Under the pieces are notes generated by a model, which was not told the DNA's origin, ran no database searches, and saw only the letters and a list, made by a program, of their open reading frames with translations. This document shows, in pieces, positions 1 to 64,000 of a stretch of 64,000 nt of DNA (positions within the stretch are counted from its first letter, which is position 1; the number at the start of each line of letters is the position of its first letter). The stretch spans positions 1 through 64,000 of the forward strand of contig JADYXR010000183.1 in NCBI GenBank assembly GCA_021772095.1, written 5' to 3'. This DNA is from Candidatus Obscuribacter sp. (lineage in GTDB: Bacteria; Cyanobacteriota; Vampirovibrionia; Obscuribacterales; Obscuribacteraceae). Position numbers and translations under genes: made by a program.

Positions 1-43
1 AAAGAACCAGAAGACTAAGAAACTAAAGGAGGTAACAGTTATG

Positions 44-1093
44 TCAAGCGGCAGATTTGACTGTCGTCAACCGGCAAAAGGCCTTGACGCCGATCAGCAC
101 GGCGATCTCACTCGGATCACCAAACGGAATCAGAATGCCGTCGACGCCATCTTCCATTACTTCTGGAATCCCACCAACCGCGGTGGACACACTTGGACAC
201 TCGAAGAACATCGCCTCCAAAATACTCAAACAGAAACTCTCGCTCTCTGAGGTGTAGAGTGCCAGATCTGCAGCTTGCAAATAGTCCTCAATCTCCAAAA
301 CATTTTCGCGCACGATCACTCTATCTTCCAATCCGAGTCTTCGAACGTCATCGAGGAATGGCGAGAAATCTCCACCAGCAAGTATTAGCACTTTAAACTT
401 CTCTCGAGACTTAACTCGCGACAGCGTCTCGAGCAGCAGGTCTATCCGTTTCATCGGTCGCAAATTGGACGAATGCAAAATCAAAATTTCATCGCTAACT
501 CCGAGTTCGCGGCGAACTTCTTCTCGCGATCGAGTGGGAGTTTTGGGATCAAAGAAATTGTGGATCACTTCCATCGGTCCGTCGAAATTAAGAACGCGTC
601 GAGTTTCTGCTTTCAAATACGAGGACACTGTAGTCACCGCATCGGATTGCAGCAAAGCATGATGAATAGCGGGTCCGTAACCAGGATCGTTGCCGAGCAG
701 AGTGGTATCAGTGCCATGCAAAGTCGTGACGATCTTGGGTTGTTTCTCGACAGGCAACATGCAGCGAGCCAGCACGGCAGCCGTTGCATGCGGCACCGCA
801 TAATGCACGTGCAGAACATCGAGTCCATGATTGCAACTAACTCTCGCCATCTCAACTGATAGAGGCAATGTGTAATCCGGATATTTAAAGAGACCGTAGC
901 TATTGATCACGACCGGGTGGAAATAAACTCGCGGAGAGCTTTCCGGCAACCGGAATGGTCGGTCATAGCTGATGAAGTGGACTTCGTATCCGCGATTCGC
1001 CAGCTCGATTCCGAGCGTTGTCGCGATGACGCCGCTGCCACCGACAGACGGATAACAAGTGATACCAACTTTCAAGGGACGTCCTGTACTCAT
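44..1093 (-). CDS. bshA: BshA-type glycosyltransferase, C-terminus atypical
   Basis: GT-B family glycosyltransferase that would join UDP-GlcNAc to L-malate, the first step of bacillithiol synthesis, in the cytoplasm. Visible family features are the N-terminal GGSGVIATTLG loop, LHVHYAVPHA, LHGTDTT, and the donor-site stretch SESESFCLSILEAM followed by GGIPEV. The ATG overlaps the bshB1 stop by one base (TAATG), indicating coupling. It has 349 residues where BshA is usually about 375. After GDPSEIA the sequence no longer resembles the family: the expected last helices are missing, and the frame runs about 17 more codons to a stop at 44. Either the gene is truncated or the DNA near the window edge is a rearrangement or assembly junction. 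The function call is firm; whether the protein is active is unclear. Confidence 0.88.
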   Translation of the reverse strand: MSTGRPLKVGITCYPSVGGSGVIATTLGIELANRGYEVHFISYDRPFRLPESSPRVYFHPVVINSYGLFKYPDYTLPLSVEMARVSCNHGLDVLHVHYAVPHATAAVLARCMLPVEKQPKIVTTLHGTDTTLLGNDPGYGPAIHHALLQSDAVTTVSSYLKAETRRVLNFDGPMEVIHNFFDPKTPTRSREEVRRELGVSDEILILHSSNLRPMKRIDLLLETLSRVKSREKFKVLILAGGDFSPFLDDVRRLGLEDRVIVRENVLEIEDYLQAADLALYTSESESFCLSILEAMFFECPSVSTAVGGIPEVMEDGVDGILIPFGDPSEIAVLIGVKAFCRLTTVKSAA

Positions 1094-1806
1094 TAGAAAT
1101 GTCGGGCTCCTTTACCTGTTTGTGCGAGTGATTGAAATACCAATGGGTCGTTTGGATAGAGCGCGATTGCGTATTCAACGCCCGCTTGAGCACCGAGTAA
1201 CTTGGCTCGAGTGAGCTGTAATTCGATGTAATTTCTCGTCGCCGCCTGGGTTCCGTGCGCACTCATCGCGGCATTCCATTTAGACATTACGTCTGGTGCT
1301 GACACGTCGATCAAAACTGGAGTAATCTCACGCTGCACCGCTTCCGGTGTCACTGCGTAAAACAACAATTGTTCGATCGCGTGGGTGTTTATCTCAATCA
1401 ATTCTTTCATCCCACCATAACGTGCGATGCGTGCAGCGTCGCGAACAATGTGTCCCAGTTTGGAATGATCGGGATGCTGGTTCTCCATGTACGTGGTGGC
1501 AAGCACTTTCGCCGGGCGCACTCTGCGGATAATTTCAGCCAGCCTGATCGAATGCGCAGCTCTCACCTCAAGATGCGCGTCGCCATCCAGTTCAATGAAC
1601 TCGATGGTGGCACCCAGAATGGCCGCCGCGTTTCTCGATTCGTCGGCTCGTTGTTCGGGCGTTCCATTTGTTCCGGCCTCGCCCAGCGAACAGACCACGA
1701 AGTGCGCCTTCCGACCGGCGAGCGTTTCGCTTGCGATGATGCCACCACAACCGAACTCGATGTCGTCTGGATGGGCACCAAAAACTAATATTTCAGATGA
1801 GGTCAA
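1093..1806 (-). CDS. bshB1: BshB1 bacillithiol deacetylase (PIG-L family)
   Basis: Zinc-dependent PIG-L/LmbE deacetylase that would remove the acetyl group from GlcNAc-malate, the second step of bacillithiol synthesis. With the start chosen here it has 237 residues, the usual BshB1 length. The zinc/catalytic motif AHPDD lies at residues 11-15, and a second metal-site stretch (MENQHPDH) near 108. I chose the TTG at 1806 because a strong GAGGAGG lies 6 bases upstream and the family alignment begins there. The frame stays open to an ATG at 1908, but that would overlap the upstream gene by 116 bases. The stop overlaps the bshA start. The gene sits between a BshC-like gene and bshA, which supports the specific assignment over other PIG-L enzymes. 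Confidence 0.92.
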   Translation of the reverse strand: MTSSEILVFGAHPDDIEFGCGGIIASETLAGRKAHFVVCSLGEAGTNGTPEQRADESRNAAAILGATIEFIELDGDAHLEVRAAHSIRLAEIIRRVRPAKVLATTYMENQHPDHSKLGHIVRDAARIARYGGMKELIEINTHAIEQLLFYAVTPEAVQREITPVLIDVSAPDVMSKWNAAMSAHGTQAATRNYIELQLTRAKLLGAQAGVEYAIALYPNDPLVFQSLAQTGKGARHF

Positions 1807-2563
1807 TGTACGCCTCCTCGGCTCGCTCGATGGTATCACGGGTAATGAACTCAATTTCCGGGGCATCTTCCTTGCGAAGATACTGTTGTTCCCCGGCACC
1901 AGAAACATAGTGCGTGCACTTAATTACCGACTGCATCCAACGCAGTCGACTGTCACGCGACGGACTAATCATTTTTTTGTCAAATGGAACGAGCGGCAGA
2001 TCGACAAAAACATCACCACCCTCGTGCAATTTGAATACATCTTCGGCAAAACGCGCGCGGACGATTTCCTTTTCATGAGTGACATCGACAAAGAAGTCGT
2101 CGATATCACAGGCGGTGCTGCGAAATTCCGGATCGCTAGATCGCTTGACTGTCATGCCATCGAGAAAGCCCATCTCTCTATACATCTCAAGGCAAAAATC
2201 AGCTACATTGTCGGCATTCACCTTCTTAAAGAGGTCAATCAACGGATGTTCGACGTAATTTGGCAATTGCGCGATAGTCTTATCCTTCCAACCGGCTTGG
2301 ATCCGTTTTGCGTAAAGCGGTGAGAACTTTCGTTGAATCTTATTTTCGAAACTGAAGTTCAACTGCGCAGGCTCATTGGTCGTTCTGTGCCGCACCACTG
2401 TTCGTGTCTCACGAGGGTCGTGATCGCTATCGTGATAGAAGAAGACGATTTCGCCGCCAATTTCATTCTGCAGCCGTCGGGCCGTTTCGATCTTGGCGAC
2501 TAAAAACCGCTTAGGGAAAAAGCCACTGGGCTGTTGGCCGAAACATATAATTGGTGAAGTCAT
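1793..2563 (-). CDS. Short BshC-like protein in the bacillithiol operon
   Basis: 256 residues. The N-terminus has GQQP at 9-12, a run resembling the Rossmann start of BshC (the putative cysteine-adding enzyme of bacillithiol synthesis), and HDSDHDPRET at 44-53, which parallels the EDHD region of BshC. True BshC proteins are about 530-540 residues with a C-terminal coiled coil, so this is about half size. It begins at an ATG overlapping the symporter stop (ATGA), and its end overlaps bshB1, so it is translated inside the bsh operon. No separate full-length BshC is visible here. I infer that it performs or supports the cysteine-addition step. A different Rossmann-like function remains possible because similarity beyond the first 60 residues is not obvious to me. 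Confidence 0.6.
   Translation of the reverse strand: MTSPIICFGQQPSGFFPKRFLVAKIETARRLQNEIGGEIVFFYHDSDHDPRETRTVVRHRTTNEPAQLNFSFENKIQRKFSPLYAKRIQAGWKDKTIAQLPNYVEHPLIDLFKKVNADNVADFCLEMYREMGFLDGMTVKRSSDPEFRSTACDIDDFFVDVTHEKEIVRARFAEDVFKLHEGGDVFVDLPLVPFDKKMISPSRDSRLRWMQSVIKCTHYVSGAGEQQYLRKEDAPEIEFITRDTIERAEEAYIDLI
1813..1819 (-). promoter_or_regulatory. Shine-Dalgarno deciding the bshB1 start
   Basis: GAGGAGG on the minus strand, inside the last codons of the BshC-like gene, 6 bases from a TTG at 1806. It supports a TTG start overlapping the upstream TGA rather than the longer ATG-initiated frame. Confidence 0.75.
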
Positions 2564-4272
2564 ATTGGTAGTTTGTCACCCGCTGGCTGATTTTTTCCAA
2601 AAACCGATTGCAATATCAGACTGAATAAAACGCACGCCGCGCAGCCTATCAACGGATACCAGAGATAGGAAATCGTCAGGTTGGCGTAGAGTAAAAACAC
2701 CATCAATTGTGCCGTTAGCGCTGCCCAGAAGATCGCATTGCCGCCCACACGCTTAATAAAGAATGCCACCAGAAACAGTGCCAGCATAACGCCATAAAAA
2801 ATGGAACCGAGAATGTTGACAGCCTGGATCAAATTCTCAGATAGGTGTGCATATAGCGCGATGATTATGGCGACTACTCCCCAGAACGCGGTGAAGAACT
2901 TCGTGACGGTGACACATTCTCGGTCACTGGTTTCGCGCTTGATCAGCAAACGGTAAAAGTCGATGGTCGAACTGGTGCCGAGCGCATTGAGTTCGGCTGC
3001 TTTTGACGATAACGCCGCAAGAAAGAATGCGGTCACCAATAAACCGATCACACCATGCGGAAGGTGATCGAGAATAAAAGTAATGAACACATAATCGGCA
3101 TTGTTTGCTTTAGTCTGAACTTTTCTATCGGCCAATTCTTGGGTTGCAGCAACGCGGATCTTTTCACCTTGCTGTTGCGCCGCTGCTGCTGCGGTAAATG
3201 CTTCCGTTGCCGCCTCAGCATTGCCCGCTTTCTTGGCTTGCACCCAGCGCTCCAGGTGCTGTTTCCCTTCTGCGTGAACCGTGTTGAAATCGGTTTCGTA
3301 TGCAGTCAGTTTTGCATCGGCGCGATGGCTCTGAAAATATTTATTGGAAGTCGAATCGAAAAGCAGAGGCGGTTGGTTGAATTGATAAAAGACGAACATC
3401 AGCACGCCCAGAAACAAGATTCCGAATTGCATCGGGATCTTACAGACGGCATTGAACAGCAACCCGAGCCGACTTTCACGAATCGATGAGCCGGAGATAT
3501 AACGCTGAACCTGAGACTGGTCCGTACCGAAATACGACAGCATAAGAAATGTGCCACCAAGCAATCCGGACCAAAATGTATAACGCTCGGTCACGCTGGT
3601 TGAAAAATTTACCGCGTTCAGTTTTTGAAAACCGCCTGCGACTTGCATAGCATCACCAAACGACAGATCGGCCGGCAGTTTCACAACCAATAAAATGCCG
3701 GCCGTAATCATCCCCATGAAAATTATTGCGATTTGATATTTCTGCGTCACCGTCACGGCGTCGGTGCCGCCCATCACAGTGTAGATAGTGACGAGCAATC
3801 CGCTGCAGATTATTGTCCATTGCAAGGACCAGCCGAACACTGTCGATAGAACAATAGCTGGCGCATAGATAGTCAGACCAGCGCCGATTCCACGCTGCAA
3901 CAGGAACAAGCCTGCGCCAAGCAATCGAGTTTTATTATCAAATCGATTTTGAAGAAACTCATAGGCGGTATAGACGTTCAACTTGTGAAAAATCGGTAGG
4001 AAAAAGATCGAGATGATAATCAAAGCAATCGGAACGCCGAAATAAACTTGAATGAAACTAAGTCCGCTCAAGTAACCTTGTCCAGGAGTGGATAAAAAAG
4101 TAATAGCACTTGCCTGGGTGGCCATCACCGAAAGACCAATTGTCCACCACGGTGCTTGACCCTGTCCTTTCAGATAGCTGTTCAGATCTTTGCGATGCCG
4201 CGTACGCCAGATGCCATATGCAGCGATACCGAAGATGGTGACCAACAGGACAACGAAGTCCAGCTCGTTCAT
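2560..4272 (-). CDS. Sodium:solute symporter (SSS family)
   Basis: 570-residue inner-membrane transporter of the SSS/SLC5 family with about 12-13 hydrophobic segments. Family signatures include an N-terminal helix followed by RKDLNSYLKGQGQAPWW, and MATQASAITFLSTPGQGY in the sodium/substrate region. A hydrophilic, Ala/Gln-rich insertion of about 90 residues (encoded near 3085-3370) sits between late helices. I chose the ATG at 4272 because AGGGGG lies 9 bases upstream and it overlaps the stop of the 51-residue gene (ATGA); the longer frame to 4365 would read through that gene. The stop overlaps the BshC-like start. The substrate is unknown. The operon context suggests a sugar, amino acid or thiol-related compound linked to bacillithiol metabolism, but that is inference. 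Confidence 0.9.
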   Translation of the reverse strand: MNELDFVVLLVTIFGIAAYGIWRTRHRKDLNSYLKGQGQAPWWTIGLSVMATQASAITFLSTPGQGYLSGLSFIQVYFGVPIALIIISIFFLPIFHKLNVYTAYEFLQNRFDNKTRLLGAGLFLLQRGIGAGLTIYAPAIVLSTVFGWSLQWTIICSGLLVTIYTVMGGTDAVTVTQKYQIAIIFMGMITAGILLVVKLPADLSFGDAMQVAGGFQKLNAVNFSTSVTERYTFWSGLLGGTFLMLSYFGTDQSQVQRYISGSSIRESRLGLLFNAVCKIPMQFGILFLGVLMFVFYQFNQPPLLFDSTSNKYFQSHRADAKLTAYETDFNTVHAEGKQHLERWVQAKKAGNAEAATEAFTAAAAAQQQGEKIRVAATQELADRKVQTKANNADYVFITFILDHLPHGVIGLLVTAFFLAALSSKAAELNALGTSSTIDFYRLLIKRETSDRECVTVTKFFTAFWGVVAIIIALYAHLSENLIQAVNILGSIFYGVMLALFLVAFFIKRVGGNAIFWAALTAQLMVFLLYANLTISYLWYPLIGCAACVLFSLILQSVFGKNQPAGDKLPI

Positions 4273-4424
4273 TGGTGGATGCCCCCTAATGCTACAAGCA
4301 GGGCGACCCAAACAACAAAGCTGCCAATCACGAAAGCATACGCACCATTCCAGCTTTTCGGCCACGGCAATCCAGTCGTTTCTGCTTCAGCCGAGGTCTG
4401 ATCTGGAGCGGTGTTGTTGTTCAT
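4269..4424 (-). CDS. 51-residue single-TM protein paired with the symporter
   Basis: Small gene in the gap between the PIG-L protein and the symporter. The product starts MNNNTAPDQTSAEAE, continues through GLPWPKSWNGAYA, and has one strongly hydrophobic helix (about residues 28-47, VIGSFVVWVALLVAL) ending GGIHQ. Both ends show ATGA overlaps: its ATG overlaps the upstream TGA at 4421-4424 and its TGA overlaps the symporter ATG at 4269-4272. Such perfect packing is hard to explain unless it is translated. Small one-helix partners encoded next to SSS transporters are known, so it is probably an accessory subunit. No function beyond that can be read from the sequence. Confidence 0.8.
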   Translation of the reverse strand: MNNNTAPDQTSAEAETTGLPWPKSWNGAYAFVIGSFVVWVALLVALGGIHQ

Positions 4425-6964
4425 TTTCCGATCGAAACCATGTTTGAGAACAACCTGTACGCCCCTGGAACAGCTGCCGGAAGCTGGCGAAAGAAGCTCA
4501 GACCTGTATAGATATAATGACCTTTTCCGTATTTTGCCACCAACAACACGCCTTTCGATGGTGGTTCGCCAGCGTCATTGCAAGCCAAAATCGGCGAGAA
4601 TCGATCGTCCCATTGACTCGGGAAGTACAGTCCACGTTCTTGTACCCAGCCATCGAAATCGGAGCTTGTTATCTTGTTCGGCGTATTTAAAATGGGGCTA
4701 TCGGGAGCGAGAAAATTAATTGCTGCTTTTTCATCAGTCACGCGATCCGCAGAAATCTTCAAATCGTATGGTGCCACCTTATCGGATTTCAATTTATCCG
4801 GACGGTTGTATTGCACGATCATCGTTCCGCCGTTTTCGACGTAAGCCAAAAGTTTCGGCATGGCCGCCCCGATATTAGCCCTGACGTTGAAGGCGCGCAC
4901 ACCGATGACGATGGCATCCAGTCCTTCAAGTTCTTTCGGATCAAGATTGGCGTCATCCAACACTTTCACGGCATAGCCGATTTGCTGAAGGTTTTCCACG
5001 AGGCTATCACCTGCACCTGGCAAGTAACCGACGGTGGTACCACGCTTTTCCAGATCAACACTGGCAGCTTTCACCACTGCTGGTGGCTGCAGCAACTGGC
5101 GTGGAATGTGCGGGTAGTTGATTTCCTGCCTCTGGCTATGATATCGAACACCATTAATCTCGGCACTGGCTGTGAGTCTGGCAGTTTCAGCTTTTGACGG
5201 CGCAGTGACCTTGAAAGTGCATCGCGACACTTGACCGATATCGGCAAGATCGAACGACTGCTTCGCCGGTTCAACCTTCCATCCCGATGGTGCTTCTAAA
5301 CGCAACGTGCCGGATGAATTGACTCTGTAAGTTTTGATCTCAACTTCAACCGATCGCGAACTACCGGGTGTCATCACGATAACGTCCGAAATCGCACGCA
5401 GTGAGACTGGCGGAATTATCTCCATCCGACGCTTGATCTTGTTTCCCACCGAGTCGGTTGAAACTTGAAGAGGCTCATCATCAATCACCAATTTTTGCCC
5501 ATCCACATCGAAAACATATTCGACTGGAAACGCCGGTGCATTCTCCGCGGTGCCAATCAGCTCCGGCTGATCGACTTGAAACATCCCCGGCGTTCCTTCA
5601 ACTCGCAACCAGTATGGTTGCGTCAGCGGTGCCGATGTTGGCAATGTTTCTACCGATTCAAAGGTTTCAGCATCATTGAGCTGAAGCTGGGCTTCGTGTT
5701 TAATTTCCTTTTTCAATTCCGGAAAGCGCACCGCAGTCATGCGAACGGGAATGTCACCAGGCGTCTTGTAATGGAAAGAAGCAGACATATGCAATTTCAT
5801 CGGCTCGCCCGGCACGACATCGCCATTTAAAATCGTCGTCTCCGTTTTTAACCCGAGACACTCCAGCAAAATATGATCGAGCTGTTCCTGTTTCTCCTTA
5901 ACGATTACATTCTTCGCCGACATCGAGTTCAGTTGTTTTCTCAACTTCAAAAGATCCGGGACACTCGCCGCTGGATCTCTGGTATCGAATTTGGTGATGA
6001 TGCCTGCAACAGATTTATCAATTTCCTCACCACCAGGCAATCGCTTCCAGGTGGTATCAACATCTTCCATAATGTCTTTGGTCGCCGCAGCACCATCCAA
6101 CAATTGAAAAGACTCGAACCGTTCTTCGCCGTTGCCACCAGGTAGTTTGAACGTATCAAAGCCCTGCGTCTTGTGCATCGCTCGGCTGGCACTGGCGATC
6201 GAATGGAAAGACTCTCCTGATACCGGATCGTTTCCAGTCGAATTGATCTTCAAAATATTCGCACTGGCGATCTTGTCTTTCTGCCAGGTCGACACATTCC
6301 AAAAAATCCGTTTTGGTTGCCACGGTTCTAACTTCTGTTCTGGAAATGCTTTTGGATCTCCAGCCAGTTTAAATGCTTCCATCGCCAAAATAGTTGATGT
6401 CGTATGGTGACCATGAGTGCCACCAGGAGTGGGTGAGAAGCGCGTGATTACTATATCCGGACGAAACTCACGAATGACGCGAACAACATCCGACAAAACT
6501 TCGTTTCGATCCCAAACACTCATCGTTTCTTGATAGTTTTTGGAAAAACCAAAATCAATTGCACGCGAAAAAAACTGCTTAGCACCATCAATTTGTCGCG
6601 CGGCAAGTAGTTCTTGCGTGCGCGCAACACCTAACTTATCACCGAGATCTGCACCAAGAACATTCTGTCCACCATCACCGCGAGTGAGCGAGAGATACGC
6701 CGATCGATAGTTGCGACCGCGCGCGAGATAACCGAGCAACTCTGTGTTTTCATCATCGGGATGAGCCGCGATAAACAAAACACTGCCCATCTGACGAAAG
6801 CGTTCCAACTCATGCAGAATCGCTTTCGGAGAATCGATTTTCATTTCCTCTCCTAACACCGGACTCGCCAAAAATGACGTCGCGCAAAACAGAGTTACTG
6901 CAATTGCGCAACGCCACCATTTGACAAGCGTTGGTCTTTCACTATTGGCAACAGAATTGCTCAC
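4421..6964 (-). CDS. Large exported PIG-L deacetylase with NEW3-like and ThuA-like regions
   Basis: 847 residues with a signal-peptide-like N-terminus (hydrophobic 20-38). The PIG-L catalytic core is at about 60-250: AAHPDDEN at 66-73 and GGTHGHH at about 182-188, the expected metal-binding residues. A beta-sandwich stretch near 520-600 (SSRSVEVEIKTY, GWKVEP) resembles NPCBM-associated NEW3 domains. The last 200 residues (GYLPGAGDSLVENLQQIGY, DAIVIGVRAFN, GTMIVQYN) resemble the class I amidotransferase/ThuA fold. It starts with GTG 12 bases after the DUF2911 stop. It probably acts in the periplasm, removing an acyl group from a sugar-linked compound. Its link to bacillithiol is suggested only by the downstream genes. 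Confidence 0.85.
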   Translation of the reverse strand: MSNSVANSERPTLVKWWRCAIAVTLFCATSFLASPVLGEEMKIDSPKAILHELERFRQMGSVLFIAAHPDDENTELLGYLARGRNYRSAYLSLTRGDGGQNVLGADLGDKLGVARTQELLAARQIDGAKQFFSRAIDFGFSKNYQETMSVWDRNEVLSDVVRVIREFRPDIVITRFSPTPGGTHGHHTTSTILAMEAFKLAGDPKAFPEQKLEPWQPKRIFWNVSTWQKDKIASANILKINSTGNDPVSGESFHSIASASRAMHKTQGFDTFKLPGGNGEERFESFQLLDGAAATKDIMEDVDTTWKRLPGGEEIDKSVAGIITKFDTRDPAASVPDLLKLRKQLNSMSAKNVIVKEKQEQLDHILLECLGLKTETTILNGDVVPGEPMKLHMSASFHYKTPGDIPVRMTAVRFPELKKEIKHEAQLQLNDAETFESVETLPTSAPLTQPYWLRVEGTPGMFQVDQPELIGTAENAPAFPVEYVFDVDGQKLVIDDEPLQVSTDSVGNKIKRRMEIIPPVSLRAISDVIVMTPGSSRSVEVEIKTYRVNSSGTLRLEAPSGWKVEPAKQSFDLADIGQVSRCTFKVTAPSKAETARLTASAEINGVRYHSQRQEINYPHIPRQLLQPPAVVKAASVDLEKRGTTVGYLPGAGDSLVENLQQIGYAVKVLDDANLDPKELEGLDAIVIGVRAFNVRANIGAAMPKLLAYVENGGTMIVQYNRPDKLKSDKVAPYDLKISADRVTDEKAAINFLAPDSPILNTPNKITSSDFDGWVQERGLYFPSQWDDRFSPILACNDAGEPPSKGVLLVAKYGKGHYIYTGLSFFRQLPAAVPGAYRLFSNMVSIGK

Positions 6965-6983
6965 GAAGTAGAAGCTCTACTTC
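6965..6983 (-). other. Inverted repeat across a stop/start junction
   Basis: GAAGTAG/CTACTTC, 7-bp arms with a 5-base loop. It lies between the DUF2911 stop and the GTG start of the PIG-L gene and ends next to the start codon. It could tune translation of the downstream gene or be chance. Confidence 0.35.
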
Positions 6984-7834
6984 AATCGTGCGATGAGCGC
7001 TTCGTTCAATTTCACGTAGCCCGTGTCATTGGCTTTGTTAGCCAATTCAATCGAGCGATTGGCAGCAGCCATCGCGCCTTTTTTGTCGCCAAGTTTCTCG
7101 AGAATTTCGGCTTTCAAATAAACGATGTAATGCGCCTCGCGTTCAGCAATCGCAGCATCGACCCATTTGTTCGCTTTCTCCAAATCTTTTCCGTGATTGT
7201 AATAGAACATCGCAGATTGGAAATATGGTTTCTTCGCGTCGTCCGATGCCATCGCCGCTTCGATTTGCGAAATCAATTTGTCGGAGTAGTCAACTTCGAG
7301 CTTGATTGGCACACAGGTTTTTTCCCAAGCCAAGTTCAAATTCGATGAGTCGTCGCGAATCTCGTTGAAATCGATCGTGAATGTTTCTAACGGCTTGTCG
7401 AGAGTTTTGACTTTGGTTTTAAAACGAACGAGATCTGACTTTTCGTCGTACTTGTAAGTGCCCCACTGGTCCGAGCCCTTGTTGACGATGATGGTCCACT
7501 CATCCTTTCCTGGAACCGTCATGAGCGCGTAAGTGCCCGCTGGAATTTCATTGCCGTTCAATTTTACTGGTGTGCTGAAAACGACTTTGGTAGCGGCATT
7601 CGCGCCAGTGCGCCAGACCTGACCGTATGGAACCATTCCGCCGAAGATCTCGCGATCCTTGACTCCTGGTCTGGAATACGTGATTTCGATGTCGGTCAAA
7701 CCGACTCGCTGTTTCAATGTTGCACTCGGACTGGCTGATGGAAACTCGACCTTAGGCGTCTCTGCGAGCGCACCTGAGCCGAGCATCAAGCCAAGACCGA
7801 TTGATAGAAATACTGGAAGTTGTCTGAAATTCAT
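6977..7834 (-). CDS. Exported DUF2911 protein, first gene of the bsh run
   Basis: 285 residues. The signal peptide is clear (ends near SGALA, residue 24). The middle matches the DUF2911 pattern: GLTDIEITYSRPGVKDREIFGG, PYGQVWRTGANAAT, and a beta-rich stretch with IPAGTYALMTVPGK. The last 90 residues are helical and TPR-like (KKPYFQSAMFYYNHGKDLEKA, EILEKLGDKKGA). No catalytic motif is known for this family. It precedes the PIG-L gene by 12 bases, so it probably leads the transcription unit; the start of the unit would lie in the roughly 500-base gap upstream. Confidence 0.85.
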   Translation of the reverse strand: MNFRQLPVFLSIGLGLMLGSGALAETPKVEFPSASPSATLKQRVGLTDIEITYSRPGVKDREIFGGMVPYGQVWRTGANAATKVVFSTPVKLNGNEIPAGTYALMTVPGKDEWTIIVNKGSDQWGTYKYDEKSDLVRFKTKVKTLDKPLETFTIDFNEIRDDSSNLNLAWEKTCVPIKLEVDYSDKLISQIEAAMASDDAKKPYFQSAMFYYNHGKDLEKANKWVDAAIAEREAHYIVYLKAEILEKLGDKKGAMAAANRSIELANKANDTGYVKLNEALIARLK

Positions 7835-8225
7835 AATTTTTCCATTGTCTTTTAGGGACGTCAGTTATGCCGATGCAGGTTCGCACTCCGGCATTTTAAA
7901 GATATTAGTACTAGTTGGGTGCAAATGTTGTGATCGACAAGTTTTGCAAATTTTGAATCGCGATTTTGGCGTTAAAGATTACCGATACTAGCGCTCGAAA
8001 TCAGCATGCTGATATCTCTCAAGAGCCTTACGCACCTTTCGGGAACTGTCCTGATCTGAATTGCAGCAGCTACGAGAACTAAACGATTTTATGCGTCGGT
8101 TGTGTTGCCTCAAAAAAGTGATGACGCATTTGTGCGCACCAGCAGTTTAGTAAGGCACCATATGCAGTATCACGCTATTGGGGAATATCGCAGATTAGAG
8201 GGATATTTACGGGCAGCTATTGTTT
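7835..8225. other. Intergenic region upstream of the bsh run
   Basis: No convincing reading frame on either strand. It is AT-richer than its neighbours near 7900-7990 and must contain the promoter of the minus-strand unit starting at 7834. I could not pick a -35/-10 pair with adequate spacing. Confidence 0.5.
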
Positions 8226-8355
8226 GAAGCCATTACGTGATGTCGACCATCGCTTGATCGTAAAAGCCACTGCGTGATGTCGACCATTGCTTGATCGTGA
8301 AGCCATTGGTTGATCGTTGAAGCCACTACTTGATCGTTGAAGCCACTACTTGATG
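8226..8355. repeat. Degenerate tandem repeat, about 20-bp unit
   Basis: Five copies of a GAAGCCACTACTTGATCGTT-type unit start at about 8226, 8263, 8298, 8318 and 8338. The last three are spaced exactly 20 bases; the first two carry a GTGATGTCGACCAT insert, giving a 36-37 base period. The last copy contains the stop codon of the GH43-type gene, so the array grew from or into that gene's 3' end. There are no unique spacers, so it is not a CRISPR. Confidence 0.8.
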
Positions 8356-10355
8356 GACTGTACCGGAGTCGCATCGGAAATTCCAGTTTCGCCGACAGAC
8401 CTGACTTTAAAGAAATAAGGGGAGTCCGTATTGAGTGAATGCATCTCGTATTTATCTTCACCATGAACAAGCAGCGAACTATACAGCTTGTCAGGTTCTA
8501 CACCGAACGAAACTTCGTACGCGTAAGCGCCCGGGACCGGTTTCCAATTGAGCGTAGCATTGCGACGATCTTCGGAATCTCTATTGACGGCAAAATCTTC
8601 GACCTTATCCGGCACCGCCCCTGGAGCCTTACCAAAAACTCTAAAATCGCTCAAGGCGAAATTGCCTGTCGGCATCTCGACGTTCGTGATCTTGATGAAC
8701 TGTGTTCTTACGGGCTCTTTCAATTCAACATAGTCGTGCGGAGTATCGCGGTTGCTTTCGCTTTTGTCGACCAACAAGTTCCAGTTCTTTCCATCGGCAG
8801 ACTCATGGATTTCATAGCGATGGCGGAAATCGTTTTGCTTACCGTAAGCACGTGCATCATCATCGGCATAGTTCACCTGGATCGCGTGAACATCTGATGG
8901 TTTGCCAAGATCCACGGCTAGAAACTTTCCTGGTTTTGCATCTCCAGCGCTCCAAAATGTCTTTACGTTTTCATCGAATGCAAGTTTTGGATCAGATTTT
9001 TCAAAGGCAGGTATTCCAGCAGTTAGTCGATCATCACCGGCGGGTAATGCAGTGCTAGTTTTTTCAGCGGCAGCTTTATCAGCGGCAGCTTTATCAGCGC
9101 CAGCTTTTTCATTGGCAACTTTCTCAATGACAGATTTCTCGATGGCAGATTTGTCATTGCCAGATGTTTCAATCGCAGGTTTTGTACCCGCCTCAGAAGC
9201 CCATGCCTTCTTGTTATACGAGAGCAAAGTCCAGCCTGTGTAATCGTTGTTAGCATCGCGTTTTCCATTCGGCAAACGATGAGGATAGTCACCAAATGAG
9301 GTATCACTATGCAACACGCCATCCTTATCTACATCAGTCGGAAACATACTGATGCGGCGCTCGAACTTGTCCTTCTGACCGATGATCATCGAGCCGATAT
9401 GCCATAAGTTGCCTGAATTATCAGGGAAGGTGCTGCCGTGTCCCGCGCCTTGTACAAAGCCGGTAGGCTTCCAACAAAATGGATTGTGTTTTTGATATTC
9501 AAATGGTCCTAATGGAGTTTTGGAAGTGTAGACGCCGTCGCCATAGACGTTCCACTCGGTGCCCGGCGCGGCGTATTCCAAATAATATTTGCCGTTAAAT
9601 TTATTCATCGTTGCGCCTTCGATGAAAGGATCCATGGCGCCGTTTTGGTTGTTCTGACCGAATTGCTCCCAGCCATGCTGCTTCGGCTGCAGCTTCACCA
9701 GATCAGTCGGTTCGCCTTTTGCTGCAAAACCCTTCTGCGGATCCAGCTCTACACCGCGAAGCGGGTAAAAGTTGCTCGATCCCCAATACAAATAGAGGCG
9801 CTTGTCGTCATCTTGAAACAACGCCGGGTCCCAACCCGCGACCGGGAAGTTTTTCACCGCTTCGGTCCATTTGCCGCGACCTGGATCCTCGCTGAAATAC
9901 AGCGGCATGGTCACGTCATTGTTAAAGCTCGGCAGCAAATAAACGCCCTTGTCCGTCGCCCATGCGCCCGGAGCGCAAATCTGATCATTGTTCGCGTTCG
10001 GTTTGAACTTCTGAGGGTTAAACCGCCAAGTACCAAGATCCTTGGAAGACCAATACCCTTCCTGGTTGGTCGAAAACAGATGCACTTCGTCTTTGAACCG
10101 AACAGCCGTCGCGTCTGCGGTCGAGCGGTGGTTATTGTTGAGCGAATACGGTTTCTCTGGAACGTAGGCGTAGTCCAGGTTCATAGGATTGCAATAAGTG
10201 GACGGAACCGCTTTAGCCCGGTCCCCGCTATCTTTTGCGCCCGGAGCCGGCTCCCGGCAATCAGCAAGCAGCTTCCCCGCCTGGATTTCAGGCGCTGCAC
10301 CGGCATTTTTAGCGTCGGTTTTTGAGTCGTAAAGGCTATCTTGGGGGGCGGCCAT
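8346..10355 (-). CDS. GH43-type glycosidase with F5/8C and FN3-like modules
   Basis: 669 residues. Residues about 55-390 look like a five-bladed beta-propeller glycosidase of GH43 type: STADATAVRF, GYWSSKDLGTWRF, GWDPALFQDDDKRLYLYWG, ATMNKFNGKYYLEYAAPGTEW, GAGHGSTF. A low-complexity linker near 400-440 repeats AIEK, ANEK and ADKAA blocks. A discoidin/F5-8C carbohydrate-binding module (about 445-590) and an FN3-like end (about 600-669) follow. It would cleave arabino-, xylo- or galacto-glycans, but the exact substrate is not readable. Oddly, no signal peptide follows the ATG at 10355. A run of six G lies just inside the start, so the annotated start or frame may be wrong. The upstream frame does not supply a signal peptide either. 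Confidence 0.8.
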   Translation of the reverse strand: MAAPQDSLYDSKTDAKNAGAAPEIQAGKLLADCREPAPGAKDSGDRAKAVPSTYCNPMNLDYAYVPEKPYSLNNNHRSTADATAVRFKDEVHLFSTNQEGYWSSKDLGTWRFNPQKFKPNANNDQICAPGAWATDKGVYLLPSFNNDVTMPLYFSEDPGRGKWTEAVKNFPVAGWDPALFQDDDKRLYLYWGSSNFYPLRGVELDPQKGFAAKGEPTDLVKLQPKQHGWEQFGQNNQNGAMDPFIEGATMNKFNGKYYLEYAAPGTEWNVYGDGVYTSKTPLGPFEYQKHNPFCWKPTGFVQGAGHGSTFPDNSGNLWHIGSMIIGQKDKFERRISMFPTDVDKDGVLHSDTSFGDYPHRLPNGKRDANNDYTGWTLLSYNKKAWASEAGTKPAIETSGNDKSAIEKSVIEKVANEKAGADKAAADKAAAEKTSTALPAGDDRLTAGIPAFEKSDPKLAFDENVKTFWSAGDAKPGKFLAVDLGKPSDVHAIQVNYADDDARAYGKQNDFRHRYEIHESADGKNWNLLVDKSESNRDTPHDYVELKEPVRTQFIKITNVEMPTGNFALSDFRVFGKAPGAVPDKVEDFAVNRDSEDRRNATLNWKPVPGAYAYEVSFGVEPDKLYSSLLVHGEDKYEMHSLNTDSPYFFKVRSVGETGISDATPVQSIK

Positions 10356-10547
10356 TTTTCACGTGGAGTGCTTAACAGACGGCTCATATACTTTAGTCGC
10401 CACCCCCGAGCTTGTCATTGGGAGAACTACGTGGACGCAAAAACGCCCCAGGGTTCAGCTCTTCCAGCGTTGGAGATTTCTGAATTAGTCCTGAACGTTT
10501 CTGGTTATTTGACGACCTGAGCGCACTGATCGACAGTCGGTTGTGAA

Positions 10548-10654
10548 TCCCATATATGGGACAAATCATGCTCATCGGTTTGGTCGGGTACGAATTTTAG
10601 TGAGGCAATGCGCGGAAATTGTCCCACATAGGGGACAGCCGGTTTGCTGTCCCA
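10548..10654. promoter_or_regulatory. Cluster of TGTCCC palindromes upstream of the GH43-type gene
   Basis: A perfect 14-bp palindrome TCCCATATATGGGA (10548-10561, extended by CA), a second site TGTCCCACATAGGGGACA (10620-10637, arms TGTCCC/GGGACA) and a half site TGTCCCA (10648-10654) ending beside the TPR gene's stop. The spacing and shared arms suggest operator sites for an unknown regulator of the GH43-type gene. The rest of the 10356-10655 gap shows no gene. Confidence 0.35.
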
Positions 10655-10655
10655 C

Positions 10656-12653
10656 TTATTGGAACGCGCCTTTGACGCCGTCACCGACTTTTCTGCCCAA
10701 ATTGCCAATCGGTCTAAAGATATTGCCGAGCGTTGTCGGAGGTTTTCCTTGATCGATCTTGAGCGCGATTTCCTGGCAGCGATCGGCTTTCTTCGAATAT
10801 TTTTCGCGTTCTTTTTCAGGAAGCGTTGGTGAGAGCGCAAGATACGCGCGATATTGCAGAGCAGCCTCTCTCAATGCAGGCGATTGTTTCTTTTGAAACT
10901 TCTCGAGGTCCTCGGCAAGACCGAGGTGAGCGGCTGGCAATCGAGGATTCAGGTAAGCAGCCGAACGATACTTGTCGATCCCGCTAGCAAACTGACCCTT
11001 CCGAGAAAGATCGGATGCCATATTCAAATCTTCTTGTGCTTTTTGACGAGCAGTCTTGACCGCGTTGATACCGCGCTTGGTGCGCGACGCGACCTCAGCA
11101 CCAGGGAAGGTGCCGGCTTTGTTGTATGCCTGTTCCGCACTATCGAGATCGCGTGTTAGCAACGCCATATCCGCAACTGCAAAAGTGGAATTGGCATCCT
11201 GACAATTTTGAATAACGGTTGCCATCGCCTGTGATGCCTCGTCAAATTTGAATTGCGCGATCATCGCCTCAGAATATGCCAGCCGTTCCGCGTCATTGGT
11301 CGGCGTGCCGACGTTCGAAAGATCGACCGGCTGTCCCGACATCGCTCTCAACTTCGCGTCAGCCAAACGCAATTCCATGCTGTTTGGATTCATTTGAATC
11401 GCGCGTTGAATCAGAGCTTCTGCAGATTCGAAGTTATTGGAAACGAAAAAGGCACCATCGGCATCCTTCTGTGCTTTCAACATCAACGCTCTGGTCATGC
11501 CGTTTACAGCTTTGACGTTACCTGGTGACGAGTTCAAAACCGTCGTGTATTCCTTCAGAGCATCATCAGTTTTGCCCAGCGAAAGTGTGATATCGCCAAG
11601 CTTCATGTGGAGGTCGACGTTTCTCGGACTCAATTCCAATCCCGATCGTAAGTTGACTACAGCAGCTTCGAGATCACCGCGTCCTTGATAGATATCGGCG
11701 AGCTTCAAGTAAGCTTCTTCGCTTTCAGCTTTCACTGAGATCGCTGATTTATACTCGCGCATAGCGGCGACCGAGTTGCCTTGAAGCTGATAAACATTAC
11801 CCATGGCAATGTGCGTTGGAGCACTATTTTTTTGCAGCGACAAAGAGATGTTCAACTCTTTGTATGCTTCGTCCAGTTGCCCCGTTTGCGTGTAAGCCTT
11901 TCCAAGTCCGTAGTGAGCAGTCGAGTTAGCGGAGCGCAGACGAATCGCTTCTTGGAAATCGGCGATAGCACTGGCGGTATCACCACGCTTCAACTCAATC
12001 AATCCACGATTGACAAAACCCATTGCATATTTCGGATCCGCGGCAATCGATTTATTGAAACTAACCATTGCCTGATCTAGTTTGCCTTGCTCCTTTTGAA
12101 TCGTACCAAGCACCAATAGCGCTTCCGGCATACCCGGATCTTTCTTCAAAGCGATTCGACATTCGGATTCAGCTTGGGTAAGTATCGCGTTTCTTTGCGA
12201 AATTATTGTCATCGAAGATGATTGCAAACTGTTTACTTTCACAAACGCCATGCCAACGTGCGCTAGCGGGTCATCTTTTTTAACCGCGATCGCTTTTTTG
12301 AATTGTTGTTCTGCGCCTTCCAGTTTGAACTGCACAGCGAGGCTGAATCCCAACCCGCATAGCGCGGCGACATCGCGCGAATTGTTGTTTAGCGCTTTGC
12401 GAAAACTATCGGCAGCTTCATCATATTTCCCGGTGAGCAAAGCCTTCTCGCCAGCAGCCGCGTCTTTAGAAACTGCTCCGCGGAAAATTCTGGTTTCACC
12501 GAATGCAGATTGAACGTTGCGCCGCACCACAGGAGTCGCAGCGGACTTGGATTTCGTCGCGGTCTTAGCATCCACTGGAGCGATGGCAATCAGTCCACAA
12601 GTCAGAGAAATGCATATTGCCGTCACCACAGAATTATTTTGCTTTGACAACAC
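10656..12653 (-). CDS. Large exported TPR protein
   Basis: 665 residues from a GTG at 12653, chosen because GGAGG lies 7 bases upstream and a signal peptide follows directly (VVTAICISLTCGLIAIAPVDA). The longer frame to 12800 lacks these features. About 12-14 tetratricopeptide repeats run through the mature protein, for example KYDEAADSFRKALNNNSRDVAALCGLGF-like units with A/G/Y/P at TPR positions. A probable scaffold for protein-protein contacts in the periplasm or at the cell surface. No enzymatic motif is seen. It diverges from the gene at 12835, with about 180 bases between starts. Confidence 0.85.
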   Translation of the reverse strand: MLSKQNNSVVTAICISLTCGLIAIAPVDAKTATKSKSAATPVVRRNVQSAFGETRIFRGAVSKDAAAGEKALLTGKYDEAADSFRKALNNNSRDVAALCGLGFSLAVQFKLEGAEQQFKKAIAVKKDDPLAHVGMAFVKVNSLQSSSMTIISQRNAILTQAESECRIALKKDPGMPEALLVLGTIQKEQGKLDQAMVSFNKSIAADPKYAMGFVNRGLIELKRGDTASAIADFQEAIRLRSANSTAHYGLGKAYTQTGQLDEAYKELNISLSLQKNSAPTHIAMGNVYQLQGNSVAAMREYKSAISVKAESEEAYLKLADIYQGRGDLEAAVVNLRSGLELSPRNVDLHMKLGDITLSLGKTDDALKEYTTVLNSSPGNVKAVNGMTRALMLKAQKDADGAFFVSNNFESAEALIQRAIQMNPNSMELRLADAKLRAMSGQPVDLSNVGTPTNDAERLAYSEAMIAQFKFDEASQAMATVIQNCQDANSTFAVADMALLTRDLDSAEQAYNKAGTFPGAEVASRTKRGINAVKTARQKAQEDLNMASDLSRKGQFASGIDKYRSAAYLNPRLPAAHLGLAEDLEKFQKKQSPALREAALQYRAYLALSPTLPEKEREKYSKKADRCQEIALKIDQGKPPTTLGNIFRPIGNLGRKVGDGVKGAFQ

Positions 12654-12834
12654 GTGGACACCTCCAGGGTATCGAGAAGTATATCGTTCGAGAATCCATT
12701 GGATACCCATTCTTGGGACGGGTGCCAGTGAATAACGTGTAGCCAGTTTCGCACGGTTGCAAGAAACAGACATTAGACATTTTAAGGACAGATTCGACAA
12801 CCGCTCGGGAGCGCCTGCGGGTTATGATTATCGT

Positions 12835-13944
12835 ATGTTGTTTCGAAACCAGAACAAAACATATCGAGAGCTTAAACTAGGACGTTCGCCAGGGCGGCCA
12901 CCAGAACGTTCGCTAGAACATTTACCAGAACGCTCGCTAGAACATTTACCAGAACGCTCGCTAGAACATTTTGCGGGACGACAGCCAGAACGATCATTGA
13001 ATTATTCCACGCTGCGCTCATCGACATTTGCGAAATCTTCGTGTATCGCGGCGTCGGCACTATCCATTCAGCTTGCTGTTTTGTTTTGCACAGCGCTCAG
13101 TGTTCCGATACTAGCGAATCCGGCGTTTGGAGACGAACCTAAGGTTTTGGAGATTCAGATACAAGTCGACGACGAAGTGTCCGCGATACCGGAAGAATTC
13201 CTACCCGGTAAAAAATTCGATGCAGGCGCCGAGAAGGTTGACAACTCGACGTGGTATCGCATTCCTCAATGGTTCGCCGGTCAATGGACCAGTGACGCAG
13301 AGCAGACTGTTGAGAAAAAGAATCTAGTCACCGGCAAAAGCACTCACTCAAAAATGCACGTCGAGTATCCGAAATTTGTTTATCTGGGATGTGTCAAAGA
13401 CGACCGAGATGTGATCTGGGAACGCGCGCCACTCAATCGTTGGCGGCTGACACAGTTCGAAGGACAGAGTCCGATTTATTCGATGTTTCGATCTGCCGAA
13501 GTACAACAACCTGACGCCGATCACATTGCGATAAAAAGCGTGGGATTGAATTTAGTCGTGGATCCAAAGTCAAAAGTGATCCATAAAGCATCTCAGGAAG
13601 AGTCAGTCCAAGTCTACTCGCGAACTGCCGATGGAGTAATGACACTTCAGAACACAAGCCGTTCTTACGATGAAACTGGCAAAGCCTACCAGGAAAAAGT
13701 TGCAACGTCAGAGATGAAAAAAGTTCGCGATATAGATCTAAACGCGATTAAACTAAAGTATCTTCGCGACGCTTTTCACGAATACGAAAAAGAGCACCAA
13801 CTCTCCGACGCACCGACACCAAAAGTTGAAACATGGCTGCGCGAGCAAAACCTCAAGTCGCCAAAAAGTTTTCTGCTGCCTGCGACCAGAACCCCGCGGC
13901 GTGATGAACGCGAGGATCAGTCCGACGGTGCACCACCGAATTAA
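12835..13944 (+). CDS. Membrane-anchored or exported protein of unknown function
   Basis: 369 residues from the ATG at 12835; the frame is open to 12757. The N-terminal 45 residues are basic and contain three PERSLEHL octapeptides. A hydrophobic segment follows (about 63-88, ASALSIQLAVLFCTALSVPILA, then NPAFG), so it is a late signal peptide or an anchor. The rest (EPKVLEIQIQVDDE, WYRIPQWFAGQW, FVYLGCVKDDRDVIWERAPL) looks like a globular beta-rich extracytoplasmic domain I do not recognise. No clear Shine-Dalgarno site was found, so the start is uncertain: translation may begin nearer the hydrophobic segment, leaving the repeats outside the protein. Confidence 0.65.
   Translation: MLFRNQNKTYRELKLGRSPGRPPERSLEHLPERSLEHLPERSLEHFAGRQPERSLNYSTLRSSTFAKSSCIAASALSIQLAVLFCTALSVPILANPAFGDEPKVLEIQIQVDDEVSAIPEEFLPGKKFDAGAEKVDNSTWYRIPQWFAGQWTSDAEQTVEKKNLVTGKSTHSKMHVEYPKFVYLGCVKDDRDVIWERAPLNRWRLTQFEGQSPIYSMFRSAEVQQPDADHIAIKSVGLNLVVDPKSKVIHKASQEESVQVYSRTADGVMTLQNTSRSYDETGKAYQEKVATSEMKKVRDIDLNAIKLKYLRDAFHEYEKEHQLSDAPTPKVETWLREQNLKSPKSFLLPATRTPRRDEREDQSDGAPPN
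12902..12973 (+). repeat. 24-bp tandem repeat, three copies
   Basis: GAACGTTCGCTAGAACATTT-type unit of 24 bp repeated three times, in frame, encoding the octapeptide PERSLEHL. The first copy differs by one base and the third diverges at its end. Confidence 0.9.
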
Positions 13945-13973
13945 TCACATAGAATACTCAGCTGGAAAATCAT

Positions 13974-14124
13974 TCAGCTGCAAACTTTGCAGCTGCGAAA
14001 CTACTCAGCTGCGAAACTACTCAGCGGCGAAACTACTCAGCTGCGAAACTACTCAGCGGCGAAACTACTCAGCTGCGAAACTACTCAGCTGCGAAACTAC
14101 TCAGCTGCGAAACTACTCAGCTGC
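13974..14124. repeat. 16-bp intergenic tandem repeat
   Basis: About nine copies of CAGCTGCGAAACTACT, some with CAGCGGCG, between the stop at 13944 and the hairpin at 14148. Every unit carries CAGCTG or CAGCGG. A 16-bp unit does not preserve frame, so it is not coding. There are no spacers. Confidence 0.92.
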
Positions 14125-14147
14125 TCAGCCCTATATAAATGAACGAA

Positions 14148-14176
14148 AAGGAGAACCGACATTATCGGTTCTCCTT
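14148..14176. terminator. Bidirectional hairpin terminator
   Basis: Perfect 12-bp stem AAGGAGAACCGA/TCGGTTCTCCTT with a 5-base loop, between two convergent genes. Read on the minus strand it is followed by a short T-rich run (TTTTCGTT), so it best serves the VIT gene ending at 14229. Confidence 0.75.
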
Positions 14177-14228
14177 CGCGCGTTCACGGACACTATGGTG
14201 ATTATGTCCCTACCTTACTGATCACAAA

Positions 14229-16109
14229 CTAACTGAACCAATTGGCATCACGAGCCGACCGGATGAGCAAATCCACAACGCAAGGAGAAAAGATTCCGAC
14301 CATCAAACAAGATGAGCCAAGGAGAAGTCGATTGACTGTTTGATGATAAGGTGCGTTTTTAAACAGTCCGAAAGTCACAAGCACGATACCACCTGTGATG
14401 CCGGTGAATTGTGCGGCGATGGTTATCAGGTTCATCAAACTTTCCAGGTTGGCGAGGTTATTGACCCGCACGGTGCCGGCGGTGTTGAAGCCCATGATGG
14501 ATGTGGCATCGCCTCCTTGTGGTCCGATGGTACCGTTGGTGGCGCCCTGGAGCGTCGGTACAGCTCCTTCGAGCTGATGCATTGACTGCGCGCGTTTGAC
14601 ATATGCCGGATCTGCGATAGGACTGCCAAAGAAAGCGGTGTGCGGGTCATAAATTCCGCGTTTATCTTTTATCATACCGCTAGTGCGCGCCACTACGTTC
14701 ATATTTGCTGCCGACGCTTTGGTTTGGGCAGAAACAACTTTGTATTGCTCGCGCGACAATCCGGTGCGCTGGTAGTCAGAATCATTCTCCAGAACCACAG
14801 CACCAGTAGCTTTAGTTACGATGCGATAGGCGCATCCAAGCATCGCGGCGGTGTGGATGTCGTTTTGATCGAGACACTTTCGCGCTTCTTGAATTGCCCA
14901 AACAGTCGACATTCTGCTCGCTGTCGGGAAATCATAAGCAACCGCTACAGCCGGAAGAAGCTGCGTCTTCTCTGATACCAGCTTGAATGAATCACCATCT
15001 TTTTCAAGACGGTTCACGATAAAGCTGTTCTCTGCAGAATGCGTAGCACGCGAAGCATAGGTAACGAAATCGCTCTTCCGATGAATCGAAAAGAGGCACT
15101 TCTCAAAATCATCAGCCTTGATCGAACCTGATAAGGTATACGAGTCTTTGACGCCTTCAGTCAATTTTTGATCGGTCAGATTGGAATCGATAATCGCGTT
15201 ACTCTCGAGCTTGACGTCACTGGAAACACCTGTCGACCCAAAGTTGGATGAAACCAAATGCGGTGCCGTTAACTGAAAGTCTTTTCGGGACTTCACATCT
15301 AGTGGCGTAGTGATACCAAGACGAACCTTCATCTCTCCATTTGCAGGAACCGGAAACGCTTGCAAAAATACCTCTCCTTTTCGGGTTTCGGTAACCAAGA
15401 GTGGATCTCGGTTTGAGTTAACGATCCACTGATAGGCAGCCTGAACACGCTCAGCCGAATTGAAAGCTGCCTCCTGTTCAACGCCATTAATCCATAGTGT
15501 CACGCGCGATACTACTGCATCCGGCGGCAATGCGATTCTCGCTCTCGCCTCTTTAGCTTCAGATGTGCTGTTTCCAAAAACCATCGACATGTACATCGCT
15601 GAAGTCAGCGACCTGGCATCGACATGTCCAGTCACCAGCGTGTTCTTCAAAGATAACCCGGGGATTTTTTCCCCTACAACTGTGGTGCCCAGATGGGCAT
15701 CGGACGGGACGTTGGCATCGAACAGGAAATTTTCCTGAGAAGATGGCACCGCAAATAGTGCTGGCTGAGTGGTGGAATATAAGAACGCGATAATCGTGCT
15801 GCCCACTGCGACTGCCACGGCAAAAATGGAAAGGTTTCTTATTCGGCTAAAAGCAGACGGCTTAGTTGGATTACCTCTTTGAATTGAATGGTTTAAAAAC
15901 AGTAGCGATGCCAGAATCAGTGCGCCAACAGACATCATGCCGAAGTCCGGATTGATCGCCGTGTATATGGCAAATCCGACCGCAGCAAGCGCCAAAAATT
16001 TGATGCTCGACACGTTCTTTTCTTGAGCGACGGAGCGCGGGGCCTCCGATTCTGGATGACGCCAGATACGCTCCAGGCGCTCAATTTCAGTTTCATGAAT
16101 GATAGGCAT
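14229..16109 (-). CDS. VIT-domain multi-pass membrane protein
   Basis: 626 residues. N-terminal cytoplasmic tail, then about three membrane helices (36-55, 60-75 and 95-117). The extracytoplasmic part from about 165 to 265 follows the VIT (vault/inter-alpha-trypsin) pattern: SMVFGNSTSEAKEARARIALPPDAVVSRVTLWINGVEQE... (seen in pieces), VETRKGEVFLQAFPVPA and VRLGITTPL. Two more helices close the protein (about 560-620). VIT proteins usually carry a VWA domain next; I see no clear MIDAS motif here, so that part seems absent or replaced. Likely a surface or periplasmic binding protein. No operon partner: the next gene upstream begins 236 bases away. Confidence 0.7.
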   Translation of the reverse strand: MPIIHETEIERLERIWRHPESEAPRSVAQEKNVSSIKFLALAAVGFAIYTAINPDFGMMSVGALILASLLFLNHSIQRGNPTKPSAFSRIRNLSIFAVAVAVGSTIIAFLYSTTQPALFAVPSSQENFLFDANVPSDAHLGTTVVGEKIPGLSLKNTLVTGHVDARSLTSAMYMSMVFGNSTSEAKEARARIALPPDAVVSRVTLWINGVEQEAAFNSAERVQAAYQWIVNSNRDPLLVTETRKGEVFLQAFPVPANGEMKVRLGITTPLDVKSRKDFQLTAPHLVSSNFGSTGVSSDVKLESNAIIDSNLTDQKLTEGVKDSYTLSGSIKADDFEKCLFSIHRKSDFVTYASRATHSAENSFIVNRLEKDGDSFKLVSEKTQLLPAVAVAYDFPTASRMSTVWAIQEARKCLDQNDIHTAAMLGCAYRIVTKATGAVVLENDSDYQRTGLSREQYKVVSAQTKASAANMNVVARTSGMIKDKRGIYDPHTAFFGSPIADPAYVKRAQSMHQLEGAVPTLQGATNGTIGPQGGDATSIMGFNTAGTVRVNNLANLESLMNLITIAAQFTGITGGIVLVTFGLFKNAPYHQTVNRLLLGSSCLMVGIFSPCVVDLLIRSARDANWFS

Positions 16110-16345
16110 TGTTAGACCTCATTGGAAAAGCAAGCTTTGCCGCCGGTTGTCGGCAGCAATGCAGCAGTCGCACGCCCTTTCGGAGCGCGACGATCGCTAA
16201 AAGCCTGATGGTAATGTAGTAAGTTTGGGCAGTTGGACACGAAGAAAGTTTCGTAGTCCGAATTTAAGCGGAAACGGAAACATTTGCAATGAGGGTTTTC
16301 ACTACTATTTTATTAACGCCGTGCTTTTGAAACGCCCATGCGGCT

Positions 16346-16822
16346 TTAATACGCGTTTGTCGGGTCAGCTTCTCGTTTCGGCAGGCGCTCGGTTGGAAGC
16401 ATCGCCTCGATTTCGCGCATCAAGCGTTTAATATCGAACTCCGGCATGAACAGAAACTTCCCGGCGCCCATGAGCTTGGCTGTTACTTCCACGGATGGCA
16501 AGCACAACGTCCCGACCTGGCTTGGTTCATCGGCAATCAGCATTACCGGCACATCTGCGTGCATAGGTTTCATTTTGAGCTTCGCCAAAAAATCGAAGAC
16601 ACTCTCATTCTGAAGGAAAGCCTCAGCTATCACGACATCTACGTGGTCTTTGGTGTTTAAAAACGTCAGACCTTCCGCAATGCTGGTGACGCCCACGACC
16701 TCCTGCCCGACAGCCTTGCATGCCTCTTTAATCTCATCAAGATGGTTCGACTTCACGTCGAGAACTAAAATCCGATAGCAGTCGTCCACCGGTCGTGGAC
16801 TGCCTTGCTCAATTTTTGCCAT
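16346..16822 (-). CDS. Degenerate receiver-domain protein (pseudo-receiver)
   Basis: 158 residues from the ATG at 16822, chosen because GGAG lies 8 bases upstream; the frame is open to 16918. It has the alternating alpha/beta layout of a response-regulator receiver: RILVLD (beta1), VDVVIAEAF (beta3), VPVMLIADEP (beta4) and GKFLFMPEF (beta5). The phosphoacceptor Asp is Glu at residue 67, only one Asp remains in the acidic pocket (D22), and the conserved Lys before Pro in beta5 is Met. It should therefore not be phosphorylated in the usual way; Asp to Glu can mimic the active state. No output domain follows. Its partners are unknown. Confidence 0.7.
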   Translation of the reverse strand: MAKIEQGSPRPVDDCYRILVLDVKSNHLDEIKEACKAVGQEVVGVTSIAEGLTFLNTKDHVDVVIAEAFLQNESVFDFLAKLKMKPMHADVPVMLIADEPSQVGTLCLPSVEVTAKLMGAGKFLFMPEFDIKRLMREIEAMLPTERLPKREADPTNAY

Positions 16823-17127
16823 GCTTAAGCTCCAATCCAAAATATAGAACGAGCACCCCTTAAAATTTGCAGCTACCTGGCGGCGGAATCGAATAAGCGT
16901 GAGCTTTATCGGTTCCACTACTGTAGGCGATCTAGCACAAGCGTGTCTATCGATGCGTCAAACTTGCTCAGGCGTTTCTTCATGCCTGTGTGTCTTAAAT
17001 AGTGCATCCGGCCAGATAACTAAGGTGGAAATCGTTGCGTGAGTATATTCGCAAGTCGAATGGTCACAAAGTGAGATTCGAATTCGGAATAGACATACAT
17101 AGACATTTAATCCATTCGCCCGTGCTC
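16823..17127. other. Intergenic region
   Basis: Region upstream of the pseudo-receiver gene and downstream of the TadG-like gene. I see no reading frame or clear hairpin in it. Confidence 0.4.
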
Positions 17128-18027
17128 CTACTCAGGACTGGACACCGCACCGCCGGTGACACCAGTAGATGAAACACTAATTGCATGTCGTTCCAACGCA
17201 GTCGGATCGAACGCGACATCCATTTTGGTAAAGACAGTCACGGCTTGCGGAATCTGATCTATTTTGGTGGTCACGTTTTTACCACCAGCAATTGCAGATC
17301 CGTAACTTTTAAAAACTTCTGGGTTGGCGATACGAGGCGGCGCGCATGAGCCATCTACGAGAGCAGGCAGTGATGAAAATTTGAAAATCAAATCGTCATC
17401 CGGACTAGGCAGCCGAGCGTTTATGTTTCCTTTAAACAGATTGCTTTTCGGATCCACATAACCGCTGCGCCGATCAAAATCTGCCAACTCTTCGATGGTT
17501 AGCAGACTTTGAACGTTTGATTGAACATTCTCGATAAATCCTAAATCAACGCGAAGAACTTCCGGCTCAAATGTCTTGAGCCACGGCAAAAAAGAATTAC
17601 TGGTCCTACTCCTCGCTTTCTCGTAATCCAGCGTCGCTTGTCGCACATCTTTTGCCACGATTTCGATCTGATTTTTTCGCTCGTACTCTACCGTCGCCTG
17701 ACTCGAATAAACTTCATTCATAAGTTGATCGCAAAGTGGTGCCAGATGCCGAAGTCCTTGGCGCTCGCATTCGTAAGAATTTTGTCGCGTGACATAAACC
17801 ATCTCGCGAGATCTAGCGACGAGCTGATTCATCTGCCCAACGCGATCGCCGACATTTATTGTTTTAGCAATTGACAAAGAAAGCGAGTCGACATCGTATT
17901 GAGACCGCGTGTGCTGCGACAACACAGTGCTAAAAAGTATGCCAATCAAACCAACGGCAAGGATGATCACAGTGACCAATGCCACCATTGTGAGCATGTT
18001 TCCTTTCGATCTGAGGCGTCTTTTCAT
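17128..18027 (-). CDS. TadG-like membrane-anchored protein
   Basis: 299 residues. A short basic N-terminus (KRRLRSKGN) leads straight into one hydrophobic helix (about 11-35, LTMVALVTVIILAVGLIGILF), the arrangement of TadE/TadG pseudopilin-like proteins of Flp pilus systems and related secretion-linked proteins. The rest is extracytoplasmic and partly helical (SREMVYVTRQNSYECERQG). No VWA motif is visible, so this is a likeness in architecture only. It diverges from a second protein of the same type at 18100. No tad secretion ATPase or prepilin peptidase lies in the window. Confidence 0.5.
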   Translation of the reverse strand: MKRRLRSKGNMLTMVALVTVIILAVGLIGILFSTVLSQHTRSQYDVDSLSLSIAKTINVGDRVGQMNQLVARSREMVYVTRQNSYECERQGLRHLAPLCDQLMNEVYSSQATVEYERKNQIEIVAKDVRQATLDYEKARSRTSNSFLPWLKTFEPEVLRVDLGFIENVQSNVQSLLTIEELADFDRRSGYVDPKSNLFKGNINARLPSPDDDLIFKFSSLPALVDGSCAPPRIANPEVFKSYGSAIAGGKNVTTKIDQIPQAVTVFTKMDVAFDPTALERHAISVSSTGVTGGAVSSPE

Positions 18028-18099
18028 GGTAAGTTATAGTGCGGAACTCGATGTAGTCGAGGCTTGCTTAAGGTCCTTGTGAAAGTATCTCACGAAATT

Positions 18100-18687
18100 A
18101 TGCGTATGCGTTCGGTCCGAACACGAAGACACTCAAAACGATCGAGTATCGGCAGTAATATTCCGGACTTTGCCGCCGCGATGGTGATCCTCGTACTCGT
18201 AGTCTTCATCCCACTTTTGGACCTTACCATTCTGCCGATTCGCTGGATGTTAGCGCGCGAAATAATCAATGAATATTCTCGGAGATTGGCTCTGTGTGAA
18301 ACATTTAGCAAAGCGTACAAAACCATGCAGGCGGATCCGTCATTAGCAACCAGACTGCTCAGACTTGGTGGGGTCGAATCCAAAGACATAAGTTTACGAT
18401 TGAGAATTTCTCGCGTATTCATTACGCCGCGAACGGACGAACACTTGTTCGTGTATGCACCCGGTCGTATACCTCCAGCCTGGCTGCCTGGAGGAGAAAA
18501 GTCACCCTGCACTTACACATTAGAATTGACGGTCGACACATTAATTTCGCCGGCTATTTTATTTTCCAGCAAAGGCGTTTCAGTTCCAGGATTGACTGGC
18601 CCCGTGCCTTTCCGGATAGGCGCATCGCATGAATGGGAAAATTTAGGACGAAATCCGGGCACTCGGGCTTTCTATCTGAACGAATAG
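18100..18687 (+). CDS. TadE-like single-TM protein
   Basis: 195 residues from the ATG at 18100; a TTG at 18064 is in frame and no clear Shine-Dalgarno site decides. A basic arm (RTRRHSKRSS) is followed by DFAAAMVILVLVVFIPLLDL, one helix with a preceding acidic residue as in TadE-type N-termini, then an extracytoplasmic domain with one Cys pair region. It is divergent to the TadG-like gene, sharing about 70 bases of promoter space. Both products may belong to the same surface assembly, which is inference from layout and topology. Confidence 0.5.
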   Translation: MRMRSVRTRRHSKRSSIGSNIPDFAAAMVILVLVVFIPLLDLTILPIRWMLAREIINEYSRRLALCETFSKAYKTMQADPSLATRLLRLGGVESKDISLRLRISRVFITPRTDEHLFVYAPGRIPPAWLPGGEKSPCTYTLELTVDTLISPAILFSSKGVSVPGLTGPVPFRIGASHEWENLGRNPGTRAFYLNE

Positions 18688-18783
18688 TTTAAGACCGTCC
18701 GGGTGGTATATTGTGTAACCGCTTCGATCGACTCCTGGATTCCGGCGTGTATCCATTTGCATACAAAACTGAGGTTTAGTTTG

Positions 18784-19593
18784 ATGAAAATAGCTCGCAT
18801 GGTTCGGTCCGTAACGCTGGCCGCAACGGCTCTTCTTCTTTCGCTTGCACCAGCGATGGCACAAGGCAACGGTCAAACAACGTTGGATATCTACAATGGC
18901 TCAAATAATCCAGTAAAGGTTTTCCTTACGCTGAATAACTACACTGGTAATAATCCTGGCTTCGTTCAAAGCGTAGCCAATCTTCCATGGCGACATAAAG
19001 TCAACATGAAAGTAATCAATCAATTTCAGGGCTCATTCAATCTTCGGAATGGAGATACGGCTTCGCTGACTATGCCTGCTGGTCAAGCTATCGCTGGTAA
19101 TATCGTTTTTGGAAGCGCTCCTAACAATTGTCGGACGCAACAAAATCCAAACGGACAAAATCTGGGAGAGTTTACACTCAACAACAACACTGCTGCGTTT
19201 TTCAATAACAATCCTCCTTATTCGCAAGAAGCCATCGACATCAGTTGCGTCAACGGCGTCAACTCGAAGATGCAGTTTGATATGACCCAGTCGAATGGTT
19301 CCGGCAACTGGGGTACAGCCGGATTTAACAACGTAACAACATTCGCCAACAAAAAATTCACACCACCACCAAGTTCTAACCTTGGAATTCCTGGTGTTTT
19401 TCCAGTCGGTTGCGACATCTGCACGGGACAAGTGGATGCTGGATGTAGCCCGACATGGACTGCGTACACAGTCGGAAACGCGACCAATATCTGCAACGTA
19501 CAGAGACCTGGTACCAGATCCGGCGGAACAGTTAAAATCACCTACAATGGTGAGTTCCCAATACCCGCATCTCAGACCAACCTCTCCCGTTGA
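18784..19593 (+). CDS. Secreted protein, possibly thaumatin-like
   Basis: 269 residues from the ATG at 18784, which has GAGG 8 bases upstream and is followed by a signal peptide ending LAPAMA. The mature protein is Asn-rich with about eight Cys (NNCRT, DISCVNG, VGCDICTG, DAGCSP, NICNV). The stretch EAIDISCVNGVNSKMQFDM resembles the core 'D-I-S-x-V-x-G-x-N' motif of thaumatin-like proteins; overall similarity is weak. Its stop TGA overlaps the TTG start of the next gene by two bases, so the two are co-translated. Confidence 0.5.
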   Translation: MKIARMVRSVTLAATALLLSLAPAMAQGNGQTTLDIYNGSNNPVKVFLTLNNYTGNNPGFVQSVANLPWRHKVNMKVINQFQGSFNLRNGDTASLTMPAGQAIAGNIVFGSAPNNCRTQQNPNGQNLGEFTLNNNTAAFFNNNPPYSQEAIDISCVNGVNSKMQFDMTQSNGSGNWGTAGFNNVTTFANKKFTPPPSSNLGIPGVFPVGCDICTGQVDAGCSPTWTAYTVGNATNICNVQRPGTRSGGTVKITYNGEFPIPASQTNLSR

Positions 19594-20210
19594 TTCCCAA
19601 ACAGGCAATAAAAGTAATTCTTTCGTTGCTTGTTTGCTATCAAACAATCACCTCAGCGGCCGCGTTCGAAGAAGACTTCGGAGAACGCGGCCTTAATATT
19701 GGTAATGACTGGGTCATTTACGTAGAAGCGAAAAACAAGAAAGAATTCTTGAACTACAAAGGCTCGCATCTCAATCCGATTACCAACCTTCGCGTGATTT
19801 ATCGGAAGACTCCACGTCATTCGAGTGACGCCGACATCACGCCGCGCACGTACGAAGACCTGTGGTATCACCAGGGCAGAGCGCTGGGCAGCCGCCGTTA
19901 TTGCAAGCTTGAAATCGACGAGACAAAGCGCGGTATCGTCATTTTTCGCAATTCGGAAGACGCGGTGCGAGAACCACGGGCGGTGGCAAATTCCATAGTG
20001 AAGTTGACTGTTGAATTGGCGCTGAAAAACGTCGTATGCCTGGGATTCGTAGTGCCCAAGGAAATGTATAATGATGTGATCTTGGACTTGGCGCACTTTG
20101 GATTCACAAACAAGCCAACTCTAAAGCTAGGGGGGATGCAGACGAGCATTTATCTTATGTCGAATCCGTCCGGATTGGAAACCGATTTGTATTTCCAGAA
20201 ATGGCGCTGA
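19590..20210 (+). CDS. Exported protein of unknown function, coupled to upstream gene
   Basis: 206 residues from a TTG at 19590 that overlaps the previous stop (TTGA). A signal peptide is visible (AIKVILSLLVCYQTITSAAA). The mature domain has beta strands and charged turns (GNDWVIYVEAKNKKEFLNY, LRVIYRKTP, RRYCKLEID). I do not recognise the family. Coupled translation with the Cys-rich secreted protein suggests a shared role outside the cytoplasmic membrane. Confidence 0.7.
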   Translation: MIPKQAIKVILSLLVCYQTITSAAAFEEDFGERGLNIGNDWVIYVEAKNKKEFLNYKGSHLNPITNLRVIYRKTPRHSSDADITPRTYEDLWYHQGRALGSRRYCKLEIDETKRGIVIFRNSEDAVREPRAVANSIVKLTVELALKNVVCLGFVVPKEMYNDVILDLAHFGFTNKPTLKLGGMQTSIYLMSNPSGLETDLYFQKWR

Positions 20211-20327
20211 GTTGGTTCGAATCGGTTCGAACAACGGATGAGAACATCTGAGCACCGCCTGTAATGCCTTGACGCTCGAAATATTTGCTAACTCTGATTG
20301 AAACTTCTTTAAGTCGGAGTGTTCAAA

Positions 20328-21545
20328 CTAATTTTGCGCGCCAGGCGACGAACTCACTGATGGTTCTGATGATTCACGCTTGAACGACGCTGCAGTTTTG
20401 ATCATCGAATCAGTGCTGTCCATCAGCGCGATACCGGTTTTGCCCGGGGCAAATTTGATTTCGGTATTGAGCTGAGCAAGACGTTGCGGTAGATGCATGG
20501 ACGGAAACGTATGCCCGAACACGCGCACTTCGCACCAGCCGACCTTGGTCAAAAGCTTGGCGCTAGCGGGCGGAGGGTTTGTATCCAGGACCACTGGATC
20601 TTCTTGAGGTTCTGCCGCGCGCGATTGTTCTTGTTGTTCGCTTGCCGGTAAATCCGCTCGATTGCGAACGCGCATTCCGCCGAAACCTAGAGCGCCAGGG
20701 ATTCCCATGCCGGCCATGTTAATCAGTTGGGTTCCAACCATGGTGCCGACTTGTCGGAGACGATTAGGACTGCCACCACCGGCACCGCCATCGCCGGAAG
20801 TCGCTTGACCGCGTTCATCCTGTTGTTGGCTCGATTTAAAATGGAGCTTCTTATCTGCGTATTCATCGAGTGCATCTATTCGCACGCTTAAATCCGGATC
20901 CTTCGACGCGGTACCAAATGCGGTGCGCTCCAAACGGCTCAAGCGATCTTCCACGGGCTCTCCCGGATACGCCTTTTTTAGAATCGCAGATTCCAGTTCG
21001 GTTATGTGCGGATAGTCACCATTACTCGAATCTTGTTGCTGTTGCTCGACCTGGCCGGACATCGAGGGGTCGTTTCCATAGTCAGCAGACTGTCCACCTT
21101 GTGATTGATCGGCTCCCGCGTAATCTTGTTGCGGCGGAGCGTCGTTTGAAGCCGCTTCAAAATCAGGATCTTCTTTGAACAATTTCTTGCCCAATTTCTT
21201 TTCCGCGTACTCCTGCAATGCGTCAGTTCGATCGCCTAAATCAGGGTTGGTTGAGGGCTTTCCAAAAGCCTTGGTTTCAAGCCGCACAAGACGGGCAGTT
21301 AAATCGTCGGTCGCAAAACTCTTTCCGAGAAGCGCAGTCTCAATCGATGTCACTCGCGGATATGAATCACCACCGACATCGGAACCCGAGTTTTCATTGG
21401 CATTTGCATCGTTTGCAGCATCAGACTGAGCAACAACATCGGGCGCAACCAGATCCGGCGCGAGCGATTCGTAGTTACCGAATGCTTTTGCGTTTAGTCC
21501 GATTGAAAGAGATAGCGCCAGAATTGAACAGGCAATAATTCGCAA
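20328..21545 (-). CDS. Exported protein with a repeated 60-residue module
   Basis: 405 residues from a TTG with a signal peptide ending NAKAFG. Two copies of a module occur at about 62-122 and 180-240. Each begins YP(R/H)(V/I)T and continues with (I/L)E(T/S)A(L/I)L, RL.RLE..AFG and R.DAL.EYA(D/E)KKL. A partial third copy near 340-370 has the FGHTFP and RLAQLN pieces. Between copies lie Gln/Gly/Ser-rich linkers. The module has no known function that I can name. The C-terminal part (KVGWCEVRVFGHTFPSMHLP) may be a separate fold. Nothing in the neighbours explains its job. Confidence 0.65.
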   Translation of the reverse strand: MRIIACSILALSLSIGLNAKAFGNYESLAPDLVAPDVVAQSDAANDANANENSGSDVGGDSYPRVTSIETALLGKSFATDDLTARLVRLETKAFGKPSTNPDLGDRTDALQEYAEKKLGKKLFKEDPDFEAASNDAPPQQDYAGADQSQGGQSADYGNDPSMSGQVEQQQQDSSNGDYPHITELESAILKKAYPGEPVEDRLSRLERTAFGTASKDPDLSVRIDALDEYADKKLHFKSSQQQDERGQATSGDGGAGGGSPNRLRQVGTMVGTQLINMAGMGIPGALGFGGMRVRNRADLPASEQQEQSRAAEPQEDPVVLDTNPPPASAKLLTKVGWCEVRVFGHTFPSMHLPQRLAQLNTEIKFAPGKTGIALMDSTDSMIKTAASFKRESSEPSVSSSPGAQN

Positions 21546-21622
21546 TTTGGTCGACCTGCTTGAATACCTTCGAATTGTAGCCTGCTTCAGCTTGTGAGAA
21601 GGTCCGGAATGATAAAGTGTAG

Positions 21623-21651
21623 GTCTTAATTTCCTAAATAAGAGTTAAGAC
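21623..21651. promoter_or_regulatory. Inverted repeat upstream of the P450 gene
   Basis: GTCTTAA, 15 bases, TTAAGAC: perfect 7-bp arms between the divergent starts at 21545 and 21690. The spacing is compatible with a dimeric repressor site, but no regulator gene is adjacent. Confidence 0.3.
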
Positions 21652-21689
21652 GCTCGACAACGGTCGAAATTATATCGAGACAAAGCGCC

Positions 21690-23036
21690 ATGCAGACAGC
21701 CCCTCCGGGTCCAAAGTCAAAATCTTTCGGACTAGATTTTCTAAACCAATTTAAGATTGATCCGCTCGGAACCTCAACGAGACTGCGAGACGACTTTGGG
21801 GATATTGTCCTGCTCAAGTTCGGTCCGGCGGATTGGGTTATGTGCAACCACCCGGACGCAGTCAAAGAAATTTTTGTCACTAACTGGCGCAAATTCGGAA
21901 AAACAGATCGTTTTAAACAGCTCATCGGTAGTGTGGATGGACAAGGTTTGGTTGTCAGCGAAGGCGATCTCTGGCGCAAACAGCGACGCATTATTCAACC
22001 CTCGTTCAGTCACGAACTTATCATTAAGGAGCACGCGGCCTCGATTGTAAGAGAAACAACACAGCACATTTCTAATTGGAAACCAGGAACCATTTTAAAT
22101 CTGCACGATGAGATGACAGCGATCACATTGAAGATCGCCGCTCGGATATTTTTCGATGTTGACGCCACCTCTGAAGCAAAAGATTTAGCCGACTCGGTAT
22201 CGACGCTATCGCGGATTCTCTACCAGGAATTTTCGGAACTTGTGCCATTGCCAGACTGGTTGCCCTTTCCATCTAAGATTGAAAAACGCAAGGCGATCGC
22301 TACACTCGATAAATTTATATATGGAGTAATCGAGAAACACAAAAAAGATCCTGAACTTCACACTGTCGTTTCAATGCTTTTAAACGCGCGCGATACCGAA
22401 GGTGATGGCAGCGGGATGAGTGAAGTTCAAGTGCGCGACGAAGCGATCACTCTATTCAATGCTGGTCACGACACAACGGCAACAGCGCTGGCATGGTCGT
22501 TTTATCTCATTCTGCGAGATGACCAGATTTGTGAAAAAGTAAATGCTGAAATCGATGCTGCTTGCAGGAACAACAAGCCAAACGTCGGCTGCTTGCCACT
22601 AGTGCCACTGACGGTGCAATGCATTAAGGAAGCGATGCGAATGTACGCACCGGTCTGGATGATACCAAGACAGTGCAACGAGAATGTGGAATTCTTCGGA
22701 TACCATCTGAAGAAAGGCACTCAGCTGAACGTTTCGCCTTATGTGATTCAACGTGACCCTCGATTTTTCGAAAATCCGGATCAGTTTTTACCCGATCGTT
22801 TTTCCGCGGAAAATGAAAAATCGATTTACCCGAACGCTTTCTTTCCCTTCGGAGCAGGTCCCAGAAGCTGCATTGGACGGGAGTTTTCAATGATGGAAAT
22901 GCCGCTGATTGTTGCAACCATAAGCCAACAGTTTCGCCTCGACCTGGAAGCGGATTCAAAAAACATTGGGATGAATCCACTTGTATCACTTGAACCCAAA
23001 GAACCAATTCACTTCCGAGTGAAGGCAAAACACTAA
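21690..23036 (+). CDS. Cytochrome P450
   Basis: 448 residues, a full-length soluble bacterial P450. The I-helix oxygen-activation motif AGHDTT is at 258-263, the ExxR motif (EAMR) at 314-317, the PERF-like DRF at 369-371, and the heme loop FGAGPRSCIG with Cys394 as thiolate ligand. The N-terminus keeps the PPGPK hinge seen in membrane-associated class II enzymes but lacks an anchor helix. It would hydroxylate or epoxidise a hydrophobic substrate; similarity to fatty-acid/alkane-type CYPs is an impression only. No ferredoxin or reductase gene is next to it, so the redox partner is encoded elsewhere. Confidence 0.95.
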   Translation: MQTAPPGPKSKSFGLDFLNQFKIDPLGTSTRLRDDFGDIVLLKFGPADWVMCNHPDAVKEIFVTNWRKFGKTDRFKQLIGSVDGQGLVVSEGDLWRKQRRIIQPSFSHELIIKEHAASIVRETTQHISNWKPGTILNLHDEMTAITLKIAARIFFDVDATSEAKDLADSVSTLSRILYQEFSELVPLPDWLPFPSKIEKRKAIATLDKFIYGVIEKHKKDPELHTVVSMLLNARDTEGDGSGMSEVQVRDEAITLFNAGHDTTATALAWSFYLILRDDQICEKVNAEIDAACRNNKPNVGCLPLVPLTVQCIKEAMRMYAPVWMIPRQCNENVEFFGYHLKKGTQLNVSPYVIQRDPRFFENPDQFLPDRFSAENEKSIYPNAFFPFGAGPRSCIGREFSMMEMPLIVATISQQFRLDLEADSKNIGMNPLVSLEPKEPIHFRVKAKH

Positions 23037-23285
23037 TTGTGGTTGGCACGCAAGGTCGAAGAGAGTGTTAAAAAATTGCGTAGTACTATCGATTCAAATC
23101 GAGCCTTACACGTCGCGGAGGATGGCGACACAAGCTAGATTAGCACCGATAGCTTCAATGGCTGGCGCGATGTTATGACCTGGCAAGTATGCATAATAGA
23201 TGAATGCGTGTGTTTCGATTACGGGATCCGAAATTGGTGATCAAAATTAAGAACCCACTTCCCATCAACAAGCAAGCGGAGGCCA

Positions 23286-24602
23286 ATGCCGGAAAATTCA
23301 AGCTTGTCTACCGATCTGGAAGTATCGCTGCTTGATGCAGAGAAACAGAAGACGATCACAGCCATCAAGAAGCTCAATCTGCGGGTCACGCCAACGGAGC
23401 TGGCAGCAGAGTCAGGATTGTCGATCAACAGAGCGTCGTTTTGGCTGAACAAAATTGCCGGTGATACTCGCGGTCGACTAGAGGTAGCCGCTGATGGAAC
23501 TATTTTTTACACGTTCGCGCCTGATTTCACAAACGCTTATTTGCAGCGTGGCATTAAAAAGACTGGACTGATTGTCGGGTTTGCCATATTTCAAGTCACC
23601 TACTGGCTCTTACGAGTATCGTTCGGTTTCGTACTCGTGCTTTCCTTAGCAGTAATTGTAATCATCATCGTTGCATTAATAGTGGTTGCCATAGCAGCAA
23701 TATTTGGTGATAGCGGCGGCGATGGTGGCTTCGAGTTTGGTGACGGCTTTTTCGATCTGGATTTTCTTTGGGACGCATTGAACTTTACCTACAGCCCATC
23801 GCACACCGCCTACTACAACAGCGTGCCTACTGTTCGTCGCGCTGAGTACACGAAATTTGTGAAAGAGCACCCGAAGGGAAACTTTTTCCTCGAATGTTTC
23901 TCATTCCTGTTCGGCGATGGTGCCCCGAATTCCAATATCGAGGAAGTTCGTTGGCGCGAAATTGCTCGCATGATTCGGCTGCACGGCGGAGTAGTTTCGA
24001 CTGAACAAATAGCGCCTTTCCTGGATGGCGACCGGTCTGATTCCGGCATGATCTTGTCGGTGTTAGCGCAGTACAACGGCCGACCGGAAGTGACGAAGAG
24101 TGGATACATTGTTTATGTTTTCCCTGACCTGATGACAGGGGTGAAAGAAAATTACAGGTCAATTGCAACACCACCAACGGTGCCTTATTTAGAAGAGGAA
24201 CACTGGCAATTCTCCGCATTTGATGCCGGTATTCAGGCCAAAGTTTTGATCCTGGCTTGCCTCAACTTCGCTGGCTCCTGGTGGCTTTTCAAGCACATCG
24301 CCACGATCAGCATGTTGCATCCAATTGCTTATTTGATCGATTTCTTGATCACCTACGCCGTTATTTTCCTTGCCATCCCAGCGGGTCGTTTGCTGGTAAT
24401 AACTGTGCTCAACCATCGCATTGACGAACGCAATGAGAAACGCAGACAAGCGTACGAGCTTGTCAGAATTCCTAAAGATGATGTTCTTGAGGAGATTGAA
24501 GAGGCTCGCGAGATAAGAGCTGAGGAAGTATCGAAACTTAATTACGACCAATCAATTGTGTTTAACTCAGACAAAGATAGTCTCGAACAGCAATTTCAAT
24601 GA
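23286..24602 (+). CDS. Membrane protein with two winged-helix-like modules
   Basis: 438 residues. An N-terminal helix-turn-helix-like block (about 18-80: TPTELAAESGLSINRASFWLNKI, then beta strands ending GTIFYTFAP) is followed by two hydrophobic stretches (95-145) and a Gly/Asp-rich loop. A second block of the same plan lies at about 225-280 (EIARMIRLHGGVVSTEQIAPFL, strands ending GYIVYVFPDL), then two or three more helices and an acidic cytoplasmic tail. The repeated HTH-plus-wing pattern suggests two cytoplasmic winged-helix domains tethered to the membrane. Ligand or DNA target is unknown. The Shine-Dalgarno GGAGG is only 3 bases from the ATG. Confidence 0.6.
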   Translation: MPENSSLSTDLEVSLLDAEKQKTITAIKKLNLRVTPTELAAESGLSINRASFWLNKIAGDTRGRLEVAADGTIFYTFAPDFTNAYLQRGIKKTGLIVGFAIFQVTYWLLRVSFGFVLVLSLAVIVIIIVALIVVAIAAIFGDSGGDGGFEFGDGFFDLDFLWDALNFTYSPSHTAYYNSVPTVRRAEYTKFVKEHPKGNFFLECFSFLFGDGAPNSNIEEVRWREIARMIRLHGGVVSTEQIAPFLDGDRSDSGMILSVLAQYNGRPEVTKSGYIVYVFPDLMTGVKENYRSIATPPTVPYLEEEHWQFSAFDAGIQAKVLILACLNFAGSWWLFKHIATISMLHPIAYLIDFLITYAVIFLAIPAGRLLVITVLNHRIDERNEKRRQAYELVRIPKDDVLEEIEEAREIRAEEVSKLNYDQSIVFNSDKDSLEQQFQ

Positions 24603-24789
24603 CACTGCTTACTAAAAAACTAACGAGTGTGCAGGTTCAGTATTAGAAGAAGAATTAGTCGTAGAGAAGCGGAGAAGCCGACTTGCATATCCACGTTTCA
24701 ATGCCATCACTGACAGTGGCACATCCGTTTCGATTTAAATTAAACGAGACTTGCAAACGTTAAACCGACTCATAAACTAATCGTGAAAC

Positions 24790-24818
24790 TTGGACAGTTG
24801 GCTCCTATGGCGTATATA
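24790..24818 (+). promoter_or_regulatory. Sigma70-like promoter close to a start codon
   Basis: TTGGAC (24790-24795), a 17-base spacer, then TATATA (24813-24818). Transcription would begin around 24825-24828, directly before the ATG at 24829, so the message may be leaderless or the real start may be the ATG at 24847. Confidence 0.4.
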
Positions 24819-24828
24819 CTCAGAGATT

Positions 24829-25872
24829 ATGAACGCTCTGGATTCTATGACCGAGATTAAACCGTCCGCAAAACTAACTTTTCGCAAACCCCTGACTGTC
24901 GACCGCTGGTACGACTGGGACATAGTCGTGGATGCCCTGCCAGTTGCGGATTTCGGCGAACCGGACAACAAAACTCTCAACTTGTCGGAAGGCACTCACG
25001 AGATTTATCTTCGGCAAGAAATCTTGCCCGGCGTGTACAAATCCACGCAAAGACTTCGAGTCGCCTTGCGAAAAGGCGACGACGTAACGATACGCCTGGG
25101 TCCGGATCCCAAGAATTACCTCTTTGCGGCATTTGGTTTGGCAACATCTTTCTTGTCAGTACCATTGATGCATGATTCGCCTGGCATGGAAACCGTCGGA
25201 GCTGTTGTGTTCTGGGTGAGCCTCACGGTTATGGCACTCGTGATTTTCGCAGTAATCAAAGGCTTCGCGTTTCGACTCAGTATTGTCGAAACGGATGATC
25301 TACCCTCCGAACTTACTTCTGTGAACATTGCTACCGACAAAAAATCAATCGAAGCGGATCCCATCGTGAGGAGCCTGGCATCGGAATTCGCAGAAAAGTC
25401 TGCGATCAAAAAAACAGTCAAGATTCCGTTATCGGTTAAAGCGCGACGAAGCAACAGCAGCACTTTTTTTCTAATCGCTGGACTGATTTTATTTGATAAA
25501 CCCTCTCCTGTAGACATGTTTGGCATGGTGTCACTGGCAGTCGCGGCGCTAACACTTCTGATAAGCGCTGACTGGCGGAAAGAAGAGATTTTGAAAAATA
25601 TTAGCTTTTGCGCCTTCATGATTGCGTCTCTAATTGGTCTGGCTGTGGTTTTTGGTCCTCCGATAGGCGAGTGGTCACAGACTGTTTTTCTATCGATGAG
25701 CCTATGCCTTGGTGTTTCAGTAGCTATGAATTTTGGATACCACATTGCTAAAAGTATGAGTGGTTCTAAAACAGCGGGCATTATTACTTTGGTTTTGTAT
25801 TCGGGACTGGCTGTTTACTTCGTGTCGGCGTTGGTGCCTTCGATGTTGACGTTTGTCGCGCTGCACAAGTAG
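24829..25872 (+). CDS. Multi-pass membrane protein of unknown function
   Basis: 347 residues from the ATG at 24829. The first 100 residues form a soluble beta-rich domain (VDRWYDWDIVVDALPVADF, GTHEIYLRQEILPGVYKS, RVALRKGDDVTIRLG). Two helices follow (about 110-160), then a charged loop, then about five helices from 215 to the end. I do not recognise the family. In-frame ATGs at 24829 and 24847 both fit; a promoter-like sequence ends 10 bases before the first. Genes on both sides are on the same strand but well separated. Confidence 0.6.
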   Translation: MNALDSMTEIKPSAKLTFRKPLTVDRWYDWDIVVDALPVADFGEPDNKTLNLSEGTHEIYLRQEILPGVYKSTQRLRVALRKGDDVTIRLGPDPKNYLFAAFGLATSFLSVPLMHDSPGMETVGAVVFWVSLTVMALVIFAVIKGFAFRLSIVETDDLPSELTSVNIATDKKSIEADPIVRSLASEFAEKSAIKKTVKIPLSVKARRSNSSTFFLIAGLILFDKPSPVDMFGMVSLAVAALTLLISADWRKEEILKNISFCAFMIASLIGLAVVFGPPIGEWSQTVFLSMSLCLGVSVAMNFGYHIAKSMSGSKTAGIITLVLYSGLAVYFVSALVPSMLTFVALHK

Positions 25873-26063
25873 AATACGAAAACTGAGTTTTAATCAGTGT
25901 TTAAACACACGAAATGAATCTGAAGTCATGCGGCGATTGCATGCATCATCAATCGTCTGCGATCTGCCTTTCGCTTATCGTGGGAAATGTGTACTATCAA
26001 AATCCGACTAGCTGATTGATCATAAAATGATTTCCAGCCCGAAGGAATCACAAAGTTGGCTTG

Positions 26064-27212
26064 ATGACTAGTTCGATCACGTTTAAAACAGAAGCGGTGT
26101 GTCCTTGGTCCGGAGCGAGAGCAGGAACACTTACCACTCCCCATGGTGCCATCAGCACGCCGGTTTTTATGCCGGTGGCAACGAACGCTGCGCTCAGATC
26201 GATGACGTTTACTGATGTTTTAAGCTGCGGTGCCGAGATAATTCTCTCGAACGCATATCATCTTTATCTGCGCCCTGGTCATAAATTTATTGAGAATGCC
26301 GGCGGGTTGCACAAATTCATGGCATGGAAGTTGCCGATTCTCACGGACTCCGGCGGCTTTCAAGTGTTCAGTCTCGATCAATTTCGACGCGTAGCAGATG
26401 ACGGCGTGCACTTTCGCGATCACAAAGACGGTCGCGCGCATTTTATAAGTCCGGCTTTATCGATGGAAATCCAAAACTCGATCGGTGCCGACATCATCAT
26501 GGCATTCGATGAGTGTGTGAAAAATCCAGCCACTTATGCCGAAGCAGAAGCAGCCATGGAACGCACGCACCGATGGCTCGCGGTGTGCGAAGCAACGCAC
26601 GCCCGAAAAGACGAACAAGCGCTTTTCGGAATTGTTCAAGGAAGTATGTTCGAAGATCTTCGGAAGAAATCCGCTGAGGTAGTCACTTCTTTCGACTTGC
26701 CTGGTTTTGCCATCGGTGGTGTCGCAGTTGGTGAAACGCGAAGTGAGATTGAACGAATAGTCAAATTCACTACTCCACTTCTACCAGAGCAGAAACCCAG
26801 ATATCTAATGGGTGTTGGAACTCCGTGGGACATTTTGCATGCCATCAGATGCGGTATCGACATGTTTGATTGCGTAGCGCCGACGCAACTGGCGCGACAT
26901 GGAAGCGTATTCACATCGAAAGGTCGAATCTCCATTCGCACAGGCGCGTTCAAGAATGATCTGGGACCGATTGACGTAGACTGCGACTGCTTCACATGCC
27001 AGAACCACAGTCGAGCTTATCTGCATCATCTCACTCGTGCCAAGGAATACGCAGGCGCAACATTGGCTGCAATCCACAACGTCCGCTATCTAATTAGAGA
27101 AGCGACAAACGCTCGCCAAGCCATTCTCGATGGAACATTCCGCGAATACTTCGAGCAACTCGCACCGATTTTAATTCAGCAAAATGAAGACCGCGCTTTG
27201 TTGCAACACTAA
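26064..27212 (+). CDS. tgt: Queuine/preQ1 tRNA-guanine transglycosylase
   Basis: 382 residues. Exchanges guanine-34 of tRNAs Asp, Asn, His and Tyr for the queuosine precursor. The catalytic Asp in LTDSGGFQ (about residue 95), GIVQG at 189-193, and GIDMFDC with the nucleophilic Asp (about 269) are present. So is the zinc site CDCFTC with the later His in the SRAYLHHL segment. Full family length. A TTG at 26061 directly precedes the chosen ATG. No other queuosine gene lies nearby. Confidence 0.97.
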   Translation: MTSSITFKTEAVCPWSGARAGTLTTPHGAISTPVFMPVATNAALRSMTFTDVLSCGAEIILSNAYHLYLRPGHKFIENAGGLHKFMAWKLPILTDSGGFQVFSLDQFRRVADDGVHFRDHKDGRAHFISPALSMEIQNSIGADIIMAFDECVKNPATYAEAEAAMERTHRWLAVCEATHARKDEQALFGIVQGSMFEDLRKKSAEVVTSFDLPGFAIGGVAVGETRSEIERIVKFTTPLLPEQKPRYLMGVGTPWDILHAIRCGIDMFDCVAPTQLARHGSVFTSKGRISIRTGAFKNDLGPIDVDCDCFTCQNHSRAYLHHLTRAKEYAGATLAAIHNVRYLIREATNARQAILDGTFREYFEQLAPILIQQNEDRALLQH

Positions 27213-27287
27213 TCCGTTTCATCCACATAAGGTGAGAATATTAGTGCAGCATTATCGATCTAACTGAAACATTCACTGCTGACTGCA

Positions 27288-27334
27288 GCATCAGCCGCTA
27301 GTGAAGTATCAGCCGTTTTAGTGGGCATCAGCCG
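27288..27334. repeat. Short degenerate intergenic repeat
   Basis: Three copies of G(C/T)ATCAGCCG starting at 27288, 27306 and 27325 (spacing 18 and 19), between the convergent ends of tgt and the next gene. No spacers and no coding frame. Confidence 0.55.
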
Positions 27335-27355
27335 CGTCACCACAATTTGATTCAC

Positions 27356-28540
27356 TTATTTTGCGCTTCGTTTCGCTTTCGGTGGTGCAGGCTTTTTGAA
27401 TTTGCGATCTTTTTGATGCAATAATTTTTTGAACTTAAAATTAGCTTCGCCGTCTTCTTTCATGGTCATCTTCAACAGCCAAACATCATTGGTTCCAGGA
27501 TCGATTGCGCAAATCTTCTCACCATCTGTAAGCAACAACACGGTTCTTTGACTCGATGCCAGATCCGGCAGATCAACGTTGATGTTGTACCGCTTACCGT
27601 TGATTTTCACCTTCAAGAGTGGCGTAAAATAATTGTCGGATGCTAACACCGCGGCGGGTTTGTCGTATGCCATAAGCGGCACCCAGCGGTTGCTCGCATT
27701 GGTTGAGTTGGAACCTAACTCGGCAGTCTCTAAACAAGTCATCTCAACGAAACACTGGTGAATCGAGTCCGAAATAAACTTCTTCTCGACATCAAGAACC
27801 GCTTTCCGTCCCGATAATCGAACGCCGTCTTCGCCAATGCGACCTTGCAACGTGACGGTTTTGTCAATGTCGACGGCCCCGGCAAGCTTCCGCGCAGGCG
27901 CATCAATAGCCGCGGCCTGCATTTTAAGTTCAATGTTTCCCAGCTGTTCGATCGCCGCTTTCAAGTATGGGCTCTCGGAATCGTGTGCCTGGAAAAGTTT
28001 GATGGCCGCTTGATAAAGTCTGGCTGCGTCATTTTTTTGTCCAAGCATTCTTCGGCATTGAGCCTCTGCATAACGAGATTCGGCTCGATATTTCTCGTAG
28101 CCGGCGTCAAACTGATCTCCTGAAAGCTTGAACAGCTCCGCTGCAGGACCAAATTTCCCTGCCGTCAAAAGTGCGAAAGCCTTCTTGTAGTCCTTAAGTG
28201 CTCGTTCTGCCGCGCCTACTTCAATCTCGGTTCGCTCAAGCTTGCCCTCCAGGCGCATTTGTCCGCTGGATGGAGTTTTGGGCGCTTTATCGTCGCCAGC
28301 GCTCGCGCTTACAGCATTGGGACTGTCGGTCTTCGATTTTTTCCCGGTTTGAAGTTCTTCGCTGCCGACTCCGACCGCGACCGTGTTCTTTTCGCTCGCC
28401 GAATCGCCCGCCACAGCCGGGCATACGGAGATCAACAGCGGCATCAGCAAGGTGCCGGCCAAAACCACTCCGCCTCTATAGGAAAAGCGGCGAGAATCGC
28501 AAATCGACTGTAGGAATTCCCAATCCATCATTAAATCCAT
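27356..28540 (-). CDS. Exported TPR-like protein
   Basis: 394 residues. An N-terminal hydrophobic stretch (about 24-43, VVLAGTLLMPLLISVCPAVAG) acts as signal peptide. A Ser/Lys-rich linker precedes helical repeats at about 105-205 (ERALKDYKKAFALLTAGKFGPAAELF, AEAQCRRMLGQKNDAARLYQAA) of TPR type. The second half is beta-rich (TVTLQGRIGEDGVRLSGRKAVL, WVPLMAYDKPAAVL). The C-terminus is strongly basic (KKPAPPKAKRSAK). No catalytic motif seen. Start uncertain: ATGs at residues 1, 4 and 5 lack a clear Shine-Dalgarno site. Confidence 0.75.
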   Translation of the reverse strand: MDLMMDWEFLQSICDSRRFSYRGGVVLAGTLLMPLLISVCPAVAGDSASEKNTVAVGVGSEELQTGKKSKTDSPNAVSASAGDDKAPKTPSSGQMRLEGKLERTEIEVGAAERALKDYKKAFALLTAGKFGPAAELFKLSGDQFDAGYEKYRAESRYAEAQCRRMLGQKNDAARLYQAAIKLFQAHDSESPYLKAAIEQLGNIELKMQAAAIDAPARKLAGAVDIDKTVTLQGRIGEDGVRLSGRKAVLDVEKKFISDSIHQCFVEMTCLETAELGSNSTNASNRWVPLMAYDKPAAVLASDNYFTPLLKVKINGKRYNINVDLPDLASSQRTVLLLTDGEKICAIDPGTNDVWLLKMTMKEDGEANFKFKKLLHQKDRKFKKPAPPKAKRSAK

Positions 28541-28847
28541 TGTAAGGCTTAAAGATGAAATATGGGGAGGCGTTTTCGCCGTTTTATCTTAAAAACAGAG
28601 GACGGAGATTCTGGTTTCAACCTCACGGTCTGGCCGGATGTGCTCCGTCTCACAATTTATATCGGCGGATTTGCACCAGTCAGAGATGCTCACCGATTAT
28701 TTTTATACGCCGCCTCGAAATTTTTGAGGAGCGTGGCACAAAGTTCCATCACAGTTACATCGAATGCTCCCCATGTGAGGGGAAGGGCTTTCTGGTCTTC
28801 TTCTTAACTGGTTATGAACTTAGAGATCCTGATGGTCCCGATCTTCT
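28541..28847. other. Intergenic region
   Basis: About 300 bases between two minus-strand genes. Frames on the plus strand have no ribosome site and no protein-like composition. I see no hairpin with a T-run. Confidence 0.4.
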
Positions 28848-30725
28848 CTAATCGCGTTCTTTGTCTCTCGCTCTTCTTCTTTCGCGCTCTTGCTGTCTTC
28901 TTTTGTCGTCTTCATCATCGTCATCGTCGTCATCATCATCGTCGTCATCGTCGTCGTGATGTCGGACTCTGGTTCTTTTATTGTCTTCATCGGACGTGCG
29001 TGTTTTGGATGATGCAGCCTTATCATCAGCTTTGTCGCGAATGTCGTTGGATGAGTTGTCGCGCGAAGTAGTGGTTGCGATGGAAGAACTGGTCGATGCC
29101 GGTTCCTGCCTAGTCACGGTCGTCGACGTCGACTCAGTAATTGTTGAGCTCGGTTGAGCAGTCGTTGAACTCGGTTGAGTGGATGTTGCAGATACCGAAT
29201 TATCTGAACTAGAGCCGGTTTTCTTGATCGGTAATAAAAGAACCCTACCGGCGGAATCATAATGCACAACGTCTGAAGAATCGCCAAACGGAGTAACAGC
29301 CGCTGGTGCCGTGGTCATCGGTGTTCTAGGAACGGGTACACTGTTAGTTGTGGAAGTGGTGGTTCTCTCAATTCTAGTTCCAGCATCTGTGGCAGAGTCG
29401 TTGCCGCGTGTGGTGTTAATACCAGCCCCGGTGTCGGATACGGTGCTCGTTGATGTTGGTGCACCAGCATCGGTACCGGATACGGTGTTGGTTCGAGAAG
29501 TTGAACTGGCACCGGAAGCGGTGTCGGATGTGGTGCTTCGTCGAGAAGCGGCACCATTGCCGGTATCGGTATCGGCACCGGTACTGGAATGAGAGTTCCA
29601 TCCTGATGGTGTATCGGCACTGCCATTGCCAAATGTCGAGTTAGTTGTGCTCGCAGCCGGTGCATCCGACTGGTTGTTCGAGCTGGTGCTCACGCTAGCG
29701 CTGGTAGATGTGCGAGTGGATGTTTCCGCCGCGGTATCAGGAATACTGTCGCGATTGCTCACAGAACTTCTCGACGTTCTCGTGGTCGATTCGGATGATG
29801 TCACGGTTGCCGCAGGCACCACAGTAGAAGTCGCTGCGTTTCCAGTCGGAGAAATTGGTGCACTAACCGCAGTATTTGTCGCAGGCGGGAAGCCTGCGAT
29901 CGCAAGCGGCATAGCTCCAGGTTGCCCCATCGAATGAATCGATGCAACGATTCCGGCAACCGGTTCGAACGTCTTGGGATTGATAGTCGAGTTGACATTT
30001 TTAACAACGCCCATTTTACCGGCGCTAATTACTGACTCATGTTTCCCTTCGGCATTCGCTGGTCCAAAATTACAGCCCAACAAATTCACCCACATATTTT
30101 TTTCTACGGAGTGAATCTTAAAACCTTTGATCTCAGTGGCCTGAACACTGCCATCGGCGCTCTCGCTCAATTTGAACGTGCACTCTTTTTCCAAACCCAT
30201 TTGATCGATTTTATCGCTGTTCAAATTCTTCTCAAAACGAGCGGGCATCTGAATCTTCACGGCATATCCAGAACCGGATTTCAAAAGAGTGATGACTGCA
30301 GAATTACTTTTCAAGGCATTTGACGAACCAGGACCCAACTGATCGAGATCGACAATCTTGCAGGATTTCGAGAGCTCAACATATTCCGAGTTGATCTCTT
30401 GATCGTTTAATCCAATCGCCTTGCAAACCGTAATCGCGCGATCGAGATATTGTCCGGCATCGCCATATTTCTGATTTTGACGGCACGATTGAGCCAGCCG
30501 TTTCAAAGTCGTCGCATACTTTTGATCGTTCTTCGCTCCTGCCGAATCAAGCTCTTTGAGAGCCTTTGTGAAATTCAGTTCGGCTTTGGCAAAGTCTCCG
30601 GAGTCATAACTCTGCTGTCCGGATTCCTGATATTTATCTGCGCGAGACTCCTGTGCCAGAGCGGCGGAAGCTCCCAGAGACACCGTCATCGCGACCAAAA
30701 CAACCGAATGCAATAGTTTACTCAT
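28848..30725 (-). CDS. Exported TPR protein with Ser/Thr-rich stalk and poly-Asp tail
   Basis: 625 residues with a signal peptide ending ASAALA. TPR-like repeats are at about 28-115 (ESGQQSYDSGDFAKAELNFTKAL). A beta-rich domain follows to about 270. From about 280 to 580 the protein is very rich in Ser, Thr, Ala and Asp with few hydrophobic residues, like an extended surface stalk. It ends with RVRHH, fifteen Asp, EDD and then a 20-residue Arg/Glu/Lys tail. The GAGG four bases before the ATG supports the start. The acid run could bind cations such as calcium. Alternating GAC and GAT codons argue that the run is selected and not a simple slippage artefact. Confidence 0.8.
   Translation of the reverse strand: MSKLLHSVVLVAMTVSLGASAALAQESRADKYQESGQQSYDSGDFAKAELNFTKALKELDSAGAKNDQKYATTLKRLAQSCRQNQKYGDAGQYLDRAITVCKAIGLNDQEINSEYVELSKSCKIVDLDQLGPGSSNALKSNSAVITLLKSGSGYAVKIQMPARFEKNLNSDKIDQMGLEKECTFKLSESADGSVQATEIKGFKIHSVEKNMWVNLLGCNFGPANAEGKHESVISAGKMGVVKNVNSTINPKTFEPVAGIVASIHSMGQPGAMPLAIAGFPPATNTAVSAPISPTGNAATSTVVPAATVTSSESTTRTSRSSVSNRDSIPDTAAETSTRTSTSASVSTSSNNQSDAPAASTTNSTFGNGSADTPSGWNSHSSTGADTDTGNGAASRRSTTSDTASGASSTSRTNTVSGTDAGAPTSTSTVSDTGAGINTTRGNDSATDAGTRIERTTTSTTNSVPVPRTPMTTAPAAVTPFGDSSDVVHYDSAGRVLLLPIKKTGSSSDNSVSATSTQPSSTTAQPSSTITESTSTTVTRQEPASTSSSIATTTSRDNSSNDIRDKADDKAASSKTRTSDEDNKRTRVRHHDDDDDDDDDDDDDDEDDKRRQQERERRRARDKERD
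28904..28957 (-). repeat. GAC/GAT trinucleotide run
   Basis: About 18 in-frame acidic codons, fifteen of them consecutive Asp, mixing GAC and GAT. It lies near the 3' end of the stalk-protein gene. Confidence 0.9.
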
Positions 30726-30947
30726 AAAACCTCGTCAAGCTGACCCGATTACGGTATCACGATAGATAACGCTGATCGTTAAGCCGATTACTGCCAAAGT
30801 CGAATTTTTAGGCGTCGTATGACTCCCGGGAAGCAGCAAAACCGTTTCATATTACAAAGCATTGTAGATCCGCCCACTGCCGACGCGATTCTCAGCCGTG
30901 TGTAGTAGTCTATTAGACGCCCGGCACAGTTTCAAAGGAGACATCCC

Positions 30948-31811
30948 ATGCGCCATCCCAATGTTCCCGAATCACTGGACAGTTGGTGGATACTTCACCA
31001 GATGTTCGCCTTCGACCGTTTGACATGGGACCAGTTGCCGCAGACTCAGCGCACAGAGCTGATTCGCGAAGCTCAAACCGCATTGGAAGCGCTGAAAACC
31101 AGCGATGACACCGATGTCGGCTTGGCGCAAATGGTCGGTCATCGCGCAGACCTGATGATTACTCATTACAGCAAAAATTACGATGGTCTGGCGCACGCCC
31201 AAACCGTCATTGACAAGCTCCGTTTGACTGAATATTTGGCGTCTTCGACCTCTTATGTTTCGATTCTGGAACTTGGTCTCTATGATGCAACAGCCAAGAT
31301 TCATGCCGCTCTTAGCGAACAAAACTTGAAACCCAACACTCAAGAGTGGAACCAGGGTTTTGATGACCTCTTGAAAGAACAGGAAAAAATTCCTCATCAC
31401 GCCGGACGCCTGTGGGCAAAGATTCCGCAGCGCCGCTACGTGTGCTTCTATCCGATGGATAAGAAACGAGGCGAGGACGTAAACTGGTTCATGCTGTCAT
31501 ATGAAGAGCGTTCCAAGTTGATGCTCGAACACGGCAAAATCGGCAGAACCTTCCACGGTCTGGTTACGCAGGTTATCTCCGGCTCAATCGGATACGACAA
31601 TTACGAGTGGGGCGTCGACCTTTACGCCGATGATCCGCTGGTCTTCAAGAAATTGATCTACGAAATGCGCTTCGATGAAGCCAGTGCGAAGTATGGACAT
31701 TTCGGTGAATTCTATTCCGGAATGCAGTTCTCACTCGATCAATTGGAAACGTATCTCGACGGGCATCAAATCCCGGCTCTCAATGTGCTTCAACCAGCAT
31801 TAAAAGCGTAG
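30948..31811 (+). CDS. chdC: Coproheme decarboxylase (HemQ/ChdC)
   Basis: 287 residues. Converts coproheme III to heme b by two oxidative decarboxylations, the last step of the coproporphyrin-dependent heme route; cytoplasmic. Chlorite-dismutase fold. The diagnostic C-terminal half contains RRYVCFYPM with the catalytic Tyr (about 168), NWFMLSYEER, MLEHGKIGR with the proximal heme His (about 195), GSIG, and EWGVDLYADDP followed by YEMRFDEASAKYG. The N-terminal part is slightly longer than in Firmicutes. AAGGAG lies 8 bases before the ATG. No hemH or hemY is adjacent. Confidence 0.93.
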   Translation: MRHPNVPESLDSWWILHQMFAFDRLTWDQLPQTQRTELIREAQTALEALKTSDDTDVGLAQMVGHRADLMITHYSKNYDGLAHAQTVIDKLRLTEYLASSTSYVSILELGLYDATAKIHAALSEQNLKPNTQEWNQGFDDLLKEQEKIPHHAGRLWAKIPQRRYVCFYPMDKKRGEDVNWFMLSYEERSKLMLEHGKIGRTFHGLVTQVISGSIGYDNYEWGVDLYADDPLVFKKLIYEMRFDEASAKYGHFGEFYSGMQFSLDQLETYLDGHQIPALNVLQPALKA

Positions 31812-31933
31812 ACGTTTCAGAATCGCGAGAACAAAACGGCATCATCTGTGGTGGCACACAAACGCGGTCTGTTATGGCATGCTGAGCATACCTCGCGCCG
31901 AAGTAATCTATTACAACTGTGCCGTCAACCAAT

Positions 31934-32246
31934 CTAGAGCTCATCAATCGTGAATTCTTGGCTTTGGTGCAAATGCTTCGAAAGCGCATCCAGCCTGTAC
32001 TGGCTCACCTTAGCGTATGTCACCGGCTCCTCTCTGGTGTCATGAAGTTTGACTGGTTTCTTTAACGAAGCTGGTCGATTGTCCACAACGCACTTTAGCG
32101 CTTTCAATTTCGTAGTTGATATTCTTGCCGATTCGCAGGTCCCATTCAATGTGACCTTCTTCTTCGTTAGACTCGACGCCAACTTCGTCGCCGATATTCC
32201 AAGTCCTATTACTAAATCTTTTGCTTTCAAAATAATCATTTGTCAT
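31934..32246 (-). pseudogene. Frameshifted small gene of unknown function
   Basis: Two overlapping minus-strand frames look like halves of one protein. The first starts at the ATG at 32246, with GGGGG 7 bases upstream, and reads TNDYFESKRFSNRTWNIGDE to ...NINYEIESAK. The second, one base off, continues with CVVDNRPASLKKPV, then THDTREEPV-like sequence (exactly LHDTREEPVTYAKV) to a stop at 31934. The switch falls near 32090-32100, at GCGCTAAAGTGCG. A repaired frame gives about 103 residues with plausible composition throughout, whereas each frame alone fades into unlikely sequence. This could be a true frameshift mutation, a sequencing error or a programmed shift. Family not recognised. Confidence 0.45.
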
Positions 32247-32710
32247 CCCCCGTAAAAATCGCTGCCCTGAAAACGCTCCAGGTAGACATCAACCAGCGCT
32301 GTTTTATTTGTTCATAGATTTGTTCATTGATTTGACTAGGTGTTCCTCGTTCCTAGTGATTCCTGCCACTTCCCAAGCAAATCACCGGTGCGCGTAAAGA
32401 AAACGTCAAGCAAGGTTCTCTAGTCATAAAACGAAAAGTTGATCCTGCCAACGCACCTAATAGCGGGTTCGATCGGAACGACCTTGATGGCTTGCCGCTG
32501 TATTAAGACTCGGCGTAGCGGAAGACCCATTGACGCATTGGCGTCGTTGTAATGTGCTACGACCATTCGAGGGACTAGCTGTAAATAGGGACAGAAATCG
32601 CTGGCTGATTACCGGCACGGAATCACGGAGAAGTCCAATGCAGCAAGCACATTCAGCCCGTGGGGTTTCGAAAGTGACAGTAAAAACTATCAACTCAACC
32701 GGCTGCGCCT
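32247..32710. other. Intergenic region upstream of a kinase gene
   Basis: About 460 bases with no gene I can support. Frames on both strands across 32457-32727 are open but lack ribosome sites and have shadow-like composition. A TAGGGACA element at 32586-32593 resembles the TGTCCC boxes near 10620 but stands alone. Confidence 0.4.
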
Positions 32711-33985
32711 ATGCCCGACGATCGTAAATATCGATCTGATCATCCATCATCCTTCTCTCAGGGACAGTCATCCTCGGGGGACTCCCGTCTTGGCGGTCCG
32801 AGGTTTGGCGACGAAGTTTCGTGGCAATCGTCTGTCCCGCATGTGGTGCCCGATGAACCGTTGCCTGAGTTACTGCAGAGTTCGGATCGCCTGATTGGCA
32901 GGACGGTTAACGAGAAATATGTAATCGAAGGCATGCTCGGTCGCGGTGCAATGGCAGTAGTTTATCTTGGCAGAGATGTTGAAACAAATCGTAGAGTCGC
33001 GCTGAAACGACTGTCTATACATTCAGCCGAAGGCATCATGCGGTTTTCGCGTGAGGTCCGCAACCACTCTCAGCTTCATCACACCAACATCGTTGAATTT
33101 ATCGAATTTATCGGCGAAAAAAACGGTCAGTTCTTTCTGATCATGGAACTTGCCGAAGGTGCGAATCTGCAAGATCTGATCAAATCGATGGGATCCATCT
33201 CGGAACCCGAGAACATCGCCAGTATTATGTTTCAGCTTTGTGATGCATTGGTTTATGCGCACCAAAACAAGGTCGTTCATAGAGACTTAAAAACAAGCAA
33301 TATCATTTTAATCGACGACGCCGACAACGACAGAATCGTCGTGAAAGTGCTCGACTTCGGCATCGCGCGACTGAGCGGCGAAGCCCGCATCACCCTGTCG
33401 GGGCGCGCGGTTGGCTCGCCTCTATATATGAGTCCGGAGCAATGCCTCGGAAAGACTCCGATCACTTTGTCCGACATTTACTCGCTCGGAATTATCGCTT
33501 ATGAAATGATGGTAGGGCAGCCGCCATACGTCAAAGGTTCGATCAAAGAAATCCTGGCAGCACATTGTTCTCCAGCCATAACACCAGTTCCCATCAGCCA
33601 TTTGGCGCCTCGACTGCCTTGCGCACGCGTAATGGATCAAATCATTTTGAAATGTTTGGAGGCTGATCCAAACAGACGTTGGCAGTCGGCAAGCGAACTC
33701 AAAGCTGCGTTTGAGTATTGGCATAACGGAATTCATTCCAAACGTCAGCCAACGAGCTTGCCGCCCGAGATGTTGAGGGTTTCAAAACCGCCTGAGGAGC
33801 AAGTCGCGGAGAAACGATCGCTTGCTGAACAGTACGATTTGGAAGCGAAAAAGGATATCGGGGAGCAGCGTCACACGCGCATAGCGAAACTCTCCGCTCG
33901 GAAAAAGAAGAAACACACTTTGCTTATTATTAGTGCGTCAGTGCTGATTCTCGTCGTCTTGGTCTGTTTCTATTTAAGCAGTTAA
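32711..33985 (+). CDS. Membrane-anchored Ser/Thr protein kinase
   Basis: 424 residues. A Ser/Gly-rich N-terminal arm (1-60) precedes a complete Hanks-type kinase domain (about 62-335): glycine loop LGRGAMAVVYLG, catalytic Lys99, HRDLKTSN at 190-197, DFG at 215-217, SPEQ in the activation segment, and DIYSLGIIAYEMM. A basic linker and one C-terminal membrane helix (about 403-421) follow, with almost nothing outside, so this is a tail-anchored cytoplasmic kinase without a sensor domain. No Shine-Dalgarno site is evident at the ATG. Two genes downstream lies a kinase of the same plan. Confidence 0.93.
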   Translation: MPDDRKYRSDHPSSFSQGQSSSGDSRLGGPRFGDEVSWQSSVPHVVPDEPLPELLQSSDRLIGRTVNEKYVIEGMLGRGAMAVVYLGRDVETNRRVALKRLSIHSAEGIMRFSREVRNHSQLHHTNIVEFIEFIGEKNGQFFLIMELAEGANLQDLIKSMGSISEPENIASIMFQLCDALVYAHQNKVVHRDLKTSNIILIDDADNDRIVVKVLDFGIARLSGEARITLSGRAVGSPLYMSPEQCLGKTPITLSDIYSLGIIAYEMMVGQPPYVKGSIKEILAAHCSPAITPVPISHLAPRLPCARVMDQIILKCLEADPNRRWQSASELKAAFEYWHNGIHSKRQPTSLPPEMLRVSKPPEEQVAEKRSLAEQYDLEAKKDIGEQRHTRIAKLSARKKKKHTLLIISASVLILVVLVCFYLSS

Positions 33986-34225
33986 CAGAAATTCTATTGA
34001 AGCGTTAACTCGATATAGGCATGCGTAACTCGCTCTTCGGCGCCGCTAGCGTATCTTCGTCCGAGTTTTTAAGGAGGTTCAAATCGAGCCGTAGAGAGGA
34101 TCTATTCGAACCACTAACGCGTTCTATTTCAGTGATTAAACTCTTCTGTCTATGCCGTTCAGTGCGATTTCGAAGTTTGCAAGCTGGGAATAATATTCAG
34201 GAAAGCAAACTTTCGAGGACGAGTA

Positions 34226-34897
34226 ATGAAACGAGCGCTTCCGGCAGTGGTTACGGCTCTAATTCTTTCCCAGGGTGTCCCGGCATCGGCGCAAGGAATT
34301 ATGGATGCCGCCGGACTTCGCGGAGCGGGCGGTTTCGGTGCCGGCGTAGGCGCGGCTTTCGCCGGCAAGAAAAATTCGACATCGAATTCTGCATCGGCTT
34401 TATCGTCAAAACTGAACCAGGCGGCAAGAGCCGGGCAAAAACCATCGCCTCAAAGTACGGCGGTTAATAAAATCGCTGAAAACAAGTACTTGGCGGCGGT
34501 TCAGATGGAAAAATCCGGCAAATTAGCTGAGGCGGCCGCGATGCTGGCAGCTTTCGCCGCTTACCGGCAGCAGCTCTACGGAGCGGGTGATAATGAAGTT
34601 CTGAAATCGTATGACCGCGCTGCCGCATTAGCGTCGAAAGCCGGTAAACAAGCCGACGCAGAGAAATACAGGCGAAACGCGCTTGCAGTCTGCCAGCGCA
34701 CATCCGGCTCGGGCTCAGCGCAAGTGAGACAACGAATGGAAAAATTGAGCGACTCGTCGTCGGCAAAACCGGCATCGCCTGCGGCATCGACGTCGCCAGC
34801 TCCCGTGATTCACGCGGACGATTCGAACACTTCGAGCACGGCAAATTCCGAATCCGCTGTCGCACCAGCAGGATCCAGCAATGCAGGACAAGAATAA
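34226..34897 (+). CDS. Small exported helical-repeat protein
   Basis: 223 residues with a signal peptide ending GVPASA. GAGG lies 7 bases before the ATG. A Gly/Ala-rich segment (FGAGVGAAFAG) is followed by two TPR-like helical pairs (AVQMEKSGKLAEAAAMLAAFAAYRQQ, DRAAALASKAGKQADAEKYRRNAL). The tail is Ser/Ala/Pro-rich and probably disordered. It lies between two tail-anchored kinases on the same strand and might be a periplasmic partner or target, which is inference from position alone. Confidence 0.75.
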   Translation: MKRALPAVVTALILSQGVPASAQGIMDAAGLRGAGGFGAGVGAAFAGKKNSTSNSASALSSKLNQAARAGQKPSPQSTAVNKIAENKYLAAVQMEKSGKLAEAAAMLAAFAAYRQQLYGAGDNEVLKSYDRAAALASKAGKQADAEKYRRNALAVCQRTSGSGSAQVRQRMEKLSDSSSAKPASPAASTSPAPVIHADDSNTSSTANSESAVAPAGSSNAGQE

Positions 34898-35118
34898 CAA
34901 GTTTTGAATCTCGCTCCAGATCTCTTCAAAGCTCGCTTCCTAACATGGTTTCATTTCCCGCACCATAACCCCGCCTAATTATTCTCATAGTCGAGTAGAA
35001 GGAAGATCAACTCGCGTTAACGCCTCGTTGCGACTCACCTAACGCTTCATTCAGTGTTCAATCCAGGAATCCAAGTTCAGGACCAATAAATTTCCGGATC
35101 TAGACCAGAGGGTAGAAT

Positions 35119-36186
35119 GTGTCAGTAAGCGTTTCCATTTCTCAAACGATGACTTCTAAGCTACCGCCTGAAGATCCGCTAGCCATCACTGACCAGGACT
35201 TACTTCCTGCGAACTTGGTTTTGCCCGACTATGTCACGCAACTTCGGCTGATCAGCTCTGGCGGTATGGGCGCGGTTTTTGAGGCTAAACACAAGATTAC
35301 TGGTCAGCGTCTGGCAGTCAAAGTGCTCTTGCCTAAACTACTGGACGATGAGACGTCGCGAAAACGATTTGTTCAAGAAGCCAACACCATCAAGGCGTTG
35401 AGCAGCGCTCACATAGTCACGAGTTTTGACTATGGAACTCCGGAACTGAAAGCACCATATATGGTGATGGAGTTTATCGAGGGCACCACGCTTGCTGCCC
35501 GCATTAAAGAGAAAGGTCCTCTCGACTTAGAGACTGCCTTAGAGGTGTTCATTCAGGTCGCGACGGGTCTTTCACATGCGCATGCAAGTGGAATCATTCA
35601 TCGCGATATCAAACCTTCCAACATCATGCTCGGCACCGCCAATGGTGATGATGTCGCAGTCAAGATTGTCGATTTTGGAATGGCAAAGTTTTATCGCGAT
35701 CAAGCCGCTCTCAAAGAGGCTCTGACTATTTCCGGAAATATCGTTGGAACACCGCTGTTCATGAGCCCAGAACAATGTCTCGCCAAGCCGCTGGACGTTC
35801 GTTCCGACATCTATTCACTTGGATGCGTGATGTACCTCGCGGCGACCGGCGAATTGCCAATCAATGGTGCGACTGTCGTGGAGATGTTTAGCAAACATGT
35901 GTCTACTCTAGTCGACGTCAGCATCTTGGACGAGCCACTCAAGTCGGTAATCAGTCGGTGCTTAGAAAAAAATCCAGACGACCGTTACCAAAGTGTAGAA
36001 GAATTGAAAGCTGATTTGGTGCGTATCCAGCAGGTAGGCAAAGCACGCTTCCACCTCACCGGCAGCCAAAAGACGTCGCTGAAGAAAACTGTTTTATCGG
36101 TGATCTGGGTGCTTGGTGGTTTTGCCGTTGGATATATGGTGATGGTTTTTAGCCTGCAATGGCTTGCAACAACTGGCAGTCCTTAA
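35119..36186 (+). CDS. Membrane-anchored Ser/Thr protein kinase
   Basis: 355 residues from a GTG with AGAGGG 6 bases upstream. The kinase domain spans about 40-305: SSGGMGAVFEAKH glycine loop, Lys68, HRDIKPSN at 161-168, DFGMAK at 185-190, MSPEQC and DIYSLGCVMYLA. A single helix (about 326-348) lies at the C-terminus with only a few residues after it, the same plan as the kinase at 32711. Its end overlaps the start of the next gene by 28 bases, indicating a shared transcript and possible translational coupling. Substrates are unknown. Confidence 0.93.
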   Translation: MSVSVSISQTMTSKLPPEDPLAITDQDLLPANLVLPDYVTQLRLISSGGMGAVFEAKHKITGQRLAVKVLLPKLLDDETSRKRFVQEANTIKALSSAHIVTSFDYGTPELKAPYMVMEFIEGTTLAARIKEKGPLDLETALEVFIQVATGLSHAHASGIIHRDIKPSNIMLGTANGDDVAVKIVDFGMAKFYRDQAALKEALTISGNIVGTPLFMSPEQCLAKPLDVRSDIYSLGCVMYLAATGELPINGATVVEMFSKHVSTLVDVSILDEPLKSVISRCLEKNPDDRYQSVEELKADLVRIQQVGKARFHLTGSQKTSLKKTVLSVIWVLGGFAVGYMVMVFSLQWLATTGSP

Positions 36187-37196
36187 TTAATGGTGCACTT
36201 TTGACGACCGCGAAAGACAATTGGATACGAGCAGGCGTTATTACAAGTTCAACACTCGCGTTTCTGTTGCTGGTCAACTGCGCAGTAAAAGCGAATCCTA
36301 CGCCGATTGGCAGCCCGGGCACCACTCTGATACCATTTGCACCGAAAGTTCTCAAAGACATTTCGATCACCGAAGAAACTCTGCTGATCGAAGACGGTAA
36401 AACCGATACGATTCCATCGGTGGCTCCTGGTGGTGGCAGAATGAGCGTGCCATGCGTGCGGTATCAAGCGCAGTATCAGTTTGAAAACAAAACTGGTAAC
36501 GCTAAATCCGTGAAGGTTGGCTTCCCCATTATTGTCTACTCGCAAGTGGCCGGCGGCAGTTACGGCGGACTATCGGATCTCAAAGCAGTTTACGGCAAGA
36601 AAAATTTGGTAGTCAAAGAATCATCGGCGTCAAAACCTATGATTTTTCCCAAGGAAATGCTCAGCGAAATCATCGGTGATCTGAAGGCTGCAAAAGTAGT
36701 TAGACCGGTCGCAGAGAGTTCCGATTTCTTGGACCTCAGCAGACTTGGTGCTACCTGGAAAAGCGCTAATGCGGTTCTTGCAAAATCTGATGTGCTGTCG
36801 AAAAAGCAGCTACTGAACTGCCAAAAAGTTTTGAAAAGAATTGCATACTCGGGCAGCGACGAGACTCTCGTGGGACAAACATTAGTTTGGTACAACTTTG
36901 AAGTTCCGCTTCCCCAGGGCTTATCCGAGAAGCTAACCGTTTCCTACAATAGTCTTGTTTTATTGGGCGACGATTATTCGTTTTCGTACATCCTCAACAC
37001 AGCTCGCTTTTGGAACAATGAAATGCGCCACTTGAAGATCGAGATTGAACCAGATCGTAAATTCGAAAAAAACGGAGGGAAATATCAGATTCTTCCGGCT
37101 GAAAAATTTTCTCGCGATCCCAGCTCTGGACGCTATGTTTTCAAAAGCAAGAACGAAGTTCCAAAGTTCGATATCTTTATCAAACGCATTCCATAA
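36159..37196 (+). CDS. Exported beta-rich protein coupled to a kinase gene
   Basis: 345 residues from the ATG at 36159 inside the kinase gene; a TTG at 36201 is an alternative. A signal peptide or anchor is at about 25-46 (AGVITSSTLAFLLLVNCAVKA). The mature protein is beta-rich: ISITEETLLIEDG, VRYQAQYQFENKTGNAKSVKVGFPI, LVWYNFEVPLPQGLSEKLTVSYNS, ending PKFDIFIKRIP. The pattern is like DUF4424-type exported proteins with a 'VRYQFEN' style opening, but I hold this loosely. The strong terminator right after it closes the unit with the kinase, so the two probably act together. Confidence 0.75.
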   Translation: MACNNWQSLINGALLTTAKDNWIRAGVITSSTLAFLLLVNCAVKANPTPIGSPGTTLIPFAPKVLKDISITEETLLIEDGKTDTIPSVAPGGGRMSVPCVRYQAQYQFENKTGNAKSVKVGFPIIVYSQVAGGSYGGLSDLKAVYGKKNLVVKESSASKPMIFPKEMLSEIIGDLKAAKVVRPVAESSDFLDLSRLGATWKSANAVLAKSDVLSKKQLLNCQKVLKRIAYSGSDETLVGQTLVWYNFEVPLPQGLSEKLTVSYNSLVLLGDDYSFSYILNTARFWNNEMRHLKIEIEPDRKFEKNGGKYQILPAEKFSRDPSSGRYVFKSKNEVPKFDIFIKRIP

Positions 37197-37200
37197 TTTT

Positions 37201-37230
37201 CTCCGGCAAAGGGATCTTCCTTTGCCGGAG
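37201..37230 (+). terminator. Rho-independent terminator
   Basis: Perfect 12-bp stem CTCCGGCAAAGG/CCTTTGCCGGAG with a 6-base loop, followed by TAAATTTGTTTT. It begins 4 bases after the stop at 37196. Confidence 0.9.
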
Positions 37231-37395
37231 TAAATTTGTTTTGCAAAAAAAATTCTTTTGCAAATGCTTCTCGCATCGCGCCGACTGCCCGTAACGACCT
37301 TTGCTTTTTCATCTCGATCGATTTCACTTTGCCTATGAAATCTTGTTTTCATTAAGGCTCAAAAGCCGACAGGCGCCATTCATCACTAGGATTTC

Positions 37396-37424
37396 TTGAC
37401 TCGCAGCCCCCGGTCGAATAGAAT
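37396..37424 (+). promoter_or_regulatory. Sigma70-type promoter of the PepSY gene
   Basis: TTGACT (37396-37401), a 17-base spacer and TAGAAT (37419-37424). The predicted start near 37431 leaves a leader of about 28 bases before the ATG at 37459. Confidence 0.7.
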
Positions 37425-37458
37425 CTTGCGCCATACCAGATGCGATTCAGGAGTTGAT

Positions 37459-37779
37459 ATGAAGAGATTATTGCTAACCGCAGCTGCTTTGCTGATCACG
37501 GTAAACGCCGCTTATGCGGATGGTGAGAACAAAGTCAGCAAGAGCGTGAAGATTAAGAAGCCTGAGGCAGAATCAATCGCTTTGAAGAAAGTGCCTGGCA
37601 CAATCATCGATTCGGATATCGAAAAGCGCAAAACCGGAATTTACTGGGATATCAAAATCAAGCCAACGGAAGGCACGGTTACTAAGAAGAAAGTTCGAGT
37701 CGACGCGAACTCCGGCGTGATTGTCACTGTCGAAGATGATGACGACGATGACGACGACAAAGACGCGAAGAAGGACTAG
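37459..37779 (+). CDS. Exported PepSY-domain protein with acidic tail
   Basis: 106 residues from the ATG at 37459, which has AGGAG upstream and is followed by a signal peptide (LLLTAAALLITVNAAYA). A single PepSY-type repeat covers about residues 38-90: ESIALKKVPGTIIDSDIEKR, YWDIKIKP, VRVDANSGVIV. The tail is EDDDDDDDDKDAKKD. PepSY domains are small periplasmic modules often linked to peptidase inhibition; the short single-domain form here has no partner nearby. It has its own promoter-like sequence directly upstream. Confidence 0.85.
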   Translation: MKRLLLTAAALLITVNAAYADGENKVSKSVKIKKPEAESIALKKVPGTIIDSDIEKRKTGIYWDIKIKPTEGTVTKKKVRVDANSGVIVTVEDDDDDDDDKDAKKD

Positions 37780-38009
37780 TCTTTCGCACCAACGCAAATA
37801 ACGTTTGACAACGCGGCGATTCTAGAGAGCCACCTTATATGGTGCGTGATTCCAGGGAAGCGCTGCGTTTCTTTTTGGTGATATAGAAACTGCGTCTAGA
37901 TTAACAACGCGTCCAGGATAGACACTGCATCTTATACCAGTTAGACTGCGACCTTTGACAGTCTGCTCTGAACCTCAACGTTTCCGGTGAGTAGCCTGAA
38001 AGTACTCAA

Positions 38010-38798
38010 TCAAGCCCATTCAGACGGTTCAGAATCCGGCTCATCAAAACTGATTTCCCCAGATTCCAGCAGTGTTTCGACAACTTCGCGCCAAATCGCA
38101 AACACTCGTTTTGATGCTGCATTATAGTGTTCGGAATCGAATGAAGGTGACGTTTCGAAGACTGCAGCCATATCATCAAGAATGAGTCGGTGAGTGGTTA
38201 GCAGATTCAAGATAGCTCGTTTTAATTGCGGAATATCTTGGATAGTTTCGACGTCGAAAAATCGGATCGACCAGGTTCCTGATTCGCTGAACTTGGTTCT
38301 GTGAGCCATCGACAACGCGGAGGGGTGCACTGATAGACAGTGAGTCTCGTACTGTTTTACGACGACCGCTGACAAATTGCTCTTCACGAGCTTATATGTT
38401 GCGAAGGTTTTGACGTACTTGGCGATTTGTTCATCAGCCGCCATCAAGCTCCAGATCTGCGCTTTCTCAGGTTTCTTCACGACCTCAATTAAAGATGCCG
38501 CAGCCTCAACCGCTCGTCGCGTGTGGAAGGTCGCGTCGGTGAGGTAACCTTTGCACAAGTTGCACATTCCCTTGAGCAAATCTTGTGCGATCAGTTGGCA
38601 GAAATTGCTCACGGCGACATATGCGGTTTCACCAAGGTCCGATATCGATGATTCGATGAGCGAGGTGAATGTCGCATGCAAACGAAACAATTCATCGAAT
38701 GCGAAGAGAACATCCGGGAGCAGCCGCACGTTGGCGTCGAAGTTGTTGTCTTCAACTTCGGCAAGAGAAAGCAGTTCGTCGGTCGGTCTGCCTGTCAT
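38010..38798 (-). CDS. Cytoplasmic helical protein of unknown function
   Basis: 262 residues from an ATG with GGAG 8 bases upstream. No signal peptide or membrane segment. Almost wholly alpha-helical by composition (LFAFDELFRLHATFTSLIES, KGYLTDATFHTRRAVEAAASLIEVV, ILNLLTTHRLILDDMAAVFE), ending with an acidic EPDSEPSEWA. The R-rich helix with following E, and the overall helical-bundle look, recall HEPN/DUF5677-type proteins, but I cannot assign the family. It stands alone. Confidence 0.7.
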   Translation of the reverse strand: MTGRPTDELLSLAEVEDNNFDANVRLLPDVLFAFDELFRLHATFTSLIESSISDLGETAYVAVSNFCQLIAQDLLKGMCNLCKGYLTDATFHTRRAVEAAASLIEVVKKPEKAQIWSLMAADEQIAKYVKTFATYKLVKSNLSAVVVKQYETHCLSVHPSALSMAHRTKFSESGTWSIRFFDVETIQDIPQLKRAILNLLTTHRLILDDMAAVFETSPSFDSEHYNAASKRVFAIWREVVETLLESGEISFDEPDSEPSEWA

Positions 38799-39196
38799 CG
38801 TTAAGTCTCCAAGCGCCGCATCAGGGGCTAATATCTCGAATGAATTTTAGCAGGTTGAGGAGGAATACGTTATCGAAACGGATCGGTATTTCGGGACTGT
38901 GACTTAAACCTGGCATCGCGGCCGATTAGTTTTGTTCCTAAATTTGACACCGAATCCGGTGCGCTGAGCATGAAGTTTTATTTTTCTATTGATGTCGTTT
39001 GTAACGGAGCACATTACAACTATTCAATAAAAAACGATTTCATACTGATCTGTCTTAGAGTATGGGACATTCGGTCCTGCCGCATACGCGGTTCGCGAGT
39101 TACACGACAAGCGACACTTGCTGAAATCGGAAAACAGTATTCCAATTGGCTGAGTGAGAACCTCAAAGACAGATTTAGAATCCCCAGGAGCAACGT
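38799..39196. other. Intergenic region between divergent genes
   Basis: About 400 bases between the divergent genes at 38798 and 39197; promoters for both should lie here. The part near 38930-39030 is AT-rich. A plus-strand frame at 38970 lacks a ribosome site. Nothing else seen. Confidence 0.4.
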
Positions 39197-40732
39197 ATGA
39201 ATCGTAATTGGAACCTCATCACGACATTGATTTGTCTGGCATCGACAGTGCAATTGTGCTCGGCGCAAACAAGCCAACCGGAGCCCGCAATCAACGTAAT
39301 CAACGGCACGATTTCTGCGTTTGGCTACACGCTTGGAACCGGCACCACCAAGGTGATAATGGGCGGCACGGCGCACGCTTCACAAGCCAATGGCGAAGCG
39401 TTCATCGACGCAAAAGGCAAGGGCACAAGACTCGATGTTAACGTCAAAAATTTGCCACAGGCAACAACGTTGGGACCAGAGTTTCTGACTTACGTTTTAT
39501 GGACTGTCACTCCCGATGGTACCACTACTAATCTCGGTGAGATTTTGGTTGACGACCATGGTTCGGGAAGACTCGGCGTTTCTTCGCAATCACAAACTTT
39601 CGCATTGATCGTAACGGCAGAGCCGTACTATGCAGTTCGCATGCCTAGCGAAGTTATTGTTTTGCAGAACAAAAACACAACCGGTCAGATTTATCCCGAT
39701 AACAGCTACAAGTTAATGAAGCGCGGCGAATATGCGCAGACAGGAAATCCGCTCGCGCTGACACTTGATTTGAAGAAGACACCACTCGATATGTATGAAG
39801 CACGAAACGCTGTACAGATCGCTAAGGCTCGCGGTGCAGAAAAGTACGCCGCTAGAATTTTGCAGGAAGCAGAAGCGAGTCTCTTGCTTGCGGAGAACGC
39901 CTTGTCGCAACGCGCCAGGAAAGATCAGATTTTGACGGCTGCTCGTCAGTCCGTTCAATTTGCAGAAGATGCGCGCGCAGTAACGGCTCAACAACAGCTT
40001 GCCGAGCGCATTGAGAAAGAGAAAGAAGCAGCTGCGGCAAAAGCCAAGGCTGAAGCCGAGGCACGTGCTGCCGAAGACGCGCGCCGTCAAGAAGAATTGA
40101 CTGAGGCGAAAGAAGCGCAGATGAGAGCCGAGGCCGCCGCTAAAGCAGCAGAACAAAAGGCTGAGTCCGACGCAGCAGCAGCGAAAGCCGCGCAGGAAGC
40201 CGCTGAACAACAAGCCGCGGCAGCAGCCGAGCAAGCTATTTTGAAGGCCAAGGCAGATGCAGCAGCTGAAGCAGCCGCACAGGCACAAGCCGCTACAGTC
40301 GCCTTGCGGGCGCTGCTCCTGAAACAACTCAACGAAGTTCTTCACACCACTGATACGCCTCGCGGCTTAGTCGTGAAAATGGCAGACGTTCTGTTCGAAA
40401 CAGGAAAGTATGCGTTGAGCAAAGACGCACAGCTTAAACTGGCAAAACTATCTGGCATCATTGGAGCGCATCCAGGGTTGATCTTGGCGATCGAAGGTTA
40501 CACTGATACCACCGGCACAGCAGCGAGAAACATGACACTATCTCAACAACGTGCAGACAGCGTGAGATCATTCTTGATCACTGAAGGACTTTCTCCGTCT
40601 ATTATCTCCGCTAAAGGATTGGGTCAAGCAAATCCAATTGCCGACAACGGTACCGCTGCCGGAAGACAAGCCAATCGCCGCGTTGAGATCATCTTAAGCG
40701 GACAAATCATCGGAGTTAAGGTCGGTCAGTAA
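39197..40732 (+). CDS. OmpA-family protein with long Ala/Glu coiled coil
   Basis: 511 residues from an ATG with AGGAG 6 bases upstream. A signal peptide ends near LCSA. A beta-rich N-terminal domain (about 30-170) is followed by helices and a very Ala/Glu/Lys-rich segment (about 225-385: KAKAEAEARAAEDARRQEEL and similar), predicted as a long coiled coil like TolA-type stalks. The C-terminal OmpA-like peptidoglycan-binding domain (about 395-505) has LFETGKYALSKDA, IEGYTDTTGTAARNMTLS, QQRADSV and GQANPIADNGTAAGRQANRRVEI. It would link an envelope structure to peptidoglycan. Confidence 0.9.
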   Translation: MNRNWNLITTLICLASTVQLCSAQTSQPEPAINVINGTISAFGYTLGTGTTKVIMGGTAHASQANGEAFIDAKGKGTRLDVNVKNLPQATTLGPEFLTYVLWTVTPDGTTTNLGEILVDDHGSGRLGVSSQSQTFALIVTAEPYYAVRMPSEVIVLQNKNTTGQIYPDNSYKLMKRGEYAQTGNPLALTLDLKKTPLDMYEARNAVQIAKARGAEKYAARILQEAEASLLLAENALSQRARKDQILTAARQSVQFAEDARAVTAQQQLAERIEKEKEAAAAKAKAEAEARAAEDARRQEELTEAKEAQMRAEAAAKAAEQKAESDAAAAKAAQEAAEQQAAAAAEQAILKAKADAAAEAAAQAQAATVALRALLLKQLNEVLHTTDTPRGLVVKMADVLFETGKYALSKDAQLKLAKLSGIIGAHPGLILAIEGYTDTTGTAARNMTLSQQRADSVRSFLITEGLSPSIISAKGLGQANPIADNGTAAGRQANRRVEIILSGQIIGVKVGQ

Positions 40733-40778
40733 AGGCGCAAGCGTGCGCAAAGTACGCGGGGTCGCTGAATCGCTCGTT

Positions 40779-42269
40779 TCACATCTCGGGCTCCAGTGCA
40801 CGAACTTGAGCCTCGAAGCGATCCAGGTTTTTCAACCTCTCAGCCATTAGTTGCGCGGGGAGTTGCCCGCGTTCCTTTAATTTCTTGTTTCTCCTCATGC
40901 CACTGAATACGGTGTATGGAGTAATGGCGAGTGCGTATGCTTGTCCTGTCGCACTGACTATTCTTCCCGAGAAACCGAGCCTGAGCGCTGTTTTTGGTTC
41001 GTCTCGGTAATCATAAAACGCCACCGCGGAGAGTGTCGCAGCTGTCACTCCGGTCAAACCGATTAACGGACCAGAAAGCGACTGCTGTTGCGCCACCTGC
41101 CTGTAGCGCGCGACCTCTTTGGTTTCCCTATCCAGGTTAATGTCAATCTTTTCAGAACGCTCACTTAGCACCAACGCCGATGTAAGAAGTTCTTCGTGAT
41201 CCTTCTCGGTTGGATGGCTGGCTTTTAATTTCTTGAGTTCCTCGAGCGACATTCCATCAGGCATATCAGGTCGCTCTGTTGGAAATGCTTTCGCTAGTTT
41301 CGCCGATTGATGTTTGCGAACTGCCATTCCAACAAGATTTCGAAAAATCGGGTTGATAGTTGCAACCGAATTCGAAACCATGGCGCAGATAATCGAGCTG
41401 CCGGCCAGGTCGGGGTCTTCAAGCGCATTTCGCGCGAGTATGGACGCAGTCATTCTTAAGAAACTTTGTGCAGTGTCTACCGCAAAAAAAGTATTTTCTC
41501 TCCACGCTTGATCTCGCGAATGGCAGCTCCAGGTTTTGAATTCGAAAAGAAGTTGCTGACGAATTCTTTTTAAAAGCGCCGATTCCAACTGCCGCACTCG
41601 ACGTCGTGGGACGCTCGTTTCCAACGCAATTAATCGTTCTCTTTCGTCTAGCAAAACATCGGTTGTTTTGACGACATCCAATACAAACTGCATAGACTCT
41701 TTTGGTGAAAAGCCGTTCTTTTTAGCTTTCCACATGACCCAAGAATTCTGCGCCAGTTCTAATCCCGAAGAAGCACCGCTGATAGCCGAGCCCGTGATAC
41801 CGCATGCGATGCTATCCTTAACAGCATTCCTTGAAATGCCTGCCGGATGATTCAGATTTTTTCCCTGCTGTCTCAGGTCAATCAGGTTAGCGGCGAACGC
41901 AACGGCGGTGCCGGATTCTCTGCCCAACGGATAGGTAATGGAACGCCAGGGCTGATGTGCATTGGCTTCCAAATGAAAACGAACATTGAATCGAGACAGT
42001 TTAATCAGTTCAAGATAAAGCGCTTTGTCGATGGCAACAATGTTCTTATTACTACTTGGTTCCGGCTCTGTGACTGAACTCGAATCGGCGTTCAAATCTG
42101 AGCCGGTGTTTAAGGCTGAGCCTGAATCCGCTTGAGCAATTTGAGATTCAACGTCCGCGGCCATGGAGCACGGCACATCCACAAAAAATCGCGTAATCAA
42201 AACGCAGAATCCGATAAGAAAACTGCGTGCGATTTTTCCTGGTATTAAGTTTTCGCGACCGCCTGTCAT
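40779..42269 (-). CDS. Exported or membrane protein of unknown function
   Basis: 496 residues. A hydrophobic N-terminal segment (about 15-36) precedes a Ser/Asp/Glu-rich linker. The body is helical with Arg-rich stretches (VPRRRVRQLESALLKRIRQQLLFEF) and has several short hydrophobic patches near 280-310 and 400-460 that may be membrane helices (LIGLTGVTAATLSAVAFYDY, TGQAYALAITPYTVFSGM). I do not recognise it. A perfect GACGTAAT/ATTACGTC inverted repeat abuts the start codon, and no Shine-Dalgarno site is visible. Confidence 0.65.
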   Translation of the reverse strand: MTGGRENLIPGKIARSFLIGFCVLITRFFVDVPCSMAADVESQIAQADSGSALNTGSDLNADSSSVTEPEPSSNKNIVAIDKALYLELIKLSRFNVRFHLEANAHQPWRSITYPLGRESGTAVAFAANLIDLRQQGKNLNHPAGISRNAVKDSIACGITGSAISGASSGLELAQNSWVMWKAKKNGFSPKESMQFVLDVVKTTDVLLDERERLIALETSVPRRRVRQLESALLKRIRQQLLFEFKTWSCHSRDQAWRENTFFAVDTAQSFLRMTASILARNALEDPDLAGSSIICAMVSNSVATINPIFRNLVGMAVRKHQSAKLAKAFPTERPDMPDGMSLEELKKLKASHPTEKDHEELLTSALVLSERSEKIDINLDRETKEVARYRQVAQQQSLSGPLIGLTGVTAATLSAVAFYDYRDEPKTALRLGFSGRIVSATGQAYALAITPYTVFSGMRRNKKLKERGQLPAQLMAERLKNLDRFEAQVRALEPEM

Positions 42270-42288
42270 GACGTAATGGTATTACGTC
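42270..42288. promoter_or_regulatory. Perfect inverted repeat at the start of the 40779-42269 gene
   Basis: GACGTAAT, GGT, ATTACGTC: 8-bp arms, 3-base centre, directly abutting the minus-strand ATG. It may be an operator or an mRNA hairpin that occludes initiation. Confidence 0.5.
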
Positions 42289-42489
42289 GCGCGCTGATCT
42301 GCACCAAAAAGATGTTTCCCTGTTGACAGGCTTCGAGAAGCCAAACCGGCTCCTGCTTCTTGTTCGCCCTATGCTTTTCCCGCGTTTATGGAACCACACA
42401 CGCCCACGATTCGAAACGCTACAATGCTTCTGAATCTGATCTCACGCCAACTTGCAATTCGATTGCATAAGCCGACTGGAGAATGCGCT

Positions 42490-43293
42490 GTGACTAAGCT
42501 TTTTGCGACATTGATGTTTTTGACTTTCATTTCGTGCCCTCAAGCGTTTGCTCAAGACTGGGCAAAAGAAAAATTGGAAAAATCGCAACGCCACTTGGAA
42601 TGGGTTGAAGTGAAAAAGGATGATCGAATCATCAAATGCTTCGTCGCTTATCCGGAAAGCAAAAAGAAGTCCAATGTTGTTTTGGTCATTCATGAGATAT
42701 TTGGGCTGAGCGATTGGGTGCGAGAAATTTGTGACGAGCTGGCTGAAGAAGGATTCATCGCAATCGCACCAGACCTGCTGTCCGGCAAGTCGGGCGACGA
42801 AACATCCAAGTACGGTAGTGTCGACGAAATTCGCAAAGCGGTTTCCTCGTTACCGCGAGAACAAATATCGAAGGACCTTTTAGCGGTCGCAGATTATGCT
42901 TCGAAAATTGACTCTTCCAATGGAAAGGTCTCGACCGCAGGTTTTTGCTGGGGCGGAACACAAGTCTGGCTGGCGATCACTACCAACAAGGATCTCAAAA
43001 CAGGTTTCGTTTTCTACGGCACACCAAACGACAGCCTCAATAATTTCGACAAAATAAATTGTCCAGTTTATGGCTTTTACGGTGAAAAGGACAATCGGGT
43101 AACCAGCACCGTAGACGATACCATTAGCAAAATGAAGGCTGCAGGAAAAAGTTTCGAATCAAAAATTTATTCAGATGCCGGTCACGGTTTCATGCGCAGC
43201 GGCGAAGCTCCTGAAGCAACCGCACCGGATAAAAAAGCCCGCAAGGAAGCCTGGGCGAAGATGACCAAGACTCTCAAAGAACTAAACCAATAA
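42490..43293 (+). CDS. Exported dienelactone hydrolase family protein
   Basis: 267 residues from a GTG at 42490, chosen because GGAG is 8 bases upstream and a signal peptide (LFATLMFLTFISCPQAFA) follows. The frame is open to 42388. Alpha/beta hydrolase of DLH type: HEIFG at 68-72, nucleophile Cys153 in GFCWGG, Asp201 in EKDNR and His232 in DAGHGF form the Cys-Asp-His triad. Acts on an ester or lactone, probably in the periplasm. Classic DLH enzymes are cytoplasmic, so the signal peptide sets this group apart. Substrate unknown. Confidence 0.92.
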   Translation: MTKLFATLMFLTFISCPQAFAQDWAKEKLEKSQRHLEWVEVKKDDRIIKCFVAYPESKKKSNVVLVIHEIFGLSDWVREICDELAEEGFIAIAPDLLSGKSGDETSKYGSVDEIRKAVSSLPREQISKDLLAVADYASKIDSSNGKVSTAGFCWGGTQVWLAITTNKDLKTGFVFYGTPNDSLNNFDKINCPVYGFYGEKDNRVTSTVDDTISKMKAAGKSFESKIYSDAGHGFMRSGEAPEATAPDKKARKEAWAKMTKTLKELNQ

Positions 43294-43314
43294 CCAGTAT
43301 AAAAAAGCTTTTGA

Positions 43315-43530
43315 ATGGAACTACTTGATCTACTTTTCGCTAACGTCACTGACCGCTTTTATTTGATACCATCTCAGAGCGGACGCCAGACTACGACGAT
43401 TCAAATCGCCAATGAACTCGTTTCAATCATTTCATATAACAAAGCCGTTTCCGACGCATATTTACCGGCAATCAGACATCTCGAAGTCACCACTCTGCCT
43501 GCCGTTCCGGTACTGATGAACACAACCTAA
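43315..43530 (+). CDS. Possible small protein downstream of the hydrolase
   Basis: 71 residues. Starts 22 bases after the hydrolase stop. Sequence features: ELLDLLFANVTDRFYLIPS, TIQIANELVSIISYNKA, HLEVTTLPAVPVL. Composition is plausible for a small soluble protein, but there is no good Shine-Dalgarno site and no family I know. It could be a spurious frame. Confidence 0.3.
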   Translation: MELLDLLFANVTDRFYLIPSQSGRQTTTIQIANELVSIISYNKAVSDAYLPAIRHLEVTTLPAVPVLMNTT

Positions 43531-43722
43531 AAATGCTGGGATGAATTGCGTGACGAAGCCGCCCCCAGCGCTTGACTTAGGCTTCAAACAAGTTTTGCAT
43601 AGCACGACAGCATCAGACATATTCAGCTCGTTTGAAAGATCATTAATCCGATAGAAACTTCATACCCTGTTTCGTCCAACGGGGCATAACATAAAAGTTG
43701 GATGGGTTGAGGGAGAAATTCA

Positions 43723-44340
43723 ATGACCGAATCGTGGGAAACGCTTACTAATATGGCCGAGTCGGCGGCTCGGGGCGGTCGTTATGCCGAGGCCAAGGAT
43801 AGCTACCGACGGGCGCTGGCTGACGCGGATTCGCGCCGCGACCCGAGCAATGCCTATTACACAAGATGCAATCTGGCTGGGCTTCTCCGCCTACTGGACG
43901 AGTATACCGAAGCCGAGCAGCTCCTGAAAGAGGCAACGCACTTGCGTCACACCCACCCGGAGCATCTGGCGCGCGAGCCCATTTCACCATTGACGGATCT
44001 TGAGAGAATCCTGGTAAAACAAAACAGATTAGCTGAATTGGAAATTCTACTTTCGTCTGACGTGGAAAAAATGTTTGCCGTGTATGGTCGCGAGTCTTTC
44101 GAATGCAAAATGAGTTTGATGAATCTGGCCAAAGTGTATGGCACGCACTTTAAGGACATGGAAAAATGCAAAGCGATTTTCGCGGAAGTTTTAGAGTGGG
44201 CAAAAACGCAAGCTGAGCCCATCACGCGCAAAATGATTTATTTAAACTACGATGGAGTTTTGCGTGGTGCCGGTTTGATCGCTGAGGCAGACGCGGCTCA
44301 AGCAGAGTTGGCCGCGTTGCCGAAACCAGCAGCGACTTAA
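43723..44340 (+). CDS. Cytoplasmic TPR protein
   Basis: 205 residues from an ATG with GGGAG 7 bases upstream. Without a signal peptide. Four TPR-like helical pairs: LTNMAESAARGGRYAEAKDS, TRCNLAGLLRLLDEYTEAEQLL, LERILVKQNRLAELEILL and MSLMNLAKVYGTHFKDMEKC. Probable adaptor. Its TAA stop shares the palindromic TTAA with the stop of the convergent beta-helix gene (44337-44340). Confidence 0.8.
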   Translation: MTESWETLTNMAESAARGGRYAEAKDSYRRALADADSRRDPSNAYYTRCNLAGLLRLLDEYTEAEQLLKEATHLRHTHPEHLAREPISPLTDLERILVKQNRLAELEILLSSDVEKMFAVYGRESFECKMSLMNLAKVYGTHFKDMEKCKAIFAEVLEWAKTQAEPITRKMIYLNYDGVLRGAGLIAEADAAQAELAALPKPAAT

Positions 44341-45677
44341 TCAAATGTGCTGAGCAGTTGCTTCACAGACGTCACTTCTGATCCAGTGCCTGCCGCCGGC
44401 GAGGCATCGCGCAAAGAGAAGTCCAAGCCCATCAACAGCGCTACCGGCGTGATGTTGGGTAGAAATCCGACTGGTGACCTGAACTTTGGATCGACCATTT
44501 CAGCAGCCAACACAGTGGTGTTGCCTGTAGTGCGAAACTGAGTGTTCGCTTCCACAGTGATCGGAAACGGCTGCGGCAAACTTCCGGGATAAGGGAGTTG
44601 AATCGTCAACGGAACTTCGACAGTGCCACCATAGAAGATCGACTTCTTGACGGTGCTGCCGATCATACCGTACGGCTGACCAGTGGTCTGAAGCTTGATG
44701 CATTTGTGACCGTTGCCTGCAGGATTGAGTTTGGTCATAAACGAAGTCACCTTATCCAGACTGACCGAATACGATGAAACGTTATTTCTGGTCGAGTTTA
44801 TGAACAAGCAATTCCTTAGAGTTGGTCTAGCCGAAGAGAGGTTGTTGACGCCATCTCGCAGACCAGGGCCGAGTACGCAGTTATTGAGCGTCACGCCGGG
44901 CATAGGCGGTCCGCTCGCGCTGCCATCGCATCTGATACCGTCGGCTTTCGTGAGATAAGTGCTGTTATAGATCCAGCATTTGCTCAGCGATGCACCACCG
45001 GGAGTGCTGTTCTGTTTCGTCACCAGGTTGGTGGCATTGTCGTGCAAAATCATTTGAGTTAATGGAATAGGGTAATGGGCCGCACCGACAGTAACGCCGG
45101 ACTCCGCGCAGTGGGCAATTTCAACGTTTTTCACGTTGAACGGATAAGGTGCAGTCGCGTTGATTGTCATTCCATTTTTGGCACCATAAATCAAAATTCC
45201 AGAACGTTTGGAACCATTTAAGATAAATCCGCCGCTGGTTATCTCGATACCATTTGCGGTATTACCCGGTGCTATCACCGCCTGACCGTTGTGACTGGTT
45301 TCGGTCGAAACCTTGACGGTGACCGGGCTGTAATACGCTACTGCTTGAACTTTCATCGTCGTTCGGTAAACCATGCGGTTGACACCACCATCGATGACCA
45401 GTGAATCGCGTCGCTGCGGGCTGACATCAGTCCAGTGAATTTGATCCATCTCGTTCCATGCCGTCGCCCAACTGCGACCATCGGTGTTATCTCCGTTTTT
45501 GGAAACATAATATGTACGCGGCTGGCCGTTTGGATCATATGGATTGGTCGGACCAGGACTGGTGGCACTGGCGGAAAGAGCGCCCGAAAAGCTGATTGCC
45601 ACCATAGCGGCCGACATAAGTATTTTTCTTGCATCGGACCAAATATCAGTAGAATTTTGAGAGCGAGTCTTAGTCAT
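44337..45677 (-). CDS. Secreted right-handed parallel beta-helix protein
   Basis: 446 residues from an ATG with GAGG upstream. Signal peptide at about 15-38 (ILMSAAMVAISFSGALSASA). The mature N-terminus TYYVSKNGDNTDGRSWATAW is the standard opening of secreted beta-helix (pectate lyase-like) proteins. Then come many short turns with N, G and V ladders: GIEITSGGFILNG, VEIAHCAESGVTVGA, CWIYNSTYLTKADGIRC, TLRNCLFINSTRNNVSSY. Probably binds or cleaves a polysaccharide. No catalytic set can be assigned by eye. Confidence 0.85.
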   Translation of the reverse strand: MTKTRSQNSTDIWSDARKILMSAAMVAISFSGALSASATSPGPTNPYDPNGQPRTYYVSKNGDNTDGRSWATAWNEMDQIHWTDVSPQRRDSLVIDGGVNRMVYRTTMKVQAVAYYSPVTVKVSTETSHNGQAVIAPGNTANGIEITSGGFILNGSKRSGILIYGAKNGMTINATAPYPFNVKNVEIAHCAESGVTVGAAHYPIPLTQMILHDNATNLVTKQNSTPGGASLSKCWIYNSTYLTKADGIRCDGSASGPPMPGVTLNNCVLGPGLRDGVNNLSSARPTLRNCLFINSTRNNVSSYSVSLDKVTSFMTKLNPAGNGHKCIKLQTTGQPYGMIGSTVKKSIFYGGTVEVPLTIQLPYPGSLPQPFPITVEANTQFRTTGNTTVLAAEMVDPKFRSPVGFLPNITPVALLMGLDFSLRDASPAAGTGSEVTSVKQLLSTFD

Positions 45678-45869
45678 GTTTGTCCTCGAGAGCGTGCGAA
45701 TATGCCACCCGGCGCACGATAATGTCGCGCGGGTGATGCGGTCTGTGGTTGAGGAGAACTGTAATCAGTTGGCGTGAAGTATTTGTGAACTGAACATGAA
45801 ATCAACGTGAAGCGCGCAGCGCGCGGACGATCGGTCACACCAAGACCAGGACACCATGCGGCTTTTAGT

Positions 45870-46025
45870 GACGCTCGAAGGTTCCGTGACGCAGTCAAAA
45901 CGTTCCGTCATGCAGTCACAACGTTTCGCTCAATCAAACAAACGTTTTATCTTAGAATCGCCCAACGAATTTGCATATTCTCCCAAACGCTTTGTCTGGG
46001 TCGTCAAAACGTTTTGCCTCAGGTC
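45870..46025. repeat. 21-bp phased intergenic repeat with AACGTT cores
   Basis: Successive 21-base units: GACGCTCGAAGGTTCCGTGA(C), GCAGTCAAAACGTTCCGTCA(T), GCAGTCACAACGTTTCGCTC(A), then more degenerate units carrying AACGTTT, AACGAAT, AACGCTT and AACGTTT at about 21-base spacing. A plus-strand frame at 45856-46044 reads them as a seven-residue repeat ending (K/N/Q)RF, with a weak AGGA before its ATG. A tiny repeat peptide is possible but a DNA repeat is likelier. The remainder of the 45678-46040 gap shows no gene. Confidence 0.7.
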
Positions 46026-46040
46026 ATTTAATTTCTTGCA

Positions 46041-46460
46041 TTAGTCGTCAGAACTCAATCGACGGTTTTGTTTCTTCATTGAATGCTTGGCTTTAGACTC
46101 TGTTCTACGCACTTCGGAACTGTAAGTGGGCTTGGTCGGCGTGCGTCGTTTTGGCGCAACCAGAACAGACTCAACCATCTCTTTCAGCTTCTCGAGACAG
46201 TCTTCAATATTGGCACTTTGATCGCGAAACTTCTGGCTGCTTAGAACCAACTCGCCTTCTGTTGTGAGACGCCCGCCATACCGGTCCATAAAGCGCGCCT
46301 TGATGGTCGGCGGCATACTTTTGGTATTCGCGACCGACCAGTGCAGAATCGCCTTACTATTGACTTTATTTACGTGCTGACCGCCCGGACCACCACTACG
46401 CGCAAAAGTGAAGTTCAGTTCGTTGGTCGGGATTTGCACATTCGTACTTATCGAAAACAT
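46041..46460 (-). CDS. arfB: Alternative ribosome-rescue factor ArfB
   Basis: 139 residues. Peptidyl-tRNA hydrolase that frees ribosomes stalled without a stop codon. The catalytic GGQ is at 26-28 in RSGGPGGQHVNKVNSK, the hallmark of the class I release-factor-like domain. The C-terminal tail is basic and flexible (RRTPTKPTYSSEVRRTESKAKHSMKKQNRRLSSDD), as needed to enter the empty mRNA channel. The length fits ArfB (YaeJ) and not full release factors. I chose the ATG at 46460; in-frame GTG and TTG codons lie 3-4 codons upstream. Confidence 0.93.
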   Translation of the reverse strand: MFSISTNVQIPTNELNFTFARSGGPGGQHVNKVNSKAILHWSVANTKSMPPTIKARFMDRYGGRLTTEGELVLSSQKFRDQSANIEDCLEKLKEMVESVLVAPKRRTPTKPTYSSEVRRTESKAKHSMKKQNRRLSSDD

Positions 46461-46669
46461 ATGGCTCACCAAGACATTGTTTGATTTTATAGCATGGAAA
46501 AAATTACAAGTCGCACCTATTGTGCGTGAGCATTACAGAGGTGTGATGATCTCGATGAAAAACTGAAACTGAATTGCGACTCCTGTGCTACTAAAAGCTC
46601 ATAAAGCCAGAAGAATTCGGGATCATGGAACGTGAGTGAAAGATTATTCAATACCTCAGTGTCGATGAT

Positions 46670-46957
46670 TTGCCGCCGCCAGTCCGGAACAGCCTGCCTC
46701 CTCACGCCCAGAAGATCTTCAAGGACGCGTTCAATTCTGCTTATAAACAACATCACGGTGATGATGAAGTGACGGCGTTTAAGATTGCCTGGGCCGCCGT
46801 GAAGAGAACTTACGAAAAACGCAACAATAAGTGGGTTAAGAAAAGGCTTCCTGACGGGCGCCTGTTTTGCTTTCGGATATCTACTAGCAACACTAATTTG
46901 TTTCTCAGAAGACTGCGAAAACCTCAGAAACAGAGTATCTTTGTATTGAACCCCTAA
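46670..46957 (+). CDS. ChaB family protein
   Basis: 95 residues from a TTG. The ChaB signature is clear: LPPHAQKIFKDAFNSAYKQ followed by EVTAFKIAWAAVKRTYEKRNNKWVKK. The family N-terminus (…DLP) continues upstream in frame to about 46646 (SVDD), where the only candidate start codons are ATT at 46643 and 46646; thus the annotated TTG probably cuts off about eight residues. The C-terminal 35 residues beyond KWVKK are extra compared with typical ChaB and are basic (FLRRLRKPQKQ). Small DNA/cation-related protein of unclear function. Confidence 0.8.
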   Translation: MPPPVRNSLPPHAQKIFKDAFNSAYKQHHGDDEVTAFKIAWAAVKRTYEKRNNKWVKKRLPDGRLFCFRISTSNTNLFLRRLRKPQKQSIFVLNP

Positions 46958-47017
46958 TTCCTGCCGCTTGTTCGTCAGTGGTCAAGGAAGAATGCAAAAG
47001 TCTGTTTTGAGGTGGTA

Positions 47018-48055
47018 ATGAACGTTTTGAAGGTTTTGATGTTGAGTTTGCTGATTTCGGCGAGTGCCGTGCAAGCCCAAGCAGCCGACACAATCGACCC
47101 TCAAGCCACCGGCGAAACTCGCCTGGTCGAACCTGCCGGAGCCCTCGAGATCGAGAAGCCGACGACCACTACCGCTATTAAGGGCAAAGTTTCGAAAAAA
47201 GATAAGGCTGCTGCTGAGCTGGACGCTCAGATGAAGAATTGGGACAAGCCAATCTCCGGTTTTCACCCTTTGAAGAGAATGGTTCGTCCAGTTTGGAAGC
47301 TTCGTAAAGAAGCACAAGATCTGGAAAAAGAAATTATCCTTTTACAAAAGCCCATGAACGGCTTGCAGCCTGCTTTTGCCAATATGGACAAACGCATGGC
47401 TGGTTTAGAAACCACCATTCAAACGATGGCAGATCAACTCAAAGGATTGAACACAAATCTTGTGGACCTCTCCTCGGGTATGACAAATCTGAGATCGATT
47501 ACGCCAGCTGTGACAGGTCTACACACCGAATTGAGAGAGATCGTAAAAATTCGGCAGGACATTAAAGACGTCACGAAAGTCCGTAACGATGTTCGAATCG
47601 TAAACAAAGAATTGCAGCATTTGCGCGGTCCACTCGGTGAGTTGCGACAACCAATGATCGCAATCGCCAAGCCACTAACGGGCGTTGAGAGTGAAGTTAA
47701 AAACGTTAATAGCAAGATGACGACTGTTGAAGAACAAATCGTTCTAATGCAAGTTAAAATGGATAACTTGGGTCACCAAATTCAAGACCTGAAAAAGCCT
47801 CTCTCGTCAATCAGCGAGCCACTTGCGGAAGTCCGCGATGAACTCAAAGACCTGAACAAATTATTGGTAGCAGTTGTCACCGCGACATGTCTTTCGATCA
47901 TCGCAGCAGTGGTCGGCATCTTGGTTGCGCTCTCCCTCGCGTATCGCTTCAGACACGCAATGTTGTCAGTTCTAGGGCGTCAACAACAAAATTACGCTGT
48001 GTCGCAAGAACTAGAAGCGCACGAGAACCACGAGAAGGTTTCGAATCGCAGGTAA
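47018..48055 (+). CDS. Exported coiled-coil protein with C-terminal membrane anchor (A)
   Basis: 345 residues from the ATG at 47018, preceded by GAGGTGG. Signal peptide (VLKVLMLSLLISASAVQAQA), a linker, FHPLKRMVRPVWKLRKEAQDLEK, then about 190 residues of helix with pseudo-heptads and repeated '(K/R)P(L/M)' breaks: LQKPMNGL, LRGPLGELRQPMIAIAKPL, LKKPLSSISEPL. One membrane helix (about 285-310, VVTATCLSIIAAVVGILVALSLAY) and a 35-residue cytoplasmic tail follow. The plan matches the protein at 51781-52662, which also has the HPLK/NPLK motif and the same P-break pattern. The two genes flank an oxidoreductase and a UbiB-like kinase. Confidence 0.75.
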   Translation: MNVLKVLMLSLLISASAVQAQAADTIDPQATGETRLVEPAGALEIEKPTTTTAIKGKVSKKDKAAAELDAQMKNWDKPISGFHPLKRMVRPVWKLRKEAQDLEKEIILLQKPMNGLQPAFANMDKRMAGLETTIQTMADQLKGLNTNLVDLSSGMTNLRSITPAVTGLHTELREIVKIRQDIKDVTKVRNDVRIVNKELQHLRGPLGELRQPMIAIAKPLTGVESEVKNVNSKMTTVEEQIVLMQVKMDNLGHQIQDLKKPLSSISEPLAEVRDELKDLNKLLVAVVTATCLSIIAAVVGILVALSLAYRFRHAMLSVLGRQQQNYAVSQELEAHENHEKVSNRR

Positions 48056-48257
48056 GCGGCGTTGCTTCGCTAACCGTTCACGAATCGAAGTACTTTGATA
48101 AGTATCAACATTTGAATCCAAAACAGCTCGAGTGCCGGGTACAGACCGTCACGCTTTCAGCACAACAGCTAGCTTTGCCCGCACAATTGATCGAGCAAAA
48201 CAGGAATTCCAGGTGTCAAGCACGTATACTGTGACACTCGTTCCGTGGAGCATTAAT

Positions 48258-49931
48258 ATGAGCAATTCCGGTCAAGCCTACGACATCATCGTCATCGGCT
48301 CAGGGATGGGCGGCTTGACGCTTGCCAGCCTGATGGCGCAGTTAGCAGGTAAGCGCGTTCTGGTTCTCGAGCGCCACTTCAAGCTCGGCGGCTACACTCA
48401 CACGTTCAGTCGAAACGGTTACAAATGGGATGTCGGAATACACTATGTTGGTCAAATGGCTAAACATCAGGATTCCCGCCACCTGTTCGACCTCGTCACA
48501 CAAGCGGGCGTTGACTGGCACCGCATGCCGGATAAGTTTGACCATTTCAACTATCCTGATTTCGCATTCAAAGTCGATGCAGATCCTGCCGTGTACAGAG
48601 CTGATTTGATCAAACAATTCCCGGACGAAGCTCGTGCAATTCGTCGATATTTTAAAGACGTGGTGCGCGTCGAAACATGGTTCAGAAACGAACTGGCACA
48701 ATCAATGATGCCGGCTCCGGTGCGTTGGGCGATGCGCAGAATGAGCGCAGCGGAAAAAGCGTTTGCAATGCAAACATCGCAAACATATTTGGATGCGAAT
48801 TTTAAATCGAAAGAGATTAAAGCGCTGTTGACCTCGGAATGGGGAGACTGCGGATTGCCGCCGGCCAAGAGCCCCTTCGCGCTCACGGCAATTATTGTCA
48901 GCCATTATTTCGGCGGCGGATACTATCCGATCGGCAGCGGCAAATCGATTGTTGACGCGATCGTTCCAATCATCAAAGAACGCGGCGGCGACTGTTTGAT
49001 CAACCACAAGGTCGAGCATATTATTGTCGAGAAGGGCAAAGCTAAAGGCGTCGAAGTAATAGTTAAACAGGGCAACAATCCCGCTGAAGCCAAAACTTTT
49101 TATGCACCAGTAATAGTATCGGATGCAGGCAATGCCATCACATTCGGTGAGCTGGTTCCGCCTAAATATCAGGTGCAGATGCCGGAAAACGTATCAAATG
49201 ATATTTGCAGTTCGGTCACCGTTTATCTTGGGTTGAAAACAGATCCTCGTGAATTAGGATTCAAAGGCGAGAATCATTGGATCTTCGAATCATACGATCA
49301 CAATTCAATGTTCGAAAACACGCTGGCAACCGACGGTGGAAAAGCTGGTGGTTGCTTCCTCTCGTTCCCATCGCTGAAAGATCCTGGTGCGGAAAAACAC
49401 ACTGCTGAAGTGATTGGCTTCCTCAAGTACGAAGAGTTCGCAAAGTGGAATGATACCGAGTGGAAAAATCGTGGTGCCGAATATGGTGCCTTCAAAGACA
49501 AAATAACTAACACGTTGATCGACACAGTGGAAGCCAAATTTCCTGGTTTTAGATCGATGATCGATTATTCCGAACTATCCACTCCTCTGACAATTAGCAG
49601 TTTCACCGGCCATCATAAAGGTGCGATCTACGGTCACCCGATGACAGCGGAAGAATTCAATAAAAGAACTTTCGATCCGAAAACGCGGATTAAGAATCTG
49701 TATATGACCGGTTCCGATGTAGTCAGCCTTGGAATTATGGGTGCCCTCATGGGTGGTGTCGTTACGGCGAGTCACCTCTTAGGCACCGCCACTGGTTTCT
49801 TCACCATCATTGGTGCAGCGAAACAGCTAGCCCAGAAGTTAGAACTGAAAGCGGTACAGAAAGCCGCTTCGGAAGCTCCGTTAGAAGAAGAGGAATACGA
49901 AGTCGCACCGCGCGAGCTCGTTAGTCCATAA
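48258..49931 (+). CDS. CrtISO/RetSat-like FAD oxidoreductase
   Basis: 557 residues from the ATG at 48258 with GGAG 7 bases upstream; the longer frame to 48132 lacks support. Dinucleotide-binding motif IVIGSGMGGLTLA at about 11-23 with VLVLERH (the acidic end of the second strand), then GGYTHTFSRNGYKWDVGIHYVG, typical of the carotenoid isomerase/retinol saturase branch of phytoene-desaturase-like enzymes. Near the end is YMTGSDVVSLGIMGALMGGVVTA, the FAD-binding C-terminal motif. Substrate unknown: carotenoid, other polyene or lipid. No phytoene synthase lies here. A probable amphipathic C-terminal region may dock on membrane. Confidence 0.9.
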   Translation: MSNSGQAYDIIVIGSGMGGLTLASLMAQLAGKRVLVLERHFKLGGYTHTFSRNGYKWDVGIHYVGQMAKHQDSRHLFDLVTQAGVDWHRMPDKFDHFNYPDFAFKVDADPAVYRADLIKQFPDEARAIRRYFKDVVRVETWFRNELAQSMMPAPVRWAMRRMSAAEKAFAMQTSQTYLDANFKSKEIKALLTSEWGDCGLPPAKSPFALTAIIVSHYFGGGYYPIGSGKSIVDAIVPIIKERGGDCLINHKVEHIIVEKGKAKGVEVIVKQGNNPAEAKTFYAPVIVSDAGNAITFGELVPPKYQVQMPENVSNDICSSVTVYLGLKTDPRELGFKGENHWIFESYDHNSMFENTLATDGGKAGGCFLSFPSLKDPGAEKHTAEVIGFLKYEEFAKWNDTEWKNRGAEYGAFKDKITNTLIDTVEAKFPGFRSMIDYSELSTPLTISSFTGHHKGAIYGHPMTAEEFNKRTFDPKTRIKNLYMTGSDVVSLGIMGALMGGVVTASHLLGTATGFFTIIGAAKQLAQKLELKAVQKAASEAPLEEEEYEVAPRELVSP

Positions 49932-49965
49932 CGCGAATCGTCACTCAAGAAGAGAGATAGGCGAA

Positions 49966-51675
49966 CTACTGCGTGGGCGCTGTAACCGAACGGTTAGTGC
50001 GTTTTTTTCGTTGCTTCAATTTCTTAGGACGTTGGTCATAGAATGCGATTTGAGCTGCCATCGAGAAGCCGCCTATGGCTGCTGCAGAGAAACAAATCAT
50101 AGCGATTGCAGGATACCCAAAGATCGTCCAGGCTGTCTCGATGCGCATCAATAGTGCCGCACCGATAATAAGCGACGCGAGTATCAAAGCGAGACTGATT
50201 CTATTCGCGACCTTTTGGAAAGAGTCGATCAGAACCGGCTCGTCAATTACTTTTATCGACAGATTATTATGAGCCGCGAGATCCAAAATTTTGTTCACAT
50301 GAGTTGGCAGGCGCTCCAAGAAGTCTCGAGCTTCGATCATGTTGTTGCCGATCTTGCCTGGCGTCAAATCATCGAGCACGCGCTGCTGCATGATATGCGC
50401 TGCGTTCTTACGAACTGATGCGTTCGGGTCGAAATCAGGATCGAGTGTGCGACCGATCTGATCGAGATTCATCAGCGCCTTACCGACCATGGTCAGCTCG
50501 GCAGGAACTCTGATTCCGCAATCGCCGGCAGACTTCGTGACACCAAGAACGACCTTACCAACTTCCATGCCACCAAGGCTGGTTTCAAGATCCTTTTGCA
50601 CAAGTTCTGCGATTTGAGAACGAAATGCGGTTTCATCGAAATTGGGTTTGCGTTCGCCGATGTCGGTTGCGATGTTCGCAACGGTGTCCGGACGCCCTTC
50701 GCTGATGGCGATAACCATCTGCAACAGTTTGCCTTGCAGACGTGGTGTCAGTCGTGCCACCATGCCAAGATCTATCAGCGCGATGTTGTTATCATCATTG
50801 AGGAGAACGTTGCCTGGATGCGGGTCAGCGTGGAAGAATCCATCGACCAGAATTTGTTTTAAGTAGGCGTGGAAGATCTGCTCAGCAAGCACATCTCCAT
50901 CCAATTCGAGGAGCTTCAAACGAGTAACGTCAGTTACCTTTTTGCCGTCAACGAAGTCCATGGTCAGCACTGTTCGTGTGCTGTAATCATGTACTGGTGA
51001 AGGAACAATAATACGATCGAACTCTTCGAGGTTCTTGTTCAAGGTCTCGAGGTTATGGGCTTCTTGACAGTAATCCAGTTCGGCCAGAACTGATTTACGA
51101 AACTCTTCAAGCATCACCCCGTATTCATATTTTTCACCGGACTTCGTGTGATTGTCATAAAAGTCCGCGATTTCAGAAAGAATTTGGAGGTCTTCGAGAA
51201 TGCCTTCACGTATGCCTGGACGTTGAACTTTGACAGCGACTTTTCTACCGTTTCTCAGAACGGCTCTGTGAATTTGTCCGAGAGAAGCAGCCGCGATTGG
51301 CTCACTTTCGAATTCCAAGAACGCTTTAGAGATGCGCACGCCCAGTTCGTTTACAACTCGTTTTTCGATATCTGCAAACGGAACAGGTTCGCACTTATCT
51401 TGTAGGCGCGCAAGTGCTTCCATATATTTTGGTGGTAAGAAATCCGAGCGAGTAGACATCAATTGTCCGAGTTTTACAAACGCCGGACCCATCTTTTCGA
51501 TGTCGTCAGCTAATTGCTCAGCAATATCCCGTTGTTTCTCAGTGAGATGAGGCTGCTGATTTCCAGCAACTTCCTCCAGCCCGGCGTCTTTGACCAGGTC
51601 TGAGTTTCCGTATTTGACAAATAGCATTGCGATGTCTTTGTATCGCTTGACGTGCGGTCCAATGCTAATTCCCAT
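49966..51675 (-). CDS. UbiB/ABC1-family atypical kinase
   Basis: 569 residues from the ATG at 51675 (GAGG 7 bases upstream; an in-frame TTG at 51681). All ABC1 features are present: KLGQ at 68-71 in FVKLGQLMSTRSD, the Ala-rich loop AAASLGQIH, VAVKVQRPG, LDYCQEAHN, HADPHPGNVLL and LIDLGM. Two C-terminal membrane helices (about 497-545) resemble UbiB/COQ8 in layout. The family uses ATP to extract or organise lipids in quinone and other isoprenoid metabolism. It converges on the CrtISO-like gene (34 bases between stops), consistent with a shared isoprenoid-related role. Confidence 0.93.
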   Translation of the reverse strand: MGISIGPHVKRYKDIAMLFVKYGNSDLVKDAGLEEVAGNQQPHLTEKQRDIAEQLADDIEKMGPAFVKLGQLMSTRSDFLPPKYMEALARLQDKCEPVPFADIEKRVVNELGVRISKAFLEFESEPIAAASLGQIHRAVLRNGRKVAVKVQRPGIREGILEDLQILSEIADFYDNHTKSGEKYEYGVMLEEFRKSVLAELDYCQEAHNLETLNKNLEEFDRIIVPSPVHDYSTRTVLTMDFVDGKKVTDVTRLKLLELDGDVLAEQIFHAYLKQILVDGFFHADPHPGNVLLNDDNNIALIDLGMVARLTPRLQGKLLQMVIAISEGRPDTVANIATDIGERKPNFDETAFRSQIAELVQKDLETSLGGMEVGKVVLGVTKSAGDCGIRVPAELTMVGKALMNLDQIGRTLDPDFDPNASVRKNAAHIMQQRVLDDLTPGKIGNNMIEARDFLERLPTHVNKILDLAAHNNLSIKVIDEPVLIDSFQKVANRISLALILASLIIGAALLMRIETAWTIFGYPAIAMICFSAAAIGGFSMAAQIAFYDQRPKKLKQRKKRTNRSVTAPTQ

Positions 51676-51780
51676 GTCCAAACCTCACTGACCCAATAAT
51701 GTTATTGCCACCACAACATTCATTTAGCACGACCTTTGAAAGCTCGTGTACAACACTGACAAAAGTCCGTGAGGACAAAA

Positions 51781-52662
51781 CTACTTCGACGCTGCGCCAG
51801 CTTCTGATTTCGACGCCACCGCTGCTTCGGACTTCAAGTGTTCCTGCGCTTTATTAGAGGCCTGTTGCAGCTCGTCAATATCTTTTTGGGATCCGCCAAT
51901 CTTTTTGATGATAGTCGAACGATACTTCCAAACAATCATCGCCGCAATTGGACTACCCACAACGATAAGCAGACCAACACCGATCACAGCAATTAGAATC
52001 GCAGTACTCGTGCCGCCTACAACGTCCTTCATGCCCTTCAAATCGCCGGTCATCGTGTGGATGTTACCCTGCAATCTTTTCACAGGCTCGGCGATACCAG
52101 TGACCGGGTCGTTCAGTGCTGCGATTGGCTCATAAATTTTTCCGAGCTTCTTCTCCATTCGTTCCAGTTTGCCATCAACATTGCTCATGGAACCCTGGAT
52201 GCCCGTCATGTCGTTGCGAATCTCGCCCACCTGATCGGAGACCCCCACTATTTGCTCGCGCACCTTGACGGTTGGTTCTTGAAGATCAGTAATCGGGGTT
52301 TCAATCTCGGTGATTGCTTTACCAAGATTTTTTACTTCTTTTTGAACGTCGGTGATTGGCTTGAAGATCCATTTGAGGGGATTCAAATCTCCTATCGAAA
52401 AACCCTTCTTTTCCGGCTCGGTGTCTTTCTTCGCCAGCGGAACGCCGTCCACTTCGCCTACAGCCTCAGCCTTGACTTCTTTATGCACCTGCCGTTTTAC
52501 GGCTTGCGTCGTAGATTTCGATGATTCAGCTTGAACTTTTTCTTTCTGCGCGCTTGCACTGGTCGTTGCAGAAACAGTCGGCTCCGCCGCGATAGCGCCG
52601 TGCGCGAGCATCAGCGAGCACGCAAAACCCAATAGGAGTGAAGACTTAGACGAGGACACCAT
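51781..52662 (-). CDS. Exported coiled-coil protein with C-terminal membrane anchor (B)
   Basis: 293 residues from the ATG at 52662, chosen because GGAG lies 8 bases upstream; the frame is open to 52686. Signal peptide SLLLGFACSLMLAHGAIAA. A charged linker leads to LNPLKWIFKPITDVQKEVKNL, then a helical segment with regular Pro breaks (IETPITDLQEPTVKV, IYEPIAALNDPVTGIAEPV). A membrane helix (about 223-250, ILIAVIGVGLLIVVGSPIAAMIVW) and a helical cytoplasmic tail follow. Same architecture as the protein at 47018-48055, in opposite orientation, so they look like diverged paralogues. The gene sits directly upstream of the UbiB-like gene on the same strand (about 100 bases apart). Confidence 0.75.
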   Translation of the reverse strand: MVSSSKSSLLLGFACSLMLAHGAIAAEPTVSATTSASAQKEKVQAESSKSTTQAVKRQVHKEVKAEAVGEVDGVPLAKKDTEPEKKGFSIGDLNPLKWIFKPITDVQKEVKNLGKAITEIETPITDLQEPTVKVREQIVGVSDQVGEIRNDMTGIQGSMSNVDGKLERMEKKLGKIYEPIAALNDPVTGIAEPVKRLQGNIHTMTGDLKGMKDVVGGTSTAILIAVIGVGLLIVVGSPIAAMIVWKYRSTIIKKIGGSQKDIDELQQASNKAQEHLKSEAAVASKSEAGAASK

Positions 52663-52767
52663 AAATACATCTCCAGGGATGGACATTTACTAAGTAGCAA
52701 ACTAAAAACCATACGGTGTTCAACGAAACTTTGGAGAAGGAGCAAAACGTTGCATTAGCTGCTGGAG

Positions 52768-52870
52768 GATGCATTCAGCTCGTTTGGATGTCGTTGAACT
52801 CGTTGGAGATCGTTCAAATCGTTGGATGTCGCTCAACTCGTTGGATTAACTCGTCGGATTTCGCTGTGAA
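52768..52870. repeat. 19-bp degenerate intergenic repeat
   Basis: Units like TTCAAATCGTTGGATGTCG and TTGAACTCGTTGGAGATCG in near-tandem, about five copies, between the starts and ends of two minus-strand genes. Every unit holds (A/G)CTCGTTGGA or a variant. Confidence 0.75.
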
Positions 52871-52875
52871 CCAGT

Positions 52876-54132
52876 TCAATTCTTGAACTCGCTCAGCTCG
52901 TCAATCCACCGTTTTACCCTGGGATGATTTGGTTCGACCTGGTCGGTCAAAATCGAAATCGCCTTGTCGTAATTCTCCGTGGCGAGCGAAGATTCGCCCA
53001 GCGACGCGAATATCTTCGCTTTGCTTCTATACGTGGCGGCCGTTTCAGGCAAACAATTTTTGCGAAGATCAAGCAGCAGCGGAAAATATTGCTCCATCAT
53101 TTCTTTCGCTTCACTCGCGCGACTCAGCCCGGCAAGAGCTTCGGCGTAGTTTGCAAAAACAATTGCTTGAGTTTGCTCGTCTTCAAATTTGATCTTCTCA
53201 AATAATCGAATGGTCTCCTCACCCAACGCAACGCTCTCCTCATGCTGATTCAGCTCGTTCAAAACCCAACTGAGATTGCAGTTTGCGTACACTTTATCAA
53301 TGCTGACGTCATTTAGCGATGCAAGCAGTTGCTGATGTTCACGCAACAACTCCGCGGCTTCATCGAGCTTTTCGTTGTAACAGTAGGCAAGCCCGATGTT
53401 CGTTAAATACGCTGGCCGACAGGAATTTTTCAGTGCCTGATCGTCGATCGATTCAAACAAAGAAATTGTTTTCGCAATCGTTTTCTCCGACTCCTCGAGC
53501 TTTCCCATCTTCGCGAGATAACAAGCAGCCTCACCAAGCGGTCCAGCTAAACTCGCAGGAGCCGCATCATCAGCGTGTTTCTCCGACAAAGTCATGAAAC
53601 GAGAGATCGACTGTTCGCATTCGGCATGTTTGTCTGCCTCTCGATACAACGATATCGACAACGCATAGATATCAAACAGCAAGAAATTGTCTTCACCCAG
53701 TTTCGTAGCCATTTCCGACTGCAAATTTCGCAACACTTTTTCAGCCTGATCGCGTTCTGCGTATTGAAGATAATTGAGTGCTAGCGTGTGCGAATGCTGA
53801 TAGTAACCGCCTGCATAAGGGTTGTTCGGTATCAGACAAAGCAGTTTATCAATAGTCACCGCCAGTGATAGCAGCATATTGTTTAATTCGAAAACAGAAC
53901 GATTGCGACCATAAGGATCGAGTCGGAACAACACGATCGCGATCCAGTTAAGCAGCGTCGGACTCAAAAGCACTAACAGTATTATTAGAATCGCCAGCCG
54001 CAGCCCATCGGAATTCCAATCGTTGGTCCACGGCAAAAGGCCAATAGCCAGAACACCGACGATGGTCCAGACAACAATGTTGTAATAACGATGATTCTTG
54101 GTTGTTGTTTTTGCCGACATTCCTGGCCGCAT
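52876..54132 (-). CDS. Membrane-anchored TPR protein
   Basis: About 418 residues; the start is uncertain (ATG at 54132, ATG at 54123 or TTG at 54177, none with a good Shine-Dalgarno site). Two membrane helices near the N-terminus (IVVWTIVGVLAIGLLPW and LAILIILLVLLSPTLLNWIAIVLF). From about residue 100 a row of TPR-like units, such as AGGYYQHSHTLALNYLQYAERDQAEKVL, PAYLTNIGLAYCYNEKLDEAAELL and FANYAEALAGLSRASEAKEM (given in pieces). Kinesin-light-chain style repeats facing the cytoplasm. No enzyme motif. Confidence 0.8.
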   Translation of the reverse strand: MRPGMSAKTTTKNHRYYNIVVWTIVGVLAIGLLPWTNDWNSDGLRLAILIILLVLLSPTLLNWIAIVLFRLDPYGRNRSVFELNNMLLSLAVTIDKLLCLIPNNPYAGGYYQHSHTLALNYLQYAERDQAEKVLRNLQSEMATKLGEDNFLLFDIYALSISLYREADKHAECEQSISRFMTLSEKHADDAAPASLAGPLGEAACYLAKMGKLEESEKTIAKTISLFESIDDQALKNSCRPAYLTNIGLAYCYNEKLDEAAELLREHQQLLASLNDVSIDKVYANCNLSWVLNELNQHEESVALGEETIRLFEKIKFEDEQTQAIVFANYAEALAGLSRASEAKEMMEQYFPLLLDLRKNCLPETAATYRSKAKIFASLGESSLATENYDKAISILTDQVEPNHPRVKRWIDELSEFKN

Positions 54133-54371
54133 TGATGTTGCAGTTAACCTATCATCGACGCTTGGCAACAAGCGCAACCTTAATAATCGTTTCCTTTTGA
54201 CCTGAAATCAATGGGAACAAAATCGACTGCAGCCTCGCCTCGCAAAATGAACTGTCGACATTTGTCGTCCGAGCGACAACGTATCCGTGCGGCGCTCTGT
54301 TTAGAGAACTGCGCGAGCGAACCGGGGTCGGCTTCGGAATCCAACTTATGCGTACCACTTGAGGATAAATA

Positions 54372-54818
54372 ATGAGCACAGAATATTCACATGAGTTTAA
54401 TTCGCTCCTGGCAGGCGAGATCTCCGCAGTCGAAACATATGATGTGGCGTTGAAGCGAGAATACGGCGCGGATTTTTTAGCCGACTTGAGCAAATGCCGA
54501 GCTTCGCACGCCGATCGCGTGACGAAATTGTCTGAGTGCGTATTGGAAACGGGTGGGACACCATCAACTGGTTCCGGAATTTGGGGCGCCTTCGAAAAGC
54601 TTGTACAGAATTCGGCCAGCACCATCCATGATGCCCTCGCTCAACTTGAATTGCTTGAAGCAGAACGTTTGGTTCAATACGAAAATGCAAGAACAGTCGC
54701 ACCGCCGCCGGTGGTAGCGATCATCGAAAACGACTTGCTTCCTGCTCAACACGAAACACACCTGATCATCAGTATGGCGCTGAAGGACTTGACTCCAGAG
54801 CCTACTAGTGTCGAATAA
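54372..54818 (+). CDS. DUF2383 ferritin-like four-helix protein
   Basis: 148 residues from an ATG with GAGG 7 bases upstream. The pattern fits the DUF2383 / PA2169-type four-helix bundle: LLAGEISAVETYDVAL, then a helix with SHADRVTKLSECVLETGG, the G-T-P turn, a third helix (GAFEKLVQNSASTIHDALAQLELLE) and a last helix with LPAQHETH. Glu and His residues at E17, E21, H47 and H133 region are placed as in ferritin-like metal sites, though iron binding is unproven. Stress or storage role is a guess. It stands alone. Confidence 0.8.
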   Translation: MSTEYSHEFNSLLAGEISAVETYDVALKREYGADFLADLSKCRASHADRVTKLSECVLETGGTPSTGSGIWGAFEKLVQNSASTIHDALAQLELLEAERLVQYENARTVAPPPVVAIIENDLLPAQHETHLIISMALKDLTPEPTSVE

Positions 54819-54872
54819 CTGTTTGTAACCACAAGCGATTGTTGCGCCGCAGAATTGGATTCAGGAGACCTT

Positions 54873-54911
54873 ATGGAAACGTACATTAAGGTGGAAGCCA
54901 AAGGGCGATAG
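54873..54911 (+). other. Twelve-codon open frame with strong ribosome site
   Basis: CAGGAG lies 5 bases before an ATG, which is followed by only 12 codons (METYIKVEAKGR) and a TAG. It could be a leader peptide or the remnant 5' end of a lost gene. A hairpin at 54932-54978 follows. Confidence 0.25.
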
Positions 54912-54931
54912 TTTCGTCTTATATCTAAATT

Positions 54932-54978
54932 CGAAGACATGATGTGCCTGTTATTTGATCAGGTTCATCATGTCTTCG
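54932..54978. terminator. Long-stem hairpin at the end of the LRR-kinase gene
   Basis: Perfect 13-bp arms CGAAGACATGATG/CATCATGTCTTCG with a 21-base loop. One arm lies within the last codons of the minus-strand kinase and the other just past its stop. It has only weak T-runs, so termination is plausible but not certain. Confidence 0.5.
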
Positions 54979-56855
54979 TTTATGTCCTGTTTGTTTTTTT
55001 GCGAATCTCGCAAGGGCTGGGGCGTTATCTTTGTGTGTTTAAAATTGTCCTGCATGTACCGCAGACCATCGGGTGTGATCAGCGCGCAAAGCTCGAGCTG
55101 TAGCCGCGTCAATCTCTTCTTGGACAATTTTTCAAAATACGGGATCGACTGATCCGTCAGCGGATTGCTTTGCAGGTCTAACGCTTCGAGCGATTCCATA
55201 TTTGATAGAACCTTGATCTCATCGTCTGTGATGCCAACTCCGGCGGCGCGAAGATTTCGCAGCTGGGTTAACTTCGGCAGCTGCTGAAAACATTTCCTGC
55301 TTACCCCTGTCGAACTTATACTGAGCAATTGCAAATTTGGAAATGAATTGATTGCGTATACAACTCCGCGGTCGGTCACATTCCCGAGTTCTTTCAAGTC
55401 CAGAAGTGAAAGGTTCAGTTTTGGTGACAGTTGAGTAAGACCGGCATCAGTAATCGCACTGCCTTGAAAATCCAGGAAATAGAGTTTCTTCATCTCATTG
55501 ATGTATGGAATACTCCGATCATCAATATTGGTATTTCGAAGCGTCAATCGCTGTAGCGGAAACTGGGATAGCGTTTTGATTCCTGCGGAGGTGATTTGTT
55601 CATTGCCCACTAAAGTAATGTCACTTATCGGAATTCCGACCAGCTTTGCCAGATCATCGTCGGTTACGGATTTCGTCGCTAACCAACTGGCGGTTCCGCG
55701 ATTCGAACCATTAACTTCAAATTTGTCCAGGATCAAGGCTTCTCGACGATCAATAATCTGCTCTCGGAGTTTGGCATCGGCTTTGGAATTGATATGTGGA
55801 TGTTTCGTACTTAGCCTTTTCTCGTCAGCCACCCTTTGGTTATATAAATAGTACGCCACCGCGGACAGTGCAACAAGAATCAGGCTTACTATAATGAGGC
55901 TGGCCTGAAAACCAGACGATCGGGGTGCCGCATGCGCCGTCTGCGCGGCGTTCTCGTCAGATGCGACAATCTGGCTGGCACTGTCGGGGGCATCCAACAA
56001 AGCCTTCTTAAAATCTGACATATTTGCAAAACGATCTTCAGGATCCGATGCGAGGGCTTTGCTGATTACACCATTCAATTCTTCTCGAAGCGCGTGATCA
56101 AAACTTGTTCCTTCCAACGCTGGTATCGCAGGTGGTTCTGTTTCCAATCTCAGTTTTATTATTTCTAAAGCAGTTTTGCCTTCGAACGGCAGCTGTCCTG
56201 CCACCATCTTCAAAATCACCAGTGCCAGTGAATAAACATCGGCTCGCTCGTCGGAATCCTCTCCGCGCACCTGCTCCGGACTCATATAAAGAACGCTGCC
56301 GACCGGCTGACCTGGTCGCGTCAATCTCCAATCCGTTTCAGCCATACTGGCGATCCTGGCCAGACCAAAGTCGAGAACTTTTGCAACATTGTCTGTTTCG
56401 ATCATGATGTTGCCGGGCTTCAAGTCCCGATGAATAACTTCGTTGGTGTGCGCGTGTTCTAACGCATCGCACAATTGAACAGCGATGTTGATCGCATCCA
56501 AAATCGGCATCGCGCCGTTGGTTTCTAAAAGACTCTGGAGACTCGAACCTTTTACCTGTTCCATTACCAGGTAAGGTTCGCCAGCTTCTGTATAACCGAA
56601 ATCGAGAACCTGCACGACATGAGGATTGTTGAGTTTACTCACAGCCTTTGCTTCTTGCTGGAAGCGCATCACTGCAAGCGCGTTTTCGCTATTGCGGGGC
56701 AACAACTTGATTGCAACCGGACGATTGAGACGATTGTCGTGCGCGCCGAGCACTCGCCCCATGCCGCCTTTGCCGATCAGCTCGAAGTTGGAGTATCTAA
56801 ACCTCAACTCTGGAGGCGCGAGATCGTCAGAGCTATCATCGTCTTCTAAACTCAT
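54951..56855 (-). CDS. Ser/Thr kinase with transmembrane helix and leucine-rich repeats
   Basis: 634 residues. Cytoplasmic Hanks-type kinase domain (about 20-290): GKGGMGRVLG loop, Lys50, HRDLKPGN at 142-149, DFGLAR at 162-167, MSPEQVRG, DVYSLALVILKMV. One membrane helix at about 316-338. Outside lie leucine-rich repeats from about 385 to 600 (LTLVGN, LQRLTLRNTNIDD, LDFQGSAITDAGL, LQLLSISSTGV, LEALDLQSNPLTD), with the spacing of cysteine-containing or bacterial LRRs. A receptor-kinase arrangement: an extracytoplasmic LRR sensor controlling an internal kinase. The 3' end lies in a hairpin. Confidence 0.93.
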   Translation of the reverse strand: MSLEDDDSSDDLAPPELRFRYSNFELIGKGGMGRVLGAHDNRLNRPVAIKLLPRNSENALAVMRFQQEAKAVSKLNNPHVVQVLDFGYTEAGEPYLVMEQVKGSSLQSLLETNGAMPILDAINIAVQLCDALEHAHTNEVIHRDLKPGNIMIETDNVAKVLDFGLARIASMAETDWRLTRPGQPVGSVLYMSPEQVRGEDSDERADVYSLALVILKMVAGQLPFEGKTALEIIKLRLETEPPAIPALEGTSFDHALREELNGVISKALASDPEDRFANMSDFKKALLDAPDSASQIVASDENAAQTAHAAPRSSGFQASLIIVSLILVALSAVAYYLYNQRVADEKRLSTKHPHINSKADAKLREQIIDRREALILDKFEVNGSNRGTASWLATKSVTDDDLAKLVGIPISDITLVGNEQITSAGIKTLSQFPLQRLTLRNTNIDDRSIPYINEMKKLYFLDFQGSAITDAGLTQLSPKLNLSLLDLKELGNVTDRGVVYAINSFPNLQLLSISSTGVSRKCFQQLPKLTQLRNLRAAGVGITDDEIKVLSNMESLEALDLQSNPLTDQSIPYFEKLSKKRLTRLQLELCALITPDGLRYMQDNFKHTKITPQPLRDSQKNKQDINEDMMNLIK

Positions 56856-56880
56856 GAGCGAATTGTATCAGCCCAAAAAA

Positions 56881-56910
56881 ATTCCCGAAGACTATTAGGT
56901 CCTCGGGAAT
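56881..56910 (-). terminator. Rho-independent terminator
   Basis: ATTCCCGA/TCGGGAAT arms. On the minus strand the hairpin is followed by TTTTTT, ending the transcript of the gene at 56946-57377 and lying just before the LRR-kinase start. Confidence 0.8.
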
Positions 56911-56945
56911 AGAAGTTGCGAGCTAAACTCGAACAGTTAATTCAC

Positions 56946-57377
56946 TTAAGGTTTTACTGTTGTAGATTCGCTTTTGCTTTCTGATGCAGAGCCATCAGCA
57001 TTAACTGTCGCTGCGGCATTGCTCTTCTTTGAGACGGAACCTGCAGCATTGACTTCGTGGCTCTCGGATGACTTGCCGACGCTTACGCTACCGTCAGCAT
57101 TAGCTCTGGATTTTTTCTTGGTCTTGCTGACTTTAGCGCCGCCTGCTCCAGCTTTCGCTTCGTATTCTACTTCGCGTGTTCCATCGATATCCGATTTGGT
57201 CTTCTTGACTGCGGTGGAAGATCCTGCCGCATTTGATTTCTTTTTGACAGAAGTCGAAGAAGTGCCTAACGGAGTGGAAGTTTCAACAGTAGCCGTTGAT
57301 GATTCTTCAGCGTTTGCAACAGATTGACTGAGGCAGAGTGCGGCACAAAGAAACGCACCTCTAATAATTTTGGACAT
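56946..57377 (-). CDS. Small exported low-complexity protein
   Basis: 143 residues from the ATG at 57377, which has a strong AAGGAG 6 bases upstream; the frame is open to 57446. A signal peptide (IRGAFLCAALCLSQSVANA) precedes a mature chain of Ser, Thr, Ala, Lys and Gly only, without Cys or hydrophobic core. A motif of the form (A/V)NADGS(V/A)S recurs (RANADGSVSVGKSSES, HEVNAAGSVSKKSNA, VNADGSASESKSES). It should be disordered, and may be a surface, matrix or cell-envelope linker protein. It has its own terminator downstream. Confidence 0.8.
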   Translation of the reverse strand: MSKIIRGAFLCAALCLSQSVANAEESSTATVETSTPLGTSSTSVKKKSNAAGSSTAVKKTKSDIDGTREVEYEAKAGAGGAKVSKTKKKSRANADGSVSVGKSSESHEVNAAGSVSKKSNAAATVNADGSASESKSESTTVKP

Positions 57378-57829
57378 GTCAAACTCCTTAAGTAGTTCGG
57401 GGAAACGGGAAATTCGGTCTTCCTTGCCGAAATAGCACTTCCGCAATTTTGCAATGGCGCGATCGTTGCCGAACTGCCCGATTTTGCTGCCGGAAAAACG
57501 TGATTTTTTTACGGTGGAGCCCGATATGGTGGGGTCTAGTCCGTATTGTTAAGCTTGCGCAAGAAACGAGCAACGGTTATCAAGTGGCAATTCTGCGGCG
57601 GGGGTATAAATTCCGCGATTTTTTATCTGAAAATAAAGCTTTCTGGACTTTCCACGACTCGAACTGTGAGCTCTCCAATGGTCTCAAAGCGTTCGAAGCT
57701 ATCGAACGGTTTCTATGGTATCAAGCTAGTCGAACGGTCTTAGCGGATTAAGGTATTGCACGGTATCTACAGGTTTATTATCGAACACTCTCCAGAGAAT
57801 GCCCGCGCTGGAATTTCCATACTGTCCAA
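57378..57829. other. Intergenic region between two minus-strand genes
   Basis: About 450 bases. Contains TTTTTTT near 57506. A loose repeat of (A/T)TCGAACGGT occurs at about 57700-57740. No gene seen. Promoter elements for the gene starting at 57377 should lie in 57380-57480. Confidence 0.45.
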
Positions 57830-58636
57830 CTAACCGCCGGATCTTTTTGCTTGCATGCCGCGACGTTTTAGCTCCGTCAAAATTCGATCGCATTGGTCGC
57901 CCTGTATTTCAATGGTGTTGTCTTTAACTGTGCCACCAGTTCCGCACGACTGCTTCAGCTCAGTCGCAAGTTTCTCGAATTCTTCCAAATTCAATTCGAG
58001 ACCAAACACAACCGTGACCTTTTTGCCACCACGTCCCTTGGACTCCAGGCGCACGCGTACTGCTTTTTGCGACTTGCTGCTCCCTGCTGCAGGTTTATCG
58101 ACGGTCGCTGGAAGCGGAACTGGAGCGCGTTTCCCGCCCTTCAAAATCAACCGAATCAGAAGACTTTTAATGTTTTGCAAGAGCGGCTCTAATGGATTCT
58201 CGTCACTGGGAATTTTCCAAACGTCCTTCTCTCCTTTAAAGGTAGGAAACGTTTTTCCAAAGATCTGATCGCAGTCATTCGAATTATTTTTTTGAATCAG
58301 GATGATCATGTTTGCGCTTTGGACGTCATCTGTGGTCACCGAATGTAGTGCCTCTGACAAAACGGCAGAATTTGCGATTCCAATGTTTGTCAACGCGGCG
58401 CTAAACGCGGCAACTTGTTCAGAACTAGCAGAAACTGATTTCGTTCCGTCATTCAAGAATGCAGCGCAAGCGGACCAGTACACTTCAGATTGTCTTGCTT
58501 CGGCGTCGAACAAAACTTGAGCAAGTCGGCCTTCGATTTCGTTGGAAAGAAACAAAATCCGGCTGGGCTCGCCAAGATCAGGCGGACTCGGTGACGCGCC
58601 TTTCGAACGTTTAGATTCACTTCTGTTGTTTTTCAA
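57830..58636 (-). CDS. Pseudo-LMW-phosphatase fused to SUI1/eIF1-like domain
   Basis: 268 residues from a TTG with GGAGG 5 bases upstream. The C-terminus (about 192-268: VRVRLESKGRGGKKVTVVFGLE, EEFEKLATELKQSCGTGG, TIEIQGDQ, ILTELKRRGM) is a clear SUI1/YciH domain, the fold of eIF1, which contacts the ribosome. The N-terminal part (about 25-165) follows the layout of low-molecular-weight tyrosine phosphatases/arsenate reductases: RILFL then SNEIEGR where CX5R is expected, WSACAAF like V-x-SAG, and VWKIPSDENP near the end. The catalytic Cys is Ser31, with Arg37 kept, so it should be inactive as an enzyme. No such fusion is known to me. It is last of three minus-strand genes after a histidine kinase. 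Confidence 0.78.
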   Translation of the reverse strand: MKNNRSESKRSKGASPSPPDLGEPSRILFLSNEIEGRLAQVLFDAEARQSEVYWSACAAFLNDGTKSVSASSEQVAAFSAALTNIGIANSAVLSEALHSVTTDDVQSANMIILIQKNNSNDCDQIFGKTFPTFKGEKDVWKIPSDENPLEPLLQNIKSLLIRLILKGGKRAPVPLPATVDKPAAGSSKSQKAVRVRLESKGRGGKKVTVVFGLELNLEEFEKLATELKQSCGTGGTVKDNTIEIQGDQCDRILTELKRRGMQAKRSGG

Positions 58637-58651
58637 ATCGACCTCCGGCGT

Positions 58652-60454
58652 TCAGGTTTCATTTTGTGGCAGGCGAAACCAAAAAGTGGAACCAGATCCT
58701 GGTGTCGACCTGATACCAATTGTGCCACCATGATGTTCCACCAAATTCTTGCATATTGACAGGCCCAGTCCAGTGCTGCCGGGCATAACGCCGATATCCA
58801 GTTGGGTGAAGTTTTCAAAGATCGCGGCTTGCTGTGCCGGTTCGATGCCCGGACCTTGATCGGAGACAAAAATTTCGACGTCGCCTTTATTCTTCGCGGC
58901 GGCAATCGTAATGATTCCGTTCGGAGGTGAAAACTTAATCGCATTGCCAAGCAGGTTAACGAGCACCTGAATTATTCGGTCACCGTCGGCGACTATATCG
59001 ATGTCGGTTCCGACCTCTTCGAACGTTATGTTCTTCACTTCAGCCAGTGATTTAATCGCCTGCACCGAGTTAGTGACAATAACATCGAGACTGGTATTTT
59101 GAATTTTTAATTCTATCTTTCCACTTTGCAATTTTTCGAGGTCAAGGAAGTCATTGATCAGACGCACCATCCGTGATGCGCTCCCTTCCATCTTATCGAG
59201 TTCATGCTCGACCTTCTCTTCAATCCGGCCCTTGGCTCCGGCTTTTAGCAAATCAATGCCAACTAGAATAGAGGTAAGCGGAGAACGCAGGTCGTGCGAT
59301 ACCATAGCCACCACGTCTCTGCGTATTTGATCGGCTAATTTTCGTTCTGTTATATCGTGCGAAACACAAAACAATTGGTTTTCGCTGTCCGACCACTGCA
59401 ACGTCCAGAGAGTATCCACCGGTCTCTGACTTTTCGACCGGATGCGAATCTCAATTGCCACATTCTTTTTAGTTTCAATGGCCTCTCGAAACGTTTTAGT
59501 AATCTCGTCAGCGTTTTCAAAAATGATATCGACCACCCGACGGCCATACAAATCGAATTCGGAATAGCCCCATTGCGTCTCAGCGGCGGGGTTGACGGCG
59601 GAGAATTTTAGCCCGGAGTCGACACTACAAATGACGTCAACTGCGTTTTGAACAATCGCTCGTTCCTTTCGAGCTGCATTAGCCAACTCGACGGCCATCA
59701 TGCGAAAAACTTGATCGAGTTCGGCAATTTCATCACGTCCTCCGGGTGGAGGCAGAAGTTCTTGTTGTGCAGTCAATCGCTGGGTGTTGTCCATCAATAC
59801 ATTCAGACGTTTTGCTGTTCCAGCATTGAAATATGCCACCAGTCCCCCTGCTATCAGGGCGAACGCTACAAGACCGCCGTAGAGCCAGCCTTCGACGAGA
59901 GTACGGAAGTAGGTTTCAGTTTCCGGACCGCCTCTAACTAGACTACGTTGTCGTTTTACAACGTCCTCAAAAAGATTAGAGAGTTGTACAAAACTTTTTT
60001 GAATTCGTTCGAATTGATTGCGCCCACCAGTGTCTCGATCTATTTCATCGAGCATTACTTCCAAATGTTTTACTTCGCCTTGTACGACATTACTGATTTT
60101 ATCGACGACTGCCGACGCTTCCGGATCGGTTTTGACAAGGTCTTTAAGCAGCCCAATCTGAGTGAATACCTTCGCTTTGGATTCGCTGAACTGACTGCCA
60201 AACATTGGATTTTTGCTTAAACTATAGCCGGCAACCGCAGTTCCCATCTCAACAAATTGTCTCTGCAGATTTTCGGTTTCCAAAATAAGGTTTCGAGAGC
60301 GCTCCATATTGCGCGCTTCTACCTCGAGTTGAAGCAAAAGATAGCCGAGGGTGCCAACGAAAAACAGCGCGAACAAAAACGGCACCGTAACTATTATCAA
60401 GCCCTGGTGCCAAAGCTTTGGCTTAAGCCATGCGCGTTTTCGTTGCTGCCCCAA
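58652..60454 (-). CDS. Membrane sensor histidine kinase with PAS domain
   Basis: 600 residues from a TTG directly after the upstream stop, with GGGGAG about 10 bases upstream. TM1 at 19-42, a helical CHASE3-like periplasmic domain (about 45-185), TM2 at 193-213, HAMP, a PAS domain (about 270-380: VDVICSVDSGLKFSAVNPAAE, SHDITERK), HisKA with VSHDLRSPLTS as phosphoacceptor His, and HATPase_c with LLGNAIKFSPPNG, DQGPGIE and GSTGLGLSICKNLVEHHGG. No response regulator lies beside it; the next gene is the SUI1 fusion 15 bases away. Confidence 0.95.
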   Translation of the reverse strand: MGQQRKRAWLKPKLWHQGLIIVTVPFLFALFFVGTLGYLLLQLEVEARNMERSRNLILETENLQRQFVEMGTAVAGYSLSKNPMFGSQFSESKAKVFTQIGLLKDLVKTDPEASAVVDKISNVVQGEVKHLEVMLDEIDRDTGGRNQFERIQKSFVQLSNLFEDVVKRQRSLVRGGPETETYFRTLVEGWLYGGLVAFALIAGGLVAYFNAGTAKRLNVLMDNTQRLTAQQELLPPPGGRDEIAELDQVFRMMAVELANAARKERAIVQNAVDVICSVDSGLKFSAVNPAAETQWGYSEFDLYGRRVVDIIFENADEITKTFREAIETKKNVAIEIRIRSKSQRPVDTLWTLQWSDSENQLFCVSHDITERKLADQIRRDVVAMVSHDLRSPLTSILVGIDLLKAGAKGRIEEKVEHELDKMEGSASRMVRLINDFLDLEKLQSGKIELKIQNTSLDVIVTNSVQAIKSLAEVKNITFEEVGTDIDIVADGDRIIQVLVNLLGNAIKFSPPNGIITIAAAKNKGDVEIFVSDQGPGIEPAQQAAIFENFTQLDIGVMPGSTGLGLSICKNLVEHHGGTIGIRSTPGSGSTFWFRLPQNET

Positions 60455-62170
60455 TTACTTAGCGGCTCCCCTGGCGTCGACCATTTTCTCCACTTCTCCC
60501 AGACGTTTTTGCAGTCTGGGCAGAACGACTTTATGTTCATTTGCTCGGACTAATTTTATGTTATCGATCAGGAGCCGAGCATCTTGAGTTGCTAGTTTAG
60601 CTGATTTCAAATCATCGTGTTGCAGAGCCAATGTCGCTTCTGTGAGCAAGAGGTTGACCCTCATGGCAGGCGGCGTTTCACGAATCTGCAACATCGGATG
60701 GGCTAGAGCCAGTGCTTTTTCAGCCTCTTTCATTCGATTCTGCGCGATTAATGCATTGGCGATCATAAAGTAGGTTGTTGTTATTCGTCCCTTACTGCCG
60801 GGATTTACCTTTTCTAGAACTTCGATTGCCTTTCTGCCTTCGGAGATGCACTCGGCATGACGACCTTGAGCGAGGCGCAGTTCACAAACGTTTGCATGAA
60901 TCAGTCCAGCAATTTCAGTTTTGTCTTTGATAAAACGATTGGAGAGATCCAGTGATTTCATTAATGCAACTTCTGCATTTTTCAGATCACCCGAACGCAT
61001 TAGCGTGGCGCCGTAGCGACCGAGCGGTGCAGCGAGGGCAACATCATCTTTACCGAAGCGAGCTTCTTGAACTTTCACTTCTTCAAGCAGATAGGGAAGC
61101 GCTTCTTCTTTGCGATTACGTTTCATCAGAAAAAACGATAGTGACTGCAGCGACTCGGTCATTCGGGTGCCACCATCTTTGTGCTTGCGAAGCAGGTTGA
61201 TTGCGCCTTTGTAATATCGCTCCGCCTTGGCGTCTTCTTTCTTTGACTCACTGCGCTTACCTGCCTGGAGCAGTGTGTTCCAGGAACTATGTAAATCGAA
61301 ATTTGCTCGACTCTGTTGAATACCGGCACCGGCAGTAGTATCAGCCCTCAATCCGCCTGAATTATCAGACTCACCATTGGCACCATTCACGGTGCCAACA
61401 TTAGCAGGCGTGCTTCGTCTGGCTAGTGAGAATCGACTCGACAAGCATTCACTTTTCAATGGCTGATCGATGGAAATCGAGATTGGCTCGATGGTCTTAA
61501 GCGAAGCCTGTTTCAATCCCCAGGCGCAGCAGTCGGAACACAGATCGATCGGAAAAACTTCCGTTTTGATCTTGATCGGATTGGTCTTATACAGCTGCAA
61601 TGCAAGAGTGAAACTCTGGGCGGCTTTCTCATACTGTTTTAGTTTTAAGTAGCAAAAACCTTTTCCCGCAGCAGCTTGCGCTGCATATTCGGAATTGATT
61701 TCAGTCAATGCAGAATCGGTTCCACCCGGGTTGGAGGCGGTTTTAGCAGATTCTGAAGTGGTTAAAATCGATCCGGGAGCTGTTTTAATCGACCCGAGGG
61801 CTTTGATCGATCCGGGAGCTGTTGCGCTCGAACCGAAATTGTCGGTCTTGCTGTAAGTATCCAATGCAGCCTTTGGATTGCCGCAAGCGAGATACATTCC
61901 GGCCAGTTCGAATACCGAATCCTGTCGCGCCATCAGATCGCCGGGGTCAGCCTTTTCAAGTTCGCTAATCGCTCGCTGAACGCTGGCGATTGCGTCGTCG
62001 AACCGTCCGTCAAGCAAATCATGGTGCGCGACCAAACGGTATCGTTCGTACAGTCGCAAATGATGCTGGTTGGACCAATCTCCTAGATAGGTGCAACCGG
62101 AGAGCAGCCCGAGGTTTGCAATCAGACCGACTGCAATCGCGAGTTTTTTGATTTTCTCACAATCTTGCAT
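60455..62170 (-). CDS. TPR lipoprotein
   Basis: 571 residues from the ATG at 62170; the frame is open to 62470 but that stretch overlaps the divergent glycosyltransferase gene. A signal peptide with lipobox (AVGLIANLGLLSGC) makes Cys25 the lipid site. TPR-like repeats are spread through the chain: YERYRLVAHHDLLDGRFDDAIAS, FELAGMYLACGNPKAALDTY, KGFCYLKLKQYEKAAQSFTLAL, LRRYGATLMRSGDLKNAEVALM-type units. Low-complexity linkers with repeated (A/L)(P/G)GSIK lie at about 115-150. Its stop is followed immediately by the histidine-kinase start, so both are on one transcript. Confidence 0.88.
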   Translation of the reverse strand: MQDCEKIKKLAIAVGLIANLGLLSGCTYLGDWSNQHHLRLYERYRLVAHHDLLDGRFDDAIASVQRAISELEKADPGDLMARQDSVFELAGMYLACGNPKAALDTYSKTDNFGSSATAPGSIKALGSIKTAPGSILTTSESAKTASNPGGTDSALTEINSEYAAQAAAGKGFCYLKLKQYEKAAQSFTLALQLYKTNPIKIKTEVFPIDLCSDCCAWGLKQASLKTIEPISISIDQPLKSECLSSRFSLARRSTPANVGTVNGANGESDNSGGLRADTTAGAGIQQSRANFDLHSSWNTLLQAGKRSESKKEDAKAERYYKGAINLLRKHKDGGTRMTESLQSLSFFLMKRNRKEEALPYLLEEVKVQEARFGKDDVALAAPLGRYGATLMRSGDLKNAEVALMKSLDLSNRFIKDKTEIAGLIHANVCELRLAQGRHAECISEGRKAIEVLEKVNPGSKGRITTTYFMIANALIAQNRMKEAEKALALAHPMLQIRETPPAMRVNLLLTEATLALQHDDLKSAKLATQDARLLIDNIKLVRANEHKVVLPRLQKRLGEVEKMVDARGAAK

Positions 62171-62242
62171 CCCGATTTCTTGCCACCCTTTTCGTTTGTT
62201 TCCAGACTCGTGTATGCTCTTCCAGGAATCTGAGAAATTGAA

Positions 62243-63481
62243 ATGCACTTCATTGTAACTGCTATCGGAAGCGCAGGCGATATCAATCCCATGTTGATGA
62301 TCGCGTGTGAACTCGACCGTCGTGGGCACAGCGTCGATTTTATCGCGAATGGTTACTTCGAACAGAAGGTTGAAAAGGCTGGCTTGAAGCTGCTCCCTCT
62401 TGGAAGCGCGGATTTGTACTTGAAAGCCGTCGATGATGCGAGAATCTGGAATCCTCCCACTGCTTTTCAAGCAGTTTGGGAAACTATTAAAGATTCGCTC
62501 AGGCTTAGCGTTTCAATTATCGAAGAAAACTTGCGACCGGATTCGATATTGGTCGGGTCGTCACTCGCATTCGGTAATCGCATTACTCAAGAGAAACACG
62601 GCGTCAAAGGATCGACTGTGCACCTGGCGCCGAGCGTTATCCTGTCCGGTCACGATCCGATGGCGATGCCGGGCTTGCCTTTCGTTTCGAGCATGCCACT
62701 ACAGGCGAGGCATCTTTTGATGTCGGCAATCGATCTACTGTGGCTGGATACGACATGCCGAGACGATCTGAATAGGATCAGGAAAGAATACGGCTTGCCT
62801 CCAATTAAGAGCGTGATGCGGAATTGGATGCATTCTCCGGATCAAGTGATTGGAACGTTTCCGAGCTGGTTCGCGGAGCCGCAACCGGACTGGCCACCGA
62901 ATACGGTGCTGACCGGTTTTCCTGTTTACGATCGTCCCGAAGATCAATCGCTCACACCCGAGCTGGAAAATTTTCTTCAGGCCGGTGACGCGCCTGTCGT
63001 TTTTACTGCGGGCTCGGCGATGGCTTATTCTAAGAAGCATTTTGAAACCGCGATTGCGGCAACGAAAATGGCGGGACTGAGGGCGGTTTTGGTTTCGGCT
63101 TTTCCCGATCAAATTCCCCCAAACTTGCCACCCAACATTTTGCATGTTCCCTACGCACCATTTTCGGTGCTCTTTCCTCGGGCATGCGTTGCGCAGCATC
63201 ACGGTGGTATTGGAACGAGCATTCAGGGATTGGCTGCCGGCGTTCCGCAGCTGGTGACACCATTTGCTCACGATCAATTTGATAATGCATTCAGACTGGC
63301 AAAATTAGGCGTTGCCCGCGAGATCAACAAATTGAACCCAACGCTCTGGGCCAAGACTGTAACCGAATTGCAAAACACCAAATCGTATCAAGCTGCGTGT
63401 CAGAGAACAAAACAGTTGATGATTGAATCGCCTCCGGCTCTCGTTCTCGCGGCCGACGCGCTGGAAACACTTGGAAGATAA
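62243..63481 (+). CDS. GT1-family glycosyltransferase (MGT/UGT-like)
   Basis: 412 residues. GT-B glycosyltransferase: N-terminal GSAGDINPMLMIACELDRRGHSVDFIAN, the standard opening of the sterol/macrolide/rhamnosyl-type group, and the C-terminal nucleotide-sugar site with PYAPFSVLFPRACVAQHHGGIGTSIQGLAAGVPQLVTPFAHDQFDNA (given as the HHGGIGT and FAHDQFDNA elements). Uses a UDP- or dTDP-sugar to glycosylate a hydrophobic acceptor. Acceptor unknown. Full length. It diverges from the TPR lipoprotein with 72 bases between starts, and ends in a strong hairpin. Confidence 0.92.
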   Translation: MHFIVTAIGSAGDINPMLMIACELDRRGHSVDFIANGYFEQKVEKAGLKLLPLGSADLYLKAVDDARIWNPPTAFQAVWETIKDSLRLSVSIIEENLRPDSILVGSSLAFGNRITQEKHGVKGSTVHLAPSVILSGHDPMAMPGLPFVSSMPLQARHLLMSAIDLLWLDTTCRDDLNRIRKEYGLPPIKSVMRNWMHSPDQVIGTFPSWFAEPQPDWPPNTVLTGFPVYDRPEDQSLTPELENFLQAGDAPVVFTAGSAMAYSKKHFETAIAATKMAGLRAVLVSAFPDQIPPNLPPNILHVPYAPFSVLFPRACVAQHHGGIGTSIQGLAAGVPQLVTPFAHDQFDNAFRLAKLGVAREINKLNPTLWAKTVTELQNTKSYQAACQRTKQLMIESPPALVLAADALETLGR

Positions 63482-63490
63482 TCCACAAAA

Positions 63491-63527
63491 GAAAAGAATT
63501 GCTTGTGGTGTCCAAGCAATTCTTTTC
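63491..63527. terminator. Bidirectional hairpin terminator
   Basis: Perfect 15-bp arms GAAAAGAATTGCTTG/CAAGCAATTCTTTTC with a 7-base loop, between the convergent glycosyltransferase and the partial gene at 63569. T-rich arms serve both directions. Confidence 0.85.
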
Positions 63528-63568
63528 GATGTTTGATTTCTAAACGGTTTCTTCAACCGTTAGATGAT

Positions 63569-64000
63569 TTAGCGACCGCTGGTCATCGCGGTTACTTCAG
63601 GCTTGCTGCGGAACTCGAATGGTTCTGCTTTACCTGAGAGTTGCATCAAGATCGCTGCTGTCTTGAGAACGTTGAGCATAGTCTTACGAGTTTCTTTGTT
63701 CTCTGAAGTGATCAATTCTTTGAAGGCTGGCAGACCATTCAACAACGAAATGATTTCGAACTCAGCGCGGTAGAGTTTGTGCGAATTGCTCAACAATTTC
63801 GAGATCGGTTTGCGATAACGAACGAATCCGGCTGGGTTAACGTCTTCGAAGGACTTCTCATGACCGTGGACAATTACTGCGCTGGTTCCAGGAGAGACAT
63901 TGAAGGTGTGACCCTGATTGGTCACCACATTCAGTGCACCCTTACTGTGGTCGTGCAGGTTGTATACAGCCACACTCTTATCGGAAGCGATCAATAGAGC
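63569..64000 (-). CDS. Partial protein, FecR-like or envelope-associated, 5' end outside window
   Basis: The reading frame is open to the window edge: ...ALLIASDKSVAVYNLHDHSKGALNVV in pieces. A start at 63994 (TTG) is in-frame but probably internal. The visible 144 residues start with beta strands (VVTNQGHTFNVSPGTSAVIVH), typical of FecR-like or periplasmic sensor folds. Then comes a Phe/Arg-rich helix (YRKPISKLLSNSHKLYRAEF) and a C-terminus rich in Lys/Thr (ENKETRKTMLNVLKTAAILMQL). Family assignment is weak because the N-terminus is missing. Confidence 0.6.
   Translation of the reverse strand, partial: ALLIASDKSVAVYNLHDHSKGALNVVTNQGHTFNVSPGTSAVIVHGHEKSFEDVNPAGFVRYRKPISKLLSNSHKLYRAEFEIISLLNGLPAFKELITSENKETRKTMLNVLKTAAILMQLSGKAEPFEFRSKPEVTAMTSGR

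Follow-up and report, generated by a model that had tools for sequence, protein, structure and literature searches.

SUI1 proteins of bacteria are usually very small, and little is understood about them. In eIF1 and YciH, the SUI1 domain attaches to the small ribosomal subunit close to the P site and influences the fidelity of initiation. The DNA studied here, a window of 64,000 nucleotides from Candidatus Obscuribacter sp., encodes a SUI1 protein with a large additional part at its N-terminus, which raises the question of what this part is and what it may do for the factor. The original prediction described the protein as a dead low-molecular-weight (LMW) phosphatase fold fused to SUI1. Its phosphate-binding loop was thought to have Ser for the catalytic Cys while keeping the Arg, so that the protein could bind a phosphorylated ligand and act on translation initiation. 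The host family, Obscuribacterales, consists of large-genome, non-photosynthetic relatives of cyanobacteria. A literature search found no paper on a fusion of the LMW-phosphatase fold with SUI1.

A YciH-type SUI1 domain with a new N-terminus

The features of the locus are collected in Table 1. Besides the fusion (57830-58636, minus strand), no other SUI1 protein was found in the genome of 8.1 Mb. The SUI1 assignment is confirmed by Pfam (PF01253), which matches residues 190-261 with 67.2 bits against a gathering score of 25.5 (E 1.8e-18). The best NCBIfam models for this part are YciH-type SUI1 families, down to 1.8e-28, and a profile built from the fusion family retrieves E. coli YciH (PDB 1d1r) with an E-value of 2e-29. 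Residues 190-268 match the whole SUI1 domain of YciH and bacterial SUI1 proteins (1d1r; NCBIfam TIGR01158 and NF005297), up to the C-terminal GG. The fusion protein does not reach the YciH equivalog cut-offs (best models 96-99 bits versus 111.65 and 145), a shortfall that goes with its replaced N-terminus.

YciH and cyanobacterial SUI1 proteins have only a short N-terminal tail, their ORFs being mostly of ~110-140 amino acids, whereas the fusion carries a folded front domain of 170 residues. Eukaryotic DENR and eIF2D also have a C-terminal SUI1 domain preceded by an N-terminal extension. However, their N-terminal domains are unrelated to that of the fusion, and the DRP1 model matches the SUI1 part only (2.3e-4). 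The factor family is known, but this domain architecture is new to it.

Table 1 Features of the fusion gene and its upstream neighbour, in window coordinates
Feature	Position	Strand	Details and evidence
Coding sequence of the fusion protein	57830..58636	(-)	268 aa, TTG start, stop 57830-57832; ORF; full-length homologues in 16 other family genomes
Shine-Dalgarno GGAGGT	58641..58646	(-)	4 nt ahead of the TTG start; read directly from the sequence
N-terminal domain with predicted LMW-phosphatase fold, residues 25-171, very probably catalytically dead	58124..58564	(-)	AlphaFold2, Foldseek, Pfam LMWPc in homologues, tree
Putative remnant of the phosphate-binding loop, S-N-E-I-E-G-R, residues 31-37	58526..58546	(-)	Alignments with YwlE and CTGNYYRSRFAE relatives; spacing table; model
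Fusion-specific motif LILKGGKRAP, residues 163-172, end of the N-domain	58121..58150	(-)	Homologue alignment; missing from stand-alone relatives
Variable linker, residues 172-189	58070..58123	(-)	Low model confidence; 17% mean pairwise identity
SUI1 domain, YciH type, residues 190-268	57833..58069	(-)	Pfam, NCBIfam, YciH 1d1r profile match
Histidine kinase, CHASE3-PAS-HisKA-HATPase	58652..60454	(-)	Ends 15 nt upstream of the fusion gene; Pfam, neighbourhood

The N-terminal domain is predicted to fold as an LMW phosphatase

With the window protein alone, a single-sequence search gave no convincing Pfam match in the N-domain. An AlphaFold2 model of the fusion, calculated from a set of 16 homologues, has a mean pLDDT of 86.6; residues 25-165 are mostly above 90 and residues 178-188 below 50. 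The elements of the modelled N-domain follow the order strand-helix-strand-helices-strand-helix-strand-helix. Search for structural similarities in the PDB using Foldseek revealed a fold common with LMW protein-tyrosine/arginine phosphatases and ArsC (PF01451), namely TT1001 (2cwd, 3.1e-5), YwlE (4kk4, 3.9e-5), SP-PTP (5got, 6.1e-5) and ArsC (1lk0, 2.1e-4), in addition to SUI1 structures. The Foldseek probability to LMW-PTP structures is 1.00. Pfam LMWPc (cut-off 23.2 bits) is borderline in two homologues (L028, 23.3 bits; L030, 22.6 bits) and reaches 15.0 bits in L031; all three matches involve the first positions of the model. In the PDB, the family profile gives weak matches to LMW-PTP chains (4egs, 0.011; 1d1q, 0.26). 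In the model, residues 25-165 fold as an LMW phosphatase, in agreement with the layout originally proposed for the N-terminal half.

The N-domain derives from the neighbourhood of an intact subfamily

The family profile also matches stand-alone proteins of ~150 amino acids in related genomes. Their loop is intact and reads CTGNYYRSRFAE in L102, L103 and L106, and CKGNYFRSRFAE in L107. The CTGNYYRSRFAE subfamily (L102, L103, L106 and L108) contains the nearest relatives of the N-domain, both by BLAST and in the tree, and has the W and FN..A positions in common with it. These proteins keep the Cys, the Arg and the Asp region but have neither SUI1 nor the GGKRxP motif. The window N-domain is 28% identical to L102 over 120 amino acids (E 1e-6, in a very small search space). 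An L103 query retrieves the N-domain of the G019 fusion with 36% identity and an E-value of 3e-14.

A maximum likelihood tree was calculated with 16 fused N-domains, 5 stand-alone proteins and, from the same family, 15 LMW-PTPs of the canonical type and 16 ArsC-type proteins; several of its branches are long and were flagged by the program. The 16 fused N-domains form a single clade (support 99/91), which groups with the five stand-alone proteins (100/99), apart from canonical LMW-PTPs and ArsC-type proteins. The earliest-branching and least changed fusion is that of G019 (L026). A sequence ancestry shared with LMW phosphatases is supported by the L103-G019 match, the LMWPc match in L028 and the tree. 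As sources of the N-domain, ArsC and canonical LMW-PTPs obtain similar profile scores, but the tree sets the fusions with the CTGNYYRSRFAE subfamily. Long glycosyltransferase-like proteins in G142 and G046 were also matched by the family profile, too weakly to be retained (E 0.002-0.008).

The intact subfamily (L102, L103, L106, L107 and L108) has itself a patchy distribution. Within the family, 4 of 50 genomes have it as a stand-alone protein, and it is patchy in cyanobacteria too. NCBIfam has no name for it, and its Pfam LMWPc score is modest.

Distribution and conservation of the fusion

For the scan of all genomes, the patterns came from the window protein alone; the family profile was run on family, class and phylum-sample genomes. 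The fusion is not confined to the window. SUI1 is present in 17 of the 50 Obscuribacterales genomes and all 17 carry the long fused form, one of them cut by a contig end. These genomes span 8 of 24 genera and the remaining genomes have no SUI1. Two thirds of the family genomes lack the fusion protein, which is therefore not generally essential. Among relatives, those with a name are MAGs and carry the label Candidatus Melainabacteria or Obscuribacterales. Across 240 class genomes, the family profile detected no stand-alone SUI1. Cyanobacterial SUI1 proteins of the phylum sample cover only the C-terminal part of this profile. Likewise, 41 plasmid records match by their SUI1 part only, none covering more than 80% of the protein. 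The patchiness of SUI1 within the family implies repeated loss or transfer.

Mean pairwise identity is 32% in the N-domain, 17% in the linker and 61% in SUI1, and the middle part of the N-domain is shortened in many homologues. The near-invariant N-domain residues (F29, F43, A47, W54, W140, L163, I164, G167, G168 and R170) are mostly hydrophobic or belong to the LILxGGKRxP motif. There, L163, I164, G167 and G168 are invariant and R170 is found in 15 of 16 sequences; the motif is missing from stand-alone relatives. We also considered GGKRxP as an inherited SUI1 N-tail. The short KGGWQEF start of picocyanobacterial proteins aligns at this place, but the likeness extends little beyond two glycines. 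Only one pair has a dS that is unsaturated in the N-domain as well as in SUI1; its dN/dS values are 0.23 and 0.13, respectively, indicating that the N-domain is maintained in that pair.

The fast divergence of the N-domain and its shortened middle part also fit weak constraint. The phosphatase fold could then be the stable leftover of an accidental fusion, carried by a protein that acts simply as YciH. The low and uneven conservation of the N-domain speaks for such a passenger, but the folded domain is kept in every fused SUI1 protein, across at least 8 genera. The dN/dS value above and the invariant motif, which only the fusion has, also argue against it, and we consider this explanation possible but rather unlikely.

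Genomic neighbourhood

Because only 15 nt separate them, the upstream histidine kinase gene is probably co-transcribed with the fusion gene. This arrangement could make the fusion protein the output of a two-component system, controlled by the kinase. In L042, too, the gene immediately upstream encodes a histidine kinase; in L051 and L052 such a kinase is encoded two genes downstream. However, a query with the L042 kinase gives 84 matching stretches in the genome of the window, among which the neighbour of the fusion ranks fourth, and the flanking genes differ in most relatives. A conserved operon was rejected on the ground of this ranking, despite the adjacency in L042, and control by the kinase appears improbable.

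The 84 kinase-like matches, obtained from one search with a related kinase, are an unusually large set for one genome. Two other genes of the locus can be mentioned. Two genomes of one genus encode, close to the fusion gene, a small Ser/Lys-rich protein that is probably exported (window 56946-57446 and L039 9319-9744; 54% identical). At 54951-56855, the window appears, on reading its sequence, to encode a serine/threonine kinase that has a membrane segment and whose C-terminal part resembles leucine-rich repeats.

The catalytic residues are lost

LMW-PTPs and ArsC have a catalytic Cys, an Arg and a general acid, whereas the N-domain has lost all three. The loop of the intact relatives reads C-T-G-N-Y-Y-R-S-R-F-A-E. 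HHalign and MAFFT place Ser31 at the position of the catalytic Cys, as had been noted; pairwise BLAST shifts the gap and pairs Ser31 with the Gly of CTGN. The first loop position in 16 homologues is Ser (11 cases), Ala (3), Leu (1) or Gly (1), and Cys is absent from this position in all 17 fusions. In the 17th case, that of G017, the loop reads LILSTESALAAFVE, with no Cys and no Arg. The G017 gene is split by a contig break (C618, L101; C718, L048); the two pieces overlap and jointly give the full N-domain.

The claim of a kept loop Arg did not hold. In all three alignments R37 lies two residues past the catalytic Arg. The R-L-A of fusions aligns on P-M-A or R-F-A (HMMER alignment of L030 with YwlE, HHalign, BLAST and MAFFT), R37 being paired with the P of CxxxxxRSPMAE or with the second R of CTGNYYRSRFAE. 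The position of the catalytic Arg is occupied by Glu in the window protein and L030, and by Asp in L026. From the first loop position to the R37 column, the distance is 6 in the window protein only and 7-9 in the other homologues (n=16); this column is Arg in 8 of 16. The S-X5-R spacing, found in the window protein only, is a coincidence due to a loop two residues shorter. Moreover, helix 1 begins at residue 35 in the window model, so that R37 is inside this helix. The general-acid Asp is not conserved among fusions (W-K-I-P-S-D-E in the window protein versus W-x-V-x-D in intact relatives). Finally, the homologue alignment has no conserved polar residue at the former active site, where loop length and residues vary. 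Judged from these alignments, the N-domain is very probably catalytically dead.

The original prediction therefore stands for the dead LMW-phosphatase fold fused to SUI1, which agrees with fold, profile, phylogeny and family-wide occurrence, and fails for the loop with a retained Arg that would bind a phosphorylated ligand. A Ser-for-Cys loop with this Arg would have coupled a phosphorylated protein or metabolite to initiation. The fold binds phosphate in relatives, the window protein does read S-X5-R, and enzymes of this kind are known to become substrate traps when their Cys is mutated to Ser. However, R37 is not the catalytic Arg, its spacing is unique to the window protein, homologues can begin the loop with Ala, Leu or Gly and often have no Arg, and no polar pocket is conserved. 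Such a trap is very unlikely.

Discussion

Most likely, the front domain has been added to a translation factor in a non-enzymatic role and does not read phosphate. On balance, we favour a pseudophosphatase module that has kept its fold, has lost its catalysis and probably works as a steric arm or tether of a YciH-type 30S factor. The domain lacks a conserved polar pocket and is followed by a flexible linker; a contact module or steric arm is the simplest reading.

We propose that a YciH-type SUI1 factor gained an N-terminus of LMW-phosphatase fold related to the CTGNYYRSRFAE subfamily, apparently once in this Obscuribacterales lineage. The gained domain would then have lost the Cys, the Arg and the general acid while the fold stayed. 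By analogy with eIF1 and YciH, the SUI1 domain would bind close to the P site of the small ribosomal subunit, which makes an action on the ribosome plausible. The pseudophosphatase domain, attached through the basic GGKR junction and the flexible linker, may be a non-catalytic tether or steric arm, directed to a protein partner or to the 30S surface. The conserved basic junction is a candidate contact. Such a tether or arm might tune the site or the timing of the factor's action in initiation.

It is far less probable that the pseudophosphatase has a non-canonical site by which it still senses a regulatory protein or a ligand that is phosphorylated or anionic, and so switches the eIF1-like factor on or off the 30S; if true, this would be a signal-gated initiation factor in bacteria.

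Every SUI1 protein found in this lineage bears the added domain, very probably dead, while intact relatives persist in sister genomes and, once, in the same genome as the fusion (G001). With the role that we favour, the family would clearly illustrate how an enzyme fold has been put to non-catalytic use within a translation factor.
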